A stretch of DNA of 40,773 nucleotides from positions 1 through 40,773 of the forward strand of contig JACOSX010000071.1 in the NCBI GenBank assembly GCA_016178625.1, given 5' to 3'. The position numbers were made by a program, and so were the translations under genes. Positions 1 to 40,773 of this stretch are shown one piece after another. The stretch is from Ignavibacteria bacterium (GTDB lineage Bacteria > Bacteroidota > Ignavibacteria > UBA10030 > SZUA-254). The notes beneath the pieces were generated by a model, which saw only the letters and a list, made by a program, of their open reading frames with translations, ran no database searches and was not told the DNA's origin. How positions within the stretch are numbered: the first letter of the stretch is position 1; every line of letters begins with the position of its first letter.

Positions 1-1833
1 AGCTCCGGCTTGCTGTCCCTTATCGGCTGTTGCCTGCTGGTACATCGCGCTGGAGGCTTCATTCCACGCAGCATTGAGTGCATCCATCTTTGCCTTGAAA
101 TCGCTTGTGGTGCCGTTCTTGATCGCTGCATCGAGTGCATCGGCGGCAGTCTCAACCTTTGATTTGAGTTCTGCCGGCATCTTATCGCCAAACTCTTTCA
201 CCTGTTTCCGTGTCTGAAAGACGAGGTTATCAGCTTGGTTCTTCATATCGACGTCTTCACGACGCTTTTTATCCTCCGCCGAGTGTGCCTGGGCATCTTG
301 TTTCATTTTCTCAACTTCTTCCTTGCTCAACCCACTCGACGAGGTGATGCGGATGCTTTGCTCTTTGTTCGTCGCCTTGTCTTTGGCGGTGACGTGAAGA
401 AGGCCATTTGCATCGATATCAAATGTTACCTCGACCTGTGGAACGCCTCGCGGTGCAGGGGGAATTCCGTCAAGATGGAAGCGACCCAGGGTACGATTGT
501 CTATCGCCATCGGTCGTTCACCCTGCAAAACATGAATTTCGACAGATGGTTGACTGTCGGATGCTGTTGAGAATATCTCGCTCTTCTTTGTGGGAATGGT
601 TGTATTTGCCTGAATCATCGGCGTCATGACTCCACCGAGCGTTTCAATACCGAGCGTTAGTGGTGTAACATCCAGCAACAGTACATCGGACACATCTCCG
701 GATAACACACCACCCTGAATTGCAGCGCCGACGGCAACCACTTCATCCGGGTTGACACCTTTGTGCCCTTCCTTCCCAAAGATCTCTTTGACAAGCTGTT
801 GGACACGAGGCACGCGGGTCATTCCACCAACGAGAATTACTTCATCGACCTGGCTCGGATTAAGTCCGGCATCGCGTAACGCCTTCTCCACCGGCGGCAC
901 ACAGCGCTGAATCAAGTCAGAGACCAACTGTTCGAGCTTCGCCCGGGTAATCGTGAGATTGAGATGTTTCGGTCCTTCCGCAGTCGCCGTGATGAACGGG
1001 AGGTTCACTTCAGTTTGCAGCAATGTTGAAAGCTCCATCTTTGCTTTCTCCGCTGCCTCACGCATCCGCTGTAACGCCATCGGATCCTTTCGAAGATCGA
1101 CACCTTCTTGCTTCTTAAACTCGTCTGCGATGTAGTCGAGCAGTCTCTGATCGAAGTTATCTCCGCCAAGGTGGGTATCTCCATTGGTTGATTTTACTTC
1201 GAAGACGCCTTCACCCAGCTCAAGTATTGAGATATCAAATGTTCCACCGCCGAGATCGAAGACAGCCACCTTCATATCCTTATGTTTCTTGTCCAATCCA
1301 TACGCAAGTGCTGCCGCTGTCGGCTCGTTGATAATTCGGCGGACGTTCAATCCTGCGATCTCACCTGCTTCCTTGGTTGCCTGCCTTTGGGCATCGTTAA
1401 AGTAGGCGGGCACCGTAATAACCGCGTCCGTGATCTTCGTGCCGAGATAATCTTCAGCAGTCTGTTTCATTTTCTGAAGAATCATGGCACTGACTTCCGG
1501 TGGCGAGTACACCCGCTCTCCTATCTGAACCCGCGCTGTGTTGTTATCTCCGTGGACAACGTTGTACGGGACCAGCTTCATTTCCTCAGTGACTTCATCA
1601 TAGAATCGTCCCATGAAGCGCTTGATCGAGAAGACGGTGTTTTGTGAGTTCGTGACCGCCTGACGTTTTGCAGCCTGTCCCACCAGGCGTTCGCCGCCCT
1701 TAGTGAACCCAACCACTGAGGGTGTCGTCCGACCGCCTTCAGAGTTCGCAATTACCACCGGATCATTTCCTTCCATGACTGCAACCACTGAATTCGTTGT
1801 GCCAAGGTCAATTCCAATAATTTTTCCAGCCAT
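1..1833 (-). CDS. dnaK: Chaperone protein DnaK (Hsp70), C-terminal end cut by window edge
   Basis: ATP-dependent cytosolic Hsp70 that binds unfolded polypeptides with DnaJ and GrpE. The reading frame is open for 611 codons from the ATG at 1833 to base 1. The N-terminus [15 protein letters not shown] holds the first phosphate-binding loop (residues 7-15). Further on come the DLGGGTFD phosphate loop, the [11 protein letters not shown] segment, the [11 protein letters not shown] motif and a typical substrate-binding domain ([14 protein letters not shown]). About 25-30 residues of the C-terminal tail are missing because the window starts there. The start is supported by a purine-rich ribosome binding site (AGGAGAAGGAG) just upstream. 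I saw no CIRCE (HrcA) operator in the upstream 300 bases, so heat-shock control is not visible here. Confidence 0.97.
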
Positions 1834-2137
1834 CGTATGTTACTCCTTCTCCTGAATGTATAAACGCCACTCGAGGAAGATTTTCCCCCGAGGGCATGAA
1901 AACTCTTTATCGGTTATTTTACAATCGGTGTGCCACAACCGGAGACTTGCGAAATTTTATGAATTCATCCCATTATCGAACATTCGATGTATTGAGCGAG
2001 TAACCTTCTTCGAGGAGTGATTGAATTTTTCTGTCAGCGTGTCAGTGAGACGTAAATTCTCTGTCATTGCGGGACTCAATTATGTCAGCAGGGTAGTCCT
2101 TGATTTTTGACCGCGATTTTACTACCATTGGTGAAAC
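1834..2137. other. Divergent intergenic region between dnaK and birA
   Basis: This 304-base gap must hold the dnaK promoter (leftward) and the birA promoter (rightward). A candidate birA promoter is listed separately. No convincing leftward promoter, CIRCE operator, tRNA or small ORF was found. The rest looks like ordinary A/T-rich intergenic DNA. Confidence 0.5.
2100..2130 (+). promoter_or_regulatory. Candidate Bacteroidota-type promoter for birA
   Basis: TTG at 2100-2102, a 20-base spacer, then TACCATTG at 2123-2130, which matches the Bacteroidota -7 box TAnnTTTG at five of six fixed positions. Transcription would start only a few bases before the birA ATG at 2138, giving an almost leaderless mRNA. 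That fits the lack of a ribosome binding site there. Confidence 0.35.
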
Positions 2138-2908
2138 ATGCTCAAAGAAGAGATCCGCCTCTCCACCCAATCTAAGATCATCGGCAAGAACATTCACACG
2201 TTCGATCTTCTCGACTCGACAAACCTAAAAGCGAAGTCATTGCTTCAGGAGGGAGAAGAGGAAGGAACGATTGTGATCGCCGAAGAGCAAACAGCCGGAC
2301 GTGGAAGGATGGGACGATCTTGGGTTTCCGAGCGAGGGAAGAATCTTACATTTTCTGTTGTATTGAAACCGCAGATATCCCCAGAATCCATAGGGATAGT
2401 ATCACTCTACGGTGGACTCGCAGTCGCAGAGGCGATCCAAGATCAATCGCACCTTCATCCAGAATGTAAGTGGCCCAATGACGTTCTCTTGAATGGCAAA
2501 AAGTGTTGCGGCATCTTGTCCGAAGCAGTCTTCAAGCAGGGCTCACTCGTCGGAGTAGTGATGGGCATCGGTATCAATGTAAACCAACGAGTGTTTACGC
2601 GTGAACTGCGGGCCACTGCCACATCAATGTCCATTGAAACAGGCGAAGAGCTCAACCGTATATCCGTTCTCGTTGCTGTCGTCAATCAGATGGATGAGCA
2701 GTACAGATTAATCCAGGCGGGACATCTTGATGACATCAGAGAAAAATGGAAAGCATACTGTCCGATGTTCGGAAGAATGGTTTCGATACGACACCACGAC
2801 TCTTTCATAACAGGAATCGCGCTCGACCTTGCCCATGACGGTGGACTCATTCTGACGACAGAGCACAAGCAGATAAAAGTCCTTGCCGGCGACGTTACTC
2901 TCAACTGA
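2138..2908 (+). CDS. birA: Biotin--[acetyl-CoA-carboxylase] ligase (BirA, no DNA-binding domain)
   Basis: Activates biotin with ATP to biotinyl-5'-AMP and transfers it to the lysine of the biotin carboxyl carrier protein. The 256-residue protein shows the biotin-binding loop GRGRMGR (about residues 54-60), the KWPNDVLLNGKK segment (111-122) with the conserved lysine, and the small C-terminal SH3-like domain (GMVSI...GLILTT...GDVTL). It starts directly with the catalytic domain and lacks the winged-helix repressor domain of E. coli BirA, so it is a monofunctional (class I) ligase. It is followed after 15 bases by coaX, probably in one transcript. The ATG at 2138 has no clear ribosome binding site. 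Confidence 0.93.
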   Translation: MLKEEIRLSTQSKIIGKNIHTFDLLDSTNLKAKSLLQEGEEEGTIVIAEEQTAGRGRMGRSWVSERGKNLTFSVVLKPQISPESIGIVSLYGGLAVAEAIQDQSHLHPECKWPNDVLLNGKKCCGILSEAVFKQGSLVGVVMGIGINVNQRVFTRELRATATSMSIETGEELNRISVLVAVVNQMDEQYRLIQAGHLDDIREKWKAYCPMFGRMVSIRHHDSFITGIALDLAHDGGLILTTEHKQIKVLAGDVTLN

Positions 2909-2923
2909 TTTCATTATCCAATA

Positions 2924-3721
2924 ATGCTGGTAGCAATTGACATTGGCAATACGCACACAGTCCTCGGGTTCTTCCAGAAAGCCAAACTGGTAGCCGACTT
3001 CCGAATCACGAGCTCGTCCCAGCGAACCGAAGATGAATTATGGTTAACCGTCCAATCCTTCTATAGCCAGATCAAGCAGTCTACAGAAGAGATCCATGGC
3101 GTCGTCATCGCATCTGTTGTTCCGCAACTCATCGATGGTTATCGTCTGATGGCTGAAAAATACCTGAAGATGCAGCCCGTCATCATCAGCAGTTCCCTCG
3201 ATTTAGGCATCACAGTGTGCTATGATGACCCGACAAAGGTGGGAGCAGATCGATTGTGCAACGCCGTGGCGGCGTATAAGAAATTCGGAGGTCCGGCAAT
3301 TGTGATTGATTTCGGAACTGCGACGACGTATGATGTCATCTCGAAGAAGGGGGAATATCTAGGCGGGGTAATTGCGCCGGGATTGGAAACATCGGCTGCC
3401 GACCTCCACCGGAGAACGGCTCAACTTCCCCGGATCGACCTGCACTTCCCTGAATCCGTCATCGGGACAACAACCATGACCAGCATGCAGTCAGGGATCT
3501 TGTATGGGGCTGTCGATGCTGCCGAAGGCATGATCCATCGAATTAAACAGATCGTCGGTAAACATGCAAACGTCATAGCCACAGGTGGTTATGCGCGCGT
3601 CATCGCAAATATGAGCAGTGAGATCAAATACATCGAGCCATGGCTTGTTCTCGAAGGCGCCCGTCTCATTTACGAGCGTTTCACGCGTTCGAAAGAAAGA
3701 GATAAGTCGTTGTTTAATTGA
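2924..3721 (+). CDS. coaX: Type III pantothenate kinase
   Basis: Catalyses the first step of coenzyme A synthesis, ATP-dependent phosphorylation of pantothenate. The 265-residue protein has the ASKHA-fold signatures of the type III family: N-terminal AIDIGNT (about residues 4-10), GADR (107-110) and DFGTATT (129-135), and a C-terminal ATGGYA loop. Length is normal for CoaX (250-270). The birA-coaX pair is a common bacterial arrangement and suggests co-transcription. Its 3' end faces the convergent sensor kinase gene. Confidence 0.95.
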   Translation: MLVAIDIGNTHTVLGFFQKAKLVADFRITSSSQRTEDELWLTVQSFYSQIKQSTEEIHGVVIASVVPQLIDGYRLMAEKYLKMQPVIISSSLDLGITVCYDDPTKVGADRLCNAVAAYKKFGGPAIVIDFGTATTYDVISKKGEYLGGVIAPGLETSAADLHRRTAQLPRIDLHFPESVIGTTTMTSMQSGILYGAVDAAEGMIHRIKQIVGKHANVIATGGYARVIANMSSEIKYIEPWLVLEGARLIYERFTRSKERDKSLFN

Positions 3722-3745
3722 TGTGTAGCAACAGCGCTATCCTAT

Positions 3746-3768
3746 TTCCAGGGGTCTGACCCGTGGAA
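3746..3768. repeat. Palindrome between convergent coaX and sensor kinase genes
   Basis: TTCCA-g-GGGTC-t-GACCC-g-TGGAA is a near-perfect 23-base inverted repeat in the 60-base gap between two converging genes. No T-run follows on either strand, so it is not a clear intrinsic terminator. The core GGGTCAGACCC (written on the minus strand) occurs once more, at 22183-22193. Confidence 0.55.
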
Positions 3769-3781
3769 TAACGTGATGGAC

Positions 3782-5170
3782 TCACTGGGGAGAAAGAGGA
3801 AGTATAACGGTAAACTCACTCCCTTTGTCAACCTTGCTTGCGACACCGATAGTTCCACCGTGGGTCTCGGCAATCCATTTTGCAATCGAAAGCCCCAAAC
3901 CGACTCCTCCCAACTCCCGCGATCGCGCACGATCGACGCGGTAAAAGCGATCGAAGATTCTCGCCATATCGTGTTCTGAAATCCCAATCCCATCATCCGC
4001 AACTCTAATCTTCGCCATTCCATCCTCCTTATTTAACCTGAGGAAGATCGTTCCCCTGTCGCGACCGTACTTCACGGCATTATCGATCAGGTTCAACAGC
4101 ATCTGGTGAAGACGTTGTTCATCTCCGCTCACAATCACATGTGGGGGAGAGTCGAGTGTTACGGTAATAGACTTTTGTGAAGCGATGATAACACTCTCAT
4201 CATAGGTCTCGCGAATAAGCTTTCCCAGATCAACCTTCTCTTGCTTGAGGTGATCTTGACCTGTATCTCCTTTTGCCAACAGAAGAAGGTTCTCTATGAT
4301 CGCACTCATTCTGAGTGTTTCATCGAGACAATTTGCGATAATTTTCTTTAGCTCCAAATGGGTGATCTTGCTATTCAGGGCAGTCTCAAGTTGGGAGCGC
4401 ATGACTGTGAGCGGTGTTCGTAATTCGTGCGAAGCATCAGCAGAAAATTGTTTCATTTGCGTGAATGAGGCATCAAGGCGGGAGATCATATCGTTGAAGG
4501 TGGAAATAATTTTACCGATTTCGTCATCGGTAGGATGTTCCGGGATGCGATCATATAAACGATCGGCCGTGATGCGCTGAGCGATGTCGATAACCTGATT
4601 GATTTTGGAAAAAGATTTTCTTGCGAGATATGCTCCCCCAACCGCGGCGACGATAATCACAAGAGGACCGAGCCAAGCGAAGATCCGGAGAAGTTGATTG
4701 CCGGGTGCCGTGATGCTTTCCGTTGGCATTGCCAGGAACACGGAACCGACAGGAGTCTTCTGGACCGCGAGTCGAATATCGTGGTTCCGAAACGTGGTAA
4801 TAGTACTGATCTGAAATGTTTGATCGAGCGGAAGATGCGCATAGGCGGCAAGAGTGTCTTCGTCACCCAGATTAGCTGAGTGGTAGAACAATGTTCCGTT
4901 AGAATCCCAAATCTCAATATACTCCTTGACGGGGAAAAATCCAGCGTGTTCAAAGATATCCTCACGGGTTGTCTGGCGCGACTCCGACCGCAGTTTACTT
5001 TTTTCCAGCCGGGTTATAATCCATCGAACTTCATTCGTAATGGTTTGATCAAGAGAGGCGGAGAGGGTTCGATTAATGTATTCGTAGATTGCCAACGAAA
5101 CGAAGACAAACGTTGTCGCAACAACAATAGTGTACCACAACGCCAGTCGGAATCGGATCGAGCGGAACAT
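3782..5170 (-). CDS. Two-component sensor histidine kinase (membrane, HAMP domain)
   Basis: A 462-residue inner-membrane sensor kinase. Visible order: transmembrane helix 1 (about residues 9-30), a periplasmic sensor region of about 130 residues, transmembrane helix 2 (about 165-183), a HAMP linker, the HisKA helix with FSADASHELRTPL (phospho-accepting His248), and a HATPase domain with N box (LLNLIDNAVKYGRD), G1 box (VADDGIGI), F box (FDRFYRVD) and G2 box (GVGLGLSIAKWI). It resembles the CusS/QseC type. The ATG directly abuts the stop of the response regulator gene, so the two are translationally linked. The signal sensed cannot be read from the sequence; the periplasmic part has no motif I recognise. 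Confidence 0.93.
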   Translation of the reverse strand: MFRSIRFRLALWYTIVVATTFVFVSLAIYEYINRTLSASLDQTITNEVRWIITRLEKSKLRSESRQTTREDIFEHAGFFPVKEYIEIWDSNGTLFYHSANLGDEDTLAAYAHLPLDQTFQISTITTFRNHDIRLAVQKTPVGSVFLAMPTESITAPGNQLLRIFAWLGPLVIIVAAVGGAYLARKSFSKINQVIDIAQRITADRLYDRIPEHPTDDEIGKIISTFNDMISRLDASFTQMKQFSADASHELRTPLTVMRSQLETALNSKITHLELKKIIANCLDETLRMSAIIENLLLLAKGDTGQDHLKQEKVDLGKLIRETYDESVIIASQKSITVTLDSPPHVIVSGDEQRLHQMLLNLIDNAVKYGRDRGTIFLRLNKEDGMAKIRVADDGIGISEHDMARIFDRFYRVDRARSRELGGVGLGLSIAKWIAETHGGTIGVASKVDKGSEFTVILPLSPQ

Positions 5171-5899
5171 CTACTCGTCTTTCAAGATAAAGCCTACGCC
5201 CCGGACGGTGTGGATCAGGCGTTTCGGAAAGCCTTCATCAATTGCCTTGCGGAGGTAATTGACATAGACATCGACGACGTTTGTGCCTGTATCGAAGTTA
5301 TATCCCCACACTTGTTCGGCGATTTCGCGTCGGGTAAGAATTCTATTCTTATTCCGCATCAAGAGTTCGAGGAGAAGATACTCTTTTGCCGTAAGATGAA
5401 TGCTCCGGCTTGAACGGCGAACATTGCGTGTCTCGATGTCGAGTTCCAAATCCGCCACTCGAAGTATGGTACTTTGCTCGACACCCTGTCGCCGCAAGAG
5501 CGACTCTACGCGGGCAATGAGCTCTGCAAAGGCAAATGGTTTTAGGAGATAATCATCGGCACCTGTGCGCAGACCTTCGACCCGGTCTTCGACCGTACTC
5601 TTTGCTGTCAAAACGAGAATCATGCTCTGCACTCTGTTCCGACGCAACTCTCGCAACACATGCAAGCCATCTCGCTTCGGGAGAAGAAGATCAAGAACAA
5701 TGAGCTGATATTTTTTTGAAGAGGCGAGCTGAAATCCCTCCTCTCCATCATGAACCACATCAACAGCGTATCCCTCCTCTTGCAAGCGGCGCGCAATCGA
5801 GTCCGCAAGATGGCGTTCATCTTCGACGACAAGAATGTGAATAAGGTCGCCGGAAATGGAATGTTGGTTTTTTTCAGGTCTCTGGGTTTTTTTTGCCAT
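5171..5899 (-). CDS. OmpR/PhoB-family response regulator
   Basis: A 242-residue two-component transcription regulator. The receiver domain (about residues 20-135) shows the acidic pair E26/D27, the phospho-accepting Asp70 in LIVLDLLLP, Thr98 in the LTA segment and the switch lysine in LLKPF. The C-terminal winged helix (about 145-240) ends with the typical VDVYVNYLRKAID...IHTVRGVGFIL. Its cognate partner is the downstream histidine kinase. The first ~19 residues (Lys/Gln-rich) precede the domain; the start is the only ATG available upstream and is followed by an A8 run. Targets are unknown. Confidence 0.95.
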   Translation of the reverse strand: MAKKTQRPEKNQHSISGDLIHILVVEDERHLADSIARRLQEEGYAVDVVHDGEEGFQLASSKKYQLIVLDLLLPKRDGLHVLRELRRNRVQSMILVLTAKSTVEDRVEGLRTGADDYLLKPFAFAELIARVESLLRRQGVEQSTILRVADLELDIETRNVRRSSRSIHLTAKEYLLLELLMRNKNRILTRREIAEQVWGYNFDTGTNVVDVYVNYLRKAIDEGFPKRLIHTVRGVGFILKDE

Positions 5900-5916
5900 C
5901 GTTCGAATCTCTCTGG

Positions 5917-5945
5917 AAACTACAAAATTCTCGGTTGAAGGTCAA
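5917..5945 (-). promoter_or_regulatory. Candidate promoter for the response regulator/kinase operon
   Basis: On the minus strand, TTG (5945-5943), a 20-base spacer and TAGTTTCC (5922-5915) match the TTG-N20-TAnnTT pattern seen at other genes of this window. It would give a leader of about 10 bases before the ATG at 5899. Confidence 0.35.
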
Positions 5946-5954
5946 TGATGGTTT

Positions 5955-5987
5955 TTAAATGAAAAAGCATCCCTTGTGAGGATGCTT
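5955..5987 (-). terminator. Intrinsic terminator of the nuo operon
   Basis: A perfect 8-bp stem, AAGCATCC (5965-5972) and GGATGCTT (5980-5987), with a 7-base loop. Read on the minus strand it runs into a U-rich tail (GCTTTTTC, then TTTAAAA) about 20 bases after the nuoN stop. The position and the T-run direction make it the end of the complex I operon. Confidence 0.75.
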
Positions 5988-6009
5988 ATACAGCGACCAA
6001 AGAGAATTC

Positions 6010-7509
6010 TCAATGCACGCCAAACATTGAGATGGAAGCTTGAGCATATTCCACCAACGGGCCAAAGTAGAGGCCGAGAAGAATAGTCGGAATAACAAGA
6101 ATCAAAAGAATGACGATCTGTGGCACAGAGAAGCTTATCGGCTGAGCTGACGGATCCGCCGGACGGAGGAACATGTTGCGCAAAACGCGAACATAGTAAT
6201 AGAGAGACACGACACTATTGAGTGCTCCGGCAATTGCGAGCCAGAACCACTTCGCGTTGATGAGGGCAGCGAAAATGTACAACTTACCAACAAATCCTGC
6301 AGTTGGAGGAACGCCAGTCAACGAGAGAAGAAATACGGTCAGAGCAACACTGACGAGCGGCGAACGGTAACCAAGTCCTTTATACTCTTTGATGTCTTCA
6401 CTACCTGTCTTATTCGCAACGAGCATGACAGTATAGAAGGCACCAAGGTTCATGAAAAAGTAAACAACGAAATAGATCAACACGGCGGCGACTCCTTCAT
6501 TACTCAAAACGACAACTCCAAGAAGCATGTATCCCGCGTGTGCAATGCTAGAGTAGGCAAGGAGTCGCTTAAGATTGTCTTGCCATATCGCAACAAGGTT
6601 CCCGAGCGTCATGGTTAGCACTGATATCATGGCAAGAATCTGGTTCCATTCAAACCCTCTGAATAATGCCCATGAGCCGAACGAGAGATTGCCAACCGTC
6701 GGATCTAAGAAAGACACTTTGAAAAAGCGAATCATCATCGCAAAGCCGGCAGCCTTCGACGCAACTGAGAGCAGTGCCGTGATGGTAATCGGGGCACCTT
6801 CATACACATCAGGCGTCCAGAAGTGGAATGGTGCGGCAGAAATCTTGTATCCGAATCCCGCCACAATCAGAATGCCGGCAATGACCACGGCGACCATGTT
6901 CACATCCCCCATCATCAATGTCTTGTTGATACCATAGATATCGATTGCACCCGTGAGTCCATAGAGAATTGAGATTCCGTACAACATCAATCCTGAAGAC
7001 ACTGCCCCGTAGATGACATACTTGAGCGACGCTTCACTCGAATCATCCGCATCCTTCGTGTACCCCGCGAGGATATAGGAGCTAATACTCGTCAGTTCCA
7101 ACGAAAGATACATCATTAGCAAGTTGCTGGCACCCGTCATGAGAAACATTCCAAGGGTCAGAGAAATCAAGAGCGCGTAATATTCACCTAAGGCTCTTCT
7201 CTTGGTCTTCAGCTCGTTCGATTGCAGAGAGAAGAGTACGATCATCACCGTGCTGGCGAGGATAATAAACTTGAAGAAGATCGAAAACGCATCCACAGCA
7301 AACATATTGAAGAAAATCGAGTTCGTTCCAGCCGCCGGTTCCTGCATGAGGAAAAATCCTGTGATCGCAAGACCGATCAGTGCAAGCCACGCTGTTTCCG
7401 ATCCTCTTTTTTTAACAATAAGATCAACAACAAGCAGCACGCAGAACGTGATTGCCAACGTTGTTTCCGGTTTCAGGAGATTTACGCTATGGATGATTTG
7501 TTCGAGCAT
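6010..7509 (-). CDS. nuoN: NADH-quinone oxidoreductase subunit N
   Basis: Membrane-arm proton-pumping subunit of complex I, related to Mrp antiporters. The 499-residue, strongly hydrophobic protein has about 14 predicted membrane helices and the family signature FHFWTPDVYEGAPITITALLSVASKAAGF, which contains the conserved Lys of the broken helix region. It is the last gene of the nuo operon, 43 bases after nuoM, and is followed by an intrinsic terminator. Length is normal for NuoN (470-500). Confidence 0.96.
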   Translation of the reverse strand: MLEQIIHSVNLLKPETTLAITFCVLLVVDLIVKKRGSETAWLALIGLAITGFFLMQEPAAGTNSIFFNMFAVDAFSIFFKFIILASTVMIVLFSLQSNELKTKRRALGEYYALLISLTLGMFLMTGASNLLMMYLSLELTSISSYILAGYTKDADDSSEASLKYVIYGAVSSGLMLYGISILYGLTGAIDIYGINKTLMMGDVNMVAVVIAGILIVAGFGYKISAAPFHFWTPDVYEGAPITITALLSVASKAAGFAMMIRFFKVSFLDPTVGNLSFGSWALFRGFEWNQILAMISVLTMTLGNLVAIWQDNLKRLLAYSSIAHAGYMLLGVVVLSNEGVAAVLIYFVVYFFMNLGAFYTVMLVANKTGSEDIKEYKGLGYRSPLVSVALTVFLLSLTGVPPTAGFVGKLYIFAALINAKWFWLAIAGALNSVVSLYYYVRVLRNMFLRPADPSAQPISFSVPQIVILLILVIPTILLGLYFGPLVEYAQASISMFGVH

Positions 7510-7552
7510 GAAATCAATTTATAAGTCAAAATCTCAGAGAGAGAGTGGCGCG

Positions 7553-9151
7553 CTAATGGCCAATGAGTGCCATGCCGCCACTCTTATTCACGACACCAAC
7601 CAACGTGTTGATCGCTGATGTCATCAAGTTAATCGCAGGCGATGGATGTATGCCGAGGAAGATGACAACGATGGCAAGTGGAACCAACGTGAACAGTTCG
7701 CGCCCGTTAATATCGGGCAGGTTCTTCCATTTCTCGGGCAACGTACCGAGAAACACGCGTTGCAATGTCCAAAGCATATAGCCAGCGGTTAAGACAATGC
7801 CGATTGTCGAGGCAATCGTGATGGAACGTATCGCTTCAGATTGGAATGCGCCCAGAAACGAGAATGCTTCACTGATGAAGCCGCTCAACCCCGGCAAGCC
7901 GAGAGCGGCAAAGAATGCAACAACCATGACACCCGAATACTTGGGCATCTGGTTCATCAATCCTCCGAAATCATTCAAGCCGCGAGTGTGAGCACGATCG
8001 TAAATAACGCCGACAATCAAGAAGAGCATCGCGGTGATCGTGCCGTGATTGAACATTTGAAACACCGCGCCCGTCATCCCTTGCGTGTTGAGCGCCGCCA
8101 TGCCGAGGACCACCACGCCCATGTGACTGATACTGGAATACGCTATCAGCTTCTTGAAATCCTCCTGCGCCATTGCAACGAGCGCTCCGTAGACAATATT
8201 GATGAACCCGAGGATGGCAAGAGGCACTTGATAGTACACCGTCGCATCAGGAAACATGGGATAGCTGATACGAAGAATGCCATAGGTCCCCATCTTCAAC
8301 AACACACCAGCAAGGATGACGCTGATCGCCGTCGGTGCTTCGACATGGGCGTCCGGCAACCACGTGTGGAATGGGAAGATGGGCACCTTGATTGCAAATC
8401 CAATGAAGAGAGCGATGAACGCAATGTACCGCCACGACGTATTCACTCCCGCAAGAATCGAACCTGCATCATAATTGGCAGGATTCATCATCGCTAACAT
8501 ATTAAACGTATGTATCTTCTCCCCGATGGCGGGATCGACAACGGAAACACTGAAGTAGAGGGCAAGCAATGCAAGCAACATCAAGACGCTGCCGAACAGT
8601 GTGTAGAGGAAGAACTTGATCGCAGCATACTCACGTCGCGGTCCGCCCCAGACGCCGATGAGGAAATACATCGGCAGAAGCATTAGCTCCCAAAATACAT
8701 AGAACAGGAAAAAATCGAGAGACACGAACACGCCCATCATACCCGTATCGAGTAAGAGGAGGAGAGCAAAATATCCTTTCAACGACTTCTCAATTCCCCA
8801 CGATGCGAAGACAGCGATAAACGAAATAAGCGCGGTGAGGATAACCATCAGAACGCTGAGACCATCAATCCCAAGAAAGTAGTCGATGTGAACGCGTCCA
8901 AACCATGCAATCGATTTGACATCGATCCAGCTCACTTTCTCCGTGAACTGAAATCCCTCGGCCGTATTGATACCTGCCATCCCGCGGTTGAAGTTCATAT
9001 AGATGAAGACCGCCAGGACAACCTGGAATCCGGTCATGATTGCCGACGTCCACCGTATCGCGTTTTTGTTATCCTTCGGGAGAAGCAACACGATAAGCAT
9101 TCCAACCACCGGCAGGAATGTTATCCATGATAGTATTCCAAAAGAGTTCAT
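7553..9151 (-). CDS. nuoM: NADH-quinone oxidoreductase subunit M
   Basis: Antiporter-like proton channel subunit of the complex I membrane arm. The protein has multiple transmembrane helices and the signature FHTWLPDAHVEAPTAISVILAGVLLKMGTYG, with the conserved lysine. I chose the ATG at 9151 (MNSFGILSW...), which has an AGAGGA ribosome binding site about 9 bases upstream. This gives 532 residues and a normal hydrophobic first helix. An in-frame start at 9190 would add 13 polar residues and is less likely. It lies between nuoL and nuoN in the standard gene order. Confidence 0.95.
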   Translation of the reverse strand: MNSFGILSWITFLPVVGMLIVLLLPKDNKNAIRWTSAIMTGFQVVLAVFIYMNFNRGMAGINTAEGFQFTEKVSWIDVKSIAWFGRVHIDYFLGIDGLSVLMVILTALISFIAVFASWGIEKSLKGYFALLLLLDTGMMGVFVSLDFFLFYVFWELMLLPMYFLIGVWGGPRREYAAIKFFLYTLFGSVLMLLALLALYFSVSVVDPAIGEKIHTFNMLAMMNPANYDAGSILAGVNTSWRYIAFIALFIGFAIKVPIFPFHTWLPDAHVEAPTAISVILAGVLLKMGTYGILRISYPMFPDATVYYQVPLAILGFINIVYGALVAMAQEDFKKLIAYSSISHMGVVVLGMAALNTQGMTGAVFQMFNHGTITAMLFLIVGVIYDRAHTRGLNDFGGLMNQMPKYSGVMVVAFFAALGLPGLSGFISEAFSFLGAFQSEAIRSITIASTIGIVLTAGYMLWTLQRVFLGTLPEKWKNLPDINGRELFTLVPLAIVVIFLGIHPSPAINLMTSAINTLVGVVNKSGGMALIGH

Positions 9152-9191
9152 GTACGATTCATCCTCTACGCTATGAGCATCTAACATCAAT

Positions 9192-9233
9192 CCACAACAG
9201 ATTGATCACCAATTGGTCTGCTGTGGTTTTTTT
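9192..9233 (+). terminator. Hairpin with T-tract between nuoL and nuoM, oriented against the operon
   Basis: CCACA (9192-9196) pairs with TGTGG (9222-9226) and CAGA (9198-9201) with TCTG (9217-9220), with one A/C mismatch; inside lies the palindrome ACCAATTGGT. Seven Ts follow at 9227-9233 on the plus strand. It looks like a terminator for plus-strand (antisense) transcription. On the sense (minus) strand it would be only a hairpin, which may act in mRNA processing or stability. Function is inferred. Confidence 0.4.
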
Positions 9234-11478
9234 ATCGAAACACAAAAAAAAGCACCATTACACCGAAGATGACAAACGCGATATACGTTTGCACTCGTCC
9301 GGTCTGAAGTTTGCGGAATAGAATCCCAAAAAATCCTGAAAAATATGCAACACCATTGACGAGCCCGTCAACAACATACTTGTCGAACCCACCGGCTCCC
9401 GCATAGAAGAAAAATAGTGTGAGACCGCCGGTGAGTGCTGCCATAAGGATGGCACCGAGGTGTGATTGTTGCGCCCAGAACCAATGTCCGATCCAAAATG
9501 CGACGAGGACAGACACAAGCAATCCGACAATCAAAAAAACAACCGCACTCGAGCGTTTCTCTTTTGCATGTTCAGTGTAACCGAAGACAACGGCTTTCGT
9601 CCAGCTTGCTGTCCCATTCACAATACCATCGACGACATTATTATCGAACCATTTCAGAACCTGAGTGAAAGCGAGTGTACCACCTACAACTACCGCTCCG
9701 TACAGCTCGTCGAAATACCATTTATTGAGCAAGAAATCGTAGAGATTACTCATGCGTGTCGCCCAAGCATCGGCGCTGATTTTTTTCCACTTGTATGTCG
9801 CGAACGCCGCGAGAATTCCAAGACCTGCAACCGATAACGAGAGCGCCATTGCTGGAACATGCGCATGATGGACAGCTTCCTCGAATGTCTCAACGCTTGC
9901 TGCCTGAACGCTTGAGGGAACAACCGATTGCGGGCGTTCGATTGAGTGATAAAACCATCCGGACGAAGCACCAATTGGATTGAATGAATAGAAGATAAAA
10001 AAGCTCAGCACGGCAAAGACAATGAGAGGAATCGTCATTGTCTTCGGTGATTCATGAAGATGTTCGAAGCGATGATGATCGACATGTTCGCCAAGGAACG
10101 CGATAATAACAAGTCTGAACATATAGAATGCAGTCAGACCGGCGACGAGGAACCCAATGATCGGAATAAGATAATGGCCCGTCAATTCGCCAAACGCCAG
10201 CGTGCCGGCGAGGATTTCATCTTTGCTCAAGAATCCTGACGTGAACGGTACACCGCTAATCGCAAGTGTATAGATAAGGAACGTGAGAAACGTGATTGGC
10301 ATTTTGTTCTTCAGTCCGCCCATATTGCGGATATCCTGCGGATCGGTATGATGATCGCCCTGATGATGTAGGGCATGATGCATCGCGTGAATGACCGAAC
10401 CAGAGCCGAGAAACAACCCTGCCTTGAACATGGCATGAGTGACGAGATGGAAAAAGCCAGCCGTGTACGCTCCGACGCCGAGTCCCATTACCATATACCC
10501 AAGCTGAGAGATCGTCGAGTACGCAAGGACTTTTTTGATGTCGTTTTGTGCAATTGCGATGGTCGCGGAAATGAATGCTGTGATCGCTCCGATGTATGCA
10601 ATCACGAGCAGGGCACTGGCGGTCATCATCGGGAATGTGCGAGCAATAAGATAGACACCTGCGGCAACCATTGTCGCGGCGTGAATCAACGCGCTGACCG
10701 GCGTGGGACCTTCCATCGCATCCGGCAACCAGACATGGAGCGGGAATTGTGCTGACTTTCCAATCGCTCCGCAGAAGATAAGGATGCCTGCCGCGGTGAG
10801 CCAGGCTTCACTCCCCAGCGGTATGTGCCCCGACTGCATTGTAGAGAAGATCTCCGAGAAACCGAATGTGCGAAACGTGTAGTAGAGAATCATGATGCCG
10901 GTAAACATTCCGATGTCACCGACCCGGTTGACGATAAATGCTTTCTTCGATGCATCGGCAGCCGATTTCTTCTCATACCAATGCCCGATCAGGAGATACG
11001 AGCTCAAGCCTACAAGCTCCCACCCGACGTACATCGTGAAGAAGTTGTTCGTCAACACAATCATCAGCATCGAAAAGGTAAAGATCCCAAGATACGCGAA
11101 GTAGCGCGAGTAGCGAACATCGCTGTGCATGTATCCGATGGAGAAGAGGTGCACAAGTGAACTCACAAGACACACAACCACCAGCATGATCGCCGAAAGA
11201 TTGTCAATCGCAAGTCCGAGGTACACATGGAGAGATCCGAGAAGAGGCACAATTCCGAAATCGATCCACTGAAAACTCCAACTGATCGGTTGTTCAAATA
11301 CCGTCAGTTTCTGGAACATGATCACTGCGGAGATTGAAAGGCACATGAACAGCACCGATGTTGCCAACCAATCACCTTGCCGTGAGAGACGCTTTCCCAT
11401 AAACACCAGCGTCACAAAGGTGAGGAGTGGAAGGATCAGGACAACGAGCGCAAGTTTGACGAGAAGCTCTTGTGTCAA
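9232..11478 (-). CDS. nuoL: NADH-quinone oxidoreductase subunit L
   Basis: Distal antiporter-like subunit of complex I. The 748-residue protein carries the typical segments YVGWELVGLSSYLLIGHWYEK, a Lys/Arg-containing NRVGDIG motif and LHVWLPDAMEGPTPVSALIHAATMVAAGVYL, followed by the long C-terminal lateral-helix region. It is longer than E. coli NuoL (about 613 residues), with extra hydrophobic helices at the end. It begins with TTG only 4 bases after the nuoK stop, behind a GGAA purine stretch; no ATG is available nearby. Confidence 0.95.
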   Translation of the reverse strand: MTQELLVKLALVVLILPLLTFVTLVFMGKRLSRQGDWLATSVLFMCLSISAVIMFQKLTVFEQPISWSFQWIDFGIVPLLGSLHVYLGLAIDNLSAIMLVVVCLVSSLVHLFSIGYMHSDVRYSRYFAYLGIFTFSMLMIVLTNNFFTMYVGWELVGLSSYLLIGHWYEKKSAADASKKAFIVNRVGDIGMFTGIMILYYTFRTFGFSEIFSTMQSGHIPLGSEAWLTAAGILIFCGAIGKSAQFPLHVWLPDAMEGPTPVSALIHAATMVAAGVYLIARTFPMMTASALLVIAYIGAITAFISATIAIAQNDIKKVLAYSTISQLGYMVMGLGVGAYTAGFFHLVTHAMFKAGLFLGSGSVIHAMHHALHHQGDHHTDPQDIRNMGGLKNKMPITFLTFLIYTLAISGVPFTSGFLSKDEILAGTLAFGELTGHYLIPIIGFLVAGLTAFYMFRLVIIAFLGEHVDHHRFEHLHESPKTMTIPLIVFAVLSFFIFYSFNPIGASSGWFYHSIERPQSVVPSSVQAASVETFEEAVHHAHVPAMALSLSVAGLGILAAFATYKWKKISADAWATRMSNLYDFLLNKWYFDELYGAVVVGGTLAFTQVLKWFDNNVVDGIVNGTASWTKAVVFGYTEHAKEKRSSAVVFLIVGLLVSVLVAFWIGHWFWAQQSHLGAILMAALTGGLTLFFFYAGAGGFDKYVVDGLVNGVAYFSGFFGILFRKLQTGRVQTYIAFVIFGVMVLFFVFR

Positions 11479-11482
11479 TTTC

Positions 11483-11791
11483 CTATTCCTTCAATCTGCT
11501 GATTTCATCCACGTTCACGGTATTGAACCGATGATAAATGTTGAGAACGATCGCGAGCGCGATAGCAGCTTCAGCCGCGGCAAGGATAATCACGAAGACA
11601 GCGATTGCCTGACCATCAAGCTGCATCCCGGCATACCGCGCGAAGGCGATGAAATTAATATTGGCGGAATTCAAGATCAGCTCTATTCCCATGAGCACCA
11701 TGATGGCATTCCGACGTGTGATCACACCGTATATGCCAAGCGAAAACAGAATCGCGCTGAGGATGAGATAATGTATTAAACTAACCTGCAT
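11483..11791 (-). CDS. nuoK: NADH-quinone oxidoreductase subunit K
   Basis: Small membrane subunit of complex I (102 residues, normal 100-105) with three transmembrane helices. The two conserved buried glutamates of the proton path are visible in the contexts GIELILNSAN and AAAEAAIALAIV. It is placed between nuoJ and nuoL as usual; nuoL starts 4 bases after its stop. Confidence 0.96.
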   Translation of the reverse strand: MQVSLIHYLILSAILFSLGIYGVITRRNAIMVLMGIELILNSANINFIAFARYAGMQLDGQAIAVFVIILAAAEAAIALAIVLNIYHRFNTVNVDEISRLKE

Positions 11792-11849
11792 GCCAATGCG
11801 AAATTCAAAATGAAAAATTCAAAAAAGTAATTGCCCAGCAAAGACATTT

Positions 11850-12371
11850 TTATTTTTGATTTTTTATTTGTGGGAGCCGATCTTTCCGTGCAATCATCGC
11901 CGCGCCGAGCAGGGCAACGAGCAGCACAATAGATGCAACTTCAAATGGCAACGAATATGTTGTCATGAACATTTCGCCGAGAGAGTTCGTCGTTGTCGCA
12001 GGGGCTGAGACACCGCGAACAATTTTCCAATCGGTGACATAGAAAATTCCGCACAGCGCACCGGCAATTAACGCAACCAGAACAGACGCCGGGAGAGTTT
12101 GAAGCGTCCCTGTTTTCATCTCAACATCGATCACTTTGTTCGTCAACATCACCCCGAACAGCATGAGAACGAGAATCCCACCGACGTAGATGAGGATTTG
12201 CGACACCGCGATGAAATCCGCATTCAGCAACACATAAATTCCTGCGACACCAAAGAACGTAAAGAGAAGAGCGAACGCCGAGTAAATGATATTCCGAGAA
12301 AACACCACGACGCCCGCGGATGCCAGCGTCACAAATGCAAAGAAATAAAAGACGATGTCGTACAGATTCAT
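11850..12371 (-). CDS. nuoJ: NADH-quinone oxidoreductase subunit J
   Basis: Membrane subunit of complex I at the junction of the arms. The 173-residue protein has about five transmembrane helices and the segment ADFIAVSQILIYVGGILVLMLFGVML typical of NuoJ/ND6. Its ATG overlaps the nuoI stop by 4 bases (ATGA), indicating coupled translation. A 58-base A/T-rich gap separates it from nuoK. Confidence 0.95.
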   Translation of the reverse strand: MNLYDIVFYFFAFVTLASAGVVVFSRNIIYSAFALLFTFFGVAGIYVLLNADFIAVSQILIYVGGILVLMLFGVMLTNKVIDVEMKTGTLQTLPASVLVALIAGALCGIFYVTDWKIVRGVSAPATTTNSLGEMFMTTYSLPFEVASIVLLVALLGAAMIARKDRLPQIKNQK

Positions 12372-13000
12372 TGCTTCGATTCAGTCGGTTTATCTGATGG
12401 CGGAACGGTTGGTGGCACCGATGGTGGCGAAGGTTTTGCCGCGACGGGAGTTGGCGCGGGTGCAGCGGCTTTGGCTTGTGCTGCAGCTGCGGCTTTCTTT
12501 GCAGCCTGTTCTTTTTCATACTCCGCCGCCTTCGCCTTGATTTCCACACCTTCAGCAGGAGTTACTGTCGCATAATTGTAGATGAGGTTATGCCTGTCAA
12601 ACTCAGAGAACTCATAGACATCAGTCATCTTAATGCACTCAGTTGGACAGGGATACACACAGAGGCCACAGTAGCAGCACTTCGCAATATCGATATCAAA
12701 CTGTGTCACCCAGAGACGCTTCTTCTGACCGGTGGAAGTCAGCCCCAAATCATCTGTGGGGAGCGCCTTTACGGTTTCAATCTTTATGCAATCGACTGGA
12801 CACGCCATATCGCACTGGAAGCATCCGATGCAATCGTCCATGTTCACATAAAGACGGTTGCGCGCACGCTCGGGAAGTTTCAGCTTCACATCGGGATATT
12901 GAATTGTCACTGCAGGAGTAAAGAGATGCGTAAATGTTACCTTCATCCCCACAAGGATTGTCCACACCGATTGAAAGATATCTCGAAAATATTGTCTCAT
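12368..13000 (-). CDS. nuoI: NADH-quinone oxidoreductase subunit I (2x[4Fe-4S] ferredoxin type) with long Ala/Pro-rich tail
   Basis: Peripheral-arm subunit carrying iron-sulfur clusters N6a and N6b. The two ferredoxin motifs are intact: Cys57-x2-Cys60-x2-Cys63-x3-Cys67-Pro and Cys108-x2-Cys111-x2-Cys114-x3-Cys118-Pro. The core (to about residue 155) is followed by about 55 residues rich in Ala, Lys, Glu and then Pro/Ser/Thr, which looks disordered and is not part of canonical NuoI. Because nuoEFG are absent, NuoI would be the outermost redox subunit here. The tail is therefore a candidate docking element for the unknown electron donor (inference). Confidence 0.95.
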   Translation of the reverse strand: MRQYFRDIFQSVWTILVGMKVTFTHLFTPAVTIQYPDVKLKLPERARNRLYVNMDDCIGCFQCDMACPVDCIKIETVKALPTDDLGLTSTGQKKRLWVTQFDIDIAKCCYCGLCVYPCPTECIKMTDVYEFSEFDRHNLIYNYATVTPAEGVEIKAKAAEYEKEQAAKKAAAAAQAKAAAPAPTPVAAKPSPPSVPPTVPPSDKPTESKQ

Positions 13001-13009
13001 ATAATCCGC

Positions 13010-14029
13010 TTAGAACATCATCCAAAATCCGACACCGAGAATGCAGGCAAACGCCCACGGTGTCAACACTTTCCAGGAAACGTACATAAGTTGATCTACT
13101 CTGAGGCGCGGCAGGGTCCAGCGCAGCCACATTTGCACGAACACGAAGAGCATCCCTTTCGACAAGAACCAGAACACGCCCCAGAACGGTCCGCCCAAGA
13201 AATCACCGAACGGACTGTTCCATCCGCCTAAAAACAACGTCGAGCCGATAGCGGACACGGCGAACATGTTCGCGTACTCAGCGAGAAAGAAGAGCGCAAA
13301 CTTCATTCCGCTGTATTCAGTATGATAGCCGGCGACAAGCTCCGATTCCGCCTCGGGGATATCGAAAGGCGTGCGGTTTGTTTCGGCAAGTGACGCGACG
13401 AAATAGATGACAAAGGCAACGAAAATAAACGGAAATTTTCTGAACAGGTACCACTGCCAGAACCATCCATTCTGCTGTTGGTTGATCTCCTGGAGGTTGA
13501 GGGTTCCGGCAATCATCACCACAGCAAGCAGGGCAAGCGCCGTTGGAATTTCGTAGCTGACGATCTGCGCCGCAGAACGCATCGCACCAAAGAGCGACCA
13601 TTTATTGTTGGATGACCAACCAGCCATCAAGATCCCCACGACTACAAGGGACGAGACTGCAATAACATAGAAGAGACCGATGTTGATATTGCTGCCGATG
13701 AACGCACTGCTGAAAGGAATCGCGGCAAAGGCTGCATACGAACCGATGAACACTATCCACGGCGAAAGAAAGTGCAACTTCCTGTCGGCGGCAGTGGGAA
13801 CGATGTCTTCCTTCTGGATCAGCTTCAAAATGTCTGCAATCGTTTGTGCCCAACCGTGCCATCCACCCACTCGCATCGGACCGAGACGGTCTTGCATGTG
13901 CGCAGAGACTTTTCGCTCGAGCCACACTGCGAACAACGCGTACGGAACAATCCAGAGCAACGGCACAACTGCCATGACTCCATAAATGAAGAAATTGTTG
14001 TCAATGATATTTCTGAGGAATTGTTCCAT
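13010..14029 (-). CDS. nuoH: NADH-quinone oxidoreductase subunit H
   Basis: Membrane subunit that forms the quinone-binding chamber with NuoB and NuoD. The roughly 339-residue protein has eight or more membrane helices and the family motifs [25 protein letters not shown], ...VSYEIP... and [38 protein letters not shown]. The start is either the ATG at 14029 or a GTG one codon earlier, 7 or 4 bases after the nuoD stop. Confidence 0.96.
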
Positions 14030-14035
14030 CACTGA

Positions 14036-15196
14036 CTACCTGTCGACCTCACCGAGAACGATATCTGTACTTCCGGTGATCGCAACGACATCGGCGATCA
14101 TCGATCCTCTGCAGATTTCAGGAAGGACACTCAAGTTCACAAATGACGGAGAGCGAGCTTTCACGCGGTAAGGGCTCGTCGATCCATCGCTGATGATATA
14201 ATACCCAAGCTCGCCGCGAGCCGATTCCGTGCGCACATACACTTCGCCGGCATTTGGTCGAATGCGCTTTGGAATGGCAGACATAACATCACCCTCTGGA
14301 ATTTGTTCAAGCGCTTGCTCAATGATATTGATGCTCTGCTCCATCTCGCGAATTCGCACGATGTACCGATCCCAGCAATCACCTACTGTTCCCATCTCCC
14401 CCTTCCCGATCTGCGGTTGCCACTGAAAGCGATCATAGATGGAATAAGGATCATCGCGCCGCAAATCCCAATTCACACCTGAGCCGCGAAGCATCGGACC
14501 GGAACAGCCATAAGCGATCGCCACGTCTGCCGGCAATACGCCGACGTTCGCTGTGCGTTTGACAAAGATTTCGTTAAATGTGAGAAGGTCGTTATACTCT
14601 TTGATCTTCGGACGGAAGTATTTGCAGAATGCCTTCGCCTTATCGATGAATCCCGGTGGCAGATCATGAGAGACGCCACCGACCCAGATATAATTGTAAA
14701 GAAGACGAGCACCACACGTCGTCTCAAAGAGATCGAGTATTCGCTCACGGTCTCGGAACATATAGAGGAACGGTGTGAACGCACCGATGTCGAGTCCGTA
14801 CGTTCCAGCAGCAATCAAGTGCGAAGCTATCCGTTGCAACTCCGCCATGATGACGCGGATGTACTCCACTCGATCAGGCACTTTGATGCCGAGAAGTTTC
14901 TCTACAGCAAGTGCGTACCCCAATTCCATATTCATCGCGGCAACGTAATCCATCCGATCACAATACGGGATCACCTGCTGGTAATTGGTCATGTGCTCGG
15001 CGTGTTTCTCAAAGCAGCGATGCAAGTAACCGATGTGTGGAATGACATCAACAACGATCTCGCCATCCACGACAAGCTCGAGTCGCAATACCCCGTGCGT
15101 CGAGGGGTGTTGTGGCCCCATGTTGATGACCATCTCTTCAGTGCGAAGAGCGCGACCAGTAGATGTTTTGATTGGGGCTGTGAGGGTATCAGGCAT
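14036..15196 (-). CDS. nuoD: NADH-quinone oxidoreductase subunit D
   Basis: 49-kDa-type subunit of the peripheral arm, homologous to the large subunit of [NiFe] hydrogenases; it binds the quinone head group. The 386-residue protein shows [22 protein letters not shown] with the quinone-site histidine, [12 protein letters not shown], and a C-terminal [16 protein letters not shown] end. It is a separate gene, not fused to nuoC. It follows nuoC after 18 bases and precedes nuoH. Confidence 0.97.
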
Positions 15197-15214
15197 CGTT
15201 GAGAAATCTTAAGT

Positions 15215-15694
15215 CTAATAAGGAACTTTCATTCCCTGATAAAACTCAGGTACTTTGAAATCTTTCCTCAGCGGATATCCCGGATAATCATCAGGAAGCA
15301 GAATGCGGCGGAGATCGGGATGTCCGGTAAACACAATGCCCACCATATCGTACGCTTCACGCTCGTGCCAGTTCGCCGATGCCCACACCGATTGGACAGA
15401 AGGAACTTCTGCCTGAGCTTTCGGAACATCAACTTTGATCGTGATTTTATGGCGCTTCGTCATCGAGTAGAGATGATAGACGACCCCAAGAATATCCTTT
15501 CCATTGTCAACTCCACTAAGGCACATCAAGTAATCAAACTGGATGTCCGGGTTATCTCGAAGAAAGAGCCCAACGCTCTTTACGCTCAGCGGTGAAACCT
15601 TGACATACGGATCAAGGACACCATCGATTTTAACCTCAAGGATGGCATCCCCAAACTGAGCCTTGAGCTTCTCGGAAATTTCTTGTGAAGTCAT
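15215..15694 (-). CDS. nuoC: NADH-quinone oxidoreductase subunit C
   Basis: 30-kDa-type subunit of the peripheral arm. The 159-residue protein carries the family signature WHEREAYDMVGIVFTGHPDLRRILLPDDYPGYPLRKDF. It is separate from nuoD and starts 4 bases after the nuoB stop. Confidence 0.96.
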   Translation of the reverse strand: MTSQEISEKLKAQFGDAILEVKIDGVLDPYVKVSPLSVKSVGLFLRDNPDIQFDYLMCLSGVDNGKDILGVVYHLYSMTKRHKITIKVDVPKAQAEVPSVQSVWASANWHEREAYDMVGIVFTGHPDLRRILLPDDYPGYPLRKDFKVPEFYQGMKVPY

Positions 15695-15698
15695 ATGC

Positions 15699-16190
15699 CT
15701 ACGTAGTCTTCTTCACTAAACTTTCGTTGCGGATTTTCTCTTGCAGCTTGATCAAGCCCTCCATCAGTGCTTCAGGTCGGGGAGGACAACCGGGGACGTA
15801 GACATCAACTGGAATGACTCGGTCGACTCCCTTGAGCACATGATACCCGTGTTCCCAATACGGTCCGCCGCAGTTCGAACAGCTTCCCATCGAGATCACG
15901 TATCGCGGTTCCGACATCTGGTCGTACAACCGTTTGATGCGGCTTGCCATCTTCAGCGTAACCGTTCCTGCAACAATCATCACGTCGGATTGCCGTGGAG
16001 TTGCGCGGGGAATGACACCGAATCGATCAAAATCGTAATGTGAGGCGGCTGTTGCCATCATCTCGATGGCGCAGCAGGCAAGTCCGAACTGCATCTGCCA
16101 CAGCGAGGAGAGCCGCGCCCAATTCAACAGATTATCGAGCGAGGTGATGATGACGTTGCTATTGTTAAATTGTTTATCTAAGAGTCCCAT
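15699..16190 (-). CDS. nuoB: NADH-quinone oxidoreductase subunit B
   Basis: PSST-type subunit holding cluster N2, the last iron-sulfur cluster before quinone. All four cysteine ligands are present: the tandem Cys39-Cys40 in [10 protein letters not shown], Cys104 in [12 protein letters not shown] and Cys135 in [11 protein letters not shown]. The protein has 163 residues, a usual length. Confidence 0.97.
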
Positions 16191-16199
16191 GTGATAGCT

Positions 16200-16631
16200 T
16201 TACCCTGTGACCTCTTCAGCGTATTGGGGTTTCGTTACTTCCTTGCCTTTCACGCTCGGTATCTGCGGCTCCGGCTTATCCCAATCCAAGTCGCCTTTGC
16301 CCCACACATACGCGTAGCCGACTAGGAGAACGGCAAGGAAAATCAGCATTTCGACAAACGCATACATTCCAAGCTTCTGATACACTACAGCCCATGGAAA
16401 GAGAAAGACAACCTCAACATCGAACACAAGAAAAATGAGGGCAACAACATAGAAACGAATGTTGAATCTCACCCACGAATCCCCGATGGGTTCTTCACCA
16501 CATTCGTATGAAGTGAGTTTATTCGGATACCATCGTTGTGGGCGTACAAGCCATGCTGTGACGAGACCTCCGGCAACGAAAATCGCGCCGATGATGAAAA
16601 AGATAAACACTCGTCCGAACTCAGTGAGCAT
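16200..16631 (-). CDS. nuoA: NADH-quinone oxidoreductase subunit A
   Basis: First gene of the complex I operon. A 143-residue membrane protein with three helices and the conserved loop KLTSYECGEEPIGDSWVRFNIRFYVVALIFLVFDVEVVFLFPWA, which holds the ND3-type cysteine in YECG. The C-terminal stretch after the third helix is somewhat long and polar. It is preceded by a candidate promoter. Confidence 0.96.
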   Translation of the reverse strand: MLTEFGRVFIFFIIGAIFVAGGLVTAWLVRPQRWYPNKLTSYECGEEPIGDSWVRFNIRFYVVALIFLVFDVEVVFLFPWAVVYQKLGMYAFVEMLIFLAVLLVGYAYVWGKGDLDWDKPEPQIPSVKGKEVTKPQYAEEVTG

Positions 16632-16682
16632 GGAATTATAATATTTTCGAGGTAGAAAGCTTAGAAACTACTGTACAGCGTC

Positions 16683-16713
16683 AAAATATAGAAAGAATTT
16701 GATAGAAAGTCAA
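16683..16713 (-). promoter_or_regulatory. Candidate promoter of the nuo operon
   Basis: On the minus strand, TTG (16713-16711), an exact 20-base spacer and TATATTTT (16690-16683), followed by G, fit the Bacteroidota TTG/TAnnTTTG promoter. A start near 16677 would give a leader of about 45 bases to nuoA. Confidence 0.5.
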
Positions 16714-16834
16714 AAACGGAATTCATCTGCAGCCGGTTCTTAAGGAAGAATTAAATGGAGAGAAACGATTTCTGCGGATGATCGCACGATTGATGTGATA
16801 ATTTTTCGTTCATTCTTTTTTCCAAAAAAAATCC

Positions 16835-16865
16835 TTGACTTTTTCTCTCAAGTGTTGTATCTTTC
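16835..16865 (+). promoter_or_regulatory. Candidate promoter of the small RNA
   Basis: TTG at 16835-16837, a 20-base spacer and TATCTTTC at 16858-16865 match the Bacteroidota promoter pattern. The expected start point lies at about 16870, exactly the first base of the outer stem of the RNA. Confidence 0.5.
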
Positions 16866-16869
16866 GTAT

Positions 16870-16947
16870 GAGCAATCGGGCGAGATCCACGGTTTCTGAC
16901 TTCGCCTCCCAAGTTGGAATGCCACACTTGCCCGTTGCTCGTTTTTT
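16870..16947 (+). ncRNA. Probable small structured RNA with intrinsic terminator
   Basis: About 78 bases that fold into a closed multi-branch structure. The outer stem is GAGCAA (16870-16875) with TTGCTC (16935-16940), continued after a one-base bulge by CGGG (16877-16880) with CCCG (16931-16934). Inside is a strong hairpin, CAAGT-TGG (16910-16917), loop AATG, CCA-c-ACTTG (16922-16930), and a weaker one, CGA/TCG (16881-16883 with 16902-16904), which can extend to GGCGA/TCGCC by borrowing two bases of the outer stem. A T6 run follows at 16942-16947, so the outer stem doubles as a terminator. A promoter lies directly upstream. No coding potential is visible. It does not match tRNA, SRP, 6S or tmRNA features that I can recognise. 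The T-run overlaps the stop codon of the converging gene at 16946. Target and role are unknown. Confidence 0.6.
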
Positions 16948-18691
16948 ATTTTATACCATTAACAATCCCCTGCCGCCATACTTCGAACGCTAACCACCAG
17001 TCTACTTCGGTAGCAAGTTCGAGCTTCCCATGATAAAATTGATCCACTATCTTGACAATGTATGAATGATCGTAGAGTGAAGAATTCTTGACTTCCCTTG
17101 AATGAGCGGTATCCTTGACAAACTCCGATAAGTGGTGCAAGAATTTAACGGGCATCACGTTTTTGAAGGTAATTCCAACTTTCTTCTTCAAGCGTGTCCA
17201 AAGCTGCGAGGTGAGAGTCGACATACCAAAAGGATATGTGGTTCCACCTTTCACGAGGGGGTAAGAGGCTAACGACGGCGATCGGCGCTTGATTATTTCC
17301 CGAAACAATCTTCCGTTCTTCCTTACTTGCACAGGGACTTGAAACATCTTTCGGAGAAATGAAGGCTGCGCAAAGGGCATATAGTTCAATACCATGCTGT
17401 CCATCCTGCTCTGTTCATACGCTCCCCAGTTCGGAAACCGCGTCCGAATTGCCAGGAGATCAAGAAAATTCTCATCTCCAATCTGGATCATGTCCGGCAT
17501 CTGCGTCCAGAGGTAATCAATGTGTTGCACGATAGTGCTCTCCATGGAGCGTATGATCTCTTCATTAAAAATCTTCGCGCGGTGAACCCTGAAATATGGT
17601 GCAATCTTCCGGGGATCCCCGCTATGGAATGCTTGCTTCCCTAACCTCAGGAGCCTATTAAAATATTGTCGCCGCGCGATTTCGCCGAAGCCGCCATCGA
17701 TAACAACTCTGTCCAGTTCATGAATGTGTGGGAAGTACCGCATCTTCAGTACCGAGGATGCCGGTTCGGTTGCACAATTATACGCCATATATTCTTTAAG
17801 AGCCTTGAGACATTGATCCACATCGGGAATGGATTCATGCAAGTGGAGATAAGAAAGCTGTTCTCCCTTTGCAATCCGTTTTGCAAGGTGGACATCTGGA
17901 TCATCAGGATGACCAAAGGTGTGAATGTGATATGTTTGATGAGGGCATCCACGCAAGAGGCACAACAGGAACCTGGAATCCATCCCGCCGGATACACCTA
18001 AGGATAGAGTTTGACTTCTGCCAAGCATTGGATTCACCAGCGCCATCAAGACTGACTCAAGGCTCATTCCTCGCATTTCGTCATGAGGAAGCTCCCACTT
18101 ATGTCCCTCAAGGCAGAGTGATGCTGATGTGCACCTTGCCATTCCAGCGGGACCTAGTCGCTTCACTCCGTCGACAAGGCTTCCCGAGGAAAGCTGATGA
18201 AACGTGAGCCAGTGGGAGCTGAGGGAATCAATATCTACATCACGAAAGTCCATCAACTGTGCTATCCAATCAAGTCGTGTTGAAAAGGCAACGCCATGAT
18301 CTACTTCGGTGAGATACAACGGGCGAAGACCAAGTTGATCGGTGAAGCATGTGATTTGCCCGGGCTGCCATCGGACTATTACGAAATGACCGTCGAGATG
18401 ATCAAGGTGTGGTTGGGGCTCCCTAAGCAGAGTCTGCCACTCGCCAGCAGACAAGAATATACATCGTTCCTCTTGACGGTGGATACCAAGACCGGCTACA
18501 ATCCAACCGGTGTCACTCTTTTGCTCTGAGGAAAATTCCAAACTGGATGAGCACATCGATCGCAATCCTCCTCCAACCAAGTACAACTGGGGGGTTGTTA
18601 TTTTGTAAGAAGGTATGGGATGGAGAGTGGAAATTTTCTGTAGCCGATCTACTGAAGGATGATCGCTTATAAGACCGAGAATCCAGCTCAC
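16946..18691 (-). CDS. Asparagine synthetase-like protein lacking the glutaminase cysteine
   Basis: A 581-residue two-domain protein of the asparagine synthetase B family. The N-terminal class II amidotransferase-like domain (about 1-170) contains DQLGLRPLYL (118-127). The C-terminal synthetase domain carries the PP-loop SLGVSGGMDSR (SGGMDS at 234-239), which binds ATP. It starts M-S-W-I-L-G where AsnB starts M-C-G-I-F-G, so the catalytic Cys2 is replaced by Ser and glutamine hydrolysis is not expected. Length is near AsnB (550-630), but the rest diverges. The start is a GTG at 18691; the alignment with AsnB supports it. Such proteins may amidate or ligate other substrates; the real substrate is unknown. 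It lies 43 bases after the cobalamin adenosyltransferase gene on the same strand. Confidence 0.75.
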   Translation of the reverse strand: MSWILGLISDHPSVDRLQKISTLHPIPSYKITTPQLYLVGGGLRSMCSSSLEFSSEQKSDTGWIVAGLGIHRQEERCIFLSAGEWQTLLREPQPHLDHLDGHFVIVRWQPGQITCFTDQLGLRPLYLTEVDHGVAFSTRLDWIAQLMDFRDVDIDSLSSHWLTFHQLSSGSLVDGVKRLGPAGMARCTSASLCLEGHKWELPHDEMRGMSLESVLMALVNPMLGRSQTLSLGVSGGMDSRFLLCLLRGCPHQTYHIHTFGHPDDPDVHLAKRIAKGEQLSYLHLHESIPDVDQCLKALKEYMAYNCATEPASSVLKMRYFPHIHELDRVVIDGGFGEIARRQYFNRLLRLGKQAFHSGDPRKIAPYFRVHRAKIFNEEIIRSMESTIVQHIDYLWTQMPDMIQIGDENFLDLLAIRTRFPNWGAYEQSRMDSMVLNYMPFAQPSFLRKMFQVPVQVRKNGRLFREIIKRRSPSLASYPLVKGGTTYPFGMSTLTSQLWTRLKKKVGITFKNVMPVKFLHHLSEFVKDTAHSREVKNSSLYDHSYIVKIVDQFYHGKLELATEVDWWLAFEVWRQGIVNGIK

Positions 18692-18734
18692 GGCTCTACG
18701 CCTGCCCCATTATGCAATCCCTGGATTGTGCATG

Positions 18735-19277
18735 TTAGGGAACCCACTTTGTTTCAGTGGTTTTGGTGAGTGCGTTCACCGAACGAGCGAGAATAAACAA
18801 TAAATCAGAAAGGCGGTTCAGATAGGTCAATGGTTCTTCACCGACCTGCTTCTCACGTGCCAGTCGAACCATGCATCGCTCTGCACGACGGCACACGGTC
18901 CGCGAAAAATGAAGCAAGGCAGCAGACTGGTTTCCGCCCGGGAGGATAAAATTCTTCAACGGTTCGAGCGTTGGATCAATCCTATCGATATGTTTCTCAA
19001 GGCGCGCCACATCCGTCCCCTTAATTCGCTTGAGGTCTGAGCGATTCGAATCAAGAGGGGTAGCAAGATCAGCGCCAAGCGTGAAAAGATCATGCTGAAT
19101 TTCGTCGAGGATCTCATCGATCTCTCGAGCAGGATTCATCGACCGGCACATCCCAAGGACACTATTCAGTTCATCCACCGTTCCATACGCTTCGATGCGG
19201 AGATCGTCTTTGGGAACTCGTTTCCCTCCAAACAACGATGTCTCTCCTTTGTCGCCAGTCTTTGTGTAGATTTTCAT
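18735..19277 (-). CDS. Cob(I)alamin adenosyltransferase, PduO type
   Basis: Transfers the adenosyl group of ATP to cob(I)alamin (or cobyrinate diamide) to form coenzyme B12. The 180-residue protein has the PduO-family signatures KIYTKTGDKGETSLFGGKRVPKDD (ATP site, residues 2-25), YGTVDELNS, and the helix RTVCRRAERCMVRL followed by LNRLSDLLFILAR. It probably belongs to a transcript with the lipoprotein gene (9 bases upstream) and the asparagine-synthetase-like gene, though no functional link is obvious. No other B12 gene is in the window. Confidence 0.93.
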   Translation of the reverse strand: MKIYTKTGDKGETSLFGGKRVPKDDLRIEAYGTVDELNSVLGMCRSMNPAREIDEILDEIQHDLFTLGADLATPLDSNRSDLKRIKGTDVARLEKHIDRIDPTLEPLKNFILPGGNQSAALLHFSRTVCRRAERCMVRLAREKQVGEEPLTYLNRLSDLLFILARSVNALTKTTETKWVP

Positions 19278-19286
19278 CGTGTAGGA

Positions 19287-20555
19287 TTACTGACAGGAAG
19301 TGAGGCGTAGGATAATGCCATTTGAACCTACAATCGATCCGAACTTGTTATCAATGAGAACGGCATCGTAAAGATGATTTGTTCCTGGGATTTTCTCCGG
19401 CGTCCAGGTCCCACCACCATCTGTCGTCCTCAAAATAGTTGCGATACTGCCCACAACGATTCCGTTGATGCCATCGAGGAACGAGACGCCATCAAGTTCG
19501 TACGCAGTACCACTGGTTTGCATCGCCCATGAGACACCGCCGTTGGATGTATGGATGATCAGCCCCTTCATGTTGCCCTGATCGTAACCAACAGCAGTCC
19601 CCCTGAGTGAGTCGGTAAAAAAAACTCCATACAATTGTCCCGAGACGCCGGTCGCTTGTCGTGTCCACGTCGCGCCTCCATTCGTTGTGTGAATGATTGT
19701 CCCGGCGAGTCCTACCGCAGTTCCATGGATCCGATCTGAGAAATGAATTGCTCTTAGTTCACTCGTCACTCTACTCGGCTCTGATTGCCATGACGTCCCT
19801 CCATTCGTGGTTTTACGAAGGTAGCCAAGGTATCCCGCTATATATCCAACGCTGTCATCAATCCAAAATACGGCTCGGATATCATTTGTTGTATTACTGT
19901 TTTGTGTCACCCAATTCGTTCCTCCATCAGTCGTGCGCAGAATAACCCCACCTTTCCCAACAGCCGTTCCCACATTCCTGCTTGAAAAAGAAACCCCATA
20001 GAGATTTTCGGTTGCAGGGCTTGACTGTTGTGTCCAGTTCGATCCGCCATTTGTGGTTCGAAGAATGATGCCGCCACTACCTACAGCAGTACCATAGCTG
20101 CTGTCGGTAAAGGCAACACCATACAATATGGCAATAGAACCCGATGACTGAAATTCCCAAGAATCAGGTGCAGTCGTCGCGCTTGCAACATTCGAATAGT
20201 CAGATGTGCCTTGAGAGCTGTACGCAACAACTCGATAGGAATATTTAGTATTACAAGAAAGGTTAGCATCGACAAATTGTGGATTCCTCGTCACTCGAGA
20301 AAGAAGTTCCCACGTTCCTGATGACTCAATTTGCCGCTCGACCTTAAAACCGGAAATCGCAACCGTGGTGTCTTTCTGCCACGCTAAGGTGATCTCCGTT
20401 GAACTGACGGTGTGCGCCACGAGATGTGTTGGCGCGGGTGGTGGATTCGTTCCACCCGGGTTGCCTGGACCATCGTCCCCATGTTCATCCTTACAGGCAA
20501 GTTGAACAATCGCTATGGAAAGGAGATAAGGGAGAACAGCTGAAATTATTTTCAT
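19287..20555 (-). CDS. Lipoprotein with fibronectin type III domain and Ycf48-like repeats
   Basis: Probably exported and lipid-anchored. With the ATG at 20555 (behind AGGA) the protein has a signal peptide ending in a lipobox (SIAIVQLAC, Cys at about residue 20), and then a short Gly/Pro/Asp-rich linker. A fibronectin type III domain follows (about 37-130: PTHLVAHTVSSTEITLAWQ...YSYRVVAYSSQGTSDYSN). The C-terminal half is a beta-propeller built from six repeats, each with the form GTAVG..G.ILRTTNGG..W, like the photosystem II assembly factor Ycf48 and sialidase BNR repeats. In non-photosynthetic bacteria such proteins are common surface or periplasmic proteins of unknown role. An upstream in-frame start at 20624 would add 23 residues before the signal peptide and is less likely. 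Total about 422 residues. Confidence 0.8.
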   Translation of the reverse strand: MKIISAVLPYLLSIAIVQLACKDEHGDDGPGNPGGTNPPPAPTHLVAHTVSSTEITLAWQKDTTVAISGFKVERQIESSGTWELLSRVTRNPQFVDANLSCNTKYSYRVVAYSSQGTSDYSNVASATTAPDSWEFQSSGSIAILYGVAFTDSSYGTAVGSGGIILRTTNGGSNWTQQSSPATENLYGVSFSSRNVGTAVGKGGVILRTTDGGTNWVTQNSNTTNDIRAVFWIDDSVGYIAGYLGYLRKTTNGGTSWQSEPSRVTSELRAIHFSDRIHGTAVGLAGTIIHTTNGGATWTRQATGVSGQLYGVFFTDSLRGTAVGYDQGNMKGLIIHTSNGGVSWAMQTSGTAYELDGVSFLDGINGIVVGSIATILRTTDGGGTWTPEKIPGTNHLYDAVLIDNKFGSIVGSNGIILRLTSCQ

Positions 20556-20692
20556 AGATAACATCCTACACAAACGTTGAAGTACCGAGATGACCCTCGC
20601 CCAAAGCAAGAACCAGTCTCTCAAGATATTTCGGGAGTCAGCGGGGTTATGACAATATCGTGAAGCTTAATAACGCGGCTCAATGCTGATGA

Positions 20693-22081
20693 TTATTTTC
20701 TCTTGCCATTCTTCACAAAATAAGGTAACTCATTATAAAAATGTGCAACCGTTCTAATGCCGCCATAGAAATTGCCGAGATTGAGGAACTCGTCGGGTGC
20801 ATGAGCGTTCTCGTCCGGTAACCCAAAACCCAATAGAACAGTATCAAGCCCTAACAATTGTTTAAACTGAACCACAATTGGGATCGATCCGCCTTCGCGC
20901 TGGTAAAGAGGCTTCTTCCCGAAACCTTTCTCCAATGCTGCTACAGCTGCCTGCACACCCGGACTGTCGATAGGCGTAATGGCTGCTTCACCTCCATGGA
21001 TATAGCTGACGTTGACGTGAACTGTCTTGGGAGTTATTTTCTTGATGTGTTTCTCGAACAGCTTGGCAATCTTGTCTGACTTCTGGTTCGGCACCAGACG
21101 CATCGAAATCTTTGCGGATGCTTTCGCGGGCAACACAGTTTTCGCTCCCTCCCCTGTGAATCCACCATAGATACCGTTGCATTCGAGCGTCGGTCGCGCC
21201 CACAATCGTTCAAGAGTCGTGAAGCCTTTCTCACCGTGCAACTGGGTCACCCCCAATTCTTTCGCATACTTCTTATCACTCCAGGGCAGCTTTCGATAGG
21301 CATCGCGCTCTTTCTTGGTAAGCGGCAAAACATCGTTGTAGAAACCTGAGATTGTGATTCGACCATTCTTATCGTGGAGCTGTGCGATAATTTCTGTCAA
21401 TGCTTGAATCGGGTTATGAACTGACCCGCCAAATGAACCAGAGTGCAGATCTTTATTGGGACCAATTAAATCGATCTGCATATACGCGAGCCCCCGCAAC
21501 CCGTAACATACAGACGGCACGTCTCTTGCAAACATCGATGTATCGGATATGACTACAAGATCTGCCTTCAATAACTCTTTGTGCTCCTTCAAGAACGTCG
21601 AGAGATGCTCGCTGCCAATTTCCTCTTCACCTTCAATGATCATTTTGAGGTTGATCGGCAGGTTGCCCATCTTCTTCATGTACGCTTCAATACTCTTAAG
21701 ATGGATAAAGACTTGACCTTTGTCGTCGGCAGAACCGCGGGCATATAAATTCTCACCACGAATCGTCGCCTCGAATGGTGGGGATGTCCACAGGTGTATT
21801 GGATCGACTGGCTGGACATCATAATGTCCATAGATAAGCACTGTCGGTTTGCCGGGAGCTTCCAGCCATTCCGCGTAAACCACGGGATGTCCGGCTGTCG
21901 GCAAGATCTTAGTGTTGTTCATCCCGATTGTCGTCAGATGGTCTGCAACCCACTGTGCACATCGCTCAATATCAGGTTTGTAATCTGGATTAGTGCTAAT
22001 ACTTGGGATTGCAAGAAGCGACTTAAGTTCTTCTATGTAGCGCGCTTTGTTCTCTTCAATAAATTGTAATATTTGTTCCAT
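20693..22081 (-). CDS. M20-family metallopeptidase (dipeptidase)
   Basis: A 462-residue zinc-dependent exopeptidase of the M20/M25/M40 family, probably cytosolic because no signal peptide is seen. Catalytic-site motifs are in order: GHYDVQPVD (first zinc His and catalytic Asp), ARGSADDKGQ (bridging Asp), IEGEEEIGSEH (general-base Glu-Glu), ISDTSMF (zinc Asp) and, near the end, NAHAPDEF (zinc His). A lid/dimerization domain lies between. It resembles bacterial PepV/CPG2-like and DUG1-like dipeptidases. It has its own candidate promoter and is probably the first gene of the minus-strand run down to 16946. Confidence 0.92.
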   Translation of the reverse strand: MEQILQFIEENKARYIEELKSLLAIPSISTNPDYKPDIERCAQWVADHLTTIGMNNTKILPTAGHPVVYAEWLEAPGKPTVLIYGHYDVQPVDPIHLWTSPPFEATIRGENLYARGSADDKGQVFIHLKSIEAYMKKMGNLPINLKMIIEGEEEIGSEHLSTFLKEHKELLKADLVVISDTSMFARDVPSVCYGLRGLAYMQIDLIGPNKDLHSGSFGGSVHNPIQALTEIIAQLHDKNGRITISGFYNDVLPLTKKERDAYRKLPWSDKKYAKELGVTQLHGEKGFTTLERLWARPTLECNGIYGGFTGEGAKTVLPAKASAKISMRLVPNQKSDKIAKLFEKHIKKITPKTVHVNVSYIHGGEAAITPIDSPGVQAAVAALEKGFGKKPLYQREGGSIPIVVQFKQLLGLDTVLLGFGLPDENAHAPDEFLNLGNFYGGIRTVAHFYNELPYFVKNGKRK

Positions 22082-22129
22082 GATTGATGGATAAACTTTT
22101 AAAGGAGTGTTTTGATCACTGATTGTATT

Positions 22130-22160
22130 TGAATATAAGAAAGACCTTCCGCAGTTGCAA
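22130..22160 (-). promoter_or_regulatory. Candidate promoter for the M20 peptidase gene
   Basis: On the minus strand, TTG (22160-22158), a 20-base spacer and TATATTCA (22137-22130) fit the TTG-N20-TAnnTT pattern. The start would be near 22125, about 45 bases before the ATG at 22081. Confidence 0.4.
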
Positions 22161-22215
22161 GACCCAGTTGCTGCACTTTATGGGGTCAGACCCTTCCTTG
22201 ATAATGGCTCCCATT

Positions 22216-22248
22216 TTGAGTACCTTGCTATTAGAATTTATATCTTTA
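22216..22248 (+). promoter_or_regulatory. Possible promoter of the heme operon
   Basis: TTG at 22216-22218 and TATCTTTA at 22241-22248, spaced by 22 bases, resemble the Bacteroidota promoter but with a longer spacer than the others in the window. The region is A/T-rich and directly precedes hemX. The call is weak. Confidence 0.25.
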
Positions 22249-22258
22249 CTATTTGTAT

Positions 22259-23083
22259 ATGCATTTTCTCATCGGTTTTTGTGAGCTTGTTCTACCGTTT
22301 CTCTACTTTGCAACAATTTGGGTATATGGGAAGGCATTTTTCAGCGGAAGTAAAGGTGCCGAATCAGCAAAGGCCCCCCTCTTGTTGACAACCGCAAGCC
22401 TCCATGCTGGCTACGTAATCATTCGTACAATAGTCTTTTCTCATCCACCAATCACCTCTGTTTTTGAAATTTTGTCACTGATTGCGTGCACGATCGTGCT
22501 TGTCTATACCTATATCGAGTTGCGGACGGGAAATACGGCAACAGGATATTTCATCCTCATGCTCCCTTTTTTCTTCCAGCTCGTCTCGTCGATTTTTATT
22601 AAGGAGGTGCGGGAAATTCCACCGATCCTCCGTAGCAGCCTTCTCGGCTTCCACGTCTCGAGTGCTTTTTTGGGTTATGCGGCTATCACGATTTCAGCCG
22701 TTTATGGGTTTCTCTATCTCATGTTGTACCACGATATCAAGTCAAGCCAGTTCGGTGTCATATACAAACGGTTACCCAATCTTGAGATCCTGGAGCGGAT
22801 GAGTTTCACAGCGACTGTCTTCGGGTTTGTGTTATTAACAATCGCAATCGTTGTGGGATTGATCTGGTTGCCGCGCGCTCTAGAGAACTTCTCGTATGCT
22901 GATCCGAAGTTATTCGGAACAATTGCAATCTGGCTTATCTATGCCATCGGACTAATGGCAAAGAAAGTTATTGGCTGGCAGGGAAAACGTATTATGGTCC
23001 TATCTATGTTTGGCTTTGCCCTTGCCATGTTTTCTATTACGATCATTAATATGTTCTTCGGCGGGTTTCACAAATTTTACTGA
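22259..23083 (+). CDS. hemX: HemX/CcsA-like cytochrome c assembly-type membrane protein
   Basis: A 274-residue integral membrane protein with about eight hydrophobic helices, matching the HemX/CcsA (cytochrome c assembly, PF01578-like) family. Conserved histidines that could face heme are at SLHAGYV, LLGFHVSSAFLGYAA and near the end in GGFHKFY. In Bacillus the equivalent hemX sits immediately before hemA and modulates glutamyl-tRNA reductase; the same order is seen here. The ATG at 22259 is preferred over a TTG two codons earlier. The canonical WGxWxWD loop of true CcsA/CcmC is not visible, so a heme-export or ligation role is not certain. Confidence 0.8.
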   Translation: MHFLIGFCELVLPFLYFATIWVYGKAFFSGSKGAESAKAPLLLTTASLHAGYVIIRTIVFSHPPITSVFEILSLIACTIVLVYTYIELRTGNTATGYFILMLPFFFQLVSSIFIKEVREIPPILRSSLLGFHVSSAFLGYAAITISAVYGFLYLMLYHDIKSSQFGVIYKRLPNLEILERMSFTATVFGFVLLTIAIVVGLIWLPRALENFSYADPKLFGTIAIWLIYAIGLMAKKVIGWQGKRIMVLSMFGFALAMFSITIINMFFGGFHKFY

Positions 23084-23154
23084 TCACTAGTGGCTAATGA
23101 TCACATATACAAGGAACCTCAACGGGCCGCGAGAAACAGACAGCCCATGGACTC

Positions 23155-24429
23155 ATGAACATACACTGTCTTGGCATTAATCATCGGACTGCTCCTATCG
23201 AGATCCGGGAAAAACTCTGGTTCTCCATCAGTGAGATCCAAACGATGTTGCCTACCTTAAGGGATAAATACTTCCACGAGGTGGTTCTTGTCTCAACGTG
23301 CAATCGAACAGAAGTATATTATGTGCAGCGGCATGAATTAACGAATGGCAAACCCGTATGGAGGCTGCTTGCCAAACACAAACAGTCAGAAGAGACTGTT
23401 GGGGAACACCATTTTTGTTTGACTTCCGGGATTGAAACGGCACAACATCTCTTCGCTGTCGCCTCAGGCATTGATTCAATGGTGCTTGGCGACGTTCAGA
23501 TTTTAAGTCAGATGAAAGAAGCCTTCAGCGCTGCGCAGGATTCTCACACAACCGGGATTCTCATGAATAGGCTGTTCAACACGGCGTTCCATGTTGCAAA
23601 ACGAGCGAGGACAGAAACTGAAATCGGCGAAGGCGCCGTTTCCATAAGTTATGCTGCTGCCGAACTTGCTTCAAAGATTTTTGAAGACCTCTCCAAGCGG
23701 ACAGCCCTCCTCATCGGTGCGGGCGAGACCGGGAAACTGACTGCGAAACACCTTGCAAGTCGGAATCTTGGAACAATGCTTATGGCGAATCGCACCCGAC
23801 AGCGAGCTGAAGAATTAGTCGCTCACCTCGGTGGTCGTGTGATCGACTTTGACAAGATACTCGCCGAACTTCCTCACGTTGATATCATCATCAGCTCTGT
23901 TGAGGCGAACGCACATATTCTCTCTGCGCACGACATCAGGCAGGTGATGAAGCTCAGGGGCAACAAACCACTTTTCATTATCGACATTGGTGTGCCGCGC
24001 AACGTCGACCCAAGTGCGAATATCATCGACAACGTCTTCCTGCACGATATCGACGCACTGAACCACATCGTCGACCACAATCTCACTTCCCGCCGGGCGC
24101 AAGTGCCAAAGATCGAAAAAATAATCTCTGAAGAACTACAGCATTTTCAACTCTGGTACGATTCCCTTGAGGTCACTCCGACAATCCAACAACTCCGTGA
24201 TCAGTTTGAGGCAATTCGGCAGGCAGAGGTGGAGAAGCATCTCCATCATTTCGCAACAGACAAGCGAGAAGAGATCGAAATGCTCACGAAACGTATTGTC
24301 AACAAGATTCTCCACGCACCGATGGTAAACCTGAAAAATGGCACGACCGAGCATACCGATGAGGAATCACGTACCAGGATTTCCGTCATCCGCCATATCT
24401 TTGGGCTGGATAAGAGAACGCACCAATGA
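23155..24429 (+). CDS. hemA: Glutamyl-tRNA reductase
   Basis: First committed enzyme of the C5 heme pathway; it reduces glutamyl-tRNA(Glu) to glutamate-1-semialdehyde with NADPH. The 424-residue protein shows GINHRTAPIEIREKLWF at the N-terminus, the catalytic Cys49 in STCNRTEVYYV, IDSMVLGDVQILSQMKEAF, the NADPH-binding GAGETGKL and a C-terminal dimerization helix region. It lies 71 bases after hemX and overlaps hemC by 4 bases (ATGA). HemL, which takes the product, is encoded 15 kb downstream. Confidence 0.97.
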   Translation: MNIHCLGINHRTAPIEIREKLWFSISEIQTMLPTLRDKYFHEVVLVSTCNRTEVYYVQRHELTNGKPVWRLLAKHKQSEETVGEHHFCLTSGIETAQHLFAVASGIDSMVLGDVQILSQMKEAFSAAQDSHTTGILMNRLFNTAFHVAKRARTETEIGEGAVSISYAAAELASKIFEDLSKRTALLIGAGETGKLTAKHLASRNLGTMLMANRTRQRAEELVAHLGGRVIDFDKILAELPHVDIIISSVEANAHILSAHDIRQVMKLRGNKPLFIIDIGVPRNVDPSANIIDNVFLHDIDALNHIVDHNLTSRRAQVPKIEKIISEELQHFQLWYDSLEVTPTIQQLRDQFEAIRQAEVEKHLHHFATDKREEIEMLTKRIVNKILHAPMVNLKNGTTEHTDEESRTRISVIRHIFGLDKRTHQ

Positions 24430-25394
24430 CCCGCGGGCAGAAAAGAATTATCATCGGAAGTCGTGGGAGCCAGCTCGCCCTCTGGCAAGCAGGGTTCGTG
24501 AAACATGAACTCGAAAAGAAATTTCCCCAGCTCCAGATTGAGATCGAGACTATGAAGACAACGGGTGATAAAATTCTTGACTCACCTCTTTCAAAAATTG
24601 GTGATAAAGGATTATTCACAAAAGAGATCGAGCATGCATTACTCAAGCACAAGATCGATCTCGCCGTCCACAGCCTGAAGGACCTTCCAACCGAACTGCC
24701 CCTGGGGTTAATTATCGGGGCGATCACAAAACGTGAGGATGTGCATGATGTGTTCATCAAACATCCTTCAAAACAATATATCCATCTTGAGGATGTTCCA
24801 CACGGAGGTAAGATCGCCACCGGAAGTTTGCGGCGGAAATGTCAACTCCTCAACTGGCGCCCCGATGTAGAGGTCATCGATCTCCGAGGCAACTTACAGA
24901 CCCGCTTTGCCAAGCTCGAGGCATCGGATTGGGATGGGATGATCCTCGCACGCGCGGGTGTTTTCCGCCTCGGATTAGTCGATCGCATCACCGAAGTTAT
25001 TCCGATTGAGCGGATGTTACCCGCTGTCGGGCAAGGTGCTCTCGGAATTGAAATCCGCGACGACGACCCATCTACCCAAAAGTACGTGCAAGTGCTGGCG
25101 AGCCGCGCGGCGACGGTGGCGACAATGGGTGAACGAGCATTTCTTCGCCATCTCGAAGGTGGATGTCAGGTACCGATCGGAGCGTACGGTCGGATTGAAG
25201 ATAATGAGTTTTTTCTGGATGGATTCATTGGAAGTCTGGATGGAAGAAAGATCGCTCGCGGGAAACTCCACGGCGCACCCGATAAAGCCGATGCCCTGGG
25301 CATACAACTCGCACAGTCATTGGTCGACAGCGGAGGCAGAGAGATTCTCGAAAAGATCCGTGACCCGAGAACGTTCGAAGTGCCTGTTATATGA
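24426..25394 (+). CDS. hemC: Porphobilinogen deaminase (hydroxymethylbilane synthase)
   Basis: Condenses four porphobilinogen units to hydroxymethylbilane in the cytosol. The 322-residue protein has GSRGSQLALWQA near the N-terminus, the catalytic Asp86 in AVHSLKDLPT, the RRKCQL segment and Cys247 in HLEGGCQVPIGAYG, which holds the dipyrromethane cofactor. Its start overlaps the hemA stop by 4 bases. Confidence 0.97.
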   Translation: MTRGQKRIIIGSRGSQLALWQAGFVKHELEKKFPQLQIEIETMKTTGDKILDSPLSKIGDKGLFTKEIEHALLKHKIDLAVHSLKDLPTELPLGLIIGAITKREDVHDVFIKHPSKQYIHLEDVPHGGKIATGSLRRKCQLLNWRPDVEVIDLRGNLQTRFAKLEASDWDGMILARAGVFRLGLVDRITEVIPIERMLPAVGQGALGIEIRDDDPSTQKYVQVLASRAATVATMGERAFLRHLEGGCQVPIGAYGRIEDNEFFLDGFIGSLDGRKIARGKLHGAPDKADALGIQLAQSLVDSGGREILEKIRDPRTFEVPVI

Positions 25395-25464
25395 TACGGG
25401 ATTACCAAGCACAGCAACATTCCCCAGATTTCTCCACGTGGGTGCCCGTCGTTCGTATCAGCGA

Positions 25465-26292
25465 ATGAATTTATCGGGTAAAACAATACTAATCACACGA
25501 TCTGCACACCAGGCGGAAGAGTTTGTCCGCCTCGTTGAGCGGTGGGGCGGAGCTCCGATCGTATTCCCTACAATCGAGATTACCCCGCCAGTTTCGTGGG
25601 AGGCCAGCGATAAAGCAATTGATGCCCTGTACATGTACGATGGTCTCATGTTCACGAGCACAAATGGTGTCGAGTTTTTCTTTCGCAGGATCAATGAGCG
25701 AAAGGTCTTGCTCCAAGACCTAAGGTCAAAACTGATATTTGTTGTCGGAGAGAAAACCAAAACCGCTGCTGAATCTCACGGGCTCCGGGTCACATTGACG
25801 CCTGAGAAATTCACTGCTCAGGATCTTGCGAAGGCACTGCAGCATGAAGATCTCCATGGTAAAACTTTCTTGTTCCCCAGAGGTAATGTAGGAGATGACA
25901 CGCTCGCTGGAAATCTAAAGATCCTCGGCGCCAAGGTGGATTCAATTATCGTTTATCAGACTCAGAAACCGGAAGAGAAAAATGTCCGGGAGATCAAGAC
26001 GATGCTGCTCGGTGGCAAGATTGATGTGGTGACATTCACGAGTCCATCCACCTTTAAGAATTTCATTGCCCTCTTCTCACACAATGAAATCGATCGGATG
26101 TCTCATCACACCAAGATCGCTGTCATTGGACCCGTAACTGCCAAGGCTGTTGAACAGGGAGGATTGGAATGGGATATCATTCCCCCCGAATCAACGATTG
26201 AGGCGCTGGTCGAGTCAATCGCTCATGCTCTTCCATCCGAGGTTCGCGACAACGAAATCCCTTCCCGGCAATCCGAGAAACGAAATTTATGA
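25465..26292 (+). CDS. hemD: Uroporphyrinogen-III synthase
   Basis: Cyclises hydroxymethylbilane with ring D inversion to uroporphyrinogen III. The family is poorly conserved. Support comes from position between hemC and hemE, from the N-terminal LSGKTILITRSAHQAEEFVRLVERWGGAPIVFPTIEITPP, and from TFTSPSTFKNFIALF and KIAVIGPVTAKAVEQGG further on. The ATG at 25465 gives 275 residues, close to the usual 240-270. The open frame extends upstream across hemC, but that part is only an overlap. A GTG nine codons earlier (25438) is possible. Its last bases overlap the hemE start (ATGA). Confidence 0.88.
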   Translation: MNLSGKTILITRSAHQAEEFVRLVERWGGAPIVFPTIEITPPVSWEASDKAIDALYMYDGLMFTSTNGVEFFFRRINERKVLLQDLRSKLIFVVGEKTKTAAESHGLRVTLTPEKFTAQDLAKALQHEDLHGKTFLFPRGNVGDDTLAGNLKILGAKVDSIIVYQTQKPEEKNVREIKTMLLGGKIDVVTFTSPSTFKNFIALFSHNEIDRMSHHTKIAVIGPVTAKAVEQGGLEWDIIPPESTIEALVESIAHALPSEVRDNEIPSRQSEKRNL

Positions 26293-27332
26293 TCAATGAT
26301 CTGTTCCTCAAGGCTTGCCTTCGCCAGCCTACACCGCGAACTCCCGTGTGGATGATGCGTCAGGCTGGGCGCTACCTTCCTGAGTATCGTGCTGTCCGAG
26401 CGAAAGTGGAGTTCCTCACGCTCTGCAAAACACCGGAGCTTGCCGCTGAGGTAACCGTTCAGCCAGTCGACATTGTTGGTGTTGACGCTGCCATTATTTT
26501 TTCCGATATTCTGGTTGTCCCGGAAGCGATGGGGATGAAACTCCTCATAGAGGAGGGCAAAGGTGGTCCATCATTTCCATCTCCCATTCGATCTTCTGAG
26601 GATATCGCAAAACTGGACATTCCAGACCCGCACGATAAACTGATATTCGTGATGGACGCGCTGAGGCTGACGCGAAAGCACCTTGAGGATCGAGTTCCTC
26701 TTATTGGATTTTCCGGATCGCCGTGGACACTCGCTGCATACATGGTTGAAGGCCACGGTTCGAGGAATTTCCGTTATATTAAAGAAATGATTTACAACTG
26801 CCCAAAACAAGCTCACGACCTGCTAAGAAAGCTCGCAAAAGCAGTTGCGGCACACTTGAGCGCGCAGATTCAAGCGGGCGCACAGGCAGTTCAAATCTTC
26901 GACACGTGGGGCGGGATTTTGACCGGAGACTCCTTTCAGGAATTCTCATTGCGCTACATCGAGCAAGTTATCGCCGAGACAGAGACGAAGGATGTGCCGG
27001 TGATTGTCTTCTGTAAAGATTGTGGTCACTCTCTTTAAAAGATCACGGCAACAGGATGCAACGTTGTTGGATTGGACTGGACAACCGATATCGGCGACGC
27101 ACGCGCCCGTGTCGGCGATCGGGTGGCATTACAAGGGAACCTTGACCCAACGGTATTGTACGCGAACCCTGATCGAATTCGTGATGAAGTGAAGTCCATA
27201 CTTGCAAAATTCGGGAAAGGCACGGGGCACATCTTCAATCTGGGGCATGGCATCTTGCCTGATATACCTGTTGAACACGCGAAAGAATTTGTTCGGGCGG
27301 TGAAGGAAGAAAGTCAACATTATCATTCATAA
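26289..27332 (+). pseudogene. hemE: Uroporphyrinogen decarboxylase, interrupted by an in-frame TAA
   Basis: Decarboxylates the four acetate side chains of uroporphyrinogen III. The first part (26289-27035, 249 residues) has the N-terminal signature PRTPVWMMRQAGRYLPEYRAVR, FSDILVVPEAMG and IGFSGSPWTLAAYMVEG. After VIVFCKDCGHSL comes TAA (27036-27038). The same frame then continues with [22 protein letters not shown]...[15 protein letters not shown]...[15 protein letters not shown] up to 27332. Ignoring the TAA the product is 347 residues, the normal HemE length, with no missing or extra bases. In relatives this position is usually Glu (from memory), and GAA to TAA is one base change. It may be a real nonsense mutation, a sequencing error or readthrough. 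The two short halves are unlikely to work separately; the second has no good start. It overlaps hemD by 4 bases. Confidence 0.85.
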
Positions 27333-27359
27333 CTTCTCACAACTTCAAAGGAGCAAACC

Positions 27360-27782
27360 ATGGCAGATAAAAAAGCGCTCATGAACGGATTGAACCAAGA
27401 CCTTGCCAACGAGCTCGGCGCGGCAATTCTCTATCTCTATCAAACATCCACCGCAACTGGGTGGGATGGTGAAGAGCTTCGAGAGTTCCTCACCCCAGAA
27501 ATCACAGGCGAAATGCAACATGCAATCTTTCTTGCAGAAAAGATCGCGGCGCTCGGTGGCAAACCGATCACTACACCAACACAGTACAAATCACCGAAGG
27601 ATGTCAAAGGTATGTTGAAATACGATCTGAAACTTGAGCGTGAGGCAATTGAGAATTACAGCCAGCGTGCCATGCAGGCTGAAGAAGCGGGTGAGATCGG
27701 ACTGAAGATCAAGATCGAAGAAATCATCGTCGAAGAAACCGGGCACGCAGAACAGATCGATCGGATTTTGAAAGGGATGTAA
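27360..27782 (+). CDS. Ferritin-like four-helix protein
   Basis: A 140-residue all-helical protein of the ferritin-like superfamily. Metal-site motifs are visible as Glu18, Glu51-x2-His54, a Glu in LEREAIENY (93-98) and Glu126-x2-His129, the usual two ExxH pairs of a di-iron centre. It is shorter than bacterioferritin (about 158) and resembles the DUF2202/bacterioferritin-like group. It has a strong AGGAG ribosome binding site. Its place inside the heme operon, between hemE and hemF and before ferrochelatase, suggests iron handling for heme synthesis (inference). Whether it forms a storage shell cannot be told. Confidence 0.85.
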   Translation: MADKKALMNGLNQDLANELGAAILYLYQTSTATGWDGEELREFLTPEITGEMQHAIFLAEKIAALGGKPITTPTQYKSPKDVKGMLKYDLKLEREAIENYSQRAMQAEEAGEIGLKIKIEEIIVEETGHAEQIDRILKGM

Positions 27783-27880
27783 CAAGAGAAGTCTTGTGGC
27801 TCGTCGGGAGCTCGCCTCCTTACGAGCCATGGATTCGCCGATTGATCTCCAAAAGTCACTCTCTTCCCATTCTTGGTCCA

Positions 27881-28783
27881 ATGTCAATAATCGATTCTCA
27901 CAGCCACGTGAAACAGGGCGCGCAAGAACACTTCAAGCGTCTCCAAGACGATATTTGTAGAGCAGTGGAGACAATCGATGGAAAAGAGACATTCACTGAG
28001 GATCATTGGTCTCATCCAACTGCCGGCGGTGGGAGAGCACGTATGTTACAAGATGGTGCTATCTTTGAGAAAGCGGGCGTGAATTTTTCCGCAGTCGCAG
28101 CCCCTTTGTCGGAGAATCTCGCGACGCGTCTATCCGTTCCACTTCAAAACATTTTTGCAACAGGCATCTCTCTCGTCATGCATCCTTGCAGCCCCATGGT
28201 ACCGACCGTTCATATGAACTTGCGATATCTCGAACTGGCGGATGGCAATGCTTGGTTTGGCGGTGGAGCTGATCTTACACCCTATTACCTTTTTCCGGAG
28301 GACGCTCAACATTTTCATGCAGTATGGAAAGCCATCTGCGACAAATACGATTCTTCATGGTACCCTCGCTTCAAGAAATCGTGCGATGAGTATTTTTTCA
28401 TCAGCCATCGAAAAGAAGCGCGCGGCGTTGGCGGAATTTTCTTTGATTACCTCAAAGGGGACCTTGACCAACTTCTGGAATTTGTTCAAGATGTTGGTCA
28501 CGGAATTTTGGAATCCTATATCCCCATCGTCGAGCGACGAAGACATGAGCCATGGGGCGAACGAGAGAAAGAATGGCAAAAGATTCGTCGCGGACGCTAC
28601 GTTGAGTTCAACCTCATCTATGATCGCGGCACCCTCTTCGGTCTTGAGACGGAAGGACGAACCGAATCCATATTGATGTCACTTCCACCGGAAGTGAAGT
28701 GGCCATACGATTATCGACCTGAGGCAGGCACGCGCGAGGAGGCACTCGTGACCATCCTTCAACATCCACGCGAGTGGGTATGA
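27881..28783 (+). CDS. hemF: Oxygen-dependent coproporphyrinogen III oxidase
   Basis: Converts coproporphyrinogen III to protoporphyrinogen IX using O2. The protein shows the family segments ATGISLVMHPCSPMVPTVHMNLRYLE, WFGGGADLTPYYLFPEDAQHFH, RGVGGIFFDYL and GRYVEFNLIYDRGTLFGLETEGRTESILMSLPP. The ATG at 27881 gives 300 residues, as for E. coli HemF (299). A TTG at 27794 would add 29 residues unlike the family. It overlaps hemH by 4 bases. Its presence implies heme synthesis under oxygen. Confidence 0.95.
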   Translation: MSIIDSHSHVKQGAQEHFKRLQDDICRAVETIDGKETFTEDHWSHPTAGGGRARMLQDGAIFEKAGVNFSAVAAPLSENLATRLSVPLQNIFATGISLVMHPCSPMVPTVHMNLRYLELADGNAWFGGGADLTPYYLFPEDAQHFHAVWKAICDKYDSSWYPRFKKSCDEYFFISHRKEARGVGGIFFDYLKGDLDQLLEFVQDVGHGILESYIPIVERRRHEPWGEREKEWQKIRRGRYVEFNLIYDRGTLFGLETEGRTESILMSLPPEVKWPYDYRPEAGTREEALVTILQHPREWV

Positions 28784-29757
28784 ATCAAGGAGCGAAGATC
28801 GCTGTTGTGTTGTTTCAACTGGGTGGGCCGGACTCGCTCGATGCTGTCGAGCCGTTTCTTTACAACCTCTTCTGTGATCCGGATATTATCAATTTCCCGG
28901 GAGCGTTTCTTGCCCGAAAGCCGCTCGCGAAATACATTTCAACACGTCGCTCGAAGAAAGTCGCTGAACATTATAAAGAGATTGGCGGCAAATCGCCCAT
29001 CATCGATCTCACCGCGGCACAGGCTGTCGCGCTTGAGCGCGAGCTCAACAAACGTCTCCCCGCTAAAGTTGTTGTAGCGATGCGCTATTGGCATCCACTC
29101 ACGGAAGAGGCAATTCAAGAACTGAAGAAAGGGTCGTTTAAAAAAGTGATCCTGCTTCCGCTCTACGCACAGTACTCCACGGCGACAACAGTTTCAAGCA
29201 TCAAGGAGTGGAAACGCCAAGCTGCGCGCTTGAACTTCAACAATGTGCCGACAGAGATCATCTGCTGCTATCACAACCACCCACTCTACATCGAAGCGAT
29301 TGTTGATCATATCAATGCAACGCTTACCAAGTTCTCCGACCTCGACCCCAAGAATGTAGATCTGGTGTTCAGCGCCCATGGAATTCCACTCAGCCTCGTT
29401 CGACAAGGCGATCCGTATAAGACGCAGATCGAGGAGACGGTCAGCCTGGTTGTTGAAAAGGGTTGCTGGACATCGCCGCATATGTTGTGCTATCAGAGCA
29501 AGGTCGGGCCTGCCGAGTGGCTGAAGCCCTCGCTCCACGAGACAATCCGTCAATGTGCAGTGCGAGGTCGGAAACATCTCCTCGTCATTCCGATCGCCTT
29601 TGTCACGGAACACGTCGAGACGTTGCACGAAATCAACATCGAGGCGCGTGAAGAAGCAGAGCACCTCGGCGTCAAGCGATTCGAAATGATGCCCGCCTTG
29701 AACGACGATCCGAAATTTATCCAATGCCTCACCGAAGTGGTGCTGGCAAACGTTTGA
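28780..29757 (+). CDS. hemH: Ferrochelatase
   Basis: Inserts Fe2+ into protoporphyrin IX. The roughly 325-residue protein has the N-terminal LFQLGGPDSLDAVEPFLYNLFCDPDII, the metal-site histidine in FSAHGIPLSLVRQGDPY, and CYQSKVGPAEWLKPS. C-terminal IPIAFVTEHVETLHEINIEAREEA carries the conserved glutamates. The ATG at 28780 overlaps the hemF stop (ATGA); a GTG two codons earlier is possible. No C-terminal cysteine cluster for an iron-sulfur centre is seen. Confidence 0.96.
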   Translation: MNQGAKIAVVLFQLGGPDSLDAVEPFLYNLFCDPDIINFPGAFLARKPLAKYISTRRSKKVAEHYKEIGGKSPIIDLTAAQAVALERELNKRLPAKVVVAMRYWHPLTEEAIQELKKGSFKKVILLPLYAQYSTATTVSSIKEWKRQAARLNFNNVPTEIICCYHNHPLYIEAIVDHINATLTKFSDLDPKNVDLVFSAHGIPLSLVRQGDPYKTQIEETVSLVVEKGCWTSPHMLCYQSKVGPAEWLKPSLHETIRQCAVRGRKHLLVIPIAFVTEHVETLHEINIEAREEAEHLGVKRFEMMPALNDDPKFIQCLTEVVLANV

Positions 29758-29825
29758 TATGCGAGCCTTAACGCACCATTTGCAATTGGCGATAACACTC
29801 CGAAGATTACCAACGTAACTCACCC

Positions 29826-31214
29826 GTGGAATTCAATACCCCAATCGTGATCGTTGGTGCAGGCATCTCCGGTCTGTGTGTTGCCCACTGGCTGAAGCAA
29901 CGCGGCTTTCGTGTGATCGTGATGGAGAAAGATTCTGAAGTTGGTGGAACGATGAAGACACTGCGCGATAATGAGTGGCTCATCGAAACGGGACCGAACA
30001 GCGCTCTCGAGACGACGCCGCTCTTTAATCAGCTTCTCGATGAATTGGGAATCACCAACCAGCGTCTCTACGCGAACGAAGCAAGCGCAACACGGTACGT
30101 CGTAAGAGATGGCAGACTCCTTCCCTTGCCGACAAGTCCCATTGCGTTTCTCACATCTACCATATGGACCCTCAACGGAAAGCTCCGCCTCCTGAAAGAA
30201 CCATTCATTGGACGAGCCCCGTTCGAAGAGAGTGTTGCCGATTTCGTTCGTCGGCGACTCGGCAAAGAATTCCTCGACTATGCGATCAACCCGTTCGTTG
30301 CAGGTGTGTATGCCGGCGATCCGGAGAAGCTTTCCATTCAATCTGCGTTCCCAAAGTTGTACTCTCTCGAATCAACGTACGGCGGTCTCATGAAAGGTGC
30401 AATCAAATCGCGACGGGAACGGAAACAGCGAAAGGAGTTTTCAAAAGACCGAGCGAAACTCTTCTCGTTCGTGGATGGCATGCAAACGCTTCCAAGGAGC
30501 CTTGCCGCTCGGCTCGGCGACTCATTGAAACTTGGAACAACCGTTGACCATATCATACCCTTGCGCGCCGGAACATATCCGATCTACACGGTCTCGTATA
30601 GGCACGAGGGTGTTCAGCAAACTGTTGACGCGGCAGCGGTTGTCCTTGCCGCTCCCGCGTACAGAACAGCATCAATCATCCGCCCTATCGATCCTGAGAT
30701 GGCGACGACGCTTGAATCGATCTACTATCCGCCCGTTGCTGAAGTATTCTTAGGATTCAAGATCGATCAGGTCAATCAATCGCTGGATGGTTTTGGATTT
30801 CTTGTGCCTGAGATCGAGCACCGAAAGATTCTCGGCGCAATCTGGTCATCAACGTTGTTCCCGAAGCGCGCGCCGGAGGGCTCCGTTGCGTTGACGACGT
30901 TCGTTGGTGGAGCGCGGCAGCCAGATCTTGTGTCGATGGATAATGACCAGCTCACGATGCTCGCCCTCGAAGAGCTGCATTCGCTCATGGGCGTGCAGAG
31001 TGAGCCAGTATATTCAAGAATCATCCGATGGGAACGAGCTATTCCACAATACAATCTTGGGTACTATCGAGTTTTAAAGGCAATGGATCGGTTCGAGCAG
31101 AACTTCCGCGGAGCGTTTCTGTGCGGTAATTTCCGAGGTGGGATCGCGGTAGGAGATTGTATAATGAATGCGGAGAAGGTGGCAAACCGAATCGTGGCCA
31201 TCTTCACGAAGTGA
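29826..31214 (+). CDS. hemY: Protoporphyrinogen oxidase (HemY/PpoX, FAD-dependent)
   Basis: Oxidises protoporphyrinogen IX to protoporphyrin IX with O2. The 462-residue protein opens with the dinucleotide-binding motif VIVGAGISGLCVAHWLKQRGFRVIVMEKDSEVGGTMKT, has ETGPNSALETTPLF, the FAD/substrate-domain pattern FVAGVYAGDPEKLSIQSAFPKLYSLE, and ends with FLCGNFRGGIAVGDCIMNAEKVANRI. The only suitable start is GTG at 29826, without a good ribosome binding site. It closes the heme operon; a 120-base A/T-rich gap separates it from citrate synthase. Because HemF is present, the classical protoporphyrin route is more likely than the coproporphyrin route. Confidence 0.94.
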   Translation: MEFNTPIVIVGAGISGLCVAHWLKQRGFRVIVMEKDSEVGGTMKTLRDNEWLIETGPNSALETTPLFNQLLDELGITNQRLYANEASATRYVVRDGRLLPLPTSPIAFLTSTIWTLNGKLRLLKEPFIGRAPFEESVADFVRRRLGKEFLDYAINPFVAGVYAGDPEKLSIQSAFPKLYSLESTYGGLMKGAIKSRRERKQRKEFSKDRAKLFSFVDGMQTLPRSLAARLGDSLKLGTTVDHIIPLRAGTYPIYTVSYRHEGVQQTVDAAAVVLAAPAYRTASIIRPIDPEMATTLESIYYPPVAEVFLGFKIDQVNQSLDGFGFLVPEIEHRKILGAIWSSTLFPKRAPEGSVALTTFVGGARQPDLVSMDNDQLTMLALEELHSLMGVQSEPVYSRIIRWERAIPQYNLGYYRVLKAMDRFEQNFRGAFLCGNFRGGIAVGDCIMNAEKVANRIVAIFTK

Positions 31215-31334
31215 ATACGGAAAGTTTTCTCTCTTTTTATTTTTGGAAATGTTTTTCTCTGAAAAATTTATTACATTTAATTCAGATATACCTAGTATGT
31301 CGATGTCCATCCAATCGTTATCCGGAGACTTTGT

Positions 31335-32711
31335 ATGCCAAACTCAAATACACCTCTGACAGCCGAGAAAAGGGAAAAATCCATGACTCCCTTAAACGGC
31401 AAGAACACATTGACCATCACTGATAATCGCACCGGAAAACAGTACGAGATCCCGATAGAGCACGACACCATCCGGGCGATGGATCTGCGACAGATTAAAG
31501 TGAAAGACGATGACTTCGGTATGATGACATACGATCCCGCGTTTATGAATACTGCTGCATGTAAAAGTAAGATCACGTTCATCGATGGAGATAAGGGCAT
31601 CCTTCGATATCGAGGTTATCCTATCGAACAGCTTGCAGAGAAAAGCAATTTCCTTGAGACTGCGTATTTGATCATCTACGGAGATCTCCCGGCGAGAGTC
31701 CAGTACGAAGAGTGGGTGAATAATGTCATGATGCACACCCTCATCCATGAAAATGTCAAGAAGTTCGTGGATGGTTTCCACTACGACGCTCATCCCATGG
31801 GAATGCTCATCAGCTCAGTCGCTGCGCTCTCAACATTTTACACCGACGCAAAGAATATTTTGGACCGCGATTCGCGGAGACTCCAGATCTTTCGAATCGT
31901 TGGGAAGATGCCAACGCTTGCCGCGTTCGCATATCGTCACAGCGTCGGCAGACCATATGTGTATCCGGACAACGAGCTAAGTTATGCCGGCAACTTCCTG
32001 AGCATGTTGTTCAAGATGACGGAGCTCAAATACAAAGTACATCCCGTACTCGAGCATGCACTGGACGTGTTATTCATCCTGCATGCCGATCACGAGCAGA
32101 ACTGCAGCACGAGCGCTATGAGAAATGTCGGGAGCTCGCATGTCGATCCGTTCGCCGCAACTGCGGCTGCCGCTTCTGCACTGTACGGACCGCTCCACGG
32201 CGGGGCAAACGAAGCCGTGTTAATGATGCTTGATGAGATCGGAACGAAGAATAATGTGACGGCATTCATCAAGTTGGTAAAAGAGGGCAAAGAACGATTG
32301 ATGGGATTTGGCCACCGCGTGTACAAAAACTATGATCCGCGAGCGAAAGTCATCAAGAGACTTGCCGATGAGGTCTTCGAAGTAACAGGCCGCAACCCGA
32401 AGGTCGATATCGCGCTCGAACTCGAACGCATCGCACTCGAAGATGAATACTTCATCAAGCGCAAGCTGTATCCGAATGTCGATTTCTATTCTGGCTTGAT
32501 CTATCAAGCGATGGGATTTCCTGTAGAAATGTTCCCCGTGTTGTTTGCCATCGGTCGTACACCAGGATGGGTCGCGCAATGGGATGAGATGCTGCTCGAT
32601 CCTGAACAAAAGATCGCACGGCCACGGCAACTTTACCTCGGGCACGATATTCGCGAGTATGTTATGATGGGGAAACGAGAAGAGCCGAAAAAAGTGAAGC
32701 CGGAAGCATAA
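31335..32711 (+). CDS. gltA: Citrate synthase
   Basis: Condenses acetyl-CoA and oxaloacetate to citrate, entry step of the TCA cycle. The 458-residue type II enzyme shows GILRYRGYPIEQLAEKS, HADHEQNCSTS (around His253), LHGGANEA with His288, GFGHRVYKNYDPRA with His327, and NVDFYSGLIYQAMGFP with the catalytic Asp. The ATG at 31335 has a GGAG ribosome binding site 7 bases upstream; a second ATG at 31383 is also preceded by a purine stretch and would trim 16 residues. Confidence 0.96.
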   Translation: MPNSNTPLTAEKREKSMTPLNGKNTLTITDNRTGKQYEIPIEHDTIRAMDLRQIKVKDDDFGMMTYDPAFMNTAACKSKITFIDGDKGILRYRGYPIEQLAEKSNFLETAYLIIYGDLPARVQYEEWVNNVMMHTLIHENVKKFVDGFHYDAHPMGMLISSVAALSTFYTDAKNILDRDSRRLQIFRIVGKMPTLAAFAYRHSVGRPYVYPDNELSYAGNFLSMLFKMTELKYKVHPVLEHALDVLFILHADHEQNCSTSAMRNVGSSHVDPFAATAAAASALYGPLHGGANEAVLMMLDEIGTKNNVTAFIKLVKEGKERLMGFGHRVYKNYDPRAKVIKRLADEVFEVTGRNPKVDIALELERIALEDEYFIKRKLYPNVDFYSGLIYQAMGFPVEMFPVLFAIGRTPGWVAQWDEMLLDPEQKIARPRQLYLGHDIREYVMMGKREEPKKVKPEA

Positions 32712-32770
32712 CCAACCATCAGCCTTCATTACGGGAATTACAACGGAGGTCTTACCACAGAAGGCATGCC

Positions 32771-33700
32771 TTGAGCGATAACCTCATCCTCGTTCTCTTT
32801 AATACTTTCATCCTGCTGATGTTGGTGCTGGACCTCGGCATCACCCAGCGCAAGGCGCACTTTCCCTCCATGAAGGAAGCCCTTGGGTGGTCCGCATTCT
32901 GGATCGCACTGGCACTCCTCTTCGATGCCTTCCTCTGGTTCGAACAAGGGAGCGGGAAAGCACTCGAGTTCCTCACCGGTTATATTGTCGAGCAAGCGCT
33001 ATCCGTCGATAATGTGTTCGTCTTCATCGTGATCTTCACCTACTTTGCTGTTCCTCGCGAGGTTCACCACAGAGTCCTTTTCTGGGGAGTGTTGAGCGCA
33101 ATCGTCTTCCGTGCAATATTCATCGTCCTTGGTGCGGCATTGGTGGCAAAGTTCCACTGGATCCTCTATGTGCTTGGCGCATTCCTGATCTTCACCGCCG
33201 TCAAACTCGCTGTCCAGACAGATATGGAAGTCCACCCGGAGCGAAATCCGGTGCTGCGGCTGGCGCGAAGGATTTTTCCGATGACAACAAATTATGAGGG
33301 TGGCAAATTTTTCGTTCGACATGAGGCAAAGAAGTTCATGACTCCTCTCTTTCTCGTTCTCTTGATGATCGAAACTACCGATATTGCATTTGCGACTGAT
33401 TCCATCCCGGCGATCTTCGCGATCACCAGAGACACGTTCATTATTTACACGTCAAATATTTTTGCTGTTCTCGGGCTCCGCTCGCTCTATTTCGTCGTAT
33501 CGGGATTCATGAAGGAATTCCGCTACCTGAAGTACGGGCTTTCACTTGTCCTCGCCTTCATCGGCGTGAAGATGCTTATTGAGCAATGGATTTCCATTCA
33601 TATCGTTACATCATTGATCATTATCTTCGCGATCATCACACTCTCGATCCTCATTTCCCTCCGACACGAGAAGAAAGAGTTGAAGGAGACCGCCCGATGA
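32771..33700 (+). CDS. TerC-family integral membrane protein
   Basis: A 309-residue membrane protein with about eight or nine helices and the TerC/Alx signatures: ALEFLTGYIVEQALSVDNVFVFIVIFTYFAVP, HHRVLFWGVLSAIVFRAIFIVLGAAL and LLMIETTDIAFATDSIPAIFAITRDTFIIYTSNIFAVLGLRSLYF. The paired acidic SVDN and ATDS motifs are thought to bind metal; relatives export Mn2+ (Alx, MntP-like role) or are linked to tellurite resistance. The start is TTG at 32771, since an ATG just before it is out of frame and stops at once. It is a single gene, with no other ter genes nearby. Confidence 0.9.
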   Translation: MSDNLILVLFNTFILLMLVLDLGITQRKAHFPSMKEALGWSAFWIALALLFDAFLWFEQGSGKALEFLTGYIVEQALSVDNVFVFIVIFTYFAVPREVHHRVLFWGVLSAIVFRAIFIVLGAALVAKFHWILYVLGAFLIFTAVKLAVQTDMEVHPERNPVLRLARRIFPMTTNYEGGKFFVRHEAKKFMTPLFLVLLMIETTDIAFATDSIPAIFAITRDTFIIYTSNIFAVLGLRSLYFVVSGFMKEFRYLKYGLSLVLAFIGVKMLIEQWISIHIVTSLIIIFAIITLSILISLRHEKKELKETAR

Positions 33701-33749
33701 AACGCCGTTCGAGCGTAATGTCACTATAACGAGTCAAGGAATCGTAGCC

Positions 33750-34547
33750 GTGAAGTTCAAGCGAGATGATATCGGGATAGAATATGAAGTGGGAGGACCG
33801 CGAACGGGCATACCGGTAGTCTTCATCCACGGTTTTCCTTTTAACAAATCGATGTGGAAACCGCAAGTAGACGCTCTTAAGAAAGATTATTACGTCATCA
33901 CGTACGACGTGAGGGGCCACGGCGCAAGTGATGTCGGCGACGGACAGTATACCGTTGAGTATTTCGTCGATGACCTGATCGGCTTGCTTGACCATGTGAA
34001 GATTTCACGAGCTGTTGTTGTGGGCCTTTCAATGGGAGGATACATCGCGCTTCGAGCCATCGAGCGCAACCCGGAACGGTTTCGCGGGGTGATACTATGT
34101 GATACACGATCGGAGGCAGATAACAACGAGGGGAAGATCAAGCGAGCGAACCAAGCAAAAGCAGTACAAACCGATGGCTTAAGAAAGTTCGCTGAATCAT
34201 TCGTCAAAGTGGTATTCTATGAAAAGACGTTCGAAACGAATCCTCGCGCGGTCGAGATGATCCGAGAAATCATTGAGCGATCTGACCCTCGCGCCGTTGT
34301 CGGTACAATCATAGCGCTTGCCGGACGCACTGATAGCACGTCTGCTCTCTATACTATCAATGTTCCGACTCTCATCCTCGTCGGCCAGCACGACGGTCTC
34401 ACACCGCCTTCAGCATCTCACGCAATGAAGGAAAAAATCCCCAAAGCCGAACTCCACGTCATCCCGAACGCTGCACACCTGAGCAATCTGGAAAATCCTG
34501 AAGAGTTCAACACGCACCTGGCGAACTTCCTCAAAACAGTCAAATGA
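33750..34547 (+). CDS. Alpha/beta hydrolase
   Basis: A 265-residue soluble alpha/beta-fold hydrolase. The oxyanion motif HGFPFNKSMW (27-36), nucleophile Ser94 in GLSMGG, an Asp in VGQHDGLTPP and a His in PNAAHLSN form a complete catalytic triad. It resembles the BioH/PcaD (3-oxoadipate enol-lactonase) group; the substrate cannot be inferred. The start is GTG at 33750, and the stop overlaps the next gene's ATG by 4 bases, so it may act with the glycosyltransferase. Confidence 0.9.
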   Translation: MKFKRDDIGIEYEVGGPRTGIPVVFIHGFPFNKSMWKPQVDALKKDYYVITYDVRGHGASDVGDGQYTVEYFVDDLIGLLDHVKISRAVVVGLSMGGYIALRAIERNPERFRGVILCDTRSEADNNEGKIKRANQAKAVQTDGLRKFAESFVKVVFYEKTFETNPRAVEMIREIIERSDPRAVVGTIIALAGRTDSTSALYTINVPTLILVGQHDGLTPPSASHAMKEKIPKAELHVIPNAAHLSNLENPEEFNTHLANFLKTVK

Positions 34548-35704
34548 CAGAATTGGCTCAGGGCAGGAAATCCATCCTCGTAGTTTCCGCGAGTGCTGGT
34601 GCTGGTCACGTCCGCGCTGGTGAAGCTCTCGTTGAGACAGCAACCAAGCTCTCGCTCCCGTTCGAGCTACGCCATGTAGACATTCTCGATTACACCTTCC
34701 CGGTCTTCAGAAAGATCTACAGCAAAATACAGTTCACCATTACGGACGCATCGCCCGAGCTGTGGGGATACTTATACAAGAAGACGGAGTTTAAGGGCTT
34801 ATCCAAACCCAAATCGTTGGTGATGAAAGCGTTCAATCACTTTAATTACAGGGGTTACCTGAGGTTACTGGAGAACATGCAACCAGTCGCACTACTCTGT
34901 ACTCACTTCCTTCCCTACAGCGCTATTGACGAGAAGCTGTTGAGACCCTTGTCGCGCCTCCCTGTGTTCAGCGTAACAACGGATTACGATCTGCACGCCT
35001 TGTGGGTCAATCCTTCAGTAAGCCGGTTCTACGTTGCTTGCGAACAAGCTGCATGGACCATCAGGAATCACGGGGTCGACCAAGAGCGGATCATGGTCAC
35101 GGGCATTCCCATCCTACCGAAGTTCACTGCACCAGGGGATAAATTCGCTGCGCGCACAGACCTTGGCCTTTCGACAGATGCCTTTACAATCCTCATTCTT
35201 TCCGGTGGATACGGCGTCGGTGTAATTGACGAGCTCATGTTTTCCGTTGGGGAGTTTCTCGGCTCTTTCGGAGGAAAACACTTTCAACTCTTGGTCTCGG
35301 CAGCGAAGAACGAAGAACTGTACCAAAAGCTCGAACGAGTGAGTCACCCACCAAACGTCGCGGTGAAGCTTTATCAATTCGTACCATATCTCGATAGGCT
35401 CATGGACTCAGCGGACGTGCTCGTCACGAAAGCGGGTGGGCTTACGGTCACGGAGGCTCTGGCGAAGCACCTTCCGATGATTATCTTCGATCCCACACCA
35501 GGGCAAGAGAATCGCAACGCGACTTTTCTCACGGAGCACGGGGCATCGCTCAGTGCGGCGAACTATGCCAACCTGCACTTTAAGCTCAAACAGTTGATCG
35601 ATAATCCAAGCCGACTGAATTCAATGCGCGCATGTGCAGAGAGGATTGCACTTCCGAAGGCAGCAGAGACGATTTTGGAAGACGTCATGATGCGCCTTCG
35701 GTAG
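34544..35704 (+). CDS. MGDG synthase-like glycosyltransferase (UgtP/MurG superfamily)
   Basis: A 386-residue GT28-type (GT-B fold) glycosyltransferase. The N-terminal half matches the MGDG synthase domain: SILVVSASAGAGHVRAGEAL...VDILDYTFPVFRKIYSKIQFTITDASPELWGYLY. The C-terminal half carries the nucleotide-sugar site (ILSGGYGVGVIDE, ADVLVTKAGGLTVTEALAKHLPMIIFDPTPGQENRNATFL). Relatives add galactose or glucose to diacylglycerol at the inner face of the membrane. A diglyceride glycosyltransferase is the best guess; sugar and acceptor are not visible. The TAG stop lies inside a REP-like repeat that begins at 35700. Confidence 0.88.
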   Translation: MTELAQGRKSILVVSASAGAGHVRAGEALVETATKLSLPFELRHVDILDYTFPVFRKIYSKIQFTITDASPELWGYLYKKTEFKGLSKPKSLVMKAFNHFNYRGYLRLLENMQPVALLCTHFLPYSAIDEKLLRPLSRLPVFSVTTDYDLHALWVNPSVSRFYVACEQAAWTIRNHGVDQERIMVTGIPILPKFTAPGDKFAARTDLGLSTDAFTILILSGGYGVGVIDELMFSVGEFLGSFGGKHFQLLVSAAKNEELYQKLERVSHPPNVAVKLYQFVPYLDRLMDSADVLVTKAGGLTVTEALAKHLPMIIFDPTPGQENRNATFLTEHGASLSAANYANLHFKLKQLIDNPSRLNSMRACAERIALPKAAETILEDVMMRLR

Positions 35705-35779
35705 GACAGGATTCCCATCCTGTCCTCTGTGGATAGAAAAGGATTTTCCCGAAAGGGATACTCTCAGGACTGTCCCACC
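35700..35779 (+). repeat. REP-like palindrome, copy A (upstream of RAYT)
   Basis: Begins GGTAGG, which contains the stop codon of the preceding gene. First stem GGACAGGAT (35704-35712), loop TCCC, ATCCTGTCC (35717-35725), perfect over 9 bp. The first 60 bases (35700-35759) are identical to copy C at 36413-36472. It ends with CCCACC (35774-35779), which pairs with GGTGGG (35792-35797) of the next unit. Confidence 0.85.
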
Positions 35780-35791
35780 CACATTACCTTT

Positions 35792-35817
35792 GGTGGGATG
35801 GGATTTCCATCATGTCC
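35792..35817 (+). repeat. REP-like palindrome, degenerate copy D
   Basis: GGTGGG followed by an imperfect version of the same stem (GGATGGGAT, loop TTCC, ATCATGTCC). It forms a pair with copy A, joined by a 12-base linker, in the same layout as the pair B/C behind the transposase. Confidence 0.65.
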
Positions 35818-35847
35818 TTCGAGATTCTCTTAACAGGGAGGCTACAA

Positions 35848-36348
35848 ATGAGAAAAAAGAAATCAATTTCAGAATTCACGATTCACCGACGTCACCTTCC
35901 ACACTGGGAATTACCAGGCAGTACATATTTCGTAACATTCACACTCAAAGACCGAACGATGTGTAACCTTACTCGAGATGATATTGCCATGCTTATTCTG
36001 AACTCTATTATTTTCTACGCCAACAAAAGATATTACTTGTACGATCATACGATCATGCTCGATCATGTTCACATCATTCTTCAACCAATTGAAAACGATG
36101 GTAAGGTTGATCCGCTAGGTGATATCATTGGCGATATCAAGCAATTTACAGCACACGAGATTAATAAGAAATTAAGGAGAAAAGGATCTTTGTGGTTAGA
36201 TGAATCATACGATAGAATCATTCGAAATGAAAAAGAGTTTAGAGAAAAAGCCAAATACATTTTCGATAACCCAGTGAAAGCCGGCCTGATTGCAAACGGT
36301 GAAGACTGGAAATGGTGGAAAGCCGGAATAGAGCCGATGGGCCGGTAG
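35848..36348 (+). CDS. REP-associated tyrosine transposase (RAYT, Y1 family)
   Basis: A 166-residue HUH-type single-strand transposase of the IS200/IS605-related REP-associated group. It shows the N-terminal RRHLPHWELPGSTYFVTFTLKDR, the HUH metal motif His73-Val-His75 in LDHVHIILQP, and a C-terminal helix SLWLDESYDRIIRNEKEF with the probable catalytic Tyr121, followed by YIFDNPVKAGL. The ATG at 35848 has an ideal GGAGG site 7 bases upstream; an in-frame start 12 codons earlier is less likely. The gene is visibly more A/T-rich than its neighbours. It is flanked on both sides by REP-like palindromes, its expected substrates, and its TAG stop lies within copy B. Confidence 0.93.
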   Translation: MRKKKSISEFTIHRRHLPHWELPGSTYFVTFTLKDRTMCNLTRDDIAMLILNSIIFYANKRYYLYDHTIMLDHVHIILQPIENDGKVDPLGDIIGDIKQFTAHEINKKLRRKGSLWLDESYDRIIRNEKEFREKAKYIFDNPVKAGLIANGEDWKWWKAGIEPMGR

Positions 36349-36400
36349 GACAAGATTCCTATCTTGTCCTCCGTGGACAGAAAAGGATTTCTGTCCTACC
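36344..36400 (+). repeat. REP-like palindrome, copy B
   Basis: Starts with GGTAGG, whose TAG is the stop of the transposase gene. Two perfect 9-bp stems: GGACAAGAT/ATCTTGTCC (36348-36356 with 36361-36369) and GGACAGAAA/TTTCTGTCC (36375-36383 with 36388-36396). It is enclosed by GGTAGGAC...GTCCTACC. Compared with copies A and C, the first stem differs by one base on each arm, and pairing is kept. Confidence 0.85.
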
Positions 36401-36412
36401 GACATTACCCCT

Positions 36413-36513
36413 GGTAGGACAGGATTCCCATCCTGTCCTCTGTGGATAGAAAAGGATTTTCCCGAAAGGGATCCTCCGAAGGAGTCCTTCGGACCTTCGA
36501 GACTGTCCCACCA
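36413..36513 (+). repeat. REP-like palindrome, copy C, with an inserted palindrome
   Basis: The first 60 bases are identical to copy A. The unit is then interrupted at 36473-36500 by another palindrome, TCCGAAGGA/TCCTTCGGA (36475-36483 with 36485-36493), before the terminal GACTGTCCCACC. That inserted motif recurs at 40721-40745. Confidence 0.85.
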
Positions 36514-36530
36514 CGCAGCCAGCATTTGGG

Positions 36531-36561
36531 TTGAAGTTGAAACGGGAGTTTGGTAAATTGA
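36531..36561 (+). promoter_or_regulatory. Candidate promoter for hemB
   Basis: TTG at 36531-36533, a 20-base spacer and TAAATTGA at 36554-36561 match TTG-N20-TAnnTT. The start would be near 36566, about 30 bases before the hemB ATG. Confidence 0.35.
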
Positions 36562-36594
36562 TGCAGCAGACATTTTAGTAGCAAGAAAACCACC

Positions 36595-37608
36595 ATGGAT
36601 AATACAGAGAAACTCACAATAGGCTCAATCACTCAAACCGGAACCCAACCCTTTAAACGTCTCCGCCGCACACGGATGACGGCAACACTCCGCTCAATGG
36701 TGCGAGAGACTGAGCTTTCGAAAAATGATTTCATCTATCCACTCTTCGTCTGCCCCGGAATGAAGGTGAAGAAAGAAGTCTCCTCCATGCCCGGCGTGTA
36801 TCAGATGTCGGTGGATGAAATCGTGCGAGAATGTGTGGAAGTGAAGTCGCTTGACATACCTGCAGTTATTCTTTTCGGAATCCCCGAGCATAAGGATGAA
36901 GTAGGAAGCGAGGCGTATGATGAGCTCGGTATCGTCCAGCGAGCAATCCATGCCATCAAGAAAGAAGTGTCGGAAATGTTCGTCATCACCGATGTCTGCC
37001 TGTGCGAATACACATCGCACGGTCATTGTGGCATCGTGCGCGGCAATGAGATCGTCAACGATGAATCCATCGAGCTTCTCGCGAAGGAGGCGCTGACGCA
37101 CGTGCAAGCAGGAGCAGATATGGTCGCGCCATCCGACATGTTCGATGGGCGCGTGAAAGCCATCCGCGCAATCCTCGATGAGAACAATTTTCACAACGTC
37201 CCTATCATGTCCTATGCAGCAAAGTACGCTTCGGGATTCTATGGACCGTTCCGTGAAGCAGCAGAAAGCACGCCGAAGTTCGGCGACCGCCGCTCGCACC
37301 AGATGGATCCGGCGAACTCCAACGAAGCATTGCGCGAAGTTCAGACCGACATTGAGGAAGGCGCCGACATCGTGATGGTGAAACCTGCCATGCCGTATCT
37401 CGATATCATCCGCCGCGTGAAAGATACGTTTCACATGCCAACGGCAGCGTACAATGTCAGCGGCGAATATTCGATGGTGAAAGCGGCTGGCAGACTCGGT
37501 TGGATTGATGAGCAGCGGGTACTGATGGAAATGCTCACAGGCATCAAGCGCGCCGGCGCGGATGTGATTCTCACATATTTCGCCAAAGACGCTGCAAAAC
37601 TCTTGTAG
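36595..37608 (+). CDS. hemB: Delta-aminolevulinic acid dehydratase (porphobilinogen synthase)
   Basis: Condenses two 5-aminolevulinate molecules to porphobilinogen. The 337-residue protein has the zinc-site cysteines Cys135, Cys137 and Cys145 in [14 protein letters not shown], and both Schiff-base lysines, Lys210 in [16 protein letters not shown] and Lys263 in DIVMVKPA. It is therefore a zinc-dependent type. It lies outside the main heme operon, behind the REP/RAYT cluster, with its own candidate promoter. Confidence 0.97.
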
Positions 37609-37736
37609 GGGAACTATTCTTCTGCTGATGCTCGTTTTCGGATAGAGCATATTTCCTTATCGTGAGGTTTCGACCTCCAGAGGCGTTCACGTCAGGCGGT
37701 TTCATCGTTCGTACTCATAACATGGAGTGACAATTT

Positions 37737-38963
37737 ATGGATATAACATTCTCTGTTCGCCGCATCGTTTATTTCGCGATGGTTCTAACAGTTTGCATAA
37801 CTCCACGAATCTGTGCGCAGCATTTCAAACTCGATGCTGATCTCGATTTCACGGGAACAAGGTTCAACCCCGATCAAGACCCCGAACGCACTATTAACAC
37901 GAATTTCCGCGATGACGATCCCTTCAACCCCGTCCGTGCCACACTGTTTCCGACGTTCGCGTTGAACAACACATTCGGCATTGAAGGAGATTTCCTGTTT
38001 GACAACAAGGGCAAGAAATTTGATCGATCGAAAGGGGTTCAACCCTTCCGAGTGGATGGTCTCTTTCTGAGTGTAAGGGGATTGCTAAACCACCAATTGA
38101 ATTTCTGGCTCGGGAAAATTCCCACTCCGGTTGGAACATTCTCTCCCCGGAGTTACTCACACACCAACCCACTCATCGGATTTCCGTTGGCGTATCAATA
38201 CAAGGTACCGTATAACGCATTTACCCTCTCCTCCGAAAGCAATAATTTATTTCTCCGGGACAATGACTTCGGTGGAGCCACGTTAATCTACGAGGCTTGC
38301 TGGATTACGGGGCTGAGTGCGTTCGGAAACGTAAACGGATTTCAGTACATGGTCGCTGTCGGCCGTGGTACGCTGACTAACCCTGAAGCATCAGAGAACA
38401 AAGGATTTCAAATCGCCGGTCGTATCGGACGAGAATTCAGTGAACAATTATCCGTCGGCCTCTCTGCGGGCACCGCTCCCTACTTGCAGCACGATGCAGG
38501 ACTTCCTTCCGGGACCAGTATACGGGATCCAAAACACTTCATTGCGGGAATCGATGCAAGCGCCGAGATTGATAACCTGCATCTCTACGCCGAGGCATTC
38601 TATAACTCGTGGGATACGCCGCAATACCTTTCGGAAAAAAGCATTCAAGCATACAGTTGGTATGTCGAAGGACAATACTTTCTTCTTCCAAATCTTTATG
38701 CTGCCTCACGTGTCAGCCAATTATTATACAGCAAGATTACTGATCCTTCCACACGTCAGAAGACACCGTGGGGATATGATGTCACTCGCCTCGAAAGTGG
38801 GATGGGGTTCCTTCCGATTCCGGAGCTGAACGTTAAAGCCGTCATCCAGTACAACACCATCGACCAATCAGCGACCAAAGAAATCATCATCTTCGCGCTC
38901 CAAGCGGCTTTCCGATTTGAAAATGTTCAGAAGCTCGTGGGAATTGACCAAGAACATGAGTAA
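37737..38963 (+). CDS. Outer-membrane beta-barrel (porin-like) protein
   Basis: A 408-residue exported protein. The signal peptide covers about residues 1-27 (VRRIVYFAMVLTVCITPRICAQ). The mature part has many alternating aromatic/hydrophobic strands (for example LNFWLGKIPTPVG, FQYMVAVGRG, YSWYVEGQYFLLPNLYAASRVSQ, VKAVIQYNTID) and ends with an amphipathic strand just before the C-terminus. Closest in style to phosphate-selective (OprO/P) or carbohydrate porins; the substrate cannot be told. The ATG has a GGAGTGA site upstream. It stands between hemB and hemL but no heme-related motif is seen. Confidence 0.75.
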   Translation: MDITFSVRRIVYFAMVLTVCITPRICAQHFKLDADLDFTGTRFNPDQDPERTINTNFRDDDPFNPVRATLFPTFALNNTFGIEGDFLFDNKGKKFDRSKGVQPFRVDGLFLSVRGLLNHQLNFWLGKIPTPVGTFSPRSYSHTNPLIGFPLAYQYKVPYNAFTLSSESNNLFLRDNDFGGATLIYEACWITGLSAFGNVNGFQYMVAVGRGTLTNPEASENKGFQIAGRIGREFSEQLSVGLSAGTAPYLQHDAGLPSGTSIRDPKHFIAGIDASAEIDNLHLYAEAFYNSWDTPQYLSEKSIQAYSWYVEGQYFLLPNLYAASRVSQLLYSKITDPSTRQKTPWGYDVTRLESGMGFLPIPELNVKAVIQYNTIDQSATKEIIIFALQAAFRFENVQKLVGIDQEHE

Positions 38964-39037
38964 CACCCTCCTGTGAGTAGTAAGACCACGCTGGTTTCCT
39001 GTGCAACCCGCTGCTCCGGGTCCAATCTCTTCTTTGT

Positions 39038-39055
39038 ACTCCTCACATGAGGAGT
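39038..39055. repeat. Perfect inverted repeat downstream of the porin-like gene
   Basis: ACTCCTCA-ca-TGAGGAGT, an 8-bp perfect palindromic stem in the 265-base gap between the porin-like gene and hemL. No T-run follows directly, so it is at best a weak terminator; it could be a regulator site. Confidence 0.4.
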
Positions 39056-39156
39056 GAACGTCCGCCCTTTTCATTGACCTCAATCGATCAAGCAATCATC
39101 GAGGCGTCTAAGTGGTATGTCAAACATGGGAGATCGTGAAACGAGACTGAGGAAAG

Positions 39157-39188
39157 TTGGGATTTCAGAATGAAGATTTTTATATTAG
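39157..39188 (+). promoter_or_regulatory. Candidate promoter for hemL
   Basis: TTG at 39157-39159, a 21-base spacer and TATATTAG at 39181-39188 (five of six fixed bases of TAnnTTTG). It would give a leader of about 35 bases before the ATG at 39229. Confidence 0.4.
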
Positions 39189-39228
39189 GCTCGATTGAAA
39201 TTCTGCCAGTCTTGATCTTGTTTTCCAT

Positions 39229-40521
39229 ATGAAAACCACGAAGTCCACCAAACTATTTGAGCGAGCAAAGAACGTTATCCCAGGTGGCGTGAACTCCCCG
39301 GTGCGTGCCTTCAAATCGGTGGGACTCGATCCGCGGTTCATCAAAAAAGCGAGGGGGGCGTATCTGTGGGATGTCGATGGCAACAAGTATATCGATTACG
39401 TCGGCTCGTGGGGACCCATGATTCTCGGTCACGCATATCCTCGGATCGCTCGATCAATCCATCACGCAACAAAGAACGGGACGAGCTTCGGTGCACCAAC
39501 CGAGCTTGAAGTGAAGATGGCTGAACTCATGACAACGATGATGCCATCGATTGAAGTGGTGCGGATGGTGAACTCAGGCACTGAGGCAACGATGAGCGCT
39601 ATCCGCCTGGCGAGAGCATACACAGGGCGCGATAAGATTATCAAGTTCGAAGGCTGTTATCATGGGCACGGGGATTCGTTCCTTATCAAAGCGGGATCGG
39701 GCGCGATGACACTGGGAGTTCCCGATAGTCCCGGCGTGCCAAAGGCGTTAGCATCAGAGACATTGACAGCGCGATTTAACGACGTGAACTCTGTCCGATC
39801 GCTTGTTTCGGAGTTCGGATCACAGATTGCGGCCATCATTGTCGAGCCTGTCGTTGGAAACATGGGATGCATTCCCCCGAAGCCGGGGTTCCTCGAAGAA
39901 CTTCGGGCAATCTGCACACGGGAAAAGATCCTCTTCATCCTGGACGAAGTGATGACGGGTTTTCGGCTTTCAGCCGGTGGTGCCCAAGAACTATTCAACA
40001 TTCGTCCCGACTTGACTACGCTCGGTAAAATTATCGGCGGCGGACTTCCTGTTGGAGCGTATGGCGGAAAACGGGAGATCATGGAGATGGTCGCACCTGC
40101 CGGACCGATGTATCAGGCAGGAACACTCTCAGGCAATCCACTTGCTATGGCCGCCGGTTATGAGATGCTTTCGATTCTCCACAAACAGCCATCAATCTAT
40201 AAAAAACTTGAGCGCCGGTCTCGTCGTCTCGAAGAAGGCATCCGAGAAAACATTGCTCGGCTTGGCATTGCCTGCACGCTGAACAGAGTCGGCTCAATGT
40301 TCACCCTGTTCTTCACAGACCGGGACGTGTATGATTATGAAAGTGCCACAGCATCCGATACGAACATGTTTTCTTCGTACTTCCGGGGAATGCTCGACCG
40401 CGGCATTTATCTTCCTCCTTCACAATTTGAAGCGGCGTTCGTTTCCCTCGCACACTCCGACGCTGATATTAATCGAACCATCAAAGCGCAACGCACAGTT
40501 TTTGAATCTTTGCTGAAGTAA
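39229..40521 (+). CDS. hemL: Glutamate-1-semialdehyde 2,1-aminomutase
   Basis: PLP enzyme that converts glutamate-1-semialdehyde to 5-aminolevulinate, the step after HemA. The 430-residue protein shows [64 protein letters not shown] with the PLP-ring Asp239, and the Schiff-base Lys267 in [17 protein letters not shown]. Length is exactly typical. It is separated from the main heme operon, with its own candidate promoter. Confidence 0.97.
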
Positions 40522-40618
40522 TGAAGTGATGTTACGCAAGAATGACTACGATCCTTGATAACAGTATCGTCCTGCTGAACTCATCCTCCTCCCTGCGTGG
40601 CTGTCCAAAAAGCCCCTT

Positions 40619-40773
40619 CAATGTCATTCTGAGGGAGCGTAGCGACCGAAGAATCTCTCTTTTCAATTTTAATTTCAGATTCTTCCCCTCCCGAAGGGAT
40701 GGCTTCGCCAGAAGGGGTCTTCCGAAGGAGTCCTTCGGACCTTCGGGACTTCGGACACTTCGTTCAGAATGGG
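40619..40773. repeat. Composite palindromic repeat element running off the window
   Basis: Nested inverted repeats: CATTCTGA (40625-40632) with TCAGAATG (40764-40771) as the outer pair, GAAGAATCT (40648-40656) with AGATTCTTC (40677-40685), and TCCGAAGGA/TCCTTCGGA (40721-40729 with 40731-40739). Segment 40721-40745 is identical to 36475-36499. There is no coding potential. It looks like a dispersed, non-autonomous intergenic repeat cluster; the right edge is outside the window. Confidence 0.65.

Follow-up and report, generated by a model that had tools for sequence, protein, structure and literature searches.

Conserved, unpaired, C-rich loops that bind ribosome-binding sites have been described in RNAIII and other UCCC-motif RNAs of S. 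aureus and in CyaR of E. coli (PMC2837412). The small RNA analysed here, encoded in a 40,773-nucleotide stretch of an Ignavibacteria genome (the window), resembles the S. aureus RNAs in its unpaired, conserved C-rich hairpin loop and proposed Shine-Dalgarno (SD) pairing, and CyaR in being small and stand-alone and in having a hairpin loop with conserved anti-SD sequence (PMC2837412). Compared with RNAIII, it is far smaller, has a single loop, has no match in Rfam, and comes from an unrelated phylum, and its targets are putative. CyaR is an Hfq RNA, whereas no Hfq was detected in the lineage of the Ignavibacteria RNA, which differs from CyaR also in having no Rfam match. Agrobacterium PmaR likewise exposes an accessible C-rich loop on a spoon-like stem, but most of its predicted sites lie away from ribosome-binding sites, it mainly activates, and no relation to the Ignavibacteria RNA is indicated (PMC6234868). 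In a related lineage, the Bacteroides small RNAs GibS, MasB, BatR and the FopS family pair near start codons, and an RNA-binding protein, RbpB, has been described (PMC11697453). Searches of the phylum, on the other hand, found no homologue of the Ignavibacteria RNA, and while a single genome can carry 14 FopS members, the Ignavibacteria RNA is present in single copy. A text search of the literature found no described Ignavibacteria small RNA.

Transcription signals and fold of the RNA

The RNA, about 78 nucleotides long, occupies positions 16870–16947 of the plus strand (GAGCAAUCGGGCGAGAUCCACGGUUUCUGACUUCGCCUCCCAAGUUGGAAUGCCACACUUGCCCGUUGCUCGUUUUUU). An earlier note on this DNA had proposed that it encodes a small structured RNA equipped with a promoter and a terminator of its own, and the promoter elements it named (TTG at 16835, N20, TATCTTT at 16858) are all present. 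A promoter scan gave a −35 box, TTGACT (16835–16840, plus strand; TTGACTTTT in most relatives), followed after 17 nucleotides by a −10 box, TATCTT (16858–16863, plus strand). This promoter is sigma-70-like (9/12), with a predicted start at or near 16870; TTGAC was found in 11/11 aligned sequences, at a distance that hardly varies although the sequence of the spacer has diverged. At the other end, a U6 tail (16942–16947, plus strand) covers the stop codon of an opposing, minus-strand asparagine-synthetase-like ORF (end at 16946), just as had been described. A terminator scan returned no entry at the locus, because the stem-loop lies beyond the scanner's limit of 3–8 nucleotides for the loop of a simple hairpin; the evidence for a terminator is instead the U-run directly 3′ of the conserved stem in 12/12 homologues. 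Promoter, structured RNA and intrinsic terminator, all conserved in relatives, are sequence signals that point to an independent transcription unit.

The plus strand of 16870–16947 is predicted to fold at −33.9 kcal/mol, compared with −19.7 ± 3.2 kcal/mol for dinucleotide shuffles (z −4.4; 0/200 as good). The complementary strand folds more weakly (z −2.75) and has no U-tail. The closing outer stem proposed previously runs from 16870 to 16940: its 5′ strand (16870–16884) pairs, with one bulged base, with a 3′ strand (16927–16940) that is also the stem of the terminator. Inside it, an internal loop AUCCAC (16885–16890), of which CCAC is near-invariant among homologues, leads to a single irregular hairpin of 12 bp, whose strands (16891–16902 and 16911–16923) present the 8-nucleotide apical loop CGCCUCCC (16903–16910). 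The CUCCC of this anti-SD-like loop has a predicted probability of 0.77–1.0 of being unpaired. The earlier note had drawn the inner fold differently, as a hairpin with an AATG tetraloop; that arrangement reaches only −19.5 kcal/mol, against −32.8 kcal/mol for the minimum-free-energy structure, and was rejected. Among homologues 99.2% of cells are paired in the hairpin 16891–16902/16911–16923, as opposed to 80.5% in the AATG hairpin (RNA positions 41–48/53–61), two pairs of which are broken in 4/10 and 6/10 sequences. No conserved ORF was found, in line with the earlier reading; homologues differ by indels of 1–3 nucleotides, and since such length differences shift the frame they argue against a small protein.

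Comparison of the whole window with the covariance models of Rfam 15 gave 0 matches at or above the gathering score. With E values up to 5, the only match in 16600–17000 was a CRISPR repeat lying outside the RNA. The SRP RNA (RF00169) was also considered and rejected, the genome's own SRP RNA lying elsewhere (contig C5, 68.5 bits). The statement that the RNA belongs to no recognised family thus held when the Rfam comparison was run, and the RNA is a new small RNA family of a known kind.

Homologues and covariation

Among 60 relatives searched by BLAST, strong matches (E values of 1e-14 or better) were confined to the GTDB family of the window, where ten genomes besides the window gave one. A covariance model built from the window and one relative (G002) found a homologue in 12/15 genomes of the family, representing 10/11 genera, always in single copy; these include a diverged homologue in G001, found by the covariance model. 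All three misses are accounted for by one genus (g4), in whose genomes the RNA is missing throughout. Outside the family, no credible homologue was found with the first model in 197 genomes of the class and 198 of the phylum, nor with a 12-sequence model applied to the order (41 genomes) and the class (391 genomes); the large class and phylum searches use stricter filters, so that a very diverged relative could escape them. Two weak matches from the class search with the 12-sequence model were rejected on inspection: that in G410 is a long, almost perfect hairpin where a contig ends, and that in G444 lies inside a 364-aa ORF. Loop-like strings in G049, G398, G383 and at a second site in G004 were likewise set aside, their surroundings containing no RNA of such shape. 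The regions upstream of nuoA in genomes without a match gave chance-level scores only, and viral contigs searched with the core of the RNA gave no match. We take the range of the RNA to be a single family within Ignavibacteria.

The DNA flanking the RNA is mostly unalignable among homologues. Against this background TTGAC and the −10 region stand out as conserved, their spacing nearly constant, as do the hairpin CCACGGUUUC..ACUUCGCCUCCCAAGUU and the U-tail. A MAFFT alignment misaligned the outer stems, and pairs were therefore counted on a model-guided alignment. On it 95.6% of pair cells are kept, a count that leans somewhat to the structure since the alignment is fitted to the model, itself made from two sequences (window and G002). 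Despite this leaning the controls were far exceeded: not one measure was attained by any of 500 shuffles, and sliding the structure lowered pairing to 34–46%. The outer stem covaries, with both partners exchanged in 8/14 pairs (17 cells in total); for example, GAGCAA/UUGCUC in the window is replaced by GCAUG/CAUGC in G004 and G010 and by GCACG/CGUGC in G007 and G012. In the inner helix, changes are one-sided only (U-G to U-A or C-G; G-U to A-U), consistent with an RNA on the plus strand and not on its complement. The apical loop is identical in 11/12 homologues, the most diverged, G001, having the C-rich CUCUCCC, and in most of the 10 genera hardly any variation is seen over about 45 nucleotides that take in both strands of the inner stem. 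The earlier note had named a lack of covarying pairs in relatives among the outcomes that would refute it, and the RNA passed this check. Together, homologues, covariation and the conserved promoter support its main claim, and 16870–16947 is almost certainly a genuine structured RNA gene.

Candidate action in trans and the search for targets

The best explanation of these features, which we hold on the sequence evidence at a probability of about 0.5, is a stand-alone, Hfq-independent, trans-acting antisense RNA. A housekeeping-type promoter of its own would drive transcription, and the RNA would be ended by its own stem and U-run. The outer stem, variable in sequence and always paired, would act as scaffold, stabiliser and terminator, and the rigid inner hairpin would expose the loop CGCCUCCC as a putative seed, for which its invariance and predicted unpaired state are the expected properties. 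The C-rich loop may then recognise G-rich, GGGAGGCG-like stretches close to where translation of a limited set of mRNAs begins, and by pairing there would block ribosome loading without Hfq. Hfq (PF17209) was detected in 0/30 relatives, the genome of the window included, while 5 control genomes were positive.

Searches for the exact complement of the 8-nucleotide loop before ATG (GGGAGGCG-N2-9-ATG) gave no convincing conserved target. The pattern occurs 14 times in G000 and 31 times in G002, against 3 and 7 occurrences of the reversed pattern, which serves as a rough composition control only. Only a handful of the 80 such places inspected could plausibly be gene starts, and the window's genome offers no convincing one. 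Start regions of the window matched the loop no better than random stretches did (1.25% versus 0.9% at −15 kcal/mol or below). The best match among them (−16.6 kcal/mol) is a strong SD, AACAGGGAGGCUACAAAUG, and is a single case. The ORF behind it (35848–36348, plus strand; SD GGGAGGC) has a weak match to Y1 (IS200-like) transposases (20.7 bits; cut-off 23). By eye, SD sequences are rare among genes of the window, which weighs against the antisense reading; a published survey gives 32% SD use in Ignavibacteria (PMC10783764).

One recurrent lead, the starts of Ser/Thr kinase genes in G004, G010 and G008, was rejected: the motif is present in 4/96 kinase leaders and absent from 92/96, none was found in the window's genome, and the motif, when it does occur, is part of a local inverted repeat. 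Several kinase genes in these genomes (leaders L273, L274, L257 and L266) are preceded by an inverted repeat of the type GGATCCCGCC..GGCGGGAGGCGTG, which includes an SD-like GGGAGG and stops just before the start codon. Ser/Thr kinases that begin with MIGxxISHYKILEKLGEGGMGVVYKA number up to about 25 per genome in the family and often form tandem clusters (G002, G004, G007, G010 and others; e.g. L247, L248, L254 and L273); the window's genome has 9 matches.

The main rival, which we regard as less likely, is that an RNA-binding protein or a ribosomal component binds the hairpin, whose irregular stem, CCAC internal loop and CGCCUCCC loop are near-invariant, and that the RNA sequesters or scaffolds this partner as 6S or CsrB-type RNAs do. 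The roughly 45 near-invariant nucleotides, which include both paired strands of the hairpin, exceed what a short seed needs for pairing, and the searches gave no convincingly recurrent mRNA target. In addition, the CCUCC core of the loop is the core of the 16S anti-SD too, which in Flavobacterium is concealed by ribosomal proteins (PMC10783764). On the other hand, no known protein-binding motif was identified, a CsrA site is disfavoured by the window copy, which lacks a GGA in the internal loop though most relatives have one, and a C-rich unpaired loop of this sort is typical of antisense seeds.

Gene neighbourhood and remaining alternatives

The position of the RNA bears on whether it acts on the genes beside it. 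In the ten relatives whose neighbourhood was compared, it lies between the nuo operon, which diverges from it, and a cobalamin adenosyltransferase gene, which converges on it; in G009 the contig ends before the nuo operon and in G007 extra ORFs intervene. In the window, these neighbours are nuoA (16200–16631, minus strand; PF00507, nuo operon synteny) and the adenosyltransferase gene (18735–19277, minus strand; PF01923, synteny). Between the latter and the RNA stands the asparagine-synthetase-like ORF (16946–18691, minus strand; weak matches to PF13537/PF00733), which adjoins the RNA on this side in the window and G004 and has a homologue here in G004 only; from the sequence comparison, it is a local insertion. 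The diverged RNA of G001 lies at another site, near a response-regulator gene and a tRNA-like stretch (by eye), and a search of that genome detected no close-type nuoA orthologue. The string TAGGAGGTGATG stands immediately after the U-tail of this copy (L071, G001:C182). With neighbours changing among genomes, the position looks inherited and not a fixed regulatory pairing.

Action in cis on the nuoA leader or on the 3′ end of the convergent gene, through interference by transcription or through pairing of the RNA, is accordingly unlikely. In its favour, nearly all genomes compared have the RNA between the nuo operon and the adenosyltransferase gene, and in the window the T-run covers the stop codon of the opposing ORF. 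However, the immediate convergent gene varies, the G001 copy sits between other genes, the nuoA leader contains no loop complement (−4.1 kcal/mol), and sequence conservation is concentrated in the hairpin, which interference does not need. Nor does the RNA resemble a riboswitch or other cis-acting leader, as the genes on either side of it are encoded on the opposite strand, both in the window and in relatives. The earlier note had offered a trans-acting regulator or action on these neighbours; the first part stands as the best reading and the second is not supported, the nearest genes not being constant partners, which favours action in trans.

A more general role is improbable but worth stating: as an anti-SD mimic, the CCUCC loop would compete with the 3′ end of 16S rRNA for the minority of strong-SD mRNAs, or for ribosomal proteins holding the tail of 16S rRNA. 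One RNA would thereby set the level of SD-dependent translation across the genome, in a lineage whose SD use is mixed. A chance hairpin or repeat element is highly improbable, for although the RNA gene is known here from sequence alone, it is a single copy per genome with homologues in 10 genera, it surpasses 500/500 shuffles and the slid controls in covariation, and its promoter and terminator are conserved.

The RNA adds a well-supported, unlisted family to Ignavibacteria, a lineage without a described regulatory small RNA in the literature searched. Most members of this little-studied bacterial family have kept it almost unchanged, and it probably silences the messages of other genes by pairing with them. 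An invariant anti-SD-like loop in genomes with no detectable Hfq would make it a clean test case for Hfq-free RNA regulation under reduced SD use.
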